Positions 1-64,000 of a stretch of DNA of 64,000 nt are shown here, piece by piece; position 1 is the first letter of the stretch, and every line of letters begins with the position of its first letter. Made by a program: the position numbers and the translations under genes. Source of the stretch: an uncultured Clostridia bacterium. Lineage in GTDB: Bacteria; Bacillota; Clostridia; Christensenellales; CAG-314. The notes beneath the pieces were generated by a model. The model saw only the letters and a program-made list of their open reading frames with translations, was not told the origin of the DNA and made no database searches. The stretch is from positions 1 to 64,000 of the forward strand of contig CANQPI010000003.1 of NCBI GenBank assembly GCA_947625725.1. Reading direction: 5' to 3'.

Positions 1-54
1 CTATCCAATTTCGCTAATACTCGCTACCGCTCGTGACGTTCGCTTCACTGCGTT

Positions 55-125
55 TCGCTCGGTTGAGGGCGCATATTCGATTTGTGGCGTTCGCAACTTC
101 GTCGCTCGGTTGAGGGCGCATATTC
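55..125. repeat. Two copies of a 24-bp direct repeat, TCGCTCGGTTGAGGGCGCATATTC (55-78 and 102-125)
   Basis: Exact 24-bp identity read from the sequence, 47 bp start to start. Confidence 0.9.
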
Positions 126-196
126 AAATTGCTAACATATTATACTGCGCTATCGAAAAATTGTCAACGGTTTTGCAATAACAAAAAATTTACCTA

Positions 197-225
197 TTGA
201 TTTTCATTGTTTCAGTTGGTATAAT
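197..225 (+). promoter_or_regulatory. Sigma-A-like promoter TTGATT-N17-TATAAT upstream of the glp-like operon
   Basis: Near-consensus -35/-10 with 17-bp spacer, about 90 bp before the first ATG. Confidence 0.7.
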
Positions 226-317
226 GGTGGTAGTGAAACTTTGTTCACTAATCTTTTTGCGGAGCGTCGGACGTTGCATAGCCGCGCGCGGCGCGTTATT
301 TATTCAAAGAGGTAAGC

Positions 318-2039
318 ATGAATTTCAACAAAATCCTATCCCAGGTGTACAAAAAGTACAACGTAGACGACATTGCTGTCACCGAAACCGATCGTAGCAT
401 TGTGCTTACGGGCGAGTGCGACAATTGGGCAAATATTGTGGCGATCGGCAAGATGTTTGTAACGGAAGGCAAGCATGTCGTAAACGATATTCGCCTCAAA
501 GGTTATTCGGAAAAGCCCGAGCAATTGCCTGCTTTGCGAGATGGCGCGTTGGAAGGTACGTCGTGGGACGTCGTCGTTATAGGCGGCGGTATAAGCGGGT
601 GCGTTGTCGCTCGCGAACTTTCGCGCTACAAATTGCGCGTGTTGCTGGTGGAAAAACACAGCGACGTTGCGCGCGGCGCAAGCGGGGCTAACGACGGAAT
701 GGTGCACGCGGGTATCGACCTCAAACACCGTTGCCTCAAACTTAAATATGTTGTCGCGGGCAACGCCATGTACGGCGACGTTTGCAAGGAATTGGGCGTG
801 GATTTTCGCCGCACGGGGCAATACGTCATTTTTGACAGCCGTCTGATCCGCTTTCTTGCCAAGGGTACGGTGCGCCGCACGGCAAAGTTCGGCATACCGG
901 GAGTAAGGATCATAGGCAAAAAGCAACTCGCCCAAGAAGAACCGTCGGTCAAAGACTTTGCCGTAGGCGCGCTGTATGCGCCGTCAACGGGATATGTTTC
1001 GCCCTATCAATTGACGGTGGCGTTCGCCGAAAACGCCGTTCAAAACGGAGTAAAAGTTTCGTTGAACACGGCGGTGCTGTCAATGGACGTGCAAGAGGGC
1101 AAAGTGGCGCGCATAACGACCAACAGAGGAACGTTTGCGGCGCGTTGCGTCGTCAACTGCGCGGGAGTGTTCGCGGACAAAATCGCCGCAATGGCGGACG
1201 ACAGATATTTTTCCATACATCCGCGCAGAGGCACCGATTTGCTTTTGGATCCCAAATCGCAGGGCGTGCCTACGCAAACCGTCAGCATGGGACCGACGCT
1301 CAAATCCGTTTCGAGTTTCGGCGGCGGATCGACCAAGGGCGGCGGCGTTATCAAGACGATAGACGGCAACTACTTGCTCGGACCTGACGCGGTGGAAATT
1401 CCCGACAGAGAGGACACCGCCACCAATCGAGAAAGTTTTGACAACGTTTTTAACAAGCAAACGCAGGTTTGCCCGAAAGTCAAGCGCGGCGACGTGATAG
1501 CCTATTTCAGCGGCGTTCGCGCTCCAACCTACGAGGAGGATTTCATTATCGAGCGCAGTACCAAGGTGGAAAATTTGGTGCATGTCGCGGGTATTCAATC
1601 GCCGGGACTTACGGCTGCGCCCGCTTTCGGCAAGGATGTCGCGTCAATGGTGGTAGATTACCTGAACGGTACAGGCGCGCAAGTTTTGCCCAATCGCGAT
1701 TTCGACCCCGTCAGACCCCGCCCCGTCAGAGCAAAGGATCTGTCCGACGAGGAGCGCGACGCATTGATCAAGCGCGATCCCGACTTCGGCAAAATCATTT
1801 GCCGCTGTGAGGGCGTGAGTTTGGGAGAAATAAAGCAAGCGCTTCACAATCCGCTGGGCGTGCATACGGTGGACGGCGTCAAACGCCGCGTTCGTGCGGG
1901 AATGGGGCGTTGTCAAGGCGGTTTTTGCATGCCGTTGATAGTTGATATTATATCCAAAGAGTTTGGCATAGACGTAAACGACGTTACCAAGGACGACGAC
2001 GGTAGCAACATTGCCGTCGGCAACATCAAGGAGGTGTAG
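318..2039 (+). CDS. FAD-dependent glycerol-3-phosphate dehydrogenase-like protein (GlpA-like) with C-terminal BFD-like [2Fe-2S] region and BON-like N-terminal segment
   Basis: FAD-binding motif VVVIGGGISGCVVARELSRY; C-terminal ICRCEGVSLGEI...GMGRCQGGFC; RBS aaagaggt. Confidence 0.88.
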   Translation: MNFNKILSQVYKKYNVDDIAVTETDRSIVLTGECDNWANIVAIGKMFVTEGKHVVNDIRLKGYSEKPEQLPALRDGALEGTSWDVVVIGGGISGCVVARELSRYKLRVLLVEKHSDVARGASGANDGMVHAGIDLKHRCLKLKYVVAGNAMYGDVCKELGVDFRRTGQYVIFDSRLIRFLAKGTVRRTAKFGIPGVRIIGKKQLAQEEPSVKDFAVGALYAPSTGYVSPYQLTVAFAENAVQNGVKVSLNTAVLSMDVQEGKVARITTNRGTFAARCVVNCAGVFADKIAAMADDRYFSIHPRRGTDLLLDPKSQGVPTQTVSMGPTLKSVSSFGGGSTKGGGVIKTIDGNYLLGPDAVEIPDREDTATNRESFDNVFNKQTQVCPKVKRGDVIAYFSGVRAPTYEEDFIIERSTKVENLVHVAGIQSPGLTAAPAFGKDVASMVVDYLNGTGAQVLPNRDFDPVRPRPVRAKDLSDEERDALIKRDPDFGKIICRCEGVSLGEIKQALHNPLGVHTVDGVKRRVRAGMGRCQGGFCMPLIVDIISKEFGIDVNDVTKDDDGSNIAVGNIKEV

Positions 2040-2040
2040 C

Positions 2041-3279
2041 GTGAAATTCGACACCGTAGTAATCGGCGGCGGACCTGCGGGGCTTGCCGCGGCGATATGC
2101 GCAAGCAAGGGCGGCGCAAGCGTGCTTTTGATCGAGCGCGAAGCGCGTTTGGGCGGGATTCTCAAACAGTGTATCCACGACGGATTCGGAGTGGTCCGCT
2201 TCGGCGAAAAACTTTCCGGTCCTGAGTACGCCGATAGATTTATACGTGAACTTGCCCAAACAAACGTACAAGTAAGCCTATTTAGTTTTGTTACTCGTAC
2301 AGTTAAAAATCAAAATACGTACAATATAACCTACGTATGCAAGGATGGCGTGCGGCACGCTGAGTGCGACCGCATAGTGCTTGCCACGGGGTGCAGAGAG
2401 CGCACGCGTAACGGAATTTTCGTTCACGGAGATAGGTGCGCGGGGGTCTACACCGCGGGCGCGGCGCAAAACCTCGTCAATATTTTGGGCGTAATGCCGG
2501 GCAAGAGAGTCGTGATATTGGGTTCGGGCGACATCGGACTCATAATGGCGCGCCGACTGACGCTCGAAGGCGCAAAGGTCGTCGGCGTGTACGAAGCGAA
2601 ACCTACGCCCAGCGGACTTACGCGCAATATTCATCAATGTTTGAACGACTTCGACATTCCGCTGTATTTGTCCAAGACGGTTACTCGCGTATTTGGCGAA
2701 ACGCGTTTGGAAAAGGTGGAGATCAGCGACGTTGACGAAAAAATGCGTCCGATAGTCGGCACAGAACAACTAGTCGATTGCGATTGCTTGGTGTTGGCGG
2801 TGGGTTTGATCCCCGAAAACGAACTTGCGCGTGATCTCGGCATAACTCTCGACCCCAAAACAAAGGGCGCGGTGGTGGATCAAAACTGTCAGACCCTTGC
2901 CGACGGCATTTATGCCTGCGGCAACGCTCTGCACGTCAACGACTTGGTGGACTACGTTTCCGAGAGCGGCGAAACCGCCGGCAATCACTGCGCGCGTCCT
3001 TTCAAAATGCGCGATCTCAAACCGATACAAACCGTCGGCAAACTCTTGTATGTAGTGCCGCAACGTCTGGACGTCAACTCCGACGTGAGCAAGGTGGTAA
3101 TGTACTTCCGCGCAAGCGAGGAACTCGCCGATCAACGCCTGACGGTGACGGCGGGCGGGCAAAAGGTGTTCGACAGGGTGTACGGCAAACTTTTGCCGCC
3201 GGAAATGGAGCGTATCGCGGTGGATTTCGGCAAGGCGGCAAATCTCGACGATATAGTCGTCAAATTGGAGGGCAAGTAG
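2041..3279 (+). CDS. FAD/NAD(P)-dependent oxidoreductase (GlpB/NAD(FAD)-dependent dehydrogenase-like)
   Basis: MKFDTVVIGGGPAGLAAAICASKGG; second dinucleotide motif VVILGSGDIGLIMARR; GTG start preferred at 2041 after aaggaggtgt. Confidence 0.88.
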   Translation: MKFDTVVIGGGPAGLAAAICASKGGASVLLIEREARLGGILKQCIHDGFGVVRFGEKLSGPEYADRFIRELAQTNVQVSLFSFVTRTVKNQNTYNITYVCKDGVRHAECDRIVLATGCRERTRNGIFVHGDRCAGVYTAGAAQNLVNILGVMPGKRVVILGSGDIGLIMARRLTLEGAKVVGVYEAKPTPSGLTRNIHQCLNDFDIPLYLSKTVTRVFGETRLEKVEISDVDEKMRPIVGTEQLVDCDCLVLAVGLIPENELARDLGITLDPKTKGAVVDQNCQTLADGIYACGNALHVNDLVDYVSESGETAGNHCARPFKMRDLKPIQTVGKLLYVVPQRLDVNSDVSKVVMYFRASEELADQRLTVTAGGQKVFDRVYGKLLPPEMERIAVDFGKAANLDDIVVKLEGK

Positions 3280-3280
3280 T

Positions 3281-3640
3281 ATGGAAATGGTGTGTATCGT
3301 GTGTCCCAACGGTTGTCGGCTTTCCGTTGAACGAACGGGGGACAAAGTGACCGTTTCGGGCAACAAATGCAAGCGCGGAGAGGCTTTTGCCGTAAACGAA
3401 CTTACCAACCCCACGCGTAGCGTAACTACATCCGTCAAAACGACGGTAAAAGGATATCCCGTCATATCGGTAAAAACGGACGGCGAGATACCCAAAGGTA
3501 AAATATTCGAGTTAATGAACCTGTGCAAACAAATAATTGTCACCGAACCGTTGCCTATCGGCGCGACGGTGGCGACCGATTTGTTCGGCACGGGCGTAAA
3601 TTTGATAACAACAAAAACAATGGAGGAAACAAATGAGTAA
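3281..3640 (+). CDS. DUF1667-type small Cys-containing protein
   Basis: MEMVCIVCPNGCRLSVE...NKCKRGEAFAVNELTNPTRSVTTSV; position after GlpA/GlpB-like genes. Confidence 0.82.
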   Translation: MEMVCIVCPNGCRLSVERTGDKVTVSGNKCKRGEAFAVNELTNPTRSVTTSVKTTVKGYPVISVKTDGEIPKGKIFELMNLCKQIIVTEPLPIGATVATDLFGTGVNLITTKTMEETNE

Positions 3641-5162
3641 CGTATTGGTTATCGATGTAGGCACGCAGAGCATGCGCGGACTTATCTTTGACGACAAGGG
3701 CGCGCTTTTGCACAAAGAACAGGTAAAATACAAACCCTACATATCCAAGGAAAACGGCTACATGGAGCAAACCGCCGATATGTATTGGTCGGTCATGTGT
3801 CAGATCACGCAAAAGATCACAAGCGAACATGCCGATTTGATGAAAGACGTCATTGCCATGAGCGTGGATACGTTCCGCGATACGGCGGTGCTGTTGGACG
3901 AAAACAACAATGTTTTGCGCAATTTGATACTGTGGAGCGATCAGCGCGTAGCCGACACATCCGAGCCTTTGCCCCGCAAGCACGCCGCACTGTTCAAGTT
4001 GGTGGGAATGACTCGCACCGTCAACGCCATACGCAGCAGGGTCAAAACGCGTTGGATAATGCAACACGAGCCGGAACTGTGGCAAAAAGTACGCAAGGTG
4101 GTGCATATTTCGGCGTATTTCAACTACCTGCTGACGGGCAACTTGATTGACAGTTATGCGTCCACTATCGGACACTTTCCGTTCGATTTCAAAAACAAAC
4201 GCTATCTCGGCGAAAAGGATCTTACGTTCCCCGTGTACGGACTTGACTTGAAGTACATGATTCCCGTATGCGCGCCCGGCGACGTAATGGGCAACATAAC
4301 TGCACAGTGCGCGCTTTTAACGGGCTTACCTGTGGGCTTAAAGGTCATTGCAAGCGGCTCTGACAAGGGTTGCGAAACGGTCGGCGTCGGTTGCGTAGAG
4401 AGCAACGTCGCCTCGGTCAGTTTCGGCACGACGAGTACGGTGCAGTTTTCCACCAAAAAGTATTTCGAGCCGGAAAAATTTTTGCCCGCATACCCGTCGG
4501 TACTCAAAGATTACTACAATCCCGAAGTGCAGATCTTTCGCGGGTATTGGATGATAAGTTGGTTCAAACAAAATTTTGCGCGCCACCTCGAAAAGCGTGC
4601 GGAAGAAATGGGCAAATCCGTAGAGGAAATAATGAACGAAGAAATCGAGGCTATCCCGCCGGGATGCGACGGTTTGATCTTGCAACCTTTCTGGCAGGCG
4701 GGGCTTACCACTCCCGAAGCGCGCGGTTCGATCATTGGTTTCAGCGATTACCACACTCGCGCTCACGTGTACCGCGCCATTATCGAGGGTATCGACTTTG
4801 CTTTGAGAGAGGGATTGGAACGCATGGAAAAGCGCGGCAAACAAAAAATAGATTTTATCGCCGTGTCGGGAGGCGGATCGCAAAGCGACTTGATTTGTCA
4901 GATCGCCGCCAACATATTCAACAAACCCGTCAAGCGCGTTCAAACCTACGAAACAAGCGGTTTGGGCGCGGCAATAGTGGCGTTTACCTCTTGCGGCGTG
5001 TTCGACAGCGAACTTGACGCGATCAAGAGCATGGTCCACTACACCGACGTGTTTATGCCCGAGCCGACGGCGGTCGTCACCTACGATCACATTTATCGCA
5101 ACATTTATCTCAAACTGTATGCTAAATTGCAAAGTTTTTACAAATATTTGGAAAAGGAGTAA
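3633..5162 (+). CDS. FGGY-family carbohydrate kinase (glycerol/xylulose kinase-like)
   Basis: N-terminal VLVIDVGTQSMRGLIFDDKG; ISFGTTSTVQF-like region; AVSGGGSQSDLICQIAANIFNKPV. Confidence 0.88.
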   Translation: MSNVLVIDVGTQSMRGLIFDDKGALLHKEQVKYKPYISKENGYMEQTADMYWSVMCQITQKITSEHADLMKDVIAMSVDTFRDTAVLLDENNNVLRNLILWSDQRVADTSEPLPRKHAALFKLVGMTRTVNAIRSRVKTRWIMQHEPELWQKVRKVVHISAYFNYLLTGNLIDSYASTIGHFPFDFKNKRYLGEKDLTFPVYGLDLKYMIPVCAPGDVMGNITAQCALLTGLPVGLKVIASGSDKGCETVGVGCVESNVASVSFGTTSTVQFSTKKYFEPEKFLPAYPSVLKDYYNPEVQIFRGYWMISWFKQNFARHLEKRAEEMGKSVEEIMNEEIEAIPPGCDGLILQPFWQAGLTTPEARGSIIGFSDYHTRAHVYRAIIEGIDFALREGLERMEKRGKQKIDFIAVSGGGSQSDLICQIAANIFNKPVKRVQTYETSGLGAAIVAFTSCGVFDSELDAIKSMVHYTDVFMPEPTAVVTYDHIYRNIYLKLYAKLQSFYKYLEKE

Positions 5163-5168
5163 CAAACA

Positions 5169-6905
5169 ATGAGCAAACCGTACAAAGATTTTGAACCGAA
5201 GTGGTATCGTGAAGTTGCGCCCAAGGGCAGTTACCGTTCCATTTACAAGTGGGGCGACCCCTCCTTTGTCAAAGTTCCCAAGGAAGCGTTGTACAAGATG
5301 ATGAAGGACAAGTTCCATTTGACGGACGACGACTTCAAAACTTACTGCGAGCCTCTCGGCCTGGAACAGGTCAAGTTGGACAAACCATGCGGACTTTCCG
5401 CCGAACTGTTGGACGAACTTCGTTTGATCGTGGGCGACGAAAACGTCAGCACAGACGATTACGACAGGTTGTCCGTCGCTTACGGCAAAACCATGTTCGA
5501 TCTGCTTCGGCTGAGGGAACACATTGCCGACAACGTACCCGACGCCGTCGTTTACCCCGAGAACAAATTTCACGTAGAGCAGATCGTCGCGTTTTGTTCA
5601 AAACACAAAATCCCCCTCTATGTCTACGGCGGCGGCTCGTCGGTAACGAGGGGCGTAGAGCCGATTTGCGGCGGAATTTCGTTGGATATGCGCCGTCATT
5701 TCAACAAAGTGGTGGATTTCAACGAAGTGGACCAAACCATCACCGTCGAGGCGGGCATGAGCGGTCCCAAGTTGGAAGAAACTTTGCGCGACGCGGTAAA
5801 ATTGTTCGGCGCAAAACGCGCCTACACATGCGGACATTTTCCGCAATCGTTCGAGTACAGTTCGGTGGGCGGCTGGACGGTCACTCGCGGCGCGGGACAA
5901 AACAGCACCTACTACGGCAAGATCGAAGATATCGTCATTGCGCAGGAGTACGCCACCCCGACTGGCATTGTCAAAACGGAAGTTTACCCCGCGCGCGCAA
6001 CCGGTCCCGACGTAAATCAGATAATGATGGGCAGCGAGGGTACGTTTGGAGTGCTTACGCACGTCACGCTCAAAATTTTCCGTTGGATGCCGCAAAATCA
6101 CTACAAATTCAGTTTTATGTTCAAAGATTGGCGTTCCGCAATGGATGCCGCGCGGGAAATAATGCAGTGCGAGTGCGGCAAACCCAGCGTTTTCCGTTTG
6201 TCAGATCCGGAAGAAACGGACATTACCATGCGCATGTACGGCGTTGACGAATCTCCGCTCAACGGCTTGATGAAATCCCTGGGTTACAAACCGGGCGAAC
6301 GTTGTTTGTTCCTCGGCTTTACCGACGGAGAAAAGGGCTTTTGCAAAAACGTCGCGCGTAACGTCAAAAAGATTTGCAAAAAGTATCACGCAATGAGCCT
6401 CACGGGCGCGGTCACTTCCGCGTGGGAAAAAGGTCGTTTCAACGATCCGTATCTGCGCGACAGCATGCAGGACTTCGGCATTATGACGGACACTTTGGAG
6501 TGCAGCGTGCGTTGGAGTCAGATGGAGGAAGTACACAAAATGGTGCGCGACTACTGTCACAGCCGTCCCGATACGATTTGCATGACGCACATGTCGCATT
6601 GCTATCCGCAGGGCGCAAATTTGTACTTCATTTTTATCGCGCGCATGACCAAGTTGGATGAATTTGTGTCCTATTGGAGCGGGATCTTGGACCACATTCA
6701 AAAGAGCGGCGCGGCGATCAGCCACCATCACGGCATAGGCAAATTTTTTGCGCCGTGGTTGGAGGGGCAGATAGGCAGTCGTCAGTTGGAAATTTACAAA
6801 ACGCTCAAAAAACACTTCGATCCCGACAACCTTATGAACCCGGGAGGCACTTTGGCGTTGGATCTCAAAGAGGAAGACAAGAGATTTATCCGACCCAAAT
6901 GGTAA
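5169..6905 (+). CDS. FAD-binding oxidase, alkyldihydroxyacetonephosphate synthase (AGPS)-like
   Basis: VYGGGSSVTRG, STYYGKIEDIV, ATGPDVNQIMMGSEGTFGVLTHVTLKI, C-terminal DPDNLMNPGGTLAL. Confidence 0.85.
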   Translation: MSKPYKDFEPKWYREVAPKGSYRSIYKWGDPSFVKVPKEALYKMMKDKFHLTDDDFKTYCEPLGLEQVKLDKPCGLSAELLDELRLIVGDENVSTDDYDRLSVAYGKTMFDLLRLREHIADNVPDAVVYPENKFHVEQIVAFCSKHKIPLYVYGGGSSVTRGVEPICGGISLDMRRHFNKVVDFNEVDQTITVEAGMSGPKLEETLRDAVKLFGAKRAYTCGHFPQSFEYSSVGGWTVTRGAGQNSTYYGKIEDIVIAQEYATPTGIVKTEVYPARATGPDVNQIMMGSEGTFGVLTHVTLKIFRWMPQNHYKFSFMFKDWRSAMDAAREIMQCECGKPSVFRLSDPEETDITMRMYGVDESPLNGLMKSLGYKPGERCLFLGFTDGEKGFCKNVARNVKKICKKYHAMSLTGAVTSAWEKGRFNDPYLRDSMQDFGIMTDTLECSVRWSQMEEVHKMVRDYCHSRPDTICMTHMSHCYPQGANLYFIFIARMTKLDEFVSYWSGILDHIQKSGAAISHHHGIGKFFAPWLEGQIGSRQLEIYKTLKKHFDPDNLMNPGGTLALDLKEEDKRFIRPKW

Positions 6906-6992
6906 CGGCAGTCAATTGCCGTTCTCGGCAGTAGCCAACGCGTTGCCGCCGACCAAACCATAACAATTTTTAACCCCATATTGCTATTTTGC

Positions 6993-7046
6993 GACGCATT
7001 TTCGCAACAGGGAAGCAGAGCCCTGCCGAAAATGCGTCCTTTTGTT
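6993..7046 (+). terminator. Rho-independent terminator
   Basis: GACGCATTTTCG...CGAAAATGCGTC 12-bp stem with inner CAGGG/CCCTG, followed by a T-rich tract. Confidence 0.85.
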
Positions 7047-7195
7047 TTGTCTGCAAGACGTCGTTTTTGTGCAAACTACCGAAATTTTGCGCATACTAAT
7101 TCGGTACAAAGCGATTTCGGACGGCATAAATGCCTTCATTCTTGAAATAACATTATAACAAACTTAAAAAAATCTTAATTTTTGGTTAAAATTAG

Positions 7196-7225
7196 TTGAC
7201 AGTAGGGGGGGGGGTAATGTATAGT
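7196..7225 (+). promoter_or_regulatory. Promoter with a G10 homopolymer in the spacer: TTGACA-agta-G10-taatg-TATAGT, 18-bp spacer
   Basis: TTGACA 7196-7201, G10 7205-7214, TATAGT 7220-7225. Confidence 0.7.
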
Positions 7226-7354
7226 GTATGAGTGACTTAATACGCTTTTTCGACAAAATCCACGGTTGGGTCGAAATTTTACGAAAAATATTTGTCGAAT
7301 ACGGAACGATCGTTTCGATTCGAACGAGCAGTAAGCAAAACGGAGGCACGGATA

Positions 7355-10300
7355 ATGACAAAATTCCGTCTTAAAACTACAACAATGATCTTTGCGGCGT
7401 TGCTTTTGTCTGCGCTGTTGATTTGCGTGTTTGCCGCATGCGCGCCGCGCACAACGGATGAGGTACGCACGGTCACGTTTATGAACGGCGACGACGTCTA
7501 CGAAACGCAAACGGTCAAGTTGGGAGAAAAATACACTTTTCCGCAAAACGATCCCACGTTGGAACAACCCGATGACGATCATCTTTACAGTTTTCTCGGT
7601 TGGACGCTGGACCCCGACTTTTACGAATACCGTAGCGAATTGCTGACGGAGCCGGACTACGTGGTTTCGAATATCACCATTTACGCCGCGTACCGTTTGG
7701 TTGCGATCGACAGCACTCCCGGACAGGGCGCGGACTTGGTTTACAACGTAGAGTTCCGCATGCCGCGCGGCGAGGACTTCGGCGAGTGGTCGGGCAAAAC
7801 GCTCGAACAGTTCACTCAAAAGGAAGTTCACCGTTATTCGGACGCGGTATTGCCCGACGCCGAGTTGTTGCCCCAAATCGACGGCTATCACTTTACCGGC
7901 GAGTGGTCGGGCGGCAGTCTTACCAACGTTCGCGGAAACCGACGCGTTACCGCAGTGTACGAAAAGAACGTGTACAACTACACTTGGAACTATCTCGGGC
8001 AAACTTATACGCGCGAGTTGCCCTTCCGCACGCAGGTGGACTTGACGGAACATCCGCAGGTGGACGAGGCGTTTGTTTTCGACGGGTGGTACACCGACCC
8101 CGAATTCCGCACGCCAGCCACTCTCACCGAGATACCCGCGCAAGACGTTGAACTGTACGCCAAGTACCGCGTGGATTTCAGCACCGCAACGGTATCATAC
8201 GAAGGGTCGTTGGTTTACGGCGACATACGCAACAATTTGTATATCAGCGGACTCAAAGAGTGCGACGACCTTGTCTACACGTTTCAATGGACGGTGAACG
8301 ACGTTGTTGACGAACCGTCCGACGTCCGTTTCCGCGAAGTCAGGAACGCAGGCGACTACAACGTTGCCGTGCGTATTTTTGCCGTTTACAAGGGCGACGT
8401 TCTCCGCGACGAGGGTGACGCCACAACGGAGCAAGGCTCTGCGCAATTTGTCTACACTGTGGACAAGGCGACTTTGACGGCGGTGGTAACTCTGTCAAAA
8501 AATTCGATAGTCTACGGCGACGAGATCCCCGAGGCAACTATCGTATATGACGGTTTTGTGTTTGACGAAACCGCCGAGGGCGTGGGCGTAGGGCAGGACT
8601 TCCTTATCATGCGCGGCGAGCAAGATTGCACTGATACCAACTTGCACGTCGGCGCTTACCGTGTGGAAACGCGTCCTCGCGAACTGCCCAACTACAAGTT
8701 TGCCCAGATTGCCGCGCCTACGTTTGACGTGACGAAAAAGGACCTTACAGTTACCGCAACGGTAACAAGCAATGTTTACGGCGACGGGTTCGATTACCAA
8801 GTCGCTTTCGACGGGTTTGTCGAGGCGTACAACGACGACGAACAAGTCCTCGGCAGACATTGGTTTACGCTCGACGGCGACGGCGAGTACGTTTTCGGCG
8901 ACCGCATACACGCGGGCGAGTACAGCGCGCAACTGTGCGGTTACGCTTCCGACGACTACAACGTAATTTTGCCTGATGCGGTTACGTTTGGCGTGTCCAA
9001 ACGTCCCGCGAGCGCGCAAATTACTGCGGAGGGCGGCATTTACGGCGTTACGCCCGACGTTAGTTACAAACTCGGCAACGTTTTTGCGGAAGATGAAGAT
9101 AGATTTACGCCCGCCTATACATATACGAGCGGCGGCAATGCCTACAACGATATTTCCCGTTTCGTCGTGGGCAATTACAACGTAACCGCCACGTTTGAAG
9201 AACGCGGTTACTCCGACTATCAAACGGTAGCGGTCACGGGCGACGAGTTTGAAATTACAAAACGTCCTCTCAATGTCACCGTTGACGTACAATCGGTCTA
9301 CACTTACGGAGATACCGTTACCGCCAAAGCCGTTTACGAAAACAATTTTGCGTTTGACGAGGACGAAAATACCAACGGTTTGGTGCGCGGAGAAATCTCC
9401 TTTGTTTGGAAGAACGCCGAAGGCACAGAGTACCGTCGAAACAACTTCGAAGCGGGCAATTACAGCGTTGTCGCGCAAGGTGTATCCGCGTTGAATTATG
9501 AGTTCCGATTCCCCGCTACGCAATTCGTCGTCAATCGCAAAACACTTGTGTTAAAGGTGCATTTGCAAAGCGATTCGATTTTGTACGGCGAAACTCCGCG
9601 CGTTGCTACGGACAGCGGATATATCAACGGTATCGAGTACGTCGGATTTGCTTTTGACGAAACGGCTACAAGCGTGTTCGGTATTGCCAAACTTCCGCAA
9701 ATCACGTATCTTGACGCAGAGAATGAGGCAACTCAAAGTTTCCATGCGGGAACTTATACGGCAACTACTTCTGCCGAGAGCGCCAACTATGATATCGAAG
9801 TGGTGGCTCAATCCTTTACGGTCAATCGCCGCACGTTGTTTGTAAATGTGGAACTTTCTGCCCCAAGCCTGATCTACGGCAACAAACCCACGTCTACAAT
9901 CGTTTACGCCGCAGAAAACTACGACGGGTTCTTCGGCAACGAGAAAAACATATACGCTGCCGACGCTCACGTGGTGTATGGCGGCAATCAAACATACACG
10001 CAAGAACAACTTAACGGCACAGCCAAGATGTTGGCGGGCAAGTACGTTGTGACGGTGCAAGGTATTGACAAGGGTATAAATAAGGATTATCAAGTTACTT
10101 ATCAATATACAGTAGATAATTTAACATTCACGGTGGAGCGCGCCCCGATACAAATAACCGTTTCCGCCGCAAGCGATACCTACACCTACGGCGTAGATCC
10201 CGCGCTCACCGTTGCGGCCGACAAATTCGGCTACGGCGAAACCGCCCAAGAGTTGTTCGGCGAAAGTTGGGATACCGTTCTCTACACCAAGGACGACAAA

Positions 10301-13300
10301 CCCGCAACAATCGACGGGCATTTCGGCGCGGGCAAGTACCATGCAACGCTCAAAGATTTGTCAAACGACAACTATATTATCACGATTACGCCTTTCGACT
10401 TTACGGTAAACAAGGCGGATCTCACCGTCACGGTCAGCGCAGATGGCTTCAAGTACGGCGAGCAAGACTCGCCCGTTCCGACGTTGAAGTACCAAGGATT
10501 TGTTTTCGACGAGAACAGCGAAGATTTGAACGGCGTTGCTCGATACAGTTACGCCAAGGACAACGTTTTATATGAGGACAGCGTGTTCCATGCGGGCAAG
10601 TATGCCGTTACGGTCGCGGGCTACACGTCGGATAACTACGAAATAACTTACGTCGGCGGCGAATTTGACGTTCAAACGCGTCTAATAACCCTCACAATGG
10701 GCAACGGTTGGACGACTTATGCCCAAGACCCCGTTGCTTACAATTGGTATAGTATCGGCGGCGACGAGATTTTGGGCGGCGAAAGCAAAGAATTGACTTT
10801 CTCCGTCGCTATCACGCGCAACGGCGACAAATACGTGCAAGGTTCAAACAAGTATTTTCCGCACGGCGACTACGTTGTAACTGTTACTCACAGCGACAAC
10901 GGAGATTACACGGTTACGGGCGGCAACACTTTGACTTTTACCGTTGCCAAACTCACCTACAATCTCAACGTCAGCGGTGCAAAAAAGTGGGCGGAACGCG
11001 CAGATTGGTCGGCTACTCCTCGCATACCGGATAGCGCGGATCGTTTTACGCTCCAAGGTTCGATTGTACTCAATGACCCCGAATCCGTTTCTGCCGGCGA
11101 CCATAGCGACAACGAGATAGGCAAACAATTCGTTTGGAAAAACAACGAATATCACGTTTATGTCGGCGACGAGGACGTCACGGACAACTTCACATTCACC
11201 TACACGCTGTCCGTATCGCTCAGCAACTCCGATTTCGCCGTACAAAAGCCGGAAAATTTGACGTTCACTTTTGACGGTACTGTGCATACTTTTGCAGTCA
11301 CGGCAACTGCGGACGGCATTTCCGCCGACCAAATTACCATTACTTACGACTACGACGACAAGTACTCTCAGTCGCAGGTTTCTATCAGGGACGTTCGCGA
11401 GGATAACTACGTTGTGTACTACACCGTTCATGCGCAAAACGCCGAGGACGCCACGGGTAGTTTTACCGTAATTGTAAACAAAGCCGACATCAACGTTACC
11501 GCGCCGAGCAACATTACCAAAGACTACGACAAACAAGATGGTTTTGTCGCTCTCAAACAAGGAACAAACTTCTTCGGTGTGGAGGCGGACGACGAATTCA
11601 GCGCAACCGTAAAGTATAGCAAGGATAGCAAAGACTACGATCAAGACAGTTTGTCTATTGTCAACGTCAAAGACAGCGGCACAGTCAATTTCCTTGTGGA
11701 CGCGGGCGTCAACTATAACACTGCAACGGGCTTTTACGAAATTGCGATCAACAAGGCGACGGTGCGGCTTCCCGAAATAGAAAGCAAAACTTACAACGGC
11801 AACAAGCAAACTGCCGGTGTAGTCGCTACGGAATACTACGACGTCAGCGACGTAGGCGGTATCAACGCCGACACTTATCAAGTGGTGCTTGCGCTCAAAG
11901 ACGCCGACAACTACAAGTGGTCGGACGGCAACGAGGAGAAAACTCGCAAATTCGATTTCGTTATTGCAAGGGCGCAACTTACTCGCCCGACAGCGGATAA
12001 TGCGGTTTACGTCTACACGGCTGCGGAGCAAACCTACTCGCCCGATTTCGGCGAGCAGGAGGTTTCCCTGTTCAAAGTTGACAACAACGTCCAAACCAAT
12101 GCCGACAGTTACAATGTGACAGTCGCTATAACCGACAAAACCAACTACGAGTGGACGGACGGCAAACAGGACGACATAGAGTTTACGTTTGTAATAAACA
12201 AAGCCGATATCAACGTCACCGTACCCGACGACGTCACAGAGGACTTTAACAACACAAACCGCTTTGCCAAGGTCAGTGCTACGGGCGTAGAGGGCGACGA
12301 CGAGTTCGAACCCACCGTAACCTACGGCAGAAGCGACTCTTTGTGCGATCAACCTTCGCTAAACTTGACCAACGTTGCCGATAGCGGCGCCGTTTACTTC
12401 AAAGTAACTGCCGGCGACAACTACAACGAAGCGACGGGCAGTTACAATGTCCAAATCAATGTTGCAGAGCCCGATATCCAAGATGTGACGGACAATGCCG
12501 AGTACACATATCGAAGCGGCATTGTTTGCAAAACGCAACAGGATATTTACGCCGCGATAACGCAAAACGCTAAGAACCTTTACGGCGATCAGACGGTAGA
12601 GTATCAATTAAACGATGGAGATTTCTCTGCGACGTTGCCTGATATTATCAATGCAGGATCGTACACGATCAAAGCCAAGATTTTCGGTGATAACTACAAG
12701 GAAGTTACTAAAACTTACACATTTACGGTAAAACAGCGCGCGCTCACCATAAATGCGCCGTCGAATATTTCTCAAAAATACAACGGCGAAACTTGGAACA
12801 GCCAAATTACCGTGGACGGGTTGGATGTTGACGATATAAATACTATTGCCAAGGTCACTTACAGTTACAATTCCAACAATGCGTACATTGCCTATTCAAG
12901 CAACGTTGCGCCGAGTTTTACAAATGCAACGATTGGCGACCTCAATGTAACCGTATCGGTATCGTTGACCGACAACAACTATTCTCTTGGCGAAAACGGC
13001 AATTTCTCCGGCACTTATACAGTTAACATCAGCAAGGCAGAGTTGACAATTCCCAAGGCAAGCAAGGAATACACCTACGACGCCACCGAACAAAATTTCA
13101 AATTGGACGACAATTACGATCCGAGCCTTATGTCTATGAGCGGCGACGTCACAGGTAAGAATGCCCAAGAATACACCATGCAAGTGTCCCTTACCGAAGA
13201 TGCCAAGGTCAACTATGTATGGGCAGACAACACAAACGGAATTCAAAATGTATCGTTCGTCATCAACAGAGCAACACTTACTCGCCCGACAGAGGATAAT

Positions 13301-16300
13301 ACGGTTTACGTCTACACGGCTGCGGAGCAAACCTACTCGCCCGATTTCGGTGAGCAGGATGTCAATCTATTCGATATTGTAGGCAACGTCCGAATCGACG
13401 CCAACGAAGCGGGTCATGAAGTAACAGTTTCCATTCACGACAAAGTTAACTATGAGTGGATGGACAGTACGCAAGATGACGTTTCTTTCAGTTTTGTCAT
13501 ATTAAGAAAGACAATAAATGCTCCCAAAGCGGCAGGCATAACTTACACATACAACGGCGAAGAACAAGAGTTCAAGTTTGTTGAAGGCAGTTTCGATAGT
13601 TCTACAATGAAAGTCAGCAACAACAAACAACGTATCGCCAACGAAAAAGGTTATGTTGTGCAAGTTACTCTCAGCGATCCCGCCAACTACAAATGGCAAG
13701 ATGGTGCGGTTACGGAGTTTACCTTTGTCATTCTGCGCAAATCAGTAGAGAAACCCTCCACGCCCGCAGAAGTATATCGTTATACCGGCGCAAAACTGAC
13801 GTTTACTCCCACCAATTTTAACGCTAGTTATATGTCTATTTCCAACAACGTACAAACAGAGGTTGGCGAATATAACGTAATTGTCAATCTTAGCGATCTT
13901 GTAAACTATGTTTGGATTGACGGCACACAATATGCGGTAGGTTTGCAATTTGTAATCAACAAAGGTATTGCTCCCGCTCCTGCTCAACAAGACATCACGT
14001 TAGAAACAGAAGTGGGAATGTTCCTTAACATCAAGTTGGGCGATGTGGACTTGAATGTTTTGAAACCGGGTTACTATTGGGATTGGTCTAAAAACAACCA
14101 AGAAACGCCTGTTGTTTCCGGTAAAAACACGTTCAAAGCATATTACAACCCTGACGTCACAAGGTACGAAAACAGCACGGTGGAAGTCACGGTAACGTTC
14201 AACACCCGCAAAGAAAAAATCACCGTTTACACCGATAGCGTATTTGAGGGTGATTTCGGTATTTCGTCGGCCACCTTGTCAACCGACCAAATCAAGTCCT
14301 TCAACGCTTTCGGAGAAAACGGCAGAACATTTACCGAGGAAGAAATCAACTTTATCAAGGACAAGATCACCGTCAACGAAACTTCCGGCAATACCATAGT
14401 ATTCACTGTCGGCGGGACTTACATTGCAAAGTTCAGCATCGTTTTGGCAGAAAATGATTACTACGAGATTGACGGCGTTGCCGAGTTGAGTGCGGTATTC
14501 AAACTTAAATCAGTAGATGTCAACGGAAAACTCTACACAATAGAGGACGCGTTGCAAGTGGCAAACAGCGGTGATGTCGTCACCGTAAAACACCACACTG
14601 TTTTTGCAAGCGGGCAAGTTGCCGAAATCGCCGGTTATTCCGTTGCCAATGGCAACTATACCGTAAAGGAAGGCGTTAGGTTGTTCTTACCTTATGACGG
14701 AGTAAACGGCGAGCATGCCACAACGACGGCAATAACTTCCATTCTGGGTAATACCGCCCAAGAAACAAAATTTATGAAATTGGAACTTGCCTTGCCTGAG
14801 GGTGTTGTGCTTTTCAATGAGGGACAAATTACAATCGGTGGCACTACGACGGGCGGCGGCGGCGGAAACTCGACCGGCGCAGGTCAAACAAGCGGCGATT
14901 ACGCTCAAATAAAGTTGGGCAAAGATGCCGGTATCGAGAGTCGCGGAGATATACAAGCCTGGGGCTTCATCAAAGAAGAAACGCCCAACAACGGTTCGTT
15001 TGTTACCATGAACTCCGGCAACGCCTTTATTCCTTTTATTGTTATAGAACATCGCGGAGGCTCAAAGTTTAGCGGAATGTTGCCTTCGCTTACGACGGGC
15101 TCGCCGTTTAATCGCTTGTTTATGCAAAACATTACGGCAACTTTTACCGTAAACTATGGCGCAACCGTCACAGGTTTTGCAAACCTCTATGCTAAATCTC
15201 ACGACAATCAAACGGCAATCAATTTGATTGGCGGAAACTCCTCCTACTTGTTGAACGCGCAAAAGGGAACTTATGTGGTTGCAAAATATGATATTCAGAC
15301 CAAAGTTACCAATCTGAAAGTTTACGGCGGATTTGAATTCAACTCTATGTCCCTCAACGTTGCCGGTGTAGATATTTCTACGGAAAAAGTTTTGTTCCCG
15401 ATTTCATGGTATTGGCAAATCGAACTGTTCCCTTTGCAAGAAGGTGGTTCGGCAAATGTAGATATTACCAAACAAGGTATCAAGTTGTTGCCCGGTTCAT
15501 CTCTTACCATTGGCAAAGGTGTTACTGTTACCGCAAGCAGAATTGCCGTTTATGACGTATTTAACGACATAAATTATGCCGCAACACCGTATCAAAATGA
15601 TAATCACAATGACCCCGCAAGGCTTACGGTTAACGGAACTTTGAACGTAAAGGCAATCACGATAGATAAGCAGAGTGTTTGTGGACTCGGCGGAGCGGTT
15701 TACACGGAAGAAGACGGCGCTGTTTTGAACGTTGCCACTGCATCCGTCGATAGTTACGAAATCAATGAAAGCGGGAGATGGATCAAGACAAACTATCAAC
15801 TACAACTAAAATTGATAACGGGTGGTGTTGTGGACTCCGACTTTACGGCGTTAGGCGCAGGTACGTATGAATCGGAAAAAGGCGGTTGGAAAAATGCCGA
15901 TACATCAACGCAGTACGGCATCGATTATCAATATGTCTTTGTAAATGACACTGTCGGCGGAGAAAAAGACATTCAGAACGTCAACCCCGCCACCTACACA
16001 TTGGCAGCCGACGTAATTTTGAAAAATGCAACGTTGGACGGTTGGGTATTCCTTGGTTGGTTCAGCGACGTTTCTTGCAACGAGGAGTATCGCTTGGATA
16101 CCATTCAAGCAACGTGGCGCTCCGACGTGACAGTTTATGGATTGTTCAAGCAAGTAAATTCGTTTGTGTTCAATTACACAACAAACGACGACGCAATCAG
16201 TATCGAATCCGATACGGTTCTTGATTCCGAGTTGGATTCCTTCGACCTTGCAGACGAGCATTTCAGTGAAATAGGCGTCTACGATGATGACCCCACACAA

Positions 16301-17410
16301 ACAAAATACTTTGACGGATGGTATTTGGACAATACGTATGATACCCCTTACTCTGTTGAGGCTGTCCGCGCTAAAGGCATGGGTGTTAATACTCCTATCA
16401 CATTGTATGCAAAATGGGGAACAAAGTCTAAACTTAATGTTAAAATAACAGAAGTTGATGTAACAATAAACAGTGTAAAGTATTCAAGCGATACAACATT
16501 GTATTTCAAAGCGGGGAAAGTTATCTCAATTATTTTGACGCCACAAGACAGCGCTTTGTCAAACGGTTCAATTAAAAGCGTGGAAATAGTCGGAACTGAA
16601 TATTCTGGTTCATTCACTGACAGGCAAGGAAGTTACTCGTTCACGATGCCCGACCAAAATGTAACCGCAACTATAAAGGGTAAGGCTGGTGGTTTTTGTA
16701 TCGTTGAGGGTACACTTATTACCCTTGCAGACGGAACGCAAAAGAAGGTTGAGGACTTGTTGCCCGCCGACAAAGTGCTTGTGTTCAACCATTATACGGG
16801 TAAGTATGAGGCGTGCGAGTTGTGGTCTAATATTCATGCCGGTAATGAAGCGGCTTGGTACGTGATCACATATCTCTACTTCTCAGACGGCACGAAGTTG
16901 GGTATCACCTACGAACACGGCTTGTTTGACAAGACGCTTAACAAGTATGTCTACTTCAATAGCGACAATGCGAATGAGTTTATTGGTCACAAATTTGTAA
17001 AAGTCGGCAACGTCAATGGTCAATTTGTCAGTGGCGAAGTTACGTTGTTAGGCTGGGAAAACGTTACGGAATACGTAAGGGTTTATTCTCCCACATCTGT
17101 ATTTATCATGGATATCGTAACGAACGACCTGTTGTCTATAACTGCTTGGCCGACAAACAGTGACGGATTTACCAACATCTTCGCTTATGACGATAACATG
17201 AAGATAAATAGTGAGGCAATGCAAGCGGATATCGAACAATTTGATTTGTACACCTATGAGGATTTCAAAGGCCTCATGGATGAAACCGTGTTTAACGCCT
17301 TGCCTTGGAAATATCTCAAAGTTGCCGTTGGCAAAGGACAAATTACATGGGAAGAAATTTTGTACACGATAGATTGGATCTATACGCAAGGACAAATTCA
17401 ACTCAACTAA
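7355..17410 (+). CDS. Giant (~3351 aa) MBG/InlB-repeat surface lipoprotein with C-terminal Hint domain
   Basis: Start at 7355 after cggagg; lipobox-like LLICVFAACAPR; InlB-type GW repeats; many MBG-type units (e.g. VNKADLTVTVSADGFKYGE...YQGFVFDE); Hint-like GGFCIVEGTLITLADGTQKKVEDL and GITYEHGLFD. Confidence 0.85.
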   Translation: MTKFRLKTTTMIFAALLLSALLICVFAACAPRTTDEVRTVTFMNGDDVYETQTVKLGEKYTFPQNDPTLEQPDDDHLYSFLGWTLDPDFYEYRSELLTEPDYVVSNITIYAAYRLVAIDSTPGQGADLVYNVEFRMPRGEDFGEWSGKTLEQFTQKEVHRYSDAVLPDAELLPQIDGYHFTGEWSGGSLTNVRGNRRVTAVYEKNVYNYTWNYLGQTYTRELPFRTQVDLTEHPQVDEAFVFDGWYTDPEFRTPATLTEIPAQDVELYAKYRVDFSTATVSYEGSLVYGDIRNNLYISGLKECDDLVYTFQWTVNDVVDEPSDVRFREVRNAGDYNVAVRIFAVYKGDVLRDEGDATTEQGSAQFVYTVDKATLTAVVTLSKNSIVYGDEIPEATIVYDGFVFDETAEGVGVGQDFLIMRGEQDCTDTNLHVGAYRVETRPRELPNYKFAQIAAPTFDVTKKDLTVTATVTSNVYGDGFDYQVAFDGFVEAYNDDEQVLGRHWFTLDGDGEYVFGDRIHAGEYSAQLCGYASDDYNVILPDAVTFGVSKRPASAQITAEGGIYGVTPDVSYKLGNVFAEDEDRFTPAYTYTSGGNAYNDISRFVVGNYNVTATFEERGYSDYQTVAVTGDEFEITKRPLNVTVDVQSVYTYGDTVTAKAVYENNFAFDEDENTNGLVRGEISFVWKNAEGTEYRRNNFEAGNYSVVAQGVSALNYEFRFPATQFVVNRKTLVLKVHLQSDSILYGETPRVATDSGYINGIEYVGFAFDETATSVFGIAKLPQITYLDAENEATQSFHAGTYTATTSAESANYDIEVVAQSFTVNRRTLFVNVELSAPSLIYGNKPTSTIVYAAENYDGFFGNEKNIYAADAHVVYGGNQTYTQEQLNGTAKMLAGKYVVTVQGIDKGINKDYQVTYQYTVDNLTFTVERAPIQITVSAASDTYTYGVDPALTVAADKFGYGETAQELFGESWDTVLYTKDDKPATIDGHFGAGKYHATLKDLSNDNYIITITPFDFTVNKADLTVTVSADGFKYGEQDSPVPTLKYQGFVFDENSEDLNGVARYSYAKDNVLYEDSVFHAGKYAVTVAGYTSDNYEITYVGGEFDVQTRLITLTMGNGWTTYAQDPVAYNWYSIGGDEILGGESKELTFSVAITRNGDKYVQGSNKYFPHGDYVVTVTHSDNGDYTVTGGNTLTFTVAKLTYNLNVSGAKKWAERADWSATPRIPDSADRFTLQGSIVLNDPESVSAGDHSDNEIGKQFVWKNNEYHVYVGDEDVTDNFTFTYTLSVSLSNSDFAVQKPENLTFTFDGTVHTFAVTATADGISADQITITYDYDDKYSQSQVSIRDVREDNYVVYYTVHAQNAEDATGSFTVIVNKADINVTAPSNITKDYDKQDGFVALKQGTNFFGVEADDEFSATVKYSKDSKDYDQDSLSIVNVKDSGTVNFLVDAGVNYNTATGFYEIAINKATVRLPEIESKTYNGNKQTAGVVATEYYDVSDVGGINADTYQVVLALKDADNYKWSDGNEEKTRKFDFVIARAQLTRPTADNAVYVYTAAEQTYSPDFGEQEVSLFKVDNNVQTNADSYNVTVAITDKTNYEWTDGKQDDIEFTFVINKADINVTVPDDVTEDFNNTNRFAKVSATGVEGDDEFEPTVTYGRSDSLCDQPSLNLTNVADSGAVYFKVTAGDNYNEATGSYNVQINVAEPDIQDVTDNAEYTYRSGIVCKTQQDIYAAITQNAKNLYGDQTVEYQLNDGDFSATLPDIINAGSYTIKAKIFGDNYKEVTKTYTFTVKQRALTINAPSNISQKYNGETWNSQITVDGLDVDDINTIAKVTYSYNSNNAYIAYSSNVAPSFTNATIGDLNVTVSVSLTDNNYSLGENGNFSGTYTVNISKAELTIPKASKEYTYDATEQNFKLDDNYDPSLMSMSGDVTGKNAQEYTMQVSLTEDAKVNYVWADNTNGIQNVSFVINRATLTRPTEDNTVYVYTAAEQTYSPDFGEQDVNLFDIVGNVRIDANEAGHEVTVSIHDKVNYEWMDSTQDDVSFSFVILRKTINAPKAAGITYTYNGEEQEFKFVEGSFDSSTMKVSNNKQRIANEKGYVVQVTLSDPANYKWQDGAVTEFTFVILRKSVEKPSTPAEVYRYTGAKLTFTPTNFNASYMSISNNVQTEVGEYNVIVNLSDLVNYVWIDGTQYAVGLQFVINKGIAPAPAQQDITLETEVGMFLNIKLGDVDLNVLKPGYYWDWSKNNQETPVVSGKNTFKAYYNPDVTRYENSTVEVTVTFNTRKEKITVYTDSVFEGDFGISSATLSTDQIKSFNAFGENGRTFTEEEINFIKDKITVNETSGNTIVFTVGGTYIAKFSIVLAENDYYEIDGVAELSAVFKLKSVDVNGKLYTIEDALQVANSGDVVTVKHHTVFASGQVAEIAGYSVANGNYTVKEGVRLFLPYDGVNGEHATTTAITSILGNTAQETKFMKLELALPEGVVLFNEGQITIGGTTTGGGGGNSTGAGQTSGDYAQIKLGKDAGIESRGDIQAWGFIKEETPNNGSFVTMNSGNAFIPFIVIEHRGGSKFSGMLPSLTTGSPFNRLFMQNITATFTVNYGATVTGFANLYAKSHDNQTAINLIGGNSSYLLNAQKGTYVVAKYDIQTKVTNLKVYGGFEFNSMSLNVAGVDISTEKVLFPISWYWQIELFPLQEGGSANVDITKQGIKLLPGSSLTIGKGVTVTASRIAVYDVFNDINYAATPYQNDNHNDPARLTVNGTLNVKAITIDKQSVCGLGGAVYTEEDGAVLNVATASVDSYEINESGRWIKTNYQLQLKLITGGVVDSDFTALGAGTYESEKGGWKNADTSTQYGIDYQYVFVNDTVGGEKDIQNVNPATYTLAADVILKNATLDGWVFLGWFSDVSCNEEYRLDTIQATWRSDVTVYGLFKQVNSFVFNYTTNDDAISIESDTVLDSELDSFDLADEHFSEIGVYDDDPTQTKYFDGWYLDNTYDTPYSVEAVRAKGMGVNTPITLYAKWGTKSKLNVKITEVDVTINSVKYSSDTTLYFKAGKVISIILTPQDSALSNGSIKSVEIVGTEYSGSFTDRQGSYSFTMPDQNVTATIKGKAGGFCIVEGTLITLADGTQKKVEDLLPADKVLVFNHYTGKYEACELWSNIHAGNEAAWYVITYLYFSDGTKLGITYEHGLFDKTLNKYVYFNSDNANEFIGHKFVKVGNVNGQFVSGEVTLLGWENVTEYVRVYSPTSVFIMDIVTNDLLSITAWPTNSDGFTNIFAYDDNMKINSEAMQADIEQFDLYTYEDFKGLMDETVFNALPWKYLKVAVGKGQITWEEILYTIDWIYTQGQIQLN
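11978..13363 (+). repeat. Pair of ~86-bp near-identical direct repeats inside the giant lipoprotein gene (11978-12063 and 13277-13362)
   Basis: 49-bp perfect core at 12003-12051 and 13302-13350; five mismatches across the flanks. Confidence 0.85.
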
Positions 17411-17450
17411 CATAACACAACAAATCTAACCCCTACGGAGGATAACTAAC

Positions 17451-18953
17451 GTGAATTTTCAACTTTTGGCAATGACGGGCAAGATGATAGCAATATTGGT
17501 GCTGTTGCTTGTCATTGTGGCAGTGCAACTGTGCAGCGTGGGATTTTTGATCTACGCCAACGCAAAAAACTCAAAGCGTCGTCGCAACAGAACCTCTCGC
17601 GTCGGCGATAACGACGGCGATACGGACAGTGACGATCGCGATACGGCGCAAGAGGGCTCGATCCAAGCCGATTCCGATCCAACTGTCGTCGCTTTGGCGA
17701 GTGAAAACGGCGAAACGGCGCAAGAGGACTCTGACGAGCCCGCTCCCGATCGCGACGAACCGCTTGCGACGGAAGAAAACTCGTCCGAGCCCGACGAACC
17801 CGAATTCACCGACGAGCAGGTAGAGGCAATGTTGGACGAATTTGACGACGCGTCCTCGCCCGAAACCGAAGTCGCCGACAATGGCGACGACGACGGCGAA
17901 CCGACGGAAGAACCCGCCCCGACGTCCGACGAGGACAACTCGCCCGAAACCGATTCCGACGACGAAGCGCGCGCTTTTGCCGATCAAATAGAGCAAAATC
18001 TTGCCGCCCTAACCGACTCCTCGGACGAGGCGGCAACCGACCTCGCCGAGCAGGAACAACCCCAAGAGGAAACGGCTGACGCCGAAGAAGAGTACGTCGA
18101 ATCCACTGCGGAAACGGTAGAAGAAATTCTGGAAGAACACGGACTTACCAGCGAGGACGAAATCACCGAAGAAATCGCCGAGGAAATAATGGCGGTGCAT
18201 ACCGCGCACGACGAAACGGCGGTCGAAGTCGTATCCGTAAACGGTTTGTACAAAAAATACTCCAAGAAAGCCGATTGGGCAATAGCAAACGTCAATTTCC
18301 ACTGTTACGAGGGCGAGATAGTCGGTTTGCTCGGTCACAACGGCGCGGGCAAATCCACAACGCTCAAATGCTTGGAGGGAATGTTGCCTTTTGACGAGGG
18401 TACAATTTCCATCTACGGCAAAGATATTGTCAAAGACCCTCTCGCCGCCAAGGCAAACATGGGGTTTGTTACAGACAATCACGCTGTTTTCGTCAAAATG
18501 ACGGGCAAACAGTACCTTGCTTTTATGGCGGACGTTTACGGCGTACCCACCGAGGTGCGCAAGGAACGTATTGCCAAGTTGGAAGAAGTGTTTCAGTTGG
18601 GAAGCGCGATTAACAACCTTATCAGCAGTTATTCTCACGGAATGCGGCAAAAAATTTGTATGATGGGTAGTCTTATGCACCAACCCAAGTTGTGGGTGTT
18701 GGACGAGCCTATGACGGGTCTTGACCCGCGAACAATGCATGCCGTACAGCAATTTATGCGCGAGTATGCCGACGCAGGCAACTGTATCGTATTTTCCTCC
18801 CATGCGCTCATTACCGTAGCAAAGATGTGCGACCGCGTGGTGTTGTTGCGTACGGGCAATCAGTTGGACGAACTCAACATCAAGCGTATCATGACGGTTG
18901 ACCCGACATTCGACTTTGAGGAGTACTTCTTGAAACATGAAAGACAAGATTAA
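17451..18953 (+). CDS. ABC transporter ATP-binding protein with N-terminal TM anchor and long acidic linker
   Basis: N-terminal hydrophobic helix; D/E-rich ~200-aa region; Walker A GLLGHNGAGKSTT, signature YSHGMRQK, Walker B LWVLDEPMTGLDPRT; GTG start after acggagg. Confidence 0.88.
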   Translation: MNFQLLAMTGKMIAILVLLLVIVAVQLCSVGFLIYANAKNSKRRRNRTSRVGDNDGDTDSDDRDTAQEGSIQADSDPTVVALASENGETAQEDSDEPAPDRDEPLATEENSSEPDEPEFTDEQVEAMLDEFDDASSPETEVADNGDDDGEPTEEPAPTSDEDNSPETDSDDEARAFADQIEQNLAALTDSSDEAATDLAEQEQPQEETADAEEEYVESTAETVEEILEEHGLTSEDEITEEIAEEIMAVHTAHDETAVEVVSVNGLYKKYSKKADWAIANVNFHCYEGEIVGLLGHNGAGKSTTLKCLEGMLPFDEGTISIYGKDIVKDPLAAKANMGFVTDNHAVFVKMTGKQYLAFMADVYGVPTEVRKERIAKLEEVFQLGSAINNLISSYSHGMRQKICMMGSLMHQPKLWVLDEPMTGLDPRTMHAVQQFMREYADAGNCIVFSSHALITVAKMCDRVVLLRTGNQLDELNIKRIMTVDPTFDFEEYFLKHERQD

Positions 18954-20625
18954 TTTCAAGCGTGTGGCAACGATCCTGCGCAAGCAGACGCAGGAACGCA
19001 CCTCCGCTTTCAAAAAAGGAAACTTCGACGGGTTTGGATTTGTCATAAGGATAACGCTTGTGGCAGTGTTTCTTGCCGTATTCGTCGTGTTTTTCGGCAG
19101 GTTCACCAATATCTACCTCTCCGTCAAAACCGACGGCATGTTGCAACAGCAAACCCGTTTGCACGAACTTTATACGCTCGTGTACACCGTCATATTGTTG
19201 TTTTTGGTCGTAGGCGGCGTGGGACAAATCGATCGTCAACTGTTCGAAGCCGACGATATGAAACTGCTAGTCGGCATGCCTCTCGGCGCAGGCACGGTGT
19301 TTGTGGCAAAACTTATCACTATCTACTGCGAACAACTCCTAATTTCCATTGCCTGCGTATTGGCAGTCAACGTTACGGTAGCCATGCAGACGTCGCAGAC
19401 AACGGCTTTCTATCTGTTGACGGTATTGTTTTGCTTTGTTCTGCCGTTGATATCCATTGCGCTGTCGGCGTTGATAGCAATGCCCTACCACGCGACAAAA
19501 CAATTTCTCAAAAATCGCTTTGTCTTGCACTTTATCGTTGTGACGTTGCTCACCGCGGCGTTGGTGTACGTGTATTCGTCCATACTGAATGCCGTTCGTG
19601 ACATGTTGTTGGGCGACTCGCTCAAATTTTTCTTCAACGAACAAGTGATGAACTTTTTGCAACGGCTTTGCGTCTACCTGTATCCTGCCGTTTGGTTTGC
19701 GGACATTTTGATGAACGAAAATTTGCTCTTTGCAAGTTTGGGACTGACGGGCATTATCGTGATAAGTTTGGTGGTGGCAATGCTGGTCATTCACAAACTT
19801 ATGCTTTGGGTAATGCAATCACGTATCGCCGGCGACGTAAACTTTATTCGTCGCGATCGCGAGATCTCCCCGAAAAGGCATCCCTTCCTTGCGCTGATGA
19901 AAAAGGACTTTTTGCTCATTTTCCGCACCCCATCCTACACTTTCAGTTATTTCAGCGTAGGTGTGTTGATGCCGCTTATGGTGTACTTCTGCATGACGGT
20001 CGGTTCTTCCATTGTGGAAAAACTTATCGGTTTGAGTTGTAACCTCGAATTGGCGATTTTCCTGACTTTGATGTTCGGCGCGCTTACAAACGTATTTTGT
20101 TCCACAAACATAAGTCGCGACGGCGAAATGTTCTTTTCCGTCAAGGCATATCCGTTGAGTTACAAGCAGGTGTTTTTCAGCAAAGTAGTGTTGTGCATGT
20201 TGGTGGCGACGGTTTCGCAATTGATCTCCGCAGTGTTGCTTGCCGCTTTCGGCTACGTCAAGTGGTGGCAGGCGTTGTTCATTCTGCTGGGCGGATTGCT
20301 TTGCAGTTTTGCGCAAATTTGTTTCGCCACGCGTTACGACTTTAACCACGCCAAGTTCTCCACCGAGGAGGACGGCGAGATCAAGGAATCGGGCAACACG
20401 ATTTCCGTAATTATCGTGTTGGGCATGTTGTCCTCGTTCGTTATCGGCGGCAGCGTGCTTGTAATGCGTTTGCTGTTTGCGCTTCGCCTTGTTGCGGGGT
20501 TGGAATTTTTGACCTACCTCATTGTGGGAGGCGTTTCGGCGTTGATAGCGGCGTTGAGTTTGATATATCTGACGCGCAGGCTCGGAACAAAATATCGCGA
20601 GTTCAGCGGAGGAGGCAACCTATGA
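18937..20625 (+). CDS. ABC transporter permease (multi-TM)
   Basis: Multiple hydrophobic segments; overlaps and follows the ATPase gene. Confidence 0.78.
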   Translation: MKDKINFKRVATILRKQTQERTSAFKKGNFDGFGFVIRITLVAVFLAVFVVFFGRFTNIYLSVKTDGMLQQQTRLHELYTLVYTVILLFLVVGGVGQIDRQLFEADDMKLLVGMPLGAGTVFVAKLITIYCEQLLISIACVLAVNVTVAMQTSQTTAFYLLTVLFCFVLPLISIALSALIAMPYHATKQFLKNRFVLHFIVVTLLTAALVYVYSSILNAVRDMLLGDSLKFFFNEQVMNFLQRLCVYLYPAVWFADILMNENLLFASLGLTGIIVISLVVAMLVIHKLMLWVMQSRIAGDVNFIRRDREISPKRHPFLALMKKDFLLIFRTPSYTFSYFSVGVLMPLMVYFCMTVGSSIVEKLIGLSCNLELAIFLTLMFGALTNVFCSTNISRDGEMFFSVKAYPLSYKQVFFSKVVLCMLVATVSQLISAVLLAAFGYVKWWQALFILLGGLLCSFAQICFATRYDFNHAKFSTEEDGEIKESGNTISVIIVLGMLSSFVIGGSVLVMRLLFALRLVAGLEFLTYLIVGGVSALIAALSLIYLTRRLGTKYREFSGGGNL

Positions 20626-23600
20626 GAAAAAATATCATTGCGCTTATGTTGGTGTTGCCCATTTTGTTCGTGCTTGTTGTGTACGGAGCGGTCAACGTGT
20701 CCAGTTTGGATGTGGATATTTCCGCAAGCGGAATCGAGATCATGGAGCGTTACCCCAACGATACGATCAGTATCGATCTTGCCGACTACGACGACAGTTA
20801 CGAAATAACCCCCGTGGTTACTCCCAACAACGCGACCAACTCCGAGTTCGAGTATCGCTACGAACTTATCAGCGGTTCCGCAACGCAGGAGGACGCCGCA
20901 AACGGCGAGGTCGTGCAAGTAAAACGCGCCGAGAAAAAGGGCGAATCGGACAAGATAATTGCCAAGGGCGTGGGTACCGTCAGAGTCGTCGCCGTAAGCA
21001 AAGACGGCGGCTACGAGGACAGCATTACCGTCATTGTGGGATCGTCCAAACCCTACGCGTTTGATTTTTCGATGTACAACGACGGCAACGCCAAACAAAA
21101 TTTGTTGGAAAACTCCGACGACGGCTATCGAGCCACCCTTTCGACCGGCAGTTACGGCTTTGACGTCAAACTCAAACCCAACACGCACATCAGTCCCGAG
21201 TTCCGCATTTCCGACGGATTTGCCGTGGCTGACCCCGCGCGCGGCAGCGTCACGCTACCCTTTACCGGCAACGTCGAATTTGACGTCAGAATCCCCAACG
21301 GCGTCAAGGGAGATTTGACGCGACACGTCAAGTTGAACGTGACAAATTCTTCTCTTACGGGCGACAACTTTTCCGTCAACGGCAGTACGGACAACAATCC
21401 CGCCGTCAGTTTCGACAGGGAATCGCGTTCGGCTGAGTTCTACATCGAGTCCGTTTTGACTCCGCAAGTAAATTGCTACGACGACGGCGTGCAAATAGAA
21501 GCGATCGAAAAAGTAGACGGCGTGCAAAACGGTTGGCGCGTCGTGGCGTCCGTAGACGACGACGTGGAGATTTTCGACGGCGACGAATTTGCGTTTTTTG
21601 TCAAGGTAGGCTCGACGGAGCGCACCGTGACGGTCAAGGCGGTGGAGTTCGACTTCACCATCCGCACGGACGTACCCAATTTCAACATAGATAACGGCAC
21701 AAACATTTTGTTGGGTACGCAAATTTCTTTCTATGCCAACCCGATCGAAGTGGCGTCGGGAGTTACCTACAAATGGGATTTTATCAACGTCGAGGACATG
21801 GCTTCGTTGGAAACGACCTACAACGACGACAAATCGGTCTGCACGTTGACGGCTCACGAACGCGACAAGTTCATCATAGTCGTAGAGGCCTGGCGCAACG
21901 GCGAACCGATACCCAATATCGACGCCAAAGAGGTGGAGGTCGAGGTGATAAACAACGTGGTGGGCGCAACAAGCGTCGATACCAACGTGGGCTTGGCAAA
22001 GAGCCTTGCCGTACCGGGGTTGAAGTACGACAACGGACAAAAAGTTGACAATCTCTATCCGATTCCCATCAATGCGCACAGCCCGTTTGGAGCGTTGTCC
22101 GACGGAATTTACGACTTTGACTACACCGTCAGCGACGCAAGCAAAGCGCGTATCGCAACAAACGAACAGGGCATTTTGGTGGACGAAACCAACAGTTGTA
22201 TCTTTTTGGAGATACTCGGCAAGGGTTCGATCACCGTGACCGCCGCGTGGAAAGGCAATGCGGATTGGCGTGATGACGACCCCTACGAGTTGACGATACC
22301 GCTGACCGTAGACAGCGAGGCGGTAGAAGTTACGACGAGCAAGCAGTTGTTTGACGAAACGGAAGCGGGCAATCCCATCGTGCTTGGCAACGACATCATG
22401 CTCGGCGCATACGACAACGGCGAGGCGTTGCCCCTCGAACAACGTTTGCAGATGGTCAAGACAATGAAGTCCACCTACAACACCCGCTTCTACGAGGACA
22501 CGGGTCGCGCCGCCGACGCATACGTCAACTATGTCGTCGAGTTCAAAAACGACGTTTACGGCAACGGACACTCCGTTTGCGGCGAGTACTTTGCGCATGC
22601 GGTGGACGGCAACGACGTTCCTCAAATATTCAAAGGTCCGTTGTTCCTTGTGGCTATGGGCGATCTTGCCAGCGTCGCCGCGCAGGACAATATCGTATTT
22701 TTATGCCGTACCGACGGCGTAACGATTCACAACGCCACACTGCTCGGTTGCAGCGACAGTTCGCGCACAAATCCCGACACGGGCAAGGACGATCTTACGC
22801 GCTTGGACTACACGGGTACCGTGTTGGAGATCAACGCCGACGTAAATCTTCTCAATTGCCGCGTTCGCAACGGGCGCAACGTGGTGCGCGTTTACGGCGG
22901 CAACAGAAACGGCGAAAACTATTTCGTAAACGCTTTGCCGCAAAGCACCGTAACTTCGCAAGACAGGGCTGTGGTGCGCATAGAGGGTTGCATTCTCTCG
23001 CACAGCAGGGAATTTGTACTCAAATTGGGCGCTAACCGCGCGTTGCGTTCAACGAGCAGCGAGCGCGAACCCTATTTCACCGACCGTAGCGGCAACCGTT
23101 ATCCTTCTCAGGCGGACGCTCATATCGACGACAACTATTTCTATCAAACGTATGTGCTTACGGACGTGACGTTGGCGGATTGCGTTTTGGAAAAGAGCGG
23201 TTTGTTCTGCATAGGCGTGGAAAGCAATTTCGCGGGCGAAATGCTTTGCCCCAACAACAGGTTTGCAAGCGACGAGGATTACGGACAACTGCTCGGCGGT
23301 TGGTCGCGCGTGGGAGGCACGTCCTTTGCGGCAATGCTCCGTTTGAAAGGGAACGTTCGTATGTACGATTGGAAAAACCTCGACAACGTCAACAGCGACA
23401 CGCTCATCAGATCCGACGGCGGTTTGCCCATCAAGTTGGACATAGCCTCGATGATAAACTACATGAGCGCTTCGCGCCCCGACGAAGTAGGACCCGTTGT
23501 GGAAACGGACGGCAACGACAAGTACGTACACGGCGGCATAGCCCTCTACGGCGGGGGACGAAATTACTCGCAAATAGACATGTCCGAGTTGAGCGACGAC

Positions 23601-23804
23601 CGCAAGCAAGGACTAAGACAGTTCAACATCAACATTTCCGAGTTGACCGACGCCGACGGAGATATGGGCGGTATCGGGCAGTATCTGCCTCTTGCCGCGG
23701 GAACGCAGGATTTCCGTTTCTTCATGTACGACCGCGACGGGTCCAACAATCGCGCTTGGCAGGACCAACCCGATTACAATGTTGCGCCGTTGTCTTTTCA
23801 ATAA
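20622..23804 (+). CDS. 1060-aa membrane-anchored extracellular protein of unknown function
   Basis: N-terminal TM (MRKNIIALMLVLPILFVLVVYGAVNV), Asp/Asn-rich extracellular-type composition; ATGA overlap with the permease. Confidence 0.75.
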   Translation: MRKNIIALMLVLPILFVLVVYGAVNVSSLDVDISASGIEIMERYPNDTISIDLADYDDSYEITPVVTPNNATNSEFEYRYELISGSATQEDAANGEVVQVKRAEKKGESDKIIAKGVGTVRVVAVSKDGGYEDSITVIVGSSKPYAFDFSMYNDGNAKQNLLENSDDGYRATLSTGSYGFDVKLKPNTHISPEFRISDGFAVADPARGSVTLPFTGNVEFDVRIPNGVKGDLTRHVKLNVTNSSLTGDNFSVNGSTDNNPAVSFDRESRSAEFYIESVLTPQVNCYDDGVQIEAIEKVDGVQNGWRVVASVDDDVEIFDGDEFAFFVKVGSTERTVTVKAVEFDFTIRTDVPNFNIDNGTNILLGTQISFYANPIEVASGVTYKWDFINVEDMASLETTYNDDKSVCTLTAHERDKFIIVVEAWRNGEPIPNIDAKEVEVEVINNVVGATSVDTNVGLAKSLAVPGLKYDNGQKVDNLYPIPINAHSPFGALSDGIYDFDYTVSDASKARIATNEQGILVDETNSCIFLEILGKGSITVTAAWKGNADWRDDDPYELTIPLTVDSEAVEVTTSKQLFDETEAGNPIVLGNDIMLGAYDNGEALPLEQRLQMVKTMKSTYNTRFYEDTGRAADAYVNYVVEFKNDVYGNGHSVCGEYFAHAVDGNDVPQIFKGPLFLVAMGDLASVAAQDNIVFLCRTDGVTIHNATLLGCSDSSRTNPDTGKDDLTRLDYTGTVLEINADVNLLNCRVRNGRNVVRVYGGNRNGENYFVNALPQSTVTSQDRAVVRIEGCILSHSREFVLKLGANRALRSTSSEREPYFTDRSGNRYPSQADAHIDDNYFYQTYVLTDVTLADCVLEKSGLFCIGVESNFAGEMLCPNNRFASDEDYGQLLGGWSRVGGTSFAAMLRLKGNVRMYDWKNLDNVNSDTLIRSDGGLPIKLDIASMINYMSASRPDEVGPVVETDGNDKYVHGGIALYGGGRNYSQIDMSELSDDRKQGLRQFNINISELTDADGDMGGIGQYLPLAAGTQDFRFFMYDRDGSNNRAWQDQPDYNVAPLSFQ

Positions 23805-23805
23805 T

Positions 23806-23852
23806 TTGCCGAAACAAAACAAGGTTTCCCGACGGAAACCTTGTTTCGGCTC
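23806..23852 (+). terminator. Strong hairpin after the ABC/surface operon
   Basis: AAACAAGGTTTCC-CGAC-GGAAACCTTGTTT 13-bp perfect stem just after the stop; no T-tract. Confidence 0.55.
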
Positions 23853-23927
23853 TATGTCAAATGTTGGGACGAATAAAAAACAGAAAAAAATATAAAATGT
23901 TTCGCCCCCAACGTTTGCCATAAGAGC

Positions 23928-23951
23928 CTACCGACCAAACGCAAGTCGGTT
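23928..23951. repeat. Dispersed repeat copy A: CTACCGACCAAACGCAAGTCGGTT
   Basis: Identical 24-mer at 46977-47000, with weaker upstream similarity. Confidence 0.75.
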
Positions 23952-24500
23952 CGTTCGACTATGCGACCGACCCCTACGGGGCGCAAGTGCGCCGACTTGG
24001 TCGGACTGCTAAGGAAGTCGCTACACGCGCCTTCTCTGATTTGAATTTGGTGGGGAGTTGCAACCCCACCAACCCCCGCAAGGGCTGCAATCTCGGTACA
24101 CGCCCTCGTCGTAGCCCTCGTTAAGTAGCACCAACCGCACAAGCGCGGTCGGAACCGCTACCACTCGGCTACTCCTCTCCCACCCAAGTCTATTGGACTT
24201 GTGTGGGTACCCATTTTTGCAGACGGGATTTGAGTTTTGTCCGCTTGTGCGTTGTGTCCACACGCCCTGCGCTCACCCAAATCCCTATTTAATTAAAATT
24301 TTATATGCAGAAACAAATTGACAACTGCATTAGTAGTCGTACCTTTATTACTTGGCTACGTCCCCATTGTTGCAGAGTGAGTTGGGAACATCTGTTTCTT
24401 TGTTTTTGTTTACTCCCACATCTCAATATTTATTTTATTCTTATAAAAACCTTTTTTTGTGCCGACGGGCGCGGGCGCGATCGTTTTATCGGCGTACCGC

Positions 24501-24529
24501 TTGAAAAAATTTTGATGTTGTGGTATAAT
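24501..24529 (+). promoter_or_regulatory. Promoter TTGAAA-N17-TATAAT placed six bases before an ATG
   Basis: TTGAAA 24501-24506, TATAAT 24524-24529, ATG 24536. Confidence 0.75.
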
Positions 24530-24535
24530 AAAAAT

Positions 24536-25105
24536 ATGAACGGCTATGATTTTGACGACACCATATATCGCGGCAACAGTATGCGCCGCTTTTCTGTTTT
24601 TTGCACGTTACGGCTACCCTATCTGGTGTTGTATTTGCCCGTTCTGCTCGTCGCGTTTTTGTTGCGCGGATTGCGCCTACTCACCAAAAACGCCTATTTG
24701 CTGTTGTTGGAGGGGTTTGTCGTGTTTGTGCCGCACGTCCAACGGTTTGTCAACAAATTTTGGGACAAAAACATGTGTCGTATCAAACAATGGTATTTGG
24801 ATCAACGGCGCGACGACGACGTCGTGGTGTCGGCTACTCCGTATTTTGTGGTGGGCGAAGCGTGCAGACGTTTGGGCTTGAAGTGCATTGCAACGGATCT
24901 GAGTACAAATTGCAAATTGCGCGGCAAGCACTGTCACGGCAAATACAAGGTGCAATATTTTCGCGAACAAACGGGCGGCGCGGAGTTGAACGCATATTAC
25001 TCCGATTCGCACAGCGACGCGCCTATGTGGAAGTACGCGCGGCACGGCTATCTCGTCAAGGGCGACAAAGTTACCGCCGTCTATGAGCAGGGCAACAAAA
25101 TCTGA
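24536..25105 (+). CDS. HAD superfamily hydrolase (HAD-IB/phosphoserine phosphatase-like)
   Basis: MNGYDFDDTIYRGNS (DxD motif I), VVVSATPYF (motif II), YYSDSHSDAPMWKYA (motif IV region). Confidence 0.85.
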   Translation: MNGYDFDDTIYRGNSMRRFSVFCTLRLPYLVLYLPVLLVAFLLRGLRLLTKNAYLLLLEGFVVFVPHVQRFVNKFWDKNMCRIKQWYLDQRRDDDVVVSATPYFVVGEACRRLGLKCIATDLSTNCKLRGKHCHGKYKVQYFREQTGGAELNAYYSDSHSDAPMWKYARHGYLVKGDKVTAVYEQGNKI

Positions 25106-25140
25106 CGTCTTGTACGATCGGCTTGTCGGGAATTTCCCTA

Positions 25141-25170
25141 TTGACATCGCGCCGAAGAATAGAGTACAAT
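25141..25170 (+). promoter_or_regulatory. Promoter TTGACA-N18-TACAAT
   Basis: Consensus -35 and near-consensus -10 upstream of the phosphoribosyltransferase gene. Confidence 0.6.
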
Positions 25171-25217
25171 ATTACTGTTGAATATCGAAAAAAAATAATA
25201 CACAACGGAGAAACATC

Positions 25218-25754
25218 GTGAACTACTTCAAAGTCGATTTGAACGGCATGACTGCCGAATTGCCCATTATACCGTTACCGAGCGGCGTCAACATTGCCTT
25301 TTTCAATCTTCACGGCAATGTCGCGCTTACCGAGCATTGCGGCAAAGAGTTGAGCAAACTCGTGTCCGATTGCGAGGTGTTGCTTACTGCCGAGAGCAAA
25401 GGGTTGCAACTTACTCACGTAATCGCCCGCGAACTCGGGCACCGCTACTATGCTGTCGCGCGCAAATCGAAGAAACTTTACATGCAGGACGGCTTGGAAG
25501 TTACTATCGACAGCAGTATCACTACCGGACGCGAGCAAAAACTGTACATCTCCAAACACGACGCGGAACTTATGCGCGGCAAAAAGGTAGGCATAATAGA
25601 CGACGTGGTGTCTACGGGCAACAGTTTGGTGGGTTTGGAAAAACTTGTGCTTATGTCGGGCGGCACTATCTGCAAAAAGGCGTTTGTGCTTGCCGAGGGC
25701 AAGGCTGCCGAGCGGACGGACATCAGTTATTTGGGCGTAATTCCCCTTTTGTAA
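25218..25754 (+). CDS. Phosphoribosyltransferase family protein (adenine phosphoribosyltransferase-like)
   Basis: PRPP-binding motif VGIIDDVVSTGNSL; RBS acggagaaacatc. Confidence 0.85.
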   Translation: MNYFKVDLNGMTAELPIIPLPSGVNIAFFNLHGNVALTEHCGKELSKLVSDCEVLLTAESKGLQLTHVIARELGHRYYAVARKSKKLYMQDGLEVTIDSSITTGREQKLYISKHDAELMRGKKVGIIDDVVSTGNSLVGLEKLVLMSGGTICKKAFVLAEGKAAERTDISYLGVIPLL

Positions 25755-25780
25755 TTCGGACGGAACAGCCGACGATTTGT

Positions 25781-25831
25781 CGCGCCCCGAAGTCGAACCG
25801 ATAAGAACGACTTTCGGAGGCGCGTTTTTTT
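25781..25831 (+). terminator. Rho-independent terminator
   Basis: GCGCCCCGAAGTCG...CGACTTTCGGAGGCGC stem followed by a T-run. Confidence 0.8.
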
Positions 25832-25987
25832 GCGCCAAAACGGTTTTATCGACGTCGATTGCGGCTTGTAACGCGCAAATTTTTTTATTTTAGGTTTACA
25901 ATGTTGCGCAAAATGCAATAAACGTTGATATATCTTGCTTTTTTGGTGGAAGTTTGCTATACTGTTGACGTCAAAAACGGGTATTTT

Positions 25988-27556
25988 ATGACAACTTGTT
26001 ACGAATTTTTACAACAAGGTGCAGACCGCGACGGTTGCATCGTATATTTGGGACACAAACTGTCCACGCGCGATTTTTTGGCGGACGTCGAACGCATTGC
26101 GGGGGCTTTGTCGCAACTCGGATTGAGCGAGGGCGACGTTATCACCCTGCAATTGCCCACCTGCCCGCAAAGCCTTGCGTTGTTCTATGCGTGCAGCAAG
26201 TTGGGATTGATTTGCAGCGTGGTGCATCCAATGGTGCCTGTCAATCTGCTTGCGGAGAATATTCGCAAAACCAAGTCCAAGGCGTTGTTTTTTTACGACG
26301 TCACCGTCAGGGACGAGAGGCTTCTGGCAGGGTTGGATCAAATTTTGGTGCGTTGCAGCGTGGCTGATTACGTGCGTTTTCGCAAACCGTTTTACAAGTT
26401 GTATTCCGTTCTCGGCGGCAGACGTTTGAGAGGTATTCTCACCTATTCTCACTTGCTCAAATCGGGAGAGGGGATCGCCACGCAAGTCGGCGGTACGCCC
26501 GACAGTCTGTTGTGCTACATGCACAGCGGCGGAACGAGCGGCGAACCCAAAATAGTCAAACTCACCAACAGAGCCTTTCAAAGCGTGGTGGACGGAATGT
26601 GGGCAATGTATCACCCCGACGTTCGTCACGGCGATTTCAATCTCGCCACGTTGCCTGTATTCCACGCGTACGGGCTTTGTTCGGCGTTGCACGGACCTTT
26701 GTCGGTGGGATACAGTTTGATACTCATTCCGCAATTCGACGTCAAGGCTGTCGCTCGCAGTTTTGACAAATACAACGTCAAGGTGTGGTCGGTAGTTCCC
26801 GCCATGCTCAAAAAGATGCTTGCTCGCCGTTGTTTCGATCGCAAGGGATTGTCCGATCTGGACGTGATTTGGTGCGGCGGCGACGTGTGCGAGGAATCTT
26901 TGGCGGAGCAGGTGGACGGCATACTGTCCAAGTACGGCAACAGAGCCAAACTAATGCGCGGATACGGCTTGACGGAGATGTGCGGCGTTTGTGTGGTAAA
27001 CAACTTCGACTATTACAAAAAGGGCAGTTGCGGTCGTCCTATGCCGGGATTTTCGGTGCAAATTTGGGACGACAACGGCAATGAACTTGCGCCCGGGGTT
27101 TTGGGCGAGATTGCGGTCAGCGGCGGCGGCGCAATGAGTGGCTACCTCGAAGGCAACGACTCTTTGACGGAACGCGACGGAAAAACTTGGGTAAAAACGG
27201 GGGACGTAGGCTATCTCGACGACGGATTTTTGTATGTGATCGACCGCAAAAAGAGGTCTTTGAAGATTGCCGCCGTCAACGTTTTTCCTTCGCAAATCGA
27301 AACCTGTGTCGAGAAAATCGACTTTGTATCCGAATGTTGCGCCGTCGGCGTCAAAGTGGACGGCAAACAGTTCGTCAAAGTTTACGTCACGCTCAAATAT
27401 CCGATGAACGCCGACGAGGTCAAGGCGCGCATAACGGATCACTGCCGCAAAAATCTCATTCGTTACGCAGTGCCGAGTTTTGTGGAGGTTATCGACTCAA
27501 TGCCTCGCACGCCGCTCGGCAAGATAGATTTTCGCGCGTTGGAAAGCAAAAATTGA
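25988..27556 (+). CDS. AMP-binding acyl-CoA synthetase/ligase-like protein
   Basis: MHSGGTSGEPKIVKLTN (AMP-binding P-loop), RGYGLTEMCGV, TGDVGYLDDGFLYVIDRKKR, TPLGKIDFRAL. Confidence 0.9.
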   Translation: MTTCYEFLQQGADRDGCIVYLGHKLSTRDFLADVERIAGALSQLGLSEGDVITLQLPTCPQSLALFYACSKLGLICSVVHPMVPVNLLAENIRKTKSKALFFYDVTVRDERLLAGLDQILVRCSVADYVRFRKPFYKLYSVLGGRRLRGILTYSHLLKSGEGIATQVGGTPDSLLCYMHSGGTSGEPKIVKLTNRAFQSVVDGMWAMYHPDVRHGDFNLATLPVFHAYGLCSALHGPLSVGYSLILIPQFDVKAVARSFDKYNVKVWSVVPAMLKKMLARRCFDRKGLSDLDVIWCGGDVCEESLAEQVDGILSKYGNRAKLMRGYGLTEMCGVCVVNNFDYYKKGSCGRPMPGFSVQIWDDNGNELAPGVLGEIAVSGGGAMSGYLEGNDSLTERDGKTWVKTGDVGYLDDGFLYVIDRKKRSLKIAAVNVFPSQIETCVEKIDFVSECCAVGVKVDGKQFVKVYVTLKYPMNADEVKARITDHCRKNLIRYAVPSFVEVIDSMPRTPLGKIDFRALESKN

Positions 27557-27577
27557 TCGCGTTACTCAAAACGTTTC

Positions 27578-27607
27578 GGACAGCGGTCGCACGCTGTCCT
27601 TTTTTTT
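27578..27607 (+). terminator. Rho-independent terminator
   Basis: GGACAGCG-GTCGCA-CGCTGTCC followed by T-run. Confidence 0.85.
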
Positions 27608-27693
27608 GTGTTGCAATAGTTGCATTGTTGTGCTACAATATACCATGAATAAGTATGCGTCCGACAGGCGCAAAACAACAAAGAGGTTTTTTA

Positions 27694-29055
27694 ATGAAGA
27701 TAATCATTGCGGGTTGCGGCAAAGTGGGCAAAGCCATCATCGAGAGCATGACGGAGGACAACCACGACATTACAGCCATCGACAACGATCCCGAAGTCAT
27801 CGAAACGGTCACAAACACTTTTGACGTCATGGCGGTGTGCGGCAGTGCCACCTCGCGGGAGATGTTGCTCTCCGCTCGCGTAAACAAAGCGGATCTGTTC
27901 ATTGCGGTCACGCAATCGGACGAAGTGAACATGCTCAGTTGCTTTTTGGCGCGGCGTATGGGCGCAAAACACACGATAGCGCGCATAAGAGAAGCGAATT
28001 ACAACGAGGACGGACTGAATTTTATCATCAAAGAGTTGGATCTGTCCATGCCTCTCAACCCCGAACGTACCACTGCCGAAACGCTTTTCGACTGGCTCAA
28101 ATTGCCCTCTGCCGTAGGCGTGGACAATTTTGCGGGGAAAAAACTTCAAATGCCTGAAATGATCGTGCGCGAAGGCACTCCTCTGTGCAACGTCAGCGTT
28201 ATGGATTTGCGCAAAAAAGTTCCCGTTCAATTCGTCGTGTGCGCGGTACAGCGCGGCGCAACGGTCATTGTGCCCACGGGCGCGTTTGTGCTCAAAGCGG
28301 GCGACAGGGTGGCGTTTATGCTCAAACTGACGGAAACGCACCGTTTTCTCAAAAGTATCGGCGCAGTCAAAAAACAAGGTCGCGGCGTAATGATTCTGGG
28401 CGGAAGCACAACGGCGTACTATCTTGCCAAACTGCTTGTCGCAAACGGATTTTACGTCAAGATCATCGAGCGTGACGAGGAGCGGTGCGCCGAACTTGCG
28501 GAAAAACTTCCCGCGGGCGCAACGCTCATTCACGGCGACGGAATGAATCACGACCTGCTGATGGAGGAGGGCATACAAAGTACCGACGCGTTTGTCGCGC
28601 TGACGGGTACCGACGAAGAAAATATCCTTATCAGTTTTTATGCGGCGAGTCAATCCGTTCCCAAGGTAATTGCCAAGGTCAACCAGCCGGAATTGGCGGA
28701 TCTGTCGGAAAAGTTGGGTCTGGACAGCATCGTTTCGCCGCGCAAATTGGTGGCGGACGCATTGACGCGTTATGCTCGCGCGCTCAACGACACCCCGGGC
28801 AGCAAAGTGGAAACGATGTACAGCCTCATGGACGACAACGCCGAGGCGTTGGAGTTCAAGGTGTTGTCGGATTGCAAGTTGATAGGCAAAACGCTCAAAG
28901 AGTTGCAACTCAAATCCAACATAATTATTGCAGGTATCATTCGCGGCAAGGAAACGATCATTCCTTCCGGCGACGACGTTATCACCGAAGGGGACAGCGT
29001 TATCGTCATTTCGACGGACGCGCGGCTGTATGACTTGTCGGACATTTTGAGGTAG
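27694..29055 (+). CDS. trkA: Trk system potassium uptake protein TrkA
   Basis: MKIIIAGCGKVGKAIIESMTEDNHDITAIDNDPEV; second RCK half GVMILGGSTTAYYLAKLL; followed by trkH. Confidence 0.92.
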   Translation: MKIIIAGCGKVGKAIIESMTEDNHDITAIDNDPEVIETVTNTFDVMAVCGSATSREMLLSARVNKADLFIAVTQSDEVNMLSCFLARRMGAKHTIARIREANYNEDGLNFIIKELDLSMPLNPERTTAETLFDWLKLPSAVGVDNFAGKKLQMPEMIVREGTPLCNVSVMDLRKKVPVQFVVCAVQRGATVIVPTGAFVLKAGDRVAFMLKLTETHRFLKSIGAVKKQGRGVMILGGSTTAYYLAKLLVANGFYVKIIERDEERCAELAEKLPAGATLIHGDGMNHDLLMEEGIQSTDAFVALTGTDEENILISFYAASQSVPKVIAKVNQPELADLSEKLGLDSIVSPRKLVADALTRYARALNDTPGSKVETMYSLMDDNAEALEFKVLSDCKLIGKTLKELQLKSNIIIAGIIRGKETIIPSGDDVITEGDSVIVISTDARLYDLSDILR

Positions 29056-29056
29056 T

Positions 29057-30541
29057 ATGAATTATCGCGTAATATTCAACACAATAGGAAAAGTCGCTAT
29101 CGTGCTTGCGATTTTGCTCGCGGTTCCTACCGTTGTTGCCGCTTCTCTTGCGGAATCCGCTTGGTGGGCGATTTTGACTACGGCGGGCATCTCGCTGGTT
29201 ATCGGCTTGACGCTTACTTTTGCCGTTCGTCCCCGCAGCAAAGCGATTTTTTCCAAGGAAGGGTTGGTCATAGTCGCGTTGAGTTGGATATATGTTTCCG
29301 CTATCGGGGCTTTACCCTTTGTAATCAGCGGCATGATCCCCAACTACATAGACGCGTTTTTCGAAACGTGCAGCGGTTTTTCCACAACGGGAGCCACGAT
29401 ATTGTCGGGCGCTCGCATAGACGAACTGTACGCCACCGACAAAGGGTTGCTGTTTTGGCGCAGTTTTACCCATTGGATTGGCGGTATGGGCGTAATAGTG
29501 TTTTTGATGGCGTTCGAGGGCGGCTCGTCCAACCGCGGTATGCACATTTTGCGCGCGGAAATGCCAGGACCTACTGTGGACAAAATCGTTCCTCGCGCCC
29601 GCAGTACGGCGCAAATACTGTACTTGTTGTACATCGGTTTTACCGTTGCGCAGATTGTCGCTTTGATCATTGCCGGCATGCCCGTTTTCGACAGTTTTGT
29701 GATCTCTTTCGGCACGGCGGGCACGGGCGGCTTCGGAGTCAGAGGGGACAGTATCGCAAGTTACGGCGCGGCTTGTCAGTGGATAATCGCCGTATTCATG
29801 ATATTGTTCGGCATAAATTTCAACCTGTACTATTTGTGGATCTTGCGCAAATTCAAACAGGCGTTCAAATCTCAGGAATTGTGGATGTTTTTGGGCATAA
29901 TCATCGTTGCCTCTACGGCGGTTTCGATAGATTTGGCACTTTCGTCCTTGTCCTTTCACGACAGTGCGCACGACGTGGTGCGACACGCAGTGTTTCAGGT
30001 GGCGTCGTTTATCAGCACGACGGGTTACAGTTCCATTCCGTCGAATATGGATATAAACGCGTTTCCGCTGCTGTCCAAGGGCTTGCTGTTTTTGCTTATG
30101 TTTATCGGCGGTTGCGCGGGTTCTACCGGCGGCGGACTCAAAGTCAGTCGCGTGGCGATACTGTGCCTGGCTGTGCGCAAGGAGTTGCGCCGCGTGTTGC
30201 ACCCGAGGAACGCCAACGCCGTCAAGTTCGAGGGCAAAACGCTCTCCGACGAAACTCTCAACGGCGTTGCGCGGTATTTCGGACTGTACATGTTGATACT
30301 TGCGGCGACGTTTGTCGTACTTTGCTTTGACAGCGGAGAGGGGCTTACCGTCGAGTCCAACATCACGGCGGCGGTATCCTGCGTCAACAATATCGGTCCC
30401 GCTTACGGAGTGGCGGCGAGCGGCTACTATATGTATCATTGGTTTTCCAAGTTGATTTTGTCCTTTGCCATGCTCATAGGCAGGTTGGAAATTTACCCGA
30501 TTTTGCTCACGTTGAGCCCTTCCACCTGGATACGCAGGTGA
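29057..30541 (+). CDS. trkH: Trk/Ktr-type potassium channel subunit TrkH
   Basis: FFETCSGFSTTGATIL, HWIGGMGVIVF, GGCAGSTGGGLK motifs. Confidence 0.92.
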   Translation: MNYRVIFNTIGKVAIVLAILLAVPTVVAASLAESAWWAILTTAGISLVIGLTLTFAVRPRSKAIFSKEGLVIVALSWIYVSAIGALPFVISGMIPNYIDAFFETCSGFSTTGATILSGARIDELYATDKGLLFWRSFTHWIGGMGVIVFLMAFEGGSSNRGMHILRAEMPGPTVDKIVPRARSTAQILYLLYIGFTVAQIVALIIAGMPVFDSFVISFGTAGTGGFGVRGDSIASYGAACQWIIAVFMILFGINFNLYYLWILRKFKQAFKSQELWMFLGIIIVASTAVSIDLALSSLSFHDSAHDVVRHAVFQVASFISTTGYSSIPSNMDINAFPLLSKGLLFLLMFIGGCAGSTGGGLKVSRVAILCLAVRKELRRVLHPRNANAVKFEGKTLSDETLNGVARYFGLYMLILAATFVVLCFDSGEGLTVESNITAAVSCVNNIGPAYGVAASGYYMYHWFSKLILSFAMLIGRLEIYPILLTLSPSTWIRR

Positions 30542-30574
30542 GATACCGCTTGCAAACGCACAGGAATTTTGATT

Positions 30575-30607
30575 GCACGGACGACTGTCCGTGCTTTTTG
30601 TTTTTTT
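30575..30607 (+). terminator. Rho-independent terminator
   Basis: GCACGGAC-GACT-GTCCGTGC followed by T-rich run. Confidence 0.85.
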
Positions 30608-30626
30608 GCGGAAACTCGCTCGTATA

Positions 30627-30655
30627 TTGACATTTCGGCGACGACGGAGTAAAAT
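30627..30655 (+). promoter_or_regulatory. Promoter TTGACA-N17-TAAAAT
   Basis: Optimal 17-bp spacer; -10 region TAAAATAGA. Confidence 0.75.
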
Positions 30656-30682
30656 AGAATTAACTTTGTAAAGGACGGTATT

Positions 30683-32605
30683 ATGAAAAAATTTCTATCC
30701 GTATCGTTAGCGGCGATACTTGTTTTGACTTGTTTCATAGCGGTCGGCTGCAATTTCGGCGGCATTGCGATCAAAGTGTTTTTGCATCACTATGACGATT
30801 TCGATACGACAAAAATAATCATCTACGACAGCGACAAGGATCTTCCCACGCCGACGCGCGTCGGCTATGCCTTTGGCGGTTGGTATCTCGACGACGACGG
30901 CAACGAGGCGTTTGTCCCGCACACCGAGATGACGCGGAGTTTTCACCTGTACGCCAAGTGGGAACCGCAAACGCTTGTCGGATCGCACACGGAGCATGTC
31001 TTTGACAGTTATTTTATGTACGGGGAGTGCAGTTACAGCGATTGCAACGTGGTGAGCAGAGCGAAAGGCAACCGAATTTACGACAATATGTACAACTACA
31101 CAAAGTCCAAAGGGGAGGAAATATCATCTCACTACAATGATTGTGTGGCGGCTCTCAACGGCACGCTCAGTCGGTTTGTCGAAGCCTTTGACGTCTACTC
31201 GCAGGATCTGGATTACCTCGACGGGCAGTACTATTGGGCAACCCTGTACTACGACGTGCGCAATATGAGTTACGATACGATAGCAACCGTCTACGATACC
31301 CATTTCGCCAATTACTACGGACTGTTTATCGACGCGGACGAACGTTTCGGCGACGAATTTTGGGAGGCATGCGGCGAGGACAGAGAAGAAACCCTCTATT
31401 GGGCGGAGATATATTCCGGCGCGGATGACTTCGGAGTAAACGACGCCTTGCAAGCATACGAAAACGCAATGAGCGGTTATCGCGCGCCTACGACCGAAAG
31501 GCTCAACACTCTTTACAAAAATCTGGTAACGGCTTACAACAAGGAAGCCGCCCACTACGGATATGACAATTACATCGAGTACGCCTACAAAGAGGTGTAC
31601 AATCGCGAGTACGACCCCTCGCAGACGGCGCAAATGCGCGCTTACGTCAAGCAGTACATTGCCCCCGCGTTGGCGACGGTTTCCGACAAATTGGATCGGC
31701 TCACCGTTAGCGGCGCGAGCAAAACTCTGTACAACACGTTGATGAGCGGATCGATCGTGAGCAGTTCTCCCAACAAGGACGCCGTCAACTATATCGGCAA
31801 CTACTTCAAGTGGCTGACAAATTCCAACGCCGACAAACCCATAGATTTTTATACCGCCGTCAACGAAATGTTTTGCAACGGCAATTACTTTACGGGCAGC
31901 GGCGAGGGCGCTTATACCATGTGGATACCCAACGACAACATGGCTACCGTGTACGTGCAAAAAAGCAGCGACTATGACAACGCGTTTACGTTTGTACACG
32001 AGTTCGGTCACTATTACGAAAGTTATCACAACGGCGGTTTGGCTTTGAGTTACGACCACGAAGAAACGCACAGTCAAGGCAACGAAATGCTTTTCCTCGC
32101 TTGGCTCAAAGAAAACACCTCCGCAGCGGTTCGTAACGGCATGACCATGGTGGAGTTGGAACAGTTGTACAACATGCTGTGGACGGTGTGCATGTCCTCG
32201 GCGGTGGATGAGTTGGAACAGGCGGCTTACACGGGTAGTTACAACGGCAAAACCGTCACAGGCGGCTATCACGCGTTGTTCGGCGAAATTTTGGACACTT
32301 ATGGAACCGCGGCGGATATTTTGCAAAATGACAACGACTATTGGTATTACGTGGCGTTTGACAATGCGGTGTACTACATTTCCTACGCAATGAGCGCGTT
32401 GCCCAGCGTGGAACTGTACACTCTTGCGGAAAGCGAAGGGTTGCAAACCGCGCGCGACACCTATTTCAAGTTGTTTACCTACTGCGAAGATACGGTTCGA
32501 ATGGCGACCTACACTTACAGCGACGTGTTGGAATTTTGCGGTTTGGACAGTCCGTTTGACATTGCGCTGTATCAACAAATAAGTAACTATGTAAATCAAC
32601 TGTGA
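30683..32605 (+). CDS. Secreted lipoprotein, M3-like (HEFGH) metallopeptidase with one N-terminal InlB-type repeat
   Basis: Lipobox VLTCFIAVGCNFG; FGGWYLDDDGNEAF repeat; FVHEFGHYYE and downstream DHEETHSQGNEMLF. Confidence 0.82.
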   Translation: MKKFLSVSLAAILVLTCFIAVGCNFGGIAIKVFLHHYDDFDTTKIIIYDSDKDLPTPTRVGYAFGGWYLDDDGNEAFVPHTEMTRSFHLYAKWEPQTLVGSHTEHVFDSYFMYGECSYSDCNVVSRAKGNRIYDNMYNYTKSKGEEISSHYNDCVAALNGTLSRFVEAFDVYSQDLDYLDGQYYWATLYYDVRNMSYDTIATVYDTHFANYYGLFIDADERFGDEFWEACGEDREETLYWAEIYSGADDFGVNDALQAYENAMSGYRAPTTERLNTLYKNLVTAYNKEAAHYGYDNYIEYAYKEVYNREYDPSQTAQMRAYVKQYIAPALATVSDKLDRLTVSGASKTLYNTLMSGSIVSSSPNKDAVNYIGNYFKWLTNSNADKPIDFYTAVNEMFCNGNYFTGSGEGAYTMWIPNDNMATVYVQKSSDYDNAFTFVHEFGHYYESYHNGGLALSYDHEETHSQGNEMLFLAWLKENTSAAVRNGMTMVELEQLYNMLWTVCMSSAVDELEQAAYTGSYNGKTVTGGYHALFGEILDTYGTAADILQNDNDYWYYVAFDNAVYYISYAMSALPSVELYTLAESEGLQTARDTYFKLFTYCEDTVRMATYTYSDVLEFCGLDSPFDIALYQQISNYVNQL

Positions 32606-32618
32606 ACATATCGACAAT

Positions 32619-32645
32619 AAACGGCTTTTGGAAGCCGTTTTTTGT
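32619..32645 (+). terminator. Rho-independent terminator
   Basis: AAACGGCTT-TTGG-AAGCCGTTT followed by T-run. Confidence 0.8.
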
Positions 32646-32674
32646 TACATTGTTTTGCCGCGGGACAAAAAACA

Positions 32675-32703
32675 TTGACAAGTTATAATTATAGTATTAG
32701 AAT
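32675..32703 (+). promoter_or_regulatory. Promoter TTGACA-N17-TAGAAT
   Basis: Consensus -35, 17-bp spacer; -10 region TAGAATAGA resembles that at 30650. Confidence 0.75.
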
Positions 32704-32733
32704 AGACTAAATATCTTTCAAAGGGGAGGGCTT

Positions 32734-35526
32734 ATGAAAAGGATATTGGCATTTACGCTTGCGTTTGCGTTTGTTTTTGTCTTTTTTGCCGCCGTTGCAT
32801 GCAACGTACAGCGGCAAGTAACGGTGTATTTGCATGACTATGACCAAAGCGGCTCTCCAAAGCAATGGAAGTACAACCCCGACGTCGATTTGCCCGCTCC
32901 TCCGACTCGACAAGGTTATGTTTTCGAGGGGTGGTTTACGGACGAGGAGCATACCGAGCCTTTTGTCCCCGACAAGACTGCTACGACGGATTTCCATTTG
33001 TACGCCAAATGGAGCAAAACGGCGCATATCGTAACGTTGATATTCGACGACGGCAAAACGCCCGATCAGACTTTGACCGTTTTGGACGGAATGTCCGCAA
33101 CGCCGCCCGATCCGCAGCGGGACAACTACCGTTTTGACGGTTGGTATTTCGAGGATAGCCCCGCAACGCAATATACCGAACAACCCATTACGAGGGACGT
33201 AGTCTTGTTTGCCAAGTGGACTCCGACCGCGCCGCCCGTAAAGCATACGATCACTTTGGTGTGCAACGACGGTCAAACGCCCGACCGCACAGTAGTCGCG
33301 GAGGAGGGACGGAGCGCGACCCTGCCCGTTTTGAGCAGAAACGGCTACTCTTTTGACGGATGGTACTTTGCGCAGACGTTTGCGGATTCCGAGCAATATA
33401 CGGATCAACCGATAAATACAGACGTCGCTCTCTACGCAAAGTGGACGGCGACGGGGCAAACGTCGCAGTACAGCGTTACGTTTGTATTTTTCGGCAACAG
33501 CAAGAGCGTAAAGTACGTCGAAACGGGCAGTGCCGTCGAAACTCCCGTCAACCCCACTCGCACGGGATACAACTTTGCAGGGTGGTTTTGCGACGCGGAG
33601 TTCAATTCGGAGTACGCCGACCAAGCGATAGAACACGACGTCACTCTCTACGCCAAGTGGACGTCCAAGCCGTGCGTAACGCTCAAATTCCTGGACGGCG
33701 CAACGGAGGACAAAACGGTGTACTTTTCCGTCGGACAAACGCCGATCCTGCCCCAAGATCCCACTCGCTCCGGTTACAATTTCGTGGCGTGGTTTGTGGA
33801 CGCCGAATGTACGCGGGAGTATGTTCCCGCACCCGCAACCGAGAGTTTTGTGCTGTACGCAAAGTGGGCTACGCAACACGACGAGCATGTTTTTGACAGT
33901 TACTTTATGTTTGTGGAATGTAGTTACGAGGGGTGTCACGTTCTGGGCAGAGCCAACGGCGACCGCTTGTACGACAATATGTGCGATTTCGACGCAACCA
34001 AACGAACTAGTATCAATTCTCACTACAACGCGTGTCGGAATGCGCTTAGCCAAACGGCGGAATCGTTCGTTCGGGCGTTGGAAGTATTTGAGGAAGATTT
34101 GAACTATCTTACGGGTCAGTACTATTGGGCTACGCTGTACAACAATGTGGAGTCTTTCAACTATGCGTCCGTCATCAATTGTTACAACGAAAATTTCAGC
34201 AGATATTATCGGCTGTTTATCGAGGCGAACCAAGTTTTTGCCGACGAGTTTTGGTCGCTTTACGGCGAGGACGGCGAGGAAGTTCTCGCTTATGTCGAGG
34301 CTTATTTCAACACGAACGACAGCGAAGTAGAGGAGATACTTGCGGAATACTCCCAAGCGTTGAACGGTTGGTACGGACCGAATATCGGCACGATCAACGG
34401 GCTCTACGGCAGGCTGGTAAACGCTTACAACCGCGAGGCGCAGGAATACGGCTACTCCAACTACATCGAGTATGCCTACAAAGAGGTTTACAACCGCGAG
34501 TACTCGCCGTCGGATACCGAGCAAATGCACGCCAACGTCAAGCGGTTTATTGCTCCCGCGTTGACGGAGGTACACAACAAATTGAACAGGACGTCTGCGG
34601 GCGACAGCGAAAACCGCAATTTTTACAGCGAACTCAGCGACGGCAACATTGTGGGAAACGATCCGTCGCAACTTGCCACCAATTACGTGGGAGAGTATTT
34701 CAAGTGGCTCAACGCCAACAACGAAACTGCAAAAAACATAGATTTTTATTCGGCGGTCAACGATATGTTCCGCGTGGGCAACTACTTTGTCGGCAACGGC
34801 GAGGGAGCGTACACAATGTACGTGCCCTACAACGATGTTGCGGCTATCTATGTGCAACGCGACAGTTACTACGACGTTTATGACAACGCGTTTACGTTTG
34901 TACACGAATTCGGTCATTACTACAACTACCTGTACAACGGCGAAAAGTATCTCAGTTACGACCATGACGAAACGCACAGTCAAGGCGACGAAATGCTGTT
35001 TCTCGCTTGGCTCAAAGTCAACAAACCGCAATCGGTTTCCGCAGGTATGACGCAGTTGGAACTTAGTCAGTTGGAAAACATTCTGCGCACGATCTGTATT
35101 GCGGCGGCGGTGGACGAATTGGAACAAGCCGCTTATACGGGCGAGTACCGAGGAAACGCCGTTTCGTCCGATTATCACGCTCTTTTCGGTGAAATTTTGG
35201 ATAGTTACGGAACGGAAGCCGCCGCCCTGCTCAAAGCCAACGGCAATCAATCGTATTGGTATTACGTTGCGTTTACAAACGCCGTGTACTACATTTCCTA
35301 CGCAATGAGCGCATTGCCCGCGGTGGAACTGTACACCGTCGCGCAAAACGACGGGTTGGAAGCCGCGCGCGATACCTATTTCAAATTGTTTACGTATTGC
35401 AACGACGACCAACGCATGGAAAACTACTCTTATACCGACGTGCTGACGTACTGCGGCTTGGACAGCCCCTTTGAGAACGTTATCTATACCAACATAGCCG
35501 ACTACGTTGACAGCCTGTGCCGCTAA
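32734..35526 (+). CDS. Secreted lipoprotein, M3-like (HEFGH) metallopeptidase with multiple InlB-type repeats; paralog of 30683-32605
   Basis: Lipobox VFFAAVACNVQ; about five GW-type repeats (EGWFTDEEH, DGWYFEDS, DGWYFAQT, AGWFCDAEF, VAWFVDAEC); FVHEFGHYYN. Confidence 0.82.
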   Translation: MKRILAFTLAFAFVFVFFAAVACNVQRQVTVYLHDYDQSGSPKQWKYNPDVDLPAPPTRQGYVFEGWFTDEEHTEPFVPDKTATTDFHLYAKWSKTAHIVTLIFDDGKTPDQTLTVLDGMSATPPDPQRDNYRFDGWYFEDSPATQYTEQPITRDVVLFAKWTPTAPPVKHTITLVCNDGQTPDRTVVAEEGRSATLPVLSRNGYSFDGWYFAQTFADSEQYTDQPINTDVALYAKWTATGQTSQYSVTFVFFGNSKSVKYVETGSAVETPVNPTRTGYNFAGWFCDAEFNSEYADQAIEHDVTLYAKWTSKPCVTLKFLDGATEDKTVYFSVGQTPILPQDPTRSGYNFVAWFVDAECTREYVPAPATESFVLYAKWATQHDEHVFDSYFMFVECSYEGCHVLGRANGDRLYDNMCDFDATKRTSINSHYNACRNALSQTAESFVRALEVFEEDLNYLTGQYYWATLYNNVESFNYASVINCYNENFSRYYRLFIEANQVFADEFWSLYGEDGEEVLAYVEAYFNTNDSEVEEILAEYSQALNGWYGPNIGTINGLYGRLVNAYNREAQEYGYSNYIEYAYKEVYNREYSPSDTEQMHANVKRFIAPALTEVHNKLNRTSAGDSENRNFYSELSDGNIVGNDPSQLATNYVGEYFKWLNANNETAKNIDFYSAVNDMFRVGNYFVGNGEGAYTMYVPYNDVAAIYVQRDSYYDVYDNAFTFVHEFGHYYNYLYNGEKYLSYDHDETHSQGDEMLFLAWLKVNKPQSVSAGMTQLELSQLENILRTICIAAAVDELEQAAYTGEYRGNAVSSDYHALFGEILDSYGTEAAALLKANGNQSYWYYVAFTNAVYYISYAMSALPAVELYTVAQNDGLEAARDTYFKLFTYCNDDQRMENYSYTDVLTYCGLDSPFENVIYTNIADYVDSLCR

Positions 35527-35573
35527 TTTGCCGAGCAACGCAGTTGCGAACGCCACCAAGTCGTCGATACCTA

Positions 35574-35615
35574 CAACAGTGGATATGGTATGGGCAACAG
35601 TGGATATGGTATGGG
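35574..35615. repeat. Tandem duplication of 21 bp, CAACAGTGGATATGGTATGGG x2
   Basis: Two exact adjacent copies read from sequence. Confidence 0.9.
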
Positions 35616-35635
35616 GGCTTTTAAAAATTTGACTA

Positions 35636-35664
35636 TTGACATTCAATAGAAACCGCATTACAAT
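35636..35664 (+). promoter_or_regulatory. Promoter TTGACA-N17-TACAAT at the left edge of the AT-rich island
   Basis: Consensus elements upstream of ORF 35730. Confidence 0.7.
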
Positions 35665-35729
35665 ATATTGTGTCATTAGTTCTTTAAACAACTATATGCA
35701 CAATTACTCGGAGAACAAAGGAGAATTTT

Positions 35730-36182
35730 ATGAATAACTTTGACGAAGTAACAACTGTTATGAAACAAATTGAAACTTTATCTGTCACCTTGGGACACCC
35801 GATTTTGTCCACTGATTACTATGTGGAGGATTTGGGTTGCAAACATCAATGGCCCAAGCAATTACCCAAAGGGTATATAGCCGTATATTTCTTCTTTGAG
35901 GGGGATGTTGCGCTTAAAATAGGCAAGGCTAATGCCAAATCAAAAGCACGTTTTACCAGTCAACATTATAGAATCAATACAACAAAAAGTACTCTTGCAA
36001 AATCATTGATGAACGATTCGGATCGTCATTTTGATGATGCTGGTGAAGTTAAGAATTGGATGTTAAACAATTTACAACGTATCAATGTTTTGATTAAAGA
36101 AGATAAAGGAAAGGCGGCTACGGAACTTGTTGAGGCAATTATGCATTATAGGTTTAGACCGACATACGAAGGTTCAATATAA
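35730..36182 (+). CDS. GIY-YIG nuclease-like protein
   Basis: GYIAVYFFFEGDVALKIGKANAKSKARFTSQHYRINTTKSTLAKSL; RBS aaaggaga. Confidence 0.65.
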   Translation: MNNFDEVTTVMKQIETLSVTLGHPILSTDYYVEDLGCKHQWPKQLPKGYIAVYFFFEGDVALKIGKANAKSKARFTSQHYRINTTKSTLAKSLMNDSDRHFDDAGEVKNWMLNNLQRINVLIKEDKGKAATELVEAIMHYRFRPTYEGSI

Positions 36183-36290
36183 AATTTTCGGTAGCTAATA
36201 ATTTAAGCAATTCGGCTGTTTATGCAAAAGATACCATTACGATCAGTAGGTTAAGAAAACTTTACCGAGGGAAGAAATTGTACCATTCAA

Positions 36291-36824
36291 ATGGAAGTAG
36301 ATTTTAACAGAAAAAGAATTGTCATTAAAGCGCCTATTTTGACCAGCAATGACTACATTGCTGGTTTTGTTAATGACCTCATCCGAAAGTTTCAGCAGGC
36401 CGGTTTTGAGCCGATTTTGTTCGCAGGCAATACAAAAGAAACTAAACTTTGTCATTGTATTAAAGCCAACTTGACATTTGCAAACCCGCGTGAACTTGTA
36501 AGCCAAATGGTGTCGGCAGCAAAGGAACACAATGCAATTATAGTAAGTAGTGCGGGATTTGACGATACCGTAGGGGATTATATCAGGCTGGAAACCTTGT
36601 TGGATATTATCGATCAAACCGACGCGCTCAAAGATATTAGGCTCATTTTTGTGATAGAGGTGAGTCATTTGACAAAACCTTTTTTGAGCGGGACGATCGG
36701 CTATTTTTTCCAACCTACACCTCAACAAATATTGGATTCTGAAAAATTCGATTCTTTTTGTGAAAAAAGAAACTATCGCGTTATCACTATAGGCAATGAA
36801 TATTTTGCTAATGACACTAAATAA
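36291..36824 (+). CDS. Hypothetical protein in AT-rich island
   Basis: Long ORF in same orientation; weak RBS; no recognised family. Confidence 0.6.
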   Translation: MEVDFNRKRIVIKAPILTSNDYIAGFVNDLIRKFQQAGFEPILFAGNTKETKLCHCIKANLTFANPRELVSQMVSAAKEHNAIIVSSAGFDDTVGDYIRLETLLDIIDQTDALKDIRLIFVIEVSHLTKPFLSGTIGYFFQPTPQQILDSEKFDSFCEKRNYRVITIGNEYFANDTK

Positions 36825-36844
36825 GAGAATTTAAGGATAAAAAA

Positions 36845-37540
36845 ATGAAAAAAAGAATTGTTTTTGAATATTCATGGGAATCAAAAAAATACCATGCAGA
36901 AAATCCCAATCATAAAGGGCTATTGGGCTCAATTTATGACTATGGTATGGATGAATATGAAATTTTGGCTATGGTTACAGATACCAACGTTATCAGTAAC
37001 GATTTTTCGACACAATTAACATGCTTGTTTAAAATTTTAGAAGCAAACAGACCTTTGTTTTTTGAATATTGCGCCTATTTGGAAGCCAACAAGGAAATTG
37101 AAATTCCGCTTCCCAACGACGAAAATATTTTGCATGATCAAAAGCTTCTTACAGAATATTGGAACAGAGAAGCGTTTATTTTGGCATGTCAGATACTTAT
37201 ACAAAAACTGTTGGATAATAATAGCGCCACGTCAGAGAATACAACGTTATTGTATGCAATACTAGAAGTTGGGAAGAGAATGGATGTCCCTGTTCGGATA
37301 GATAACGACGTTTTTAATGGTTTGTTCAATGGAGAAACCGGATGGAATTATAGCAAGTTTTTCGTTCTCGGCGAAAATTTAATAAATTTCCCACATCCTA
37401 TAATTTTTGAACATTTTGTACTACAATATTGCAGATACGCCGTGGACATTAGAGATCGTAGCGAAGAAAGATATCAAGATTTGCTAAACGATTCGGCAAA
37501 CAAGCTAAATCTAAAAAACTATGTTGTTATGACCGACTGA
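36845..37540 (+). CDS. Hypothetical protein in AT-rich island
   Basis: ORF with upstream taaggata; no recognised family. Confidence 0.65.
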   Translation: MKKRIVFEYSWESKKYHAENPNHKGLLGSIYDYGMDEYEILAMVTDTNVISNDFSTQLTCLFKILEANRPLFFEYCAYLEANKEIEIPLPNDENILHDQKLLTEYWNREAFILACQILIQKLLDNNSATSENTTLLYAILEVGKRMDVPVRIDNDVFNGLFNGETGWNYSKFFVLGENLINFPHPIIFEHFVLQYCRYAVDIRDRSEERYQDLLNDSANKLNLKNYVVMTD

Positions 37541-37593
37541 TTGTTGACAATTTGGGGCAGTCATTACGGTTTTCAATTAAGGTAGGTATGCTT

Positions 37594-38313
37594 ATGATCC
37601 AAGCAGAAAAAGAATTTGAGGAACAACTCGGTTCGTTGGGGGATGATAAGACAGTATTTGACAGGGCTTTTGATTCTAAGAGAGCAATTGAAGTAGGGGA
37701 TTTAAGCGAAAAAATAAGAACTTTTGCGTTAATTCCAACAGATAATCCCCTCGGTATTTTTACCCAAGAGGAATGGCAAAGATTGAATTATCACGAGAAC
37801 TCCTCGACAAATCAAGAAAGTATAGCAGAACTCCAACAAAAGTTGTCAAAGGCAAAGGCTAAAAAGTATGACGGCGACAAGGTTATGGGCTATGGTGGTT
37901 TTGATTATGTAAATATTAAGGGCCACTATGAAAATCATGAGGTAAGTTATATGATTTTCAACCTTACCTTGGACGACGCAAAAGCCATAGCAAGGGCCTA
38001 TGGACAGGAGAGTTTCTTTTTTGGTATAGTATCAAGCGTTCCAAGTATAGTGCCAAGTCAAATTTTCTACTATAAGACTACTAACTCTTGTAGGTCTTAT
38101 AGGTTAATTGAGAGCGCCGACACCATAACTTATGTAAATGAGATCGAGGCTTTTCTTGCAAGGTTTGGAGTTCAATTCAAAATCAACATACAAGAATTTG
38201 TTGACAAGGTTTCTCCCGTAAAAAACCCTGTTGCTTTTGAAAATTCCTTTACAAGAGACACGTTCATAGGTCGAGGTTCTTCAAGAAGAGATTCAAGGAG
38301 AGGCCCCGATTGA
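37594..38313 (+). CDS. Hypothetical protein, phage-like small-protein character
   Basis: ORF; start uncertain (37552, 37588 or 37594); AIARAYGQESFFFGI segment. Confidence 0.6.
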   Translation: MIQAEKEFEEQLGSLGDDKTVFDRAFDSKRAIEVGDLSEKIRTFALIPTDNPLGIFTQEEWQRLNYHENSSTNQESIAELQQKLSKAKAKKYDGDKVMGYGGFDYVNIKGHYENHEVSYMIFNLTLDDAKAIARAYGQESFFFGIVSSVPSIVPSQIFYYKTTNSCRSYRLIESADTITYVNEIEAFLARFGVQFKINIQEFVDKVSPVKNPVAFENSFTRDTFIGRGSSRRDSRRGPD

Positions 38314-38329
38314 ATTTAGGAGTAATTTT

Positions 38330-39679
38330 ATGGAATTTACAGAGGTAGCACTTATCCATATAACCAATGGAAACGAATATTACGAGGTCAAGCAATCTGA
38401 CGGCCACAAGAAAAGAGGCACCTATAAAATAGGTGATGATTTTTGGTATGAAAACGAACTCCACCAACAACCTATATCAAAGAGTACAAAGACTTTGTTT
38501 GAAGCCGCCCATGATAAGTTTGTAAAACAGGTAATAAGGGCTAAAAATGGTCAGGACGATTATATAGTAGTGTCCATTGACAATTACTATGTCGCTTATA
38601 AAAGATTGCTCCAAAGGTCAACCTATGACTTTATATTAAGTTGTGATAGATACACTCGAATATTTACCAATACGACCATTTACGATTTTCAAAGGTCATT
38701 GATATTGCCTTCCGATTCCCCACAGGAAGAAAAAAGTAGGCTTGAAAAAGTAACCCACTCTCTATTGGAATCTGCCTTGTCTGCCAATGACCTTTATTTA
38801 GCCTATGCACTCAAAGAGTGTTTGGGTATCATTACCAAATTAGAAGCAGATTATCTATGGTCCACTGATGGAATATATCGTTTTGTTCCCGAAAACAAAA
38901 TTTATGATACGGGAGACCTTGAAATCCTTGGCGTCCAAAGCGGGACCTATACCTGTTCCTCTCGAACAGTAAATTTCACTTGTGATGTCAAAATCAATGG
39001 CATTGTATATAAAGCAATATGGAAACCAAAAGACACCAAATATTCTAAGAGCGGATATCCACCTTACAAGGTAGATCTAAATTCTAATCCCAATGAGTTG
39101 TTGATACTATCCAAAGTCTTTTATCGTAAAATCAAGATTAGTGATTTAGTAAAAGGGACGATTGATTCCATAGCCTGCAACAACTTGACAAGAACCTATA
39201 CCTTGTTTTTACCCATTACCCCCGATTCTCCCGAAAAGGGAAACAGGATAAAAGCAAAGGTAAGAAAGTTGGGATTTGGTATTAAGGAGTATATAGGTCG
39301 CTTCATAGAAAATGGTTCTACCATTGATGAACGAATCCTATTGGTCTTTGATATAACGATAAAGAAAGCAAAGGAATTAGGAAAAGAGTTTGGTCTATCC
39401 TCAATCATCTATAAAGACCAAGAGAGTTGTCGAGAGATATGTATAAGTACCTTTACCCGCATGGAAAAGGTCAATGACCAAGAGGTAACCAAAACCTACT
39501 ATCCCGATGACATTGTAAGAGTGTATCCTGACACCTATCTAAACGAGGATTTGATAAAAGAAATCCTGTTTACAAGACGAGGACCTGTTGGCGTGGACTT
39601 TGAGTTATACGAGGTAGAACAACCAAGACCAAGTTATTTCCAAGACAAAGAGCACGACAAAAAAGTGACCAACACATAG
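38330..39679 (+). CDS. Hypothetical protein, 449 aa, unknown
   Basis: Long AT-rich ORF, same orientation as the preceding gene, start just downstream of its stop. Confidence 0.65.
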   Translation: MEFTEVALIHITNGNEYYEVKQSDGHKKRGTYKIGDDFWYENELHQQPISKSTKTLFEAAHDKFVKQVIRAKNGQDDYIVVSIDNYYVAYKRLLQRSTYDFILSCDRYTRIFTNTTIYDFQRSLILPSDSPQEEKSRLEKVTHSLLESALSANDLYLAYALKECLGIITKLEADYLWSTDGIYRFVPENKIYDTGDLEILGVQSGTYTCSSRTVNFTCDVKINGIVYKAIWKPKDTKYSKSGYPPYKVDLNSNPNELLILSKVFYRKIKISDLVKGTIDSIACNNLTRTYTLFLPITPDSPEKGNRIKAKVRKLGFGIKEYIGRFIENGSTIDERILLVFDITIKKAKELGKEFGLSSIIYKDQESCREICISTFTRMEKVNDQEVTKTYYPDDIVRVYPDTYLNEDLIKEILFTRRGPVGVDFELYEVEQPRPSYFQDKEHDKKVTNT

Positions 39680-39941
39680 ATTTTACGATTTTTTGTAAAT
39701 TTCTATGGTTTTGTGGACTGCTGCAATCTAATCCTTAATAAAATGGGAATTGACCTAAAAGATTTACCGTTTTTTTAAAATTTTTGTATCAGCAACGCTC
39801 TTCTATGGCAAAATTATGGTAGTTCATGTAAATCTCCTTGTGTGTAAAACTTGTTCCAACTACCATTATACCGGAGACTTATATGAACTTCTTCTTTTTT
39901 CTTTGGGTGTTGCACTTGAAAGTATAATTCACTTCGGCGAC

Positions 39942-39970
39942 AAAAAGGCACCTCGTTAAAGGTGCCTTTT
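39942..39970. terminator. Hairpin terminator between island and tRNA-Thr
   Basis: AAAAAGGCACC-TCGTTAA-AGGTGCCTTTT; T-runs in both orientations. Confidence 0.8.
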
Positions 39971-39971
39971 G

Positions 39972-40047
39972 TGGAGCTACTAACCGGATTTGAACCGGTG
40001 ACCCCGTCCTTACCAAGGACGTGCTCTACCGACTGAGCCATAGTAGC
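39972..40047 (-). tRNA. tRNA-Thr (anticodon GGT), CCA encoded
   Basis: Minus strand GCTACTATGGCTCAGTCGGTAGAGCACGTCCTTGGTAAGGACGGGGTCACCGGTTCAAATCCGGTTAGTAGCTCCA; 7-bp acceptor, D, anticodon and T arms all pair. Confidence 0.96.
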
Positions 40048-40140
40048 ATATGCAAGCATTGTTAATTATATATTGTTTTGATTGTATTGTCAATAATTTG
40101 CAAATATAAAAATTTTTTGCATTTAGTCGCGCCGCCATTA

Positions 40141-40174
40141 AAAAAATCCCAAGTTTGTGCAACTTGGGATTTTT
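40141..40174 (-). terminator. Terminator downstream of mgtC-like gene
   Basis: AAAAAATCCCAAGTT-TGTGC-AACTTGGGATTTTT. Confidence 0.8.
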
Positions 40175-40184
40175 GCGCAAGTAA

Positions 40185-40922
40185 TTACAGATCTTCCAAC
40201 CGTTCGATAGACAGCACTTCGTTGTGCGCCGACATCAATTCGCAAAACTCGTTTGCGTAGAAGTTTTGTTTGGTGTAAATTACCGCCTCGGCGATCATTT
40301 TGTCGCCGTCTTTGTAGATTTTGAAACGGTGGAAACTGTCGCAACCGAAGTGCGTCATTAGCATATCCTTGATTCCGTCGCTGTACGCAAACTTGACAAA
40401 CAGCATGTGTTTGCGACTTTTGCGCAGTACAATCTTGCTGTGCAGTAGCATTTGTATGCCCAACAGCAGAATTGTGGCTACCGCCGCGACAATGGGCAAA
40501 CCCGCGCCGACAGCCATTCCGATTGCCGCCGTCGCCCAAATTCCCGCCGCGGTTGTCAATCCGCGCAAGTTCTCTCTGCGGAAGAAAATAACTCCCGCGC
40601 CGAGGAAAGATATACCCGATACGATTTGCGCCGCAATACGCTCGCCGTCGCCTATGTCGCACAACGACATCGATACGATAGTAAACAACGCCGCCGCGCT
40701 GCTCACGATAAAATGCGTCGCCATGCCCGCCTCTTTTTGACGGCGGTTGCGTTCGATACCGATAATAATACCCAACGCGCCCGCAATCAATATGCGCAGC
40801 AGAAAAATAAGTTGAACTTCCCACCCTGTATATGCCGATCCGTTCTCCATTGTAAGATCGTGCCCCGTCAGTATGCCTATAGGCAGTTCGGACAAGGATT
40901 TTGCAAATGCCAACAAATTCAT
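40185..40922 (-). CDS. MgtC/SapB family protein
   Basis: FLLRILIAGALGIIIGIERNRRQKEAGMATHFIVSSAAALFTIVS; start 40922 or 40949. Confidence 0.88.
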   Translation of the reverse strand: MNLLAFAKSLSELPIGILTGHDLTMENGSAYTGWEVQLIFLLRILIAGALGIIIGIERNRRQKEAGMATHFIVSSAAALFTIVSMSLCDIGDGERIAAQIVSGISFLGAGVIFFRRENLRGLTTAAGIWATAAIGMAVGAGLPIVAAVATILLLGIQMLLHSKIVLRKSRKHMLFVKFAYSDGIKDMLMTHFGCDSFHRFKIYKDGDKMIAEAVIYTKQNFYANEFCELMSAHNEVLSIERLEDL

Positions 40923-41103
40923 TTGGTTGTGCCTCTCTTGTGTTGTCACAGTATTTTACCACAAATAATCAGTTAATTCAATAGGAAAATATTATTTTGT
41001 GGTTATTATTTTGATTATTTTATGATTTATTTCCGTCACATGACAAAATTTTACCTCAAAAAGAAGTGCGCGGCTTGTTTTGAGGTCCGTTATGCAACAA
41101 AAA

Positions 41104-41120
41104 CCCCCTTTGAACGGGGG
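41104..41120 (-). terminator. Terminator downstream of dnaC-like gene
   Basis: CCCCC-GTTCAAA-GGGGG then T5 on minus strand. Confidence 0.7.
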
Positions 41121-41130
41121 CTCGAACAAG

Positions 41131-42030
41131 TTATTTCGCAAGTCGTTTGTCTTTGCCCGTAAGCATGGCGACAAAAGTGGAGTTTTGGTCTACCAAACGG
41201 GAGAATATCCTTTCGTCGTACCTTTCGCGAATGTCCGCGATACCGAGATTGGTTGTGATAAAAGTTTGTTTTTGTCGGGAAAGTCGTTCGTTCAGCACCG
41301 AGAACAAATATTCGGCGGTAACGTTTCGGTACACGTTTTCCGTACCCAGGTCGTCAATCAACAACAAATCTACGTCTACCAAAGCGTCGAGAATGGCGTC
41401 TTTGCCCGCAAGATCGGACAGGTGCGCTTCGAGGAAACTTCTGTTCAGGCTGTATGCCGTTACAAACAGGGCGCTTCTGCCCAGGTCCGCGCACAAATTG
41501 GCGCACGCTGCCAGCAGGTAGGTTTTGCCGCAACCCACGTTGCCTGTCAAAAGCATGTTGCCTTTGCCCGAAACGCAAAGTTCCTGCGCCTTTTTGTAGA
41601 CGGCTTTGTTGTGCTTGTCCGTTTCGGCGCTGTTTTGAAATGTAAAACGCGGATCTATCACGTTGCTTTGGGCAATTATTTGTTTGCGTAATTCTTCTTG
41701 CAGGCAACTGCAAATTTTGCCGTTTACGTAACCGACGTCGTGGCATTTGGCGCAAAAGTAGTGCGGAGTCAAAGCGGATTCCGCAACGCCCGAATCAAAA
41801 AGTAACTTTTTTTGAACATCTTCCAAACGGGCAATTTCCTTTTGCAACTTTTTCGAGTCGCCGTTGCCCATTGCCAAATCTATTTGCGCGCTGCGCAGGG
41901 CGTATTCGTTGTCAGTCCAACTTTTGTCGGAACGCAAACTTTCCAGCGTTTGAGCGACTTGCTCCTCCGCCGCATAACGTCTGTCGTCAATGACGCGTTT
42001 GGCGTTGGTCAGCATTTGTTGTTTGTTCAT
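41131..42030 (-). CDS. DnaC-like replication ATPase (helicase loader)
   Basis: Zn-like CAKCHDVGYVNGKICSC; Walker A LLTGNVGCGKTYLL; Walker B VDLLLIDDLGTE. Confidence 0.9.
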   Translation of the reverse strand: MNKQQMLTNAKRVIDDRRYAAEEQVAQTLESLRSDKSWTDNEYALRSAQIDLAMGNGDSKKLQKEIARLEDVQKKLLFDSGVAESALTPHYFCAKCHDVGYVNGKICSCLQEELRKQIIAQSNVIDPRFTFQNSAETDKHNKAVYKKAQELCVSGKGNMLLTGNVGCGKTYLLAACANLCADLGRSALFVTAYSLNRSFLEAHLSDLAGKDAILDALVDVDLLLIDDLGTENVYRNVTAEYLFSVLNERLSRQKQTFITTNLGIADIRERYDERIFSRLVDQNSTFVAMLTGKDKRLAK

Positions 42031-43475
42031 TAATCTTCCTCCAAAGCGGTAAACAGCGCGCTTATTTCTTCGTCGGTGTAGCGTTTGCGTTGCAAGTCTT
42101 TGCCGATAACAGCGGTTGCGGCGACGGCGGGCGTGACGTTCTTTGCCTCTTTGCGCGCCTTTGCCCCCTCAACGGTGAAAACGCCGTTTTGCTTGCAGTC
42201 GGACAAAACTCTGTTGACGTAGGACATGGGCGCGCCCATTCCTGCCGACAGTTCCGCCGCGTACAGTATCAACTCCAACGGCATGGACCAATCTTCCGTC
42301 CAGGTTTTGTACAGCATGCGGTCGCCCGGCGTCACGCGCCTGTCCAAGCCGCATTTTGCGAGTATGAGTTGAATTTTTTCGTCCGTGTCTGCCAATAACG
42401 ACAGGTAGTTATCCAGAGCCGCAAGGTTCACAACGCCGTTTTTGTACAACTTGTCCACTACGGCGGCAAGTCCCGCAAGCGTGCGAATACCGCTGCGGAA
42501 GCAGTACTTTGCCACAGCCAACAGCGTTTCGTCGTCATAACCTTTGCGTAGCCACGGCACAACGTATTCGTCCACGACGGAGTCCAAACTTTGGTAGTAC
42601 ACGCCAATCGACTTTGCAATATCCCGCGCAAGTTCGAACAAATGAGATTTTTCCGATTCGTAGTCCTCTATTTCCTTTGCGGAAAGCGCGCCTTTGCGGT
42701 AGTACTCGCCCAACAGCGCGTCAAGTTTGGTCATGCCGCCCTTTTTGCAATTTTTGGCGACGGAAGTGATTACGTCCAGCGAGAAACCGTACTCTTTGTT
42801 CCATTTTTCGTACAGAGTTCTGTCGTTAAAATCGACGTTGCGTTTGCATGCCATTGCTTTGAACAGTATTCTGAGGTCGTCGTCGTACTTTTGTTGACTG
42901 TTCAAATTGTCGCTTACCGTCGCAAGAGTGGTGGCGCCGCGCACTATTTGATTGCGCGCGACGGTCAGTATGTATTGGTAGGCGATACTGTTGCCTTTCA
43001 ACTCCGCGCAGTACTTGGCAACCGCCACGAGCGCCTCGGGATCGAACGTGGTTTCTTCCAAAAACGTGTAGTAGGCATTGTATTCGTTGACGGTGATAAG
43101 TCTGCCTTCGATCACCGCTTGAATTTCGGCGGAAAACTTTGCGTATTTGCCCGGTTTTATCTTTTTGAGAGTGCCGTTTGAGTCCGTCAGGCTGTTGTAC
43201 ACGATTTGCGGAGTTTCTCCGCGCACAATGGTTACAACTCCCAACTCCTCCCAATAGGCAAAGGCTTCCATTGCTTCCTCGGCGGATATATTGAGTTTGT
43301 TGGCAATCGTTTGGCAAGAGTTGTCGTCGCCGCCGCTGTCGGACAACGCCAACCCCAACAAATAGACTGCGCTTCTTACGTCGGGCGCGTCGGGCATGTA
43401 GTTGATAAAAAACTTGTTTTCAACCGCGGTGTAACCCGCGTCTACCAACTGTTTTTCTTTTATGCAAAATGCCAT
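42030..43475 (-). CDS. DnaD-domain replication protein
   Basis: DnaD-like winged-helix N-terminus and repeated helical Y..W...G...I..A modules; overlaps dnaC-like gene. Confidence 0.8.
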   Translation of the reverse strand: MAFCIKEKQLVDAGYTAVENKFFINYMPDAPDVRSAVYLLGLALSDSGGDDNSCQTIANKLNISAEEAMEAFAYWEELGVVTIVRGETPQIVYNSLTDSNGTLKKIKPGKYAKFSAEIQAVIEGRLITVNEYNAYYTFLEETTFDPEALVAVAKYCAELKGNSIAYQYILTVARNQIVRGATTLATVSDNLNSQQKYDDDLRILFKAMACKRNVDFNDRTLYEKWNKEYGFSLDVITSVAKNCKKGGMTKLDALLGEYYRKGALSAKEIEDYESEKSHLFELARDIAKSIGVYYQSLDSVVDEYVVPWLRKGYDDETLLAVAKYCFRSGIRTLAGLAAVVDKLYKNGVVNLAALDNYLSLLADTDEKIQLILAKCGLDRRVTPGDRMLYKTWTEDWSMPLELILYAAELSAGMGAPMSYVNRVLSDCKQNGVFTVEGAKARKEAKNVTPAVAATAVIGKDLQRKRYTDEEISALFTALEED

Positions 43476-43656
43476 AAATTACCTCATTTGCAGAGAAAGT
43501 ATTGATTATTTTTGTCTGATGCATTATAATATAATTTAGTTTACAATGCCAAAGTATTCTTTTTGACAAACGTCAATTTGTATTTTAACACAAAGTGACG
43601 ACACAATCAACAGATTTGTCAACAAAACTATTTTGCATTCCGAAACGAGGTGCCCG

Positions 43657-46600
43657 ATGAGAATAGTCAAGGTTGTCGCGACCGACACTCAAACAAACGA
43701 CAAGCAAGTATTTACGTTTGGTACCGCCGCCGACGGCAGAGATGCCGTAACTACGCGCGGCGGCAAACTTTTCGGCTACCTGCAATACTGTTTTGAACAG
43801 TCGGATAACGCCCGCGACGTCGAAACGGAATTTTTCGTCAACGACGACAGGTATTTGCTTTGCCGTTTGCACAACGACGACGGCACTATGCGCAGCGTCC
43901 TCAAAAAATTCGACGACGGTCGTTGGCAAGTGGTGGCGCGCGCTCATGCCATCGAGTATGTTCAGTCTGCGATAGGCGCGGATATTTCCTCTTTGCTTGC
44001 AGCAAGTTACGTCAACAACAAAACGGTAGAGTCCTTTCACGGCGAGTTGGGTGCTTTTGACGAAATTCGCGTTCTTTGCGACGTGCAAGCGGGCATACTG
44101 CGCACGGGCGAGGAAGCCCGCGAGTTGAAAAACAGCGCAATGCAACGACTGAGAGAATATGCCGCCGAAGCCACGAGCGTATCTTCGGAAAATCTTGACG
44201 AGGTCAACTCCCAATTGAACACGGTCGTGCGCGACATCACCGTCGCCACGGCTCAACTCGGCGAACTCAAAGCCATGCAAAACGTAGATACCATACGCGC
44301 GGACATAACCTCTCAGTTGAACGACGCTCAAACCGCTTACAACAAACTGCTGTCAGGTCAACAGGACGTCGAGGACGCCAGACAAAAGGTCAAACTGCGC
44401 GACGACATTGCCGTACTCATTCCCAAGGTGCGCACGCTCAAATCGCTTGCCGAACAGCGCGACTCTCACGAGAAGCGTCGCTTTGAAATTACGGGAGAAT
44501 TGGAGTGGCAACAAAAAGAGTTGGACAGCATACGCGTTCAGTTGGAAGAAAAGGACAAGCAGTACGCTCTCACGCAGGACAAGCGCAACCGTATCGACGC
44601 CATTAACGGCGAGTTGTCGTACATTGCTTCGCTGTACGAGCAAAACAAAAAACTCAACGAAGAATTAACCGATCTGACGGAAAAACAGCAACGGTTGGAG
44701 TCGGAACGCGCGCAATACATGAACAAACTGCAACAAGTAGAGCAATCCATCAACGAAGTGCGAAAGAGTCTGGACGCGTTTTCCATTCCTGCACGCTCGG
44801 TGGGAGAACTTTTGGAAGCGGTGCGTATCGACGTAAAGATAGACGAAGTCAACACACAAATAGAAAAATTGCAAACGGAAATCGCCGTCAAAGAAAATCA
44901 AATCGCCGAGCGCGAGAGCAACCTCGTAACGCAGATCAAGCGTTTCCGCGCCGTGGCGGAGTTGGACGTCGCCGTTACGCCCATCAAAGCCAAGGATACG
45001 ATTTTGCAGGTGTTGGATACCAAGTATTCCAAGTTGGACGCTGTCAACACATCTCTCGCGGAGAAAAAACGCAATTTGGAGCGGGCGTTGGAGGACTACA
45101 AATTCCGTCTTTCGCAATTGGAACCCTCTTTGAGTTGCTTGCAGGGCAATTTGGAAAAAACTTTGTTGCGCAAACAGGAAGAATTCAAACGCGAAGTGTA
45201 CCTCAACAGTCAAAAGGTTTTTACCGAGGACGCAACGGGCGTATTTGCCGTTACAGCCAACTTTCACGACGCGGACGTGGAGCAGATCAAGCAGGAAATC
45301 GCCGCGCGCAATCTGGACAGAGATCTGTTGTTGGAGCGTATCAACGGTTTGAAGGGCGCGCTCAAAGAGATCGAACGTCATTTCGAGATCAATTCCGCCG
45401 AGATGGAAACGCTCAACCGCGAAAAGAAGAACATACTCGACCGTTACGAACAAATAGTCGCGCAAAACACCAACGAAACGGTTTTCAACTATGTCAAAGC
45501 GTTGAGCAACGACAACGGCACGAGGTATTTGTTGGACGTTCAGCAAGACGCGGTGCGCAGCGAGGCGGAGTTGGGCGATCTCAAACGCGCGACCGAATCT
45601 TCTCGCGCCAAACTCACCGCGCTCAAAAATCGCCTCAAATACCTGCGCGAAACGCAGTCGCAAATAGGCGACGTCGCCCTCTCGGTGGAAAGTCTTGTGT
45701 CCACCAACGACAGGCTCAAAGACGAATTGACGGGTATCGGCGAGCGTTTCGAGGCGGGTTACGAACAGTACAAGTCCGTCACTCGCCAAATCGAAAACAT
45801 CGAATCTCGTTTGGACGACGTCAATGCGGCGATCGTCGAAAAGTCCAAAACCGTCAAGGTAAACGAACAGCAAATCGCCGTTTCCACCGCCAAGGCGCAA
45901 AGTTACGCCGGTAGCGAGGACCTCGAACAGGCGGTCGTCAATCTGCGGTACGAACTCGGCGACGTCGAGAGCGAACGCCAGATGTTGCGCGAATCCCGTC
46001 AAACGGCGGAAAACGAAGTGTTCGCCAAACGTTTGGAATTGGAAAAAACTCAATGGCTCTACGACAACGCGTCCAAAGATTATCGGGAACTTTATGTCGA
46101 GTTGCAAACGGAGTTCAACATTCGCGGATTGAATATCGACAAAATTATATCTATGGATGTGGACGGCGACGTAGAAAATTTGCGCAAGTTGATAGCCGAG
46201 TTCGACGCCCATCGCGCGGGTCTTGCGGAAAAAATACAAAATTACTATTCGCTGCTTGCCAACAGTCCCGCGCCTGCCGTCAGCGCAGAGGACATATCCG
46301 ACAAGGAAAAACAAATTCAGTCGCTTGTGGAACGTCGCAACGAATTGGAAAAACAGCGCGGCGTTCAATTGGAGAGTTATGTGGCGGCAAGTGCGGCGCG
46401 CGCTCGCGTGGGCGCGGCGGCCGCCGAAGCCAAGACCCTCAACAGCCTCAAACAAACGATCGCTCAAAACCAAATTGTTTCGCTGTTGGTGCAGGACAAA
46501 ATCAAATCCATGTTGTTCGTCGCAACGCAGTATCTCAACGCCTTTACGGGCGGAGGTTGTCGTCTGTTGCAGAACGATTTGACCGTTTCGGTGTGCAAGG

Positions 46601-46809
46601 ACGGAAAAATCACGTCTTACGACGAGTTGTCGCCCGAACTTAAAACGGCGGTGTACGTCAGTTTGCTGTTGAGTATTTCCGGCGGCGACAGTTCCGAGGG
46701 CAAACTGATAGTGTTCGAGGAGCGGATCAACGTGGACAGACAACGCCTTTCGTCAATGCTCCGTTCCGTCAACGACGTATATTACCAAGTGGGTTTCGAC
46801 GCAGAGTAA
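43657..46809 (+). CDS. Rad50/SMC-like coiled-coil protein, ~1050 aa, no recognisable Walker A
   Basis: Long heptad-rich coiled coil; C-terminal LSPELKTAVYVSLLLSISGG...KLIVFEERINVDRQR resembles ABC-type ATPase tail; RBS gaggtg before 43657. Confidence 0.75.
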   Translation: MRIVKVVATDTQTNDKQVFTFGTAADGRDAVTTRGGKLFGYLQYCFEQSDNARDVETEFFVNDDRYLLCRLHNDDGTMRSVLKKFDDGRWQVVARAHAIEYVQSAIGADISSLLAASYVNNKTVESFHGELGAFDEIRVLCDVQAGILRTGEEARELKNSAMQRLREYAAEATSVSSENLDEVNSQLNTVVRDITVATAQLGELKAMQNVDTIRADITSQLNDAQTAYNKLLSGQQDVEDARQKVKLRDDIAVLIPKVRTLKSLAEQRDSHEKRRFEITGELEWQQKELDSIRVQLEEKDKQYALTQDKRNRIDAINGELSYIASLYEQNKKLNEELTDLTEKQQRLESERAQYMNKLQQVEQSINEVRKSLDAFSIPARSVGELLEAVRIDVKIDEVNTQIEKLQTEIAVKENQIAERESNLVTQIKRFRAVAELDVAVTPIKAKDTILQVLDTKYSKLDAVNTSLAEKKRNLERALEDYKFRLSQLEPSLSCLQGNLEKTLLRKQEEFKREVYLNSQKVFTEDATGVFAVTANFHDADVEQIKQEIAARNLDRDLLLERINGLKGALKEIERHFEINSAEMETLNREKKNILDRYEQIVAQNTNETVFNYVKALSNDNGTRYLLDVQQDAVRSEAELGDLKRATESSRAKLTALKNRLKYLRETQSQIGDVALSVESLVSTNDRLKDELTGIGERFEAGYEQYKSVTRQIENIESRLDDVNAAIVEKSKTVKVNEQQIAVSTAKAQSYAGSEDLEQAVVNLRYELGDVESERQMLRESRQTAENEVFAKRLELEKTQWLYDNASKDYRELYVELQTEFNIRGLNIDKIISMDVDGDVENLRKLIAEFDAHRAGLAEKIQNYYSLLANSPAPAVSAEDISDKEKQIQSLVERRNELEKQRGVQLESYVAASAARARVGAAAAEAKTLNSLKQTIAQNQIVSLLVQDKIKSMLFVATQYLNAFTGGGCRLLQNDLTVSVCKDGKITSYDELSPELKTAVYVSLLLSISGGDSSEGKLIVFEERINVDRQRLSSMLRSVNDVYYQVGFDAE

Positions 46810-46866
46810 CTCGGCAATGTTGCGCATTGCGTTTTTTGACCCATATCGGCATTTTGAACAACAAAC

Positions 46867-46901
46867 AAGCCTATCCCGTTGTGAGATAGGCTTGCTTTTT
46901 T
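46867..46901 (+). terminator. Rho-independent terminator
   Basis: AAGCCTATC-CCGTTGTGA-GATAGGCTT then T-run. Confidence 0.85.
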
Positions 46902-46976
46902 GTGGTTATGAATATTGGGTTGAATGAAAATCAAAAAAACATAAATTTGTTGCGCCGCAACATTTGCCGTCGAAAT

Positions 46977-47000
46977 CTACCGACCAAACGCAAGTCGGTT
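46977..47000. repeat. Dispersed repeat copy B: CTACCGACCAAACGCAAGTCGGTT
   Basis: Identical to 23928-23951. Confidence 0.75.
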
Positions 47001-47021
47001 TGTGCAACCAATGTTTCGCTT

Positions 47022-47564
47022 TTATCGATTTTCTTTGAGTTCCACCGTGTACAACGGGCGGTAACTGACTTTGCCGTGATCAAACACGCTTTCAAACAGC
47101 GTCACTTTGTTTGCCGCAAAGGGCGCGTTGAACACTTGAACGTTTTTCGTCACTTCGGAAAAAGGCATAACAAAGTTTTTTTTGCGAATTATCGTTACGT
47201 GCGGACGGTAGGCGCGATGTTCCGTTTCGAATCCGTTTTGCTCCAACTTGTCGCCCAACAGGTCGTGGAGCGAGGTCAATTCGTCGCTTTGTCGTATCTT
47301 TGCCCACACTATATCGCCCGTGCGTTGCATGGCAAATTGAGTAACGGCAAGTTCGGGCGCGGGCAAATCTTTTATCGCGTCCATCGCGCTTTGTACGTAA
47401 ATCAAGTCGGACGGCTCTACGTTTCCGAGAAAGTGCAATGTCAGGTGCATATTTTCTTTCGGCACAAAATTTCCGCCGTCGGCGTATTCCGCAAACTGCC
47501 GCGACGAGCGTTCCAAATTGTCTTTTGCCCTGTCGGGCAACTCCAACGCAACAAATACTCGCAT
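47022..47564 (-). CDS. thpR: RNA 2',3'-cyclic phosphodiesterase (2'-5' RNA ligase family)
   Basis: MRVFVALELPD; two HxTx motifs, HLTLHFLG and HVTIIRK. Confidence 0.9.
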   Translation of the reverse strand: MRVFVALELPDRAKDNLERSSRQFAEYADGGNFVPKENMHLTLHFLGNVEPSDLIYVQSAMDAIKDLPAPELAVTQFAMQRTGDIVWAKIRQSDELTSLHDLLGDKLEQNGFETEHRAYRPHVTIIRKKNFVMPFSEVTKNVQVFNAPFAANKVTLFESVFDHGKVSYRPLYTVELKENR

Positions 47565-47672
47565 AATTTCACCTCGCTGACGTCATTATACCACATTGCG
47601 GGCGCATTTTTGCTGTTTTTGAGCAAATTTTTTGTATTATCTGCGAATTTTCGGAGCAAATTCGAAAATACC

Positions 47673-47703
47673 TTGACGGTTGGGGGGGGGGCTATGTTAA
47701 AAT
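47673..47703 (+). promoter_or_regulatory. Promoter with a G10 homopolymer in the spacer: TTGACG...G10...TAAAAT, 19-bp spacer
   Basis: TTGACG 47673-47678, G10 47682-47691, TAAAAT 47698-47703. Confidence 0.65.
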
Positions 47704-47743
47704 AGATACACCGTTCGGCAAGAACACAAACAAGGAGAATTAT

Positions 47744-49138
47744 ATGCAGAAAAAAAATTACAATGCGGTATTGATTATACTTGCAGTCGTAGTATTGGCA
47801 TGCGGAGCGACGCTTGTCGCTTGTACGTCCGATAAACATGTCATCAATTTCGTTGCAGACGGCGTTACAGTGAAATCTGTCGAATTTAAGGCGGGCAGTA
47901 CCTCCGTCGCCGAGCCGCAAGTGCCTTCGAAAGAGGGTTATAACGGCAGTTGGCAGCAATATACGCTAGGTACCGCCGACATCACGGTCAATGCCGTTTA
48001 CACTCCCATTGAATATACGATATCTTTCTTCAATGTTGAGAACGCCGTCAATGAAAATCCATCAACGTACAATGTTGAAACGGGTTTGTTGACGTTGCAA
48101 CCCGCAGTCAAGCAAGGATTTAATTTTGACGGTTGGTTTTCCAATGAAGATTGCGCCGAAACTCACCGCGTCACCGAGATAGCGGCAGGTTCTGTCGGCG
48201 ATGTAGAGTTGTGGGCTAGTTGGACGCAACTGCCCTATACACTTTCTTCGGACGGCAAAACGATAGATTTCGGCAGTTATCCGCAAACGCTTGTAAAAGA
48301 CGCCGCGCTTGAATCTATGCTCAATGCGGAAATCGGCAACGCCCGTCCCTCTGCGGAGGACGCCGCAGGTTGGACGGACTACGGTTTTTATTGGAAAAAT
48401 CAAGTGGAAAGTTACACTTGGTACTTGGACAAGGAGTACAATGGCGAGCGTTATCGCGCGGTGTACTTTACCAAATACCGCGGGCGTACCACTTCCGTCC
48501 AAGATGATCACCCCGCCAGTGGCGAACAAAGCGGCAATGGCTATCAAAAGGAAACCGTTTATTGGTTCAAGTGGGAGCCGATCTCTTGGCAGGTGTTGGA
48601 AAAATCCGATACGGAGGCTTTTGTCATCTCTTGGTTGGTGTTGGATGCCACTCATTACTATCATTCGACAACCGCCGACGGTGCGCACAAACTCAATAAC
48701 TACATGTCGAGCGATATACGCACTTGGCTCAACAACGAATTTTACAATGCGGCTTTCCAATCTGTCAAACCGTATGTCAAATTGACCGAAGTGGACAACA
48801 GTGCCGCAACTACCAGCCTCAGCGGCAACCCGAACTTTTGCGAAAACACCAATGACTACGTGTTTTTGCCAAGTTACCAAGATGTAAAAGACGGTGGCAA
48901 GTACGGCTTTACCAAAGATTCGCGTAAACGCGAGTACAGCGACTATGCCGCCTGCATGGGACTTTCCTGCGACACTCAATACGGTTGGTGGTGGACGCGT
49001 TCGCCGAATTTCGGTTTTGACAGGTTGGTAAATGTCGTGCGTACCACCGGTACGATCGAAACGGGTTCAAATCAAGGAACGGTTAATATTGTGGACTATG
49101 GCGTTATGCCGGAAATCAACATAATTTTAGCAAAGTGA
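47744..49138 (+). CDS. Lipoprotein with InlB-type repeats and DUF6273-like C-terminal domain
   Basis: Lipobox LACGATLVACTSD; FDGWFSNEDCAE; ISWQVLEKSDTEAFVISWLVLDA...TWLNNEFYNAAF...YGWWWTRSP. Confidence 0.82.
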   Translation: MQKKNYNAVLIILAVVVLACGATLVACTSDKHVINFVADGVTVKSVEFKAGSTSVAEPQVPSKEGYNGSWQQYTLGTADITVNAVYTPIEYTISFFNVENAVNENPSTYNVETGLLTLQPAVKQGFNFDGWFSNEDCAETHRVTEIAAGSVGDVELWASWTQLPYTLSSDGKTIDFGSYPQTLVKDAALESMLNAEIGNARPSAEDAAGWTDYGFYWKNQVESYTWYLDKEYNGERYRAVYFTKYRGRTTSVQDDHPASGEQSGNGYQKETVYWFKWEPISWQVLEKSDTEAFVISWLVLDATHYYHSTTADGAHKLNNYMSSDIRTWLNNEFYNAAFQSVKPYVKLTEVDNSAATTSLSGNPNFCENTNDYVFLPSYQDVKDGGKYGFTKDSRKREYSDYAACMGLSCDTQYGWWWTRSPNFGFDRLVNVVRTTGTIETGSNQGTVNIVDYGVMPEINIILAK

Positions 49139-49156
49139 CGGTCAATCCGTCACTTT
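49132..49156. terminator. Palindrome spanning the convergent gene ends
   Basis: AAAGTGACGG-TCAAT-CCGTCACTTT; 10-bp perfect stem containing or touching both stop codons. Confidence 0.6.
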
Positions 49157-50623
49157 GCCTATTACCTCTTTGCCCTCGACAAAGTTGGTAAATATCGCGC
49201 CCGCTTCGTCGCCGCACGTCGCGGCAAAACACTCTATCAGTTGACTGCTCGGTGCAACGGTAAACTGCGCTTGGTCAAAGTAGGTTTGAAGGCTTTTCCA
49301 AAACTTTGCCGCGCCCACCGTTTCGTACACGGTGTGGAACATCAAACTGCCCTTGACGTAAGTAAACACAACGTACTCGTTGTCGTTTTTGTAGACGTTT
49401 ATCGGGCGCATACTGCGATCCACGTCCTCGTAAAAGCGAGTCAGCACGTCAACGTAGGTGACGTAAGTTTTGGTGCAGGCAAGCATGCTTCTGCTCAAAG
49501 GCATTTCGCCCGTGCTATCCATATACATATACGTAAGGTACTCGCTGAGCCCTTCGTCCATCCAGGCGTTGGCAATCTGGTCGTTGCCCACAATGCCGTA
49601 GAACCATTGGTGCGCCGTTTCGTGAGCGACCGCCTCGCGGTAGGACGCGCTGCCGCTCGTGATCATGGCAAGGTTGGGATATTCCATTCCGCCGTAGCAA
49701 AATTCCGTTTCCGCCACGCTGTATTGGGCGTAGGGGTATTTGCCGACGTTTTTGTTGAGGTATTCTACCATGCCGCAAGCGGTATCGAGGCTGTTTTCAG
49801 GCTCGGCGTCGGCGTAGTAATAGTAGTTTACCGCAATGCCGTCCACCGTTTTGGAAATTTTGGTAAATTTATCCGACAGCACCAACGCAAAATCGCGCAC
49901 GGCGTTTGCTTTGTAGGTGTAAGTTACCGTTTCGCCGTTGTTGGTAGCGTCCTGCAAATCGCCCGTGGCGGCGACAAGATAGTTTTGGGGCAGGGTGAGG
50001 CTTACGTTGTAATTTGCCGTTTCGCTCACAAAGGGATCGCCCACATTGTAGTAGGGGCTGGATGTATAGTTGCCGTTATCCACGTGGCAAAGTATCGGAT
50101 ACCAATTTCCCAAGTTTACCGTGTTGTCGTTGTAGCCGAGTCTGTGACAAACGTCGGCGAGTTGCACTTGGTAGGTCATTTCGATCGTTACGGACTTGTC
50201 GGGGAACAATCCTCCCTCCACGGGCACGCTCAACACGTCGCAGTCCTCTCCCTCCACGACAAAAGCGACGCTCGCGCCGTTTACTTTTACGTTGTCGAAG
50301 GAGATGTCGCCGAAACTGTCGCCGTGAGGGTAGGCTTTGGTGCGGTACACGTTGGGAACAACGGGATTTTGCGCGTCTTGGCGGTATTGGTTGGCATAGA
50401 TGTGGAACTTTACCGCGTCGAAACTGTTTTCGCTGCGGTTGACCAACTTGACCGTTTGCTCCGCCGATATTATGTGCGCTTCGCTGTCGTAACTGCATAC
50501 AATGGTGTAGTCGTCGCCGTATCTTGTCGCCTCTTTCAATTTGTTCGTCTGACATGCGACAAGCGCGACGCAGCACGTCGCCACTAGTATCAAAACGGTT
50601 GCAGTGCAAATAAACTTTTTCAT
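49142..50623 (-). CDS. M1-family metallopeptidase lipoprotein
   Basis: Lipobox CCVALVACQTNK; AVAHETAHQWFYGIVGNDQIANAWMDEGLSEYLTY (HExxH-18-E). Confidence 0.92.
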   Translation of the reverse strand: MKKFICTATVLILVATCCVALVACQTNKLKEATRYGDDYTIVCSYDSEAHIISAEQTVKLVNRSENSFDAVKFHIYANQYRQDAQNPVVPNVYRTKAYPHGDSFGDISFDNVKVNGASVAFVVEGEDCDVLSVPVEGGLFPDKSVTIEMTYQVQLADVCHRLGYNDNTVNLGNWYPILCHVDNGNYTSSPYYNVGDPFVSETANYNVSLTLPQNYLVAATGDLQDATNNGETVTYTYKANAVRDFALVLSDKFTKISKTVDGIAVNYYYYADAEPENSLDTACGMVEYLNKNVGKYPYAQYSVAETEFCYGGMEYPNLAMITSGSASYREAVAHETAHQWFYGIVGNDQIANAWMDEGLSEYLTYMYMDSTGEMPLSRSMLACTKTYVTYVDVLTRFYEDVDRSMRPINVYKNDNEYVVFTYVKGSLMFHTVYETVGAAKFWKSLQTYFDQAQFTVAPSSQLIECFAATCGDEAGAIFTNFVEGKEVIGKVTD

Positions 50624-51208
50624 TCTCGACCTCTTTTCGGATATTTATTTTCAGATACATCTTATGACCGACGACAGCGCATTATACCTTGAAACGCTCG
50701 CCCCGCAGCAAAACCCGTTTGAACGTTTGGCGGGCGGTATTGAAATTTTTTCAAAAAAATTTTGCCAAACCTATTGACTGTCGCCGTATTTGTGTGCTAA
50801 ACTAACTAGTATCAACCGAGAATAGTATTTGCGTTGACTGACGTCGCGAGTACGGAATATTCTCCAATGTTGTACGGTTTAGCTAGGAACTGAATAGTTA
50901 CGAACGGTACTCGGTACGTTGGGTGGATTTTATACTTTTTCGGTTGGATCCGAAGATAGACATGCCCAAGTAACCGAGCATTTTTATTTTCGGGAGGAGG
51001 GTAGCGGGTAAGTTTGGCTTCTCCGACGGCAACTCCGTCGGGAAGCAAAACCTGCCCAAGCAAAAATTCGATTTGGCTATGCGCGAGTCGCTTTCCGTGC
51101 GCTTGCCATTTGAAAAGACTTTTTCGGTTCGTATCTCGGTTAAAAAGATTTTTCGGCAACAATTTTCTCGATTCGGCAAAAAAAATGTGAAAATGTCCTG
51201 TTTTTTGT

Positions 51209-51238
51209 TTGACAGGGCGTTATTTTTTGTGTTAGAAT
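51209..51238 (+). promoter_or_regulatory. Putative promoter of the S10 operon, TTGACA-N18-TAGAAT
   Basis: Consensus -35 and near-consensus -10, ~260 bp before rpsJ. Confidence 0.65.
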
Positions 51239-51245
51239 TAACAGG

Positions 51246-51499
51246 CTGCGTATCAGGGGCTTGACGCGCAAGGTTACTGAGAAAACAGAAAACTTGCTGC
51301 CTACCCAGCAACGCCGAGAGCGTTGCGACCGAACTCTTTTAATGCAGTATCAGGCGTTAGGTGACTTCGAAAATCAAACCGACGCAGATATTTTTTGTGG
51401 CAAACTCTGTTTGCTTTATTAAAAGCCGCAGCAGGAAACACACGGCAGTGTTGTTACCGCAAACGTTCGGAGAAGAAAACAAAATAAGGAGAAAAGAAC
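51246..51499 (+). promoter_or_regulatory. Putative structured S10-operon leader
   Basis: ~255-nt untranslated leader with hairpins GCAACGC-CGAGA-GCGTTGC (51308-51326) and GCAAAC-TCT-GTTTGC (51400-51414). Confidence 0.5.
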
Positions 51500-51811
51500 A
51501 TGGCAACACAACGAATCAGGATCAAACTCAAATCTTATGACCACAACCTCGTCGATTTGGCTTGCAGCAAGATAGTGGAAGCCGCCGAGAAGATGGGCAG
51601 CAAGGTTTCCGGTCCGATACCTCTCCCCACGGAGAAAGAGATCGTGACCGTACTGCGCGCAACGCACAAATACAAGGACGCGCGCGAGCAATTCGAACTA
51701 AGAACTTACAAGCGCTTGATAGATATTTACAGTCCCAACGCAAAGACGGTCGACTCCCTTACGAAACTGGATTTGCCCGCGGGGATCGACGTCAAGATCA
51801 AGTTGCAATAA
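51500..51811 (+). CDS. rpsJ: 30S ribosomal protein S10
   Basis: [16 protein letters not shown]...[10 protein letters not shown]; operon order. Confidence 0.97.
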
Positions 51812-51835
51812 TATTAAGGAGGATGAACTTTATCT

Positions 51836-52462
51836 ATGAATAAAGCAATCATTGGAAAGAAGTTGGGAATGACGCAAGTGTTTCTCAACGACGGAACTAT
51901 GGTTCCGGTAACTGTTATTCAAGCGGGTCCCTGCACGGTTACGCAAGTCAAGACCGTCGAGCGCGACGGCTACGGCGCAATTCAGTTGGGATTTGACGAA
52001 GTATCGGAAAAGAAACTCAACAATCCCCAACGCGGTCATCTCAAAGCCGGCGGCGTCAACGTAAGACGTTTGCACGAGTTCAAGTTAGAAAATTGTTCTC
52101 TCAAAGTGGGCGACAAAGTCACTTGCGACGCGTTTGCGGAGGGCGACTTTGTGGACGTGACAGGCGTCACCAAAGGACACGGCTTTACCGGCGTTATCAA
52201 GCGTTGGAATCAACACAGACTCAAAGAAACCCACGGCGTAGGTCCCGTTCACAGAGAAGTCGGTTCTATGGGACCCATCAGTAGCCCCTCGCGCGTAATG
52301 CCCGGCAAAAACCTTCCCGGTCACTACGGCGTGGAACAGGTTACTGTTCTCAATCTCTCGGTAGTAAAAGTCGACAAGGAGAGAGGAGTGTTGCTCGTCA
52401 AGGGCGCAGTCCCCGGCGCAAAGAACGGAATCGTTTACGTTCGCAACGCCGTCAAGAAATAG
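51836..52462 (+). CDS. rplC: 50S ribosomal protein L3
   Basis: GKKLGMTQVF...PGKNLPGHYG; operon order. Confidence 0.97.
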   Translation: MNKAIIGKKLGMTQVFLNDGTMVPVTVIQAGPCTVTQVKTVERDGYGAIQLGFDEVSEKKLNNPQRGHLKAGGVNVRRLHEFKLENCSLKVGDKVTCDAFAEGDFVDVTGVTKGHGFTGVIKRWNQHRLKETHGVGPVHREVGSMGPISSPSRVMPGKNLPGHYGVEQVTVLNLSVVKVDKERGVLLVKGAVPGAKNGIVYVRNAVKK

Positions 52463-52483
52463 GTGAAAGGAGAGTAACAGACT

Positions 52484-53107
52484 ATGCAAGTAAAAGTTTA
52501 CAATACCAAGGCTGCCGAAGTCGGAACGGTGGAACTGAATGACAGCGTTTTCGGCGTCGAGTACAAAGAGCCTCTCATTCACCAAGCGGTAGTTACCTAT
52601 CTTGCCAATCAACGTCAGGGCACAAAGTCGGCGCTTACCCGCACCGAAGTGCGCGGCGGCGGTATCAAGCCGTGGAGGCAAAAGGGCACGGGTCGCGCAA
52701 GACAAGGCAGTATCCGCGCTCCGCAATGGACCAAGGGCGGAGTCGTGTTTGCGCCGAAGCCCCGCGATTTCAGCAAAAAGATCAACAAAAAGATGAAAGC
52801 GCAAGCATTTTGCAGCGCGATCAGTTACAAGGTCGCCAACAACGAACTTGTGGTGGTGGACGAAATCAAGTTGGCAGAGCCCAAAACCAAATTGGTGGCG
52901 GAGATCCTCAAAAACTTCGGTTTTGCCAAGAGAACCCTGTTGCTTGTGACGGGCGACAGCGGCGACATCGTCAGAGCGGGCGCGAATATCGAGCGTCTGA
53001 CCGTTACCGAGGCTACCCTCGCCAACGTCTACGAGATAGTCGTCAACGCCAACGTCATCGCCACCAAGGAAGCGATCAAAAAGATTGAGGAGGCATATTC
53101 GCTATGA
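52484..53107 (+). CDS. rplD: 50S ribosomal protein L4
   Basis: RQGTKSALTRTEVRGGGIKPWRQKGTGRARQGSIRAP. Confidence 0.97.
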   Translation: MQVKVYNTKAAEVGTVELNDSVFGVEYKEPLIHQAVVTYLANQRQGTKSALTRTEVRGGGIKPWRQKGTGRARQGSIRAPQWTKGGVVFAPKPRDFSKKINKKMKAQAFCSAISYKVANNELVVVDEIKLAEPKTKLVAEILKNFGFAKRTLLLVTGDSGDIVRAGANIERLTVTEATLANVYEIVVNANVIATKEAIKKIEEAYSL

Positions 53108-53394
53108 ATTCCTACGACATTCTCAGACGTCCCGTTTTGACGGAAAAAAGTTACGCCAACATTCCGCAAAAGATCTACACGTTCGAAGTCCGCAGGGACG
53201 CCAACAAGGTGCAGATCAAGAACGCGGTGGAAGAAATTTTCGGCGTAAAAGTAGAACGCGTAACCACCTCTACCGTACAAGGTAAGCTCAGAAGGCAGGG
53301 CAGAAACCAAGGCTACACTCCCACCTGGAAGAAAGCCACCGTTCGCTTGACTGCCGACAGCAAGGCGATCGAATTCTTCGAGAGTCTGTCCTAA
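53104..53394 (+). CDS. rplW: 50S ribosomal protein L23
   Basis: DILRRPVLTEKSY...FEVRRDANKVQIKNAVEEIFGV. Confidence 0.97.
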   Translation: MNSYDILRRPVLTEKSYANIPQKIYTFEVRRDANKVQIKNAVEEIFGVKVERVTTSTVQGKLRRQGRNQGYTPTWKKATVRLTADSKAIEFFESLS

Positions 53395-53412
53395 TATCGG
53401 AGGTAAACTACA

Positions 53413-54237
53413 ATGGCTATAAAGAAATACAAACCTACTTCTCCCGCGCGTCGTTTCATGTCCGTTTCGACGTACGAGGAAATAACCAAGACTACTCCGG
53501 AAAAGAGTCTGCTTGACGTCAAGAGAAAGACGGGCGGACGCAACGCAACCGGAAAGATCACCGTCCGTCACATCGGCGGCGGCAACCGTATCAAGTACCG
53601 CATTATCGACTTCAAGCGCGACAAGAACGTTCCCGCAAAGGTGGCTTCCATCGAATACGATCCCAACCGCACCGCGAATATCGCATTGTTGCATTACGCC
53701 GACGGCGAAAAGAGATATATTCTCGCTCCCGTTGGTTTGAACGTCGGCGACACCGTAGAGGCGAGCGAAACGGCGGACATCAAGGTGGGTAACAACCTTC
53801 CCCTCGAAAATATCCCCGTCGGCACTATCGTTCACAACATCGAGATGAACCCCGGCAAGGGCGGACAGATCGCGAGAGCGGCGGGAATATTCGCGCAACT
53901 CATGGCAAAGGAAGGCAAGTACGCAACGTTGCGTATGCCCAGCGGAGAAATGCGCCTTATTTTGCTCAAATGCCACGCGACTATCGGACAGGTCGGCAAT
54001 CTCGACCACGAAATCGTCAGAATCGGCAAAGCGGGCAAAACGCGTCACTTGGGTATCAAACCTACCGTTCGCGGCAGCGTAATGAACCCCTGCGACCACC
54101 CGCACGGCGGCGGCGAAGGCAAGTCGCCCGTAGGACGTCCCGGTCCCGTAACTCCTTGGGGCAAACCCGCTCTCGGTTACAAGACCAGAAAGAAGAAAAA
54201 GGCGTCAAGCAAGTTTATTGTAAAACGTATCAACTGA
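53413..54237 (+). CDS. rplB: 50S ribosomal protein L2
   Basis: [12 protein letters not shown]...[22 protein letters not shown]. Confidence 0.98.
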
Positions 54238-54251
54238 TCGGAGGATAGACA

Positions 54252-54530
54252 ATGAGTAGATCGATTAAAAAAGGACCTTACGTTCAAGCCGCGTTGTTGA
54301 AGCGCGTACGGGAAATGAACGCCAAAGGCGAAAAGAAAGTTTTGAAAACATGGTCGAGAAGTTCCACGATCTTCCCCGATTTTGTAGGACACACCATAGC
54401 GGTACACGACGGCAGAAAACACGTTCCCGTTTACATCACGGAGGACATGGTGGGTTTGAAGTTGGGCGAATTCGCTCCGACCAGAACATTCAGAGGACAC
54501 GCGGGAAGCAAGACCGCAGGCGCCAAATAG
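54252..54530 (+). CDS. rpsS: 30S ribosomal protein S19
   Basis: [11 protein letters not shown]...[23 protein letters not shown]. Confidence 0.97.
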
Positions 54531-54543
54531 GAGGATATGAGAT

Positions 54544-54930
54544 ATGGCTACAAGAAGTAAAGCAAAGGCTACGGTCCGCGCCGAACGCAAAGACAGGCGC
54601 CCCAAGGCGATAGCGAAATATATTCGTATTTCTCCCTCCAAGGTTATGATCGTGCTTGACCTCATCCGCGGAAAAGATTACAAAGAAGCAGTCGCGATCC
54701 TCAAAACGACCCCCAAGGCGGCATGCGAGCCGGTTTTGAAATGCCTCAACTCCGCCGCAGCCAATGCCGAAGTCAATCTCGGCATGAATAAAGACGCTCT
54801 TTACGTAGCGGAATGTTACGCAGATCAAGGTCCCACGCTCAAAAGAATGCAACCCGTTTCTCGCGGCAGAGGATACCGTATCTTGAAAAGAACAAGTCAC
54901 ATAACAGTGATTTTGGACGAGAGAGCGTAA
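54544..54930 (+). CDS. rplV: 50S ribosomal protein L22
   Basis: AKYIRISPSKVMIVLDLIRGK...RTSHITVILDE. Confidence 0.97.
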   Translation: MATRSKAKATVRAERKDRRPKAIAKYIRISPSKVMIVLDLIRGKDYKEAVAILKTTPKAACEPVLKCLNSAAANAEVNLGMNKDALYVAECYADQGPTLKRMQPVSRGRGYRILKRTSHITVILDERA

Positions 54931-54943
54931 GGAGGACTGAATT

Positions 54944-55612
54944 ATGGGACAAAAAGTTAATCCGCACGGACTGAGAGTAGGCGTTATTCAAGATTGGAAT
55001 GCCAAGTGGATCGCGGACAAAAAGAATTTCGCCAAGTATATCAAAGAGGACGACGTTATTCGTACCGCTTTGAAAAACAAGTATTACCAAGCGGGGATCA
55101 GCAAGATCATTATCGAAAGAAGCGAAGGCAAAGTCACCGTTGACATTCACACGGGACGTCCCGGTATCCTTATCGGCAAAGCGGGCGCGGGCGCGGACGA
55201 AATAAAAGCGTTGCTGCAAAAGATCGTCGGCGACAAAACCGTTTCCGTCAACATTATCGAGATCAAACGTCCCGATATGGACGCTCAACTTGTTGCCGAA
55301 GCCATTGCCGCTCAGTTGGAAAAACGCGTGTCTTTCCGCAGAGCGATGCGTCAATGCATGGGCAGAGCGACGCGTAGCGGAGCCAAGGGTATCAAAACAA
55401 TGGTTTCAGGACGTTTGGACGGCGCAGAGATCGCCCGTTGCGAGCAGTATCACGAGGGATCGATCCCTCTGCACACTTTGAGAGCCGACATCGACTACGG
55501 TTACGCTATTGCGCGTACCACGTTCGGCGTGATAGGCGTCAAAGTTTGGGTGTACAGAGGAGAAATCCTCCCCAAAAAGAAAAAGACCGCAAAAAAGGAG
55601 GTAACTGAATAA
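54944..55612 (+). CDS. rpsC: 30S ribosomal protein S3
   Basis: [13 protein letters not shown]...[11 protein letters not shown]. Confidence 0.97.
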
Positions 55613-56046
55613 TGTTAATGCCTAAAAGAGTAAAACACCGCCGTCAGTTCCGCGGAAGAATGAAGGGCGAAGCGCACAAGGGCAACAAAGTTGCTTACGG
55701 CGAGTACGGTCTTCAAGCGTTGGAATGCGGCTGGATTACCTCCAATCAGATAGAGGCGGCGCGCGTCGCCATGACGCGTTTTGTAAAACGTGGCGGCAAG
55801 GTTTGGGTGGACATCTTCCCCCACAAGCCCGTCACCAAGAAACCTGCCGAAACCCGCATGGGATCGGGCAAGGGTTCTCCCGAATATTGGGTGGCAGTAG
55901 TAAAGCCGGGCAGAGTTATGTTCGAAATGGCGGGCGTCCCCGAGGACATCGCAAGAGAGGCTCTGCGTTTGGCAAGTCACAAACTTCCCGTCAAGTGCAA
56001 GTTTGTGAGAAAGGTTGACGAGGTGAATGCAGATGAAAGCAAGTAA
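55612..56046 (+). CDS. rplP: 50S ribosomal protein L16
   Basis: [17 protein letters not shown]...[36 protein letters not shown]; start 55612 or 55618. Confidence 0.97.
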
Positions 56047-56233
56047 CGTACGCGAACTCAGTAACGCAGAATTGGCGGCAAAACTCGCCGATCTCAAAAA
56101 AGAGTTGTTCAATTTGCGTTTATCTCACGCAACGGGACAACTCAACAACCCTCTGGCGCTCAGCAATGTAAAAAAGGATATTGCCCGCGTCAAAACGGTG
56201 CTCCGCGAGAGAGAACAGGAAAGCAGAGCGTAA
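56033..56233 (+). CDS. rpmC: 50S ribosomal protein L29
   Basis: [29 protein letters not shown]; start 56033 fits RBS better than 56027. Confidence 0.95.
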
Positions 56234-56246
56234 GTGAGGTGTAACT

Positions 56247-56501
56247 ATGGAAAGAAACAGTAGAAAAGAAAGAGTCGGCATCGTTGTGTCCGACAAAATG
56301 GACAAAACGATCGTCGTAGCGGTGATCAACAAATACAAACATCCTCTTTACAAAAAGACGGTATCTCAAACCAAAAAATACAAAGTTCACGACGAAAACA
56401 ACGAATGCGGCGTTGGCGACACCGTGCGTATCGCCGAAACGAGAAAACTGTCCAAGGACAAGAATTGGCGTTTGTTGGAAATCGTCGAAAAGGCGAAGTA
56501 A
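56247..56501 (+). CDS. rpsQ: 30S ribosomal protein S17
   Basis: [18 protein letters not shown]...[23 protein letters not shown]. Confidence 0.97.
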
Positions 56502-56516
56502 CGGGAGGACAGAGCA

Positions 56517-56885
56517 ATGATTCAAGTACAAACAAGACTCAAAGCCGCCGACAACAGCGGCGCAAAAGAGCTTATGTGCATCAAGGTCCTCGGCGGTTCC
56601 TCACGTAAGTTCGGCAACATCGGCGACGTGATCGTCGCCAGCGTCAAGAGCGCAAACCCCGGCGGAGTCGTCAAGAAGGGCGACGTCGTCAAAGCGGTCA
56701 TCGTTCGCAGCGCATTCGGCATCAACCGCAAAGACGGAACGCACATTCGTTTCGATGACAACGCGGCAGTCATTATCGACAATCAGAAACAACCCAGAGG
56801 CACCCGTATTTTTGGGCCGGTGGCAAGAGAACTTCGTGAAAAAGACTACATGAAGATCGTATCCCTTGCACCGGAAGTGCTGTAA
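56517..56885 (+). CDS. rplN: 50S ribosomal protein L14
   Basis: [28 protein letters not shown]. Confidence 0.97.
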
Positions 56886-56898
56886 AAGGAGGCGTAAC

Positions 56899-57303
56899 AT
56901 GGCAAGTATGAACATTAGGTCCGGCGACACCGTCGAAATGCTGGTGGGCGACGTAAATACGCGCGGCAAACGCGGCAAGGTTATCGTTGTCAACACCGAA
57001 TCGCACAGAGTAGTGGTAGAAGGACTCAATTTGGTCACAAAGCACAGAAAACCCCGTTCGGCACAGGAGCAAGGCGGCAAGTTCGAACAACCCCGTCCCG
57101 TTGACGTCAGCAACGTAGCGGTAGTTTGCCCCAAATGCGGACAAGCCACTCGCATAAAGCACGTTTTGGGCGACAACGGAAAATATCTCCGCGCCTGCCA
57201 AAAATGCGGCGCAACCATCGACGTCCGTGCCGAAAAGAAGCAAACGAGAGCAGCCAAAACCAAGTCTGCTCCCAAAAAGAAAAAATCCCAAGATGAAGAA
57301 TAA
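56899..57303 (+). CDS. rplX: 50S ribosomal protein L24 with Lys-rich C-terminal extension
   Basis: [26 protein letters not shown]; start at 56899 after aaaggaggcgtaac. Confidence 0.96.
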
Positions 57304-57314
57304 GGAGGAACAAA

Positions 57315-57890
57315 ATGGCTAAGAAAACCGAAACTACGGAAAACAAACCCGTAGAGTGCAGACTCAGAACTCTGTACAAAGAAGTAGTCGTTCCTCAACT
57401 CATCAAGGAATTCGGCTACACCAACATCAATCAGGTTCCCCGTCTGGAAAAAATTGTCATCAACGCCGGTCTTGGCGACGTGAAGGACAACGCAAAGTCT
57501 TTCCAACTTGCGGTCGAGGAACTCAAAAGCATCTCCGGACAAAAGCCCCTCGTCACCAACAGCAAACTGTCGGTCGCAAACTTCAAAGTTCGCAAGGGCA
57601 TGGCGGTCGGAGCGAAAGTAACTCTGCGCGGCGAACGTATGTACTCGTTCTTTGACAAATTGGTCAGCATTGCGCTGCCGAGAGTAAGGGACTTCCGCGG
57701 CGTCAATACCAACCTCGACGGACGCGGTAACTACACGTTGGGTATTCGCGAACAACTTATCTTCCCCGAAATTGTCTACGATCAAGTGGAAAAAACTCGC
57801 GGGTTTGACGTTACATTCGTGACTACGGCAAGAACGGACGCCGAAGGAAAAGCGCTGCTCAAATATTTGGGTATGCCTTTCAGAGTTTAG
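57315..57890 (+). CDS. rplE: 50S ribosomal protein L5
   Basis: [15 protein letters not shown]...[29 protein letters not shown]. Confidence 0.97.
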
Positions 57891-57901
57891 TGAGGTGAAT
57901 T

Positions 57902-58087
57902 ATGGCAAAGAAAGCAATGATAAACAAACAACAAAGAACGCCCAAGTATTCCACTCGCGGATACACCCGTTGTTCTATCTGCGGCCGTCCGCATGCGGTG
58001 CTTCGCAAGTACGGCATTTGCAGGATTTGTTTCAGAGAAAAGGCTTACAAGGGAGAGATCCCCGGCGTAAAGAAAGCAAGTTGGTAA
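57902..58087 (+). CDS. rpsZ: 30S ribosomal protein S14 type Z (zinc-binding)
   Basis: [61 protein letters not shown]. Confidence 0.97.
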
Positions 58088-58099
58088 GGAGGAAAGAAA

Positions 58100-58498
58100 A
58101 TGGTTGTAACAGATCCTATTGCTGATATGCTCACGCGTATCAGAAACGCTATCACCGCTAAACACGCCGAAGTGGAGATCCCCGCGTCCAAGACCAAGCA
58201 AGCAATTGCGCAAATTCTTCTCGAAGAAGGCTACATTCAAAACTTCGAGATAGTGGAGCAGGAACTTCAAAACATCATCAAAGTTACTTTGAAGTACGGC
58301 TACAAAGGCGAAAGAGTTATCACAGGACTCAAACGTATTTCCAAACCCGGTTTGAGAGTTTATGCAAAGAGCAGCGAACTTCCCCGCGTTTTGAACGGTT
58401 TGGGCATAGCAATCGTGTCCACGAGCAAGGGCATTATGACGGACAAGCACGCTCGCGAGAACAATCTCGGCGGCGAAGTGCTTGCGTACGTTTGGTAA
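58100..58498 (+). CDS. rpsH: 30S ribosomal protein S8
   Basis: [15 protein letters not shown]...[26 protein letters not shown]. Confidence 0.97.
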
Positions 58499-58510
58499 GG
58501 AGGTAGGAAA

Positions 58511-59053
58511 ATGTCAAGAATCGGAAAAAAGCCTATCGCTTTGCCCGCGGGCGTCACGCTCACGTGTGACAACGGCGACGTAACGGTCAAGGGTCCCAAG
58601 GGAACGCTTGCCCGCCACGTGGAAAATTGTATCGGTGTGGAGATCCGCGCCAACGAAGTCACTCTTTCGATCGTCGATGAAAAGGCAGACGACGTGCAAG
58701 CAAAGCACGGTCTTTACAGAGCGTTGCTCGCCAACATGGTAAAGGGCGTATCCGAAGGTTTCAGTCGTAACCTCATCATCAACGGCGTCGGTTACAAAGC
58801 GACCGTCACCGGCGACAAACTTGTGCTGAACATCGGTTATTCTCACCCCATCGAGGTAATTGCTCCCCACGGAATAACTTTCAGTTGCCCCTCTCAGACG
58901 GAAGTCGTCGTCAGCGGCATAGACAAAGAACTTGTTGGACAAACTGCGGCTAACATCAAGGCAAAACGTCCCGTCGAACCCTATCACGCATACGGCGTAC
59001 GCTACAAAGAAGAATCCGTCGTGCTGAAAGAGGGCAAGAAGGCAGGTAAGTAA
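58511..59053 (+). CDS. rplF: 50S ribosomal protein L6
   Basis: MSRIGKKPIALPAGV...GIDKELVGQTAANIKAKR. Confidence 0.97.
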   Translation: MSRIGKKPIALPAGVTLTCDNGDVTVKGPKGTLARHVENCIGVEIRANEVTLSIVDEKADDVQAKHGLYRALLANMVKGVSEGFSRNLIINGVGYKATVTGDKLVLNIGYSHPIEVIAPHGITFSCPSQTEVVVSGIDKELVGQTAANIKAKRPVEPYHAYGVRYKEESVVLKEGKKAGK

Positions 59054-59065
59054 GGAGTGTAGACT

Positions 59066-59419
59066 ATGATAAAAAAATTGAACAAAAATGAGGACAGACA
59101 AGTCCGTCATGCAAGAGTAAGAAAAAAAGTGTTCGGCACTTCCGTAAAGCCCCGTCTTTGCGTGTACCGTTCCACTAACTACATCTACGCTCAGGTAATC
59201 GACGATATCAACGGCAGAACGCTGTGCGCAAGCAGCAGCCTCGTGCTGAAAACCGACGGAAACAAAACGGCGCAAGCCAAAGCCGTCGGAGCAGACATTG
59301 CGGCAAAGGCAATCAAGTTGGGTATCGGCGAAGTGGTGTTCGACCGCGGCGGTTACATCTACACGGGTAGAGTCGCCGCTTTGGCAGACGGCGCAAGAGA
59401 AGCCGGACTCAAATTCTAA
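59066..59419 (+). CDS. rplR: 50S ribosomal protein L18
   Basis: [34 protein letters not shown]...[26 protein letters not shown]. Confidence 0.97.
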
Positions 59420-59433
59420 TCGGAGGCAATCTA

Positions 59434-60063
59434 ATGGAAAACGTACAAGAAGTCGAAGTTGTGACCCAAGAGGCTCAACAACAGGAAACCGCTCCCAAAA
59501 CGGAGCAACCCAGACGTAACTTCCGCGACAATCGCCCCGACAACAGAAAGGGCGGCAGACGCAACAATCGCGAAAGAGAAGCCAGAGAGGACGACGGTCT
59601 GATCAAAAAGACCGTAGCCATCAACCGCGTAACAAAGGTCGTCAAGGGCGGACGTACAATGCGTTTCAGCGCGCTGTGCGTTGTCGGCGACGGCAAGGGC
59701 ATGGTCGGTATCGGCATGGCAAAGGCGGCGGAAGTTCCCCAAGCCATCGAAAAAGCCAACCTGCGCGCAAAAAAGAACATGGTCAAAGTGGAACTTGTGG
59801 ATACCACTATCCCCCACGAAACGATCGGAAAATTCGGCAAGGGTCACGTGTTGATGATGCCTGCTCAACCCGGTACAGGCGTTATTGCGGGCGGTCCCGT
59901 GCGTAACGTGTTGGAAGCGGTCGGTATCAAAGATATTCGCACCAAGTCCTACGGTTCCAACAACCCCGTCAACTGCGTCAAAGCGACCTTCAACGGGCTT
60001 GTTAGCCTGAGGAACAAAGAACACATTGCCGCTTTGCGCGGCAAGAGCGTTGACGAGATTTAG
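59434..60063 (+). CDS. rpsE: 30S ribosomal protein S5 with ~50-aa N-terminal extension
   Basis: [38 protein letters not shown]. Confidence 0.97.
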
Positions 60064-60074
60064 TGAGGTGTACA

Positions 60075-60374
60075 ATGGCTACGAAAAAGAAAAACGAAAC
60101 AAAACAACCTCTCTACATCAACGGCAGATACGTTGTCGAACGCGAACTTCCCTCCAAACCCGTCAAGGGCGATCAACCTTACGAGGCGGCAAAGGGACAA
60201 GTCAAGGTGACTTTGATCAAAAGCACCGCCGGCTGCCTCAAAGAACAACAGGCTACGGTACGCGCGCTGGGACTTACCAAGATACGCACCAGCAACGTGT
60301 TGCCCGACAATGCGGCAACTCGCGGAATGATTTTCAAGGTAAAACACCTTGTCACCGTTGAAGAAGTAAAGTAG
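60075..60374 (+). CDS. rpmD: 50S ribosomal protein L30 with ~40-aa N-terminal extension
   Basis: VKVTLIKSTAGCLKEQQATVRALGLTKIRTSNVLPDNAATRGMIFKVKHLVTVEE; start 60075 after gaggtgtaca. Confidence 0.94.
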   Translation: MATKKKNETKQPLYINGRYVVERELPSKPVKGDQPYEAAKGQVKVTLIKSTAGCLKEQQATVRALGLTKIRTSNVLPDNAATRGMIFKVKHLVTVEEVK

Positions 60375-60383
60375 GAGGCAATT

Positions 60384-60827
60384 ATGAGAATACATTCTAT
60401 CAAACCCGCCGAAGGCGCTACCTCAACTCCCAAGAGATTGGGCAGAGGTATCGGCAGCGGTCTGGGCAAGACAAGCGGCAAGGGTCACAAGGGTCAATGG
60501 GCTCGTAGCGGCGGCGGTGTGCGCCCCGGCTTCGAGGGCGGTCAAACCCCCATTGCCAGACGCCTTCCCAAACGCGGTTTCAACAACAAATTCAGAACCG
60601 AGTACGACATAGTCAACGTAGACGCGCTCAACGCGTTTGACAACGATACCGTCGTCACCCGTGAGTTGTTGGTCGAGCAAGGATTGATCGGCGACAAAAA
60701 CGGTCTGCTCAAAGTACTTGGCAACGGAACTCTCACCAAAAAATTAACCGTCAAAGCAGACAGGTTTTCCGAATCGGCAAAACAAGCGATCGAATCGGCA
60801 GGCGGCGTTGCAGAGGTGCTTGAATAA
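60384..60827 (+). CDS. rplO: 50S ribosomal protein L15
   Basis: [50 protein letters not shown]. Confidence 0.97.
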
Positions 60828-62197
60828 TGTTTGAAACCATCAGAAATGCCTTTAAGATAAAGGACGTACGTAAAAAAATATTTATGACAATCCTGTTCAT
60901 AATTCTTTTCAGAATAGGTTGTTATATCACCGTTCCCGGATTGCAGAACATCTCCTCCGCAATGGAGAGTCAATCCAACATGAACATCTTCGGATTGCTC
61001 AACTCCATCACGGGCAGCGCGCTCAGTCAGGGTACTCTCTTTTCTCTCGGCATTTCACCGTACATCAACGCGTCAATTATCGTGCAGTTGTTGACGGTCG
61101 CTATCCCCGCTCTCGAAAGAATGAGCAAGGAAGGCGATGAAGGTAGAGAAAAAATCAACAAAATTACCCGTTGGGTAACTTTGGTTTTGGCAATAGTAAG
61201 CGCAGTAGGTATTTACCTCACCCTCAGCAGAAGTTACGACTACGTTAACGAAGGTTGGTTGGGCACTCAGTATGCAGAGTTCTTCTCGACGACCGGCGGC
61301 AAATGGATAATGGGTATCTACATTGTGGCAATGCTTACGGGCGGTTCCATGCTGTGCATGTGGATCGGCGAACGCATCACCGAGTACGGCGTAAGCAACG
61401 GTATCTCCCTGCTAATCTTCGTGGGTATCATTTCCACGGCTGCGCAACAGTTGTTCGGCACTATGTTTACCCCCAACGGTTGGGTATCCGCGCTCATTTT
61501 CCTCGCGGGACTGATCATTGTGTTCGGTTTCATCGTGTGGGTAGACGGCGCAGAACGCAAAATCAAGGTGCAGTACGCCAAGCAAGTCAAGGGAAACAAA
61601 ATGTACGGCGGACAATCCACCTTTATTCCCATCAAAGTCAACGCAAGCGGCGTCATGCCTTTGATTTTCGCTTACGCTTTGATGAGTTTTCCCACAATGA
61701 TAATCCAAACGTTCTGGCCGGATAGCAATTTCAACACTTGGTGGACGACCTGGATGACGGCAAACGGCAACGCCTGCGGTATTGTGGTGTACAACGTGAT
61801 TTTGGCAATTTTGATATTTGTATTTGCCTACTTCTATTCGCAGATACAGTTCAACCCCGTCGAAATTTCGCGTAACATTCAAAACAACGGCGGGTTTGTA
61901 ATGGGTATTCGTCCCGGCAGAGAAACGGCAGAGTACCTTGCCAAGGTGGTGTCGCGTATCACTTTGTGGGGCGCGGTGTTCCTTGCTATAATCGCCTTTG
62001 TACCGTCGATACTGTTCTCGATACCCGGTTGGGCAGGTTTGGCTGTAAACAATCAATTGGTGTCCAGCATGAGCGCAACGGGAATGTTGATCGTGGTATC
62101 CGTCGCGTTGGAATTCAACAAGGCTTTGGAAAATCAGATATTGATGCGCCACTACAAGGGGTTGCTTGGTTCCAACTCCAAAGGATTTTTGAGATAG
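60827..62197 (+). CDS. secY: Preprotein translocase subunit SecY
   Basis: Multi-TM; GISPYINASIIVQLLT; operon position. Confidence 0.97.
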   Translation: MFETIRNAFKIKDVRKKIFMTILFIILFRIGCYITVPGLQNISSAMESQSNMNIFGLLNSITGSALSQGTLFSLGISPYINASIIVQLLTVAIPALERMSKEGDEGREKINKITRWVTLVLAIVSAVGIYLTLSRSYDYVNEGWLGTQYAEFFSTTGGKWIMGIYIVAMLTGGSMLCMWIGERITEYGVSNGISLLIFVGIISTAAQQLFGTMFTPNGWVSALIFLAGLIIVFGFIVWVDGAERKIKVQYAKQVKGNKMYGGQSTFIPIKVNASGVMPLIFAYALMSFPTMIIQTFWPDSNFNTWWTTWMTANGNACGIVVYNVILAILIFVFAYFYSQIQFNPVEISRNIQNNGGFVMGIRPGRETAEYLAKVVSRITLWGAVFLAIIAFVPSILFSIPGWAGLAVNNQLVSSMSATGMLIVVSVALEFNKALENQILMRHYKGLLGSNSKGFLR

Positions 62198-62198
62198 C

Positions 62199-62822
62199 AT
62201 GAAAATAATTCTCTTGGGCGCGCCGGGCAGCGGCAAAGGCACCATGGCGCAAAAACTCACGGGCGAACTGCAAATTCCGCAAATTTCCACAGGGGATATT
62301 TTCCGCAAAAACTTGAAGGAAGCCACTCCCTTGGGACTGCAAATCAAAGACATTTTGGATAGCGGCGGGCTTGTTCCCGATGAGATCACGATCGAGATCG
62401 TCAAGAACAGGCTTGCCGAACCCGATTGCAACAACGGTTACATTCTGGACGGATTTCCGCGTTCCATAGTTCAAGCGGAAGCATTGGAAACGTTTCAGAA
62501 TATCGACTGCGCGATAAATCTCAGCGTAGACAAGCAGATAATAGTCAGCCGTCTTTCGGGCAGACGTTTCTGCCCTGATTGCAACGGAACGTTCCACATC
62601 TCCGCGTTGAGCGACCCCGAAGTCTGCCCCGTATGCGGCGGCAAACTGATAGTTCGCAAGGACGACAGAGAGGAAACGGTTTTGGAGCGTTTTCGCGTGT
62701 ACGAAACGACCACTCTCCCGTTGATAGATTTCTACGCTCGGCGCGGCAAACTCATCACCGTGGACGGCAGCGGCGGTATCGACGTTGTCTACGAACGAAT
62801 TCTCAACGCGCTTAACAAATGA
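62199..62822 (+). CDS. adk: Adenylate kinase with Cys4 lid
   Basis: LLGAPGSGKGTMAQKL; GFPRSIVQAEAL; CPDCNGTFHIS...CPVCGGKL. Confidence 0.97.
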   Translation: MKIILLGAPGSGKGTMAQKLTGELQIPQISTGDIFRKNLKEATPLGLQIKDILDSGGLVPDEITIEIVKNRLAEPDCNNGYILDGFPRSIVQAEALETFQNIDCAINLSVDKQIIVSRLSGRRFCPDCNGTFHISALSDPEVCPVCGGKLIVRKDDREETVLERFRVYETTTLPLIDFYARRGKLITVDGSGGIDVVYERILNALNK

Positions 62823-63568
62823 TTACCGTCAAGTCAGCCGAACAAATCGAATTGATGCGTCGCGCAAATCAAATCGTACGCGACACGTTGGAACTTCTCA
62901 GAGAACACACCAAACCGGGCGTATCCACCTTGACGTTGGACAAACTTGCTTACGAGTACATTTTGTCGCAAAACGCCAAACCGAGTTTTTTGCATTACAA
63001 CGGTTTTCCCGCAAGCATTTGCGTGTCGGTGGACTGCGAGGTGGTACACGGCATTCCCTCAAAGCGCAAAATTTTGCAGGAAGGACAAATAGTCAGTTAC
63101 GATTGCGGAGCGATCTACAAGGGTTGGCAGGGTGACGCGGCTCGTACCGTTGCGGTGGGGCTTATCAGCCCCGAGTGCCAGAAACTGATCGACGTCACGG
63201 AGCAATGTTTCTTCAAGGGAGTGCAAAGTATAGTTCCGGGGCAAACGCGTTTGGGCGATCTGGGGCATGTTATCCAGACCCATGCGGAAAGTTTCGGTTA
63301 CGGCGTGGTGCGCGAACTTGTCGGACACGGCATAGGCAGAGAAATGCACGAAGACCCCGAAGTGCCCAATTTCGGTATTCCCGGTCACGGCATGCGCCTG
63401 TCGGCAGGTATGACGATAGCCATCGAACCCATGATAACAATGGGTACGGAGCGCGTGGATTGGATGAACGACGGCTGGACCGTCAAAACGCGCGATCGCA
63501 AACCGGCGGCTCACTACGAAAACACCGTGGCTATCACAGAAAACGGTGTGGAAATTCTCAGTTTGTAG
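62819..63568 (+). CDS. map: Methionine aminopeptidase type I
   Basis: VSVDCEVVHGIPSKRKIL...YDCGAIYKGWQGDAARTV...GHGIGREMHEDPEVPNF. Confidence 0.97.
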   Translation: MITVKSAEQIELMRRANQIVRDTLELLREHTKPGVSTLTLDKLAYEYILSQNAKPSFLHYNGFPASICVSVDCEVVHGIPSKRKILQEGQIVSYDCGAIYKGWQGDAARTVAVGLISPECQKLIDVTEQCFFKGVQSIVPGQTRLGDLGHVIQTHAESFGYGVVRELVGHGIGREMHEDPEVPNFGIPGHGMRLSAGMTIAIEPMITMGTERVDWMNDGWTVKTRDRKPAAHYENTVAITENGVEILSL

Positions 63569-63574
63569 GTAGTT

Positions 63575-63844
63575 ATGAAAGACGGCATAGTCATAGGAAG
63601 CATAGTTCTGTCTACGCAGGGACGCGACAAGGGTATGTACTTTGTTGCGGTCGAGGTCGGTGACGGCGTTGTGTATCTTGCGGACGGCGGCATGCGGCGT
63701 CTTGCCCAACCCAAAAAGAAAAACATCAAGCACGTATCCGACAGCGGCGTTGTGTTGGACGGAATATCCCAAAAAATTTCTCAGGGCAAAAAAGTGTTCG
63801 ACAGCGAAGTCAAGAGCGCGCTCAGGCAGTTTCAAAATCAATAG
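63575..63844 (+). CDS. KOW-domain RNA-binding protein (L14e-like)
   Basis: [46 protein letters not shown]; between map and infA. Confidence 0.85.
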
Positions 63845-63854
63845 GAGAATCAAA

Positions 63855-64000
63855 ATGTCCAAAGACGATGTTATCGAAGTAGAAGGCGTAGTAGTCGAAG
63901 CGTTGCGCAATGCGGAGTTCCGCGTGCGCCTCACCAACAATCACGAGGTTATCGCTTACGTTTCCGGCAAATTGCGCATCCACTCCATCAGAATTTTGCC
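63855..64000 (+). CDS. infA: Translation initiation factor IF-1 (partial, runs off window)
   Basis: [48 protein letters not shown]. Confidence 0.94.

Follow-up and report, generated by a model that had tools for sequence, protein, structure and literature searches.

A G10 tract separates the −35 and −10 hexamers of a promoter at 7196-7225 in the 64,000-nt stretch of Clostridia DNA analysed here (the window), and a comparison with the rest of the genome and its relatives makes it probable, at roughly 0.8, that this is a phase-variable housekeeping-sigma promoter that is driven by slippage, controls the genes at 7355-23804 and belongs to a genus-wide repertoire. The reading is strongly supported by the repertoire itself, by a spacing that is conserved while the tract position is free and by surface-protein targets, and it is also supported by G9/G10 orthologs and by one-G differences in paralogs and overlapping contig ends. 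The original prediction of switching through spacer slippage thereby receives strong comparative support, except for its 17-bp optimum and its Hint label, which are not supported. In the proposed mechanism, replication slippage in the G10 tract would gain or lose single Gs, each one-G change would shift the −35/−10 spacing in 1-bp steps from the 18 bp of the assembly, and the changed spacing would alter transcription of an operon encoding a giant lipoprotein, an ABC ATPase and membrane partners. The promoter comprises the following elements.

7160..7195, + strand: A/T-rich, UP-element-like stretch abutting the −35 upstream (sequence read directly, function putative)
7196-7201, + strand: −35 hexamer TTGACA (6/6 consensus, direct reading and promoter scan)
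7202-7204, + strand: gta between the −35 and the tract (direct reading)
7205-7214, + strand: G10 tract inside the spacer, proposed slippage site (direct reading, run counts)
7215-7219, + strand: taatg between the tract and the −10 (direct reading)
7220-7225, + strand: −10 hexamer TATAGT (5/6 consensus, spacing 18 bp)

Direct reading and a promoter scan agree in placing the homopolymer tract between the two hexamers, with 11/12 consensus matches and an 18-bp spacer, and a genome-wide pattern search for TTGACA-N3..5-G8-N5..8-TATAGT returned this single match. The coordinates predicted for TTGACA, G10 and TATAGT with an 18-bp spacer match with the exception of one letter: in the "agta" placed before the tract, gta is right, whereas the leading a already belongs to the −35 as its final letter. 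Downstream lie four closely spaced genes and a possible transcript end.

7355..17410, + strand: giant lipoprotein, 3351 aa, lipobox ...FAAC (by eye), MBG_2 and Listeria-Bacteroides repeats (Pfam)
17451..18953, + strand: ABC transporter ATPase, 500 aa, with an N-terminal membrane segment (DrrA/GldA-like, under curated cut-offs)
18937..20625, + strand: polytopic membrane protein, 562 aa (hydrophobic segments)
20622..23804, + strand: exported or membrane-anchored protein, 1060 aa
23806..23852, + strand: strong inverted repeat 3′ of the last gene, possible transcript end (sequence reading; weak)

The close spacing attributed to these genes was confirmed, with a gap of 40 bp followed by overlaps of 17 bp and 4 bp, and a promoter scan of 17300-24400 found 2 sites, below the 5 obtained from shuffles. 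All four genes are likely to be switched together, with co-transcription that we infer from this arrangement. The 562-aa membrane protein is probably the permease partner of the ABC ATPase, and no family match was obtained for it or for the 1060-aa protein. The inverted repeat is weak as a transcript end because a T run is absent behind it. The Hint domain ascribed to the giant lipoprotein was not found, Pfam giving the two repeat families listed above.

In the window, no G run is longer than 5 except for two of length 10. In 374 kb of DNA from the same genome, 177 G/C runs of 5, 7 of 6 and 0 of 7 were followed by 5 of 8, 10 of 9, 20 of 10 and 2 of 11; this DNA was taken around G8+ tracts, so that the background can be judged fairly only from runs of at most 7. 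Long G/C runs in this genome are a separate population centred on 10; geometric extrapolation from the short runs gives ~6 runs of at least 8 and ~0.2 runs of at least 10 for the whole 1.68 Mb. A pattern search located 37 G8+ tracts genome-wide, 13 of them with a perfect TTGACA 2-12 bp ahead (binomial chance P about 1e-24), and one further tract sits behind TTGACG (47682), bringing the genome to about 14 G-tract promoters. A TATAAT-like −10 adjoins the tract in most of these, at spacings of 14-20 bp, mostly 18-19.

Four of the promoters (L047, L060, L062 and L064, on contigs C10, C30, C33 and C38 of this genome, G000) are near-identical G10 copies that include the start of a Cys/His-repeat lipoprotein; their upstream DNA diverges and the contigs break nearby. 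Other G8+ tracts, for example at C1:39688 and C2:62390, lack the promoter arrangement and were left out of the comparison, and G9 tracts also occur within long reading frames (L036, G000:C2:5713; L034, G000:C1:128792), one of them early in a lipoprotein gene, where translational phase variation is possible. MutS_I was found in this genome and in nearly all genus genomes; loss of MutS as the cause of hypermutable tracts was therefore ruled out, and the tracts are not left unrepaired in that way.

An alternative is chance or an assembly artefact, with a G run lengthened by sequencing error that fell by accident within promoter-like sequence: poly-G is a known problem of Illumina sequencing (PMC9187656), and promoter-like sites in this stretch are near shuffle level (2 found vs 1.1 expected). 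Against such a chance or assembly artefact stand the association of 13/37 tracts with TTGACA, the recurrence of the same device in independent assemblies of many species and its retention in a syntenic ortholog, which make it very improbable here and refute it for the repertoire as a whole.

The promoter behind TTGACG lies in the window itself.

47673..47703, + strand: promoter TTGACG-gtt-G10-ctatgt-TAAAAT, spacing 19 bp, G10 at 47682-47691
47744..49138, + strand: 464-aa lipoprotein downstream of this promoter, Listeria-Bacteroides repeats and DUF6273

Its G10 overlaps the 3′ end of an upstream ORF (46902-47705), for which a family match was not found. The target of the 7196-7225 promoter is likewise a lipoprotein, i.e. 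a surface gene, and across the genome the first gene is a lipoprotein in 9/10 callable cases vs 9/157 background ORFs, while across the genus 48/80 first genes are exported vs 26/157 background ORFs, ratios to be taken as approximate, since some of the background ORFs are spurious and signals were called by a simple home-made rule. The remaining 32/80 genus first genes, including an apparent aldolase, carry no visible export signal. In a wider species scan, 84/110 callable first genes among the matches listed look exported, and the G-tract promoter on contig C39 (G000) leads to a large secreted protein.

TTGACA-N3..12-G8 is present in 19/25 genus genomes, with raw counts of up to 26 per genome in which a single tract may count several times, and the reversed control pattern occurred in 1 genus genome only. 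A phylum-wide draw gave matches in 20/399 genomes, mostly one each, and the device is therefore concentrated in particular lineages. With one genome per species, the strict form ending in TATAAT was found in at least 117 stretches; the matches listed come mostly from gut Bacilli and Clostridia and also from Saccharibacteria, Spirochaetes, Selenomonadaceae and Streptobacillus, in a scan that took in the genus genomes G017, G008 and G012 (as L078, L143 and L106, recognised by their identical match positions). The genome of Streptobacillus notomytis (G081; L093, L163) had 50 raw pattern matches, more than every other genome searched, and a search of the accessible literature for phase variation in Streptobacillus found nothing relevant.

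In 88 genus promoters, whose tracts begin 2-10 bp after the −35, we compared spacing with tract position by tallying every −10-like hexamer according to its distance. Where the tract starts at least 9 bp behind the −35, the −10 adjoins it in 46/46 promoters; with a start at 2-4 bp the −10 tends to be displaced downstream, and 13/16 of these promoters still have one at 16-20 bp. Overall, 82/88 promoters keep a −10-like hexamer within this range. The 7196-7225 promoter, with gta ahead of its tract and taatg behind, belongs to the class with a short distance between −35 and tract. If the tract were a binding site, its place within the promoter should be fixed, whereas a spacing device should hold the total constant; on these sequences a spacing device is the better fit.

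The main competing explanation holds that the G tract, as a G-tract or "AC-Gn" motif, serves a regulator or sigma contacts as a binding site or structural element, and that its length plays no part in switching. Some features of the tracts do point that way: G is nearly always on the non-template strand, poly-C equivalents being almost absent in the genus; AC directly precedes the tract in 43/78 relatives (L190-L267) at any distance from the −35, and C does so in 83/124 species-scan loci among the matches listed; and a single total of 18 bp dominates in the genus. The G-only orientation and the preceding AC are unpredicted by spacing alone. However, the tract moves freely while total spacing is kept, its length varies from 8 to 15 across promoters, the AC context is a minority in the genome studied here and near-identical copies differ by one G, and we regard this explanation as unlikely.

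The total spacing itself departs from that of ordinary promoters. Among ordinary TTGACA/TATAAT pairs of the same DNA, 17 bp is the most frequent spacing (23/43), whereas G-tract promoters sit at 15-16 and 18-20 bp and only 8/144 of them have 17 bp (Fisher P about 1e-12), a comparison slightly biased by the 20-bp upper limit of the pattern and one in which our own genus is simply dominated by 18. The avoidance persists with one promoter per genome (median P 2e-5); when tract lengths were permuted between promoters, 17 cases were predicted at 17 bp vs 6 seen (P 0.0006). The proposal that loss of one G would give an optimal 17 bp thus finds no support, and the 18 bp at 7196-7225 may itself be the active length; the porA promoter of Neisseria meningitidis is reportedly strongest at 18 bp. 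The avoidance can be read in two ways: either the majority of the sampled cells are away from the optimum, or 18-19 bp is optimal for a G-rich spacer.

More tentatively, and with a fairly low probability, the promoters may form a widespread, dedicated class of G-tract switches in gut-associated bacteria, spanning Clostridia, Bacilli, Saccharibacteria, Spirochaetes and Streptobacillus. The strict non-template G, the preferred C or AC and the 17-bp avoidance would then point to a mechanism beyond simple spacing, in which the tract might, for example, affect sigma contacts or DNA twist and most sampled cells would be in a non-optimal state.

Returning to slippage within the spacer, tract lengths differ at several levels of relatedness. 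The syntenic ortholog in G007 (L185), a different species with 59% identity over the first 800 aa, carries TTGACA-agt-G9 amid diverged flanks, compared with G10 here. In the G002 ortholog (57% identity) the promoter is an ordinary, tract-free one of TTGAAA-17-TATGAT-like form, and switching is therefore non-essential. Paralogs within single genomes differ by one G in G012 (G9/G10, downstream DNA 98% identical) and in G074 (G10/G9, 96% identity over 150 bp). In G078, a metagenome-assembled genome from the species scan that to current knowledge lies outside this genus, two contigs cover one locus with an overlap of about 110 bp, and G12/G11 is the sole difference. Contig C39 of our own genome (L065, L066; 11142 bp) has a 76-bp exact end overlap at its promoter G tract with an extra G at the start (G11/G10); the contig may be a circular element, or two tract lengths may have split one locus, and it encodes a giant secreted protein. 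Contig ends also carry several genus promoters, L205, L234, L235, L243 and L263 among them. The contig-end differences and the promoters at contig ends fit mixed lengths in the sample, with poly-G sequencing errors as a possible cause instead.

These differences also bear on the proposal that the tract adjusts promoter strength on an evolutionary timescale and is fixed within each species, with no switching inside a population. The G9 and G10 orthologs are indeed from different species, and G10 is common to the four copies on C10, C30, C33 and C38. Yet two lengths appear in the overlapping contig ends of single assemblies and recent paralogs in one genome differ. Pure, uninterrupted G10 runs are, like long homopolymers in general, expected to be unstable, which also weighs against fixation, and we consider such tuning quite improbable.

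In Neisseria meningitidis, a poly-G tract lies between the −35 and −10 of porA, and one G gained or lost changes transcription, according to the review passages that cite the original work (van der Ende 1995, cited in PMC5084427, PMC5320596 and PMC3899988). Both systems place a poly-G tract in the promoter spacer of a surface protein; as those passages describe it, porA is one gene of a Gram-negative pathogen with experimental demonstration, whereas here about 14 promoters of gut Clostridia are supported by comparative evidence. The fetA promoter of Neisseria gonorrhoeae resembles ours in having a homopolymer between −35 and −10 that alters spacing and expression (PMC5320596), but the homopolymer is poly-C, a version almost absent in this genus. 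In another gut Gram-positive, Bifidobacterium breve, G-tract slippage in pilus operons was measured in error-corrected reads, and the authors mention unexplored other G tracts in promoter spacers (PMC9187656); the tracts in those operons are intragenic and act by frameshift, in contrast to the promoter tract described here. Invertible promoters likewise allow gut commensals to turn surface functions on and off reversibly (PMC11868660), as is proposed here. They depend on site-specific recombination between inverted repeats, whereas none is involved in the present promoters. Taking these comparisons together, the 7196-7225 promoter is probably a new member of the porA/fetA kind of spacer switch, with the function proposed here predicted from sequence.

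To our knowledge, slippage-switched promoter spacers have been described mostly at single loci of pathogens. Our literature search, with subscription papers mostly outside its reach, found no earlier report of such a repertoire in uncultured gut Clostridia. With about 14 such promoters per genome, mostly driving exported proteins, a single population would contain cells that differ in the set of surface proteins they display. If this is true of a lipoprotein-directed repertoire that recurs across species, much of the surface of these commensals would be set stochastically. Tract lengths in metagenomes are then predicted to be mixed and to go with expression of the downstream lipoproteins, and the genus-wide repertoire suggests a general route to surface variation in these gut bacteria.
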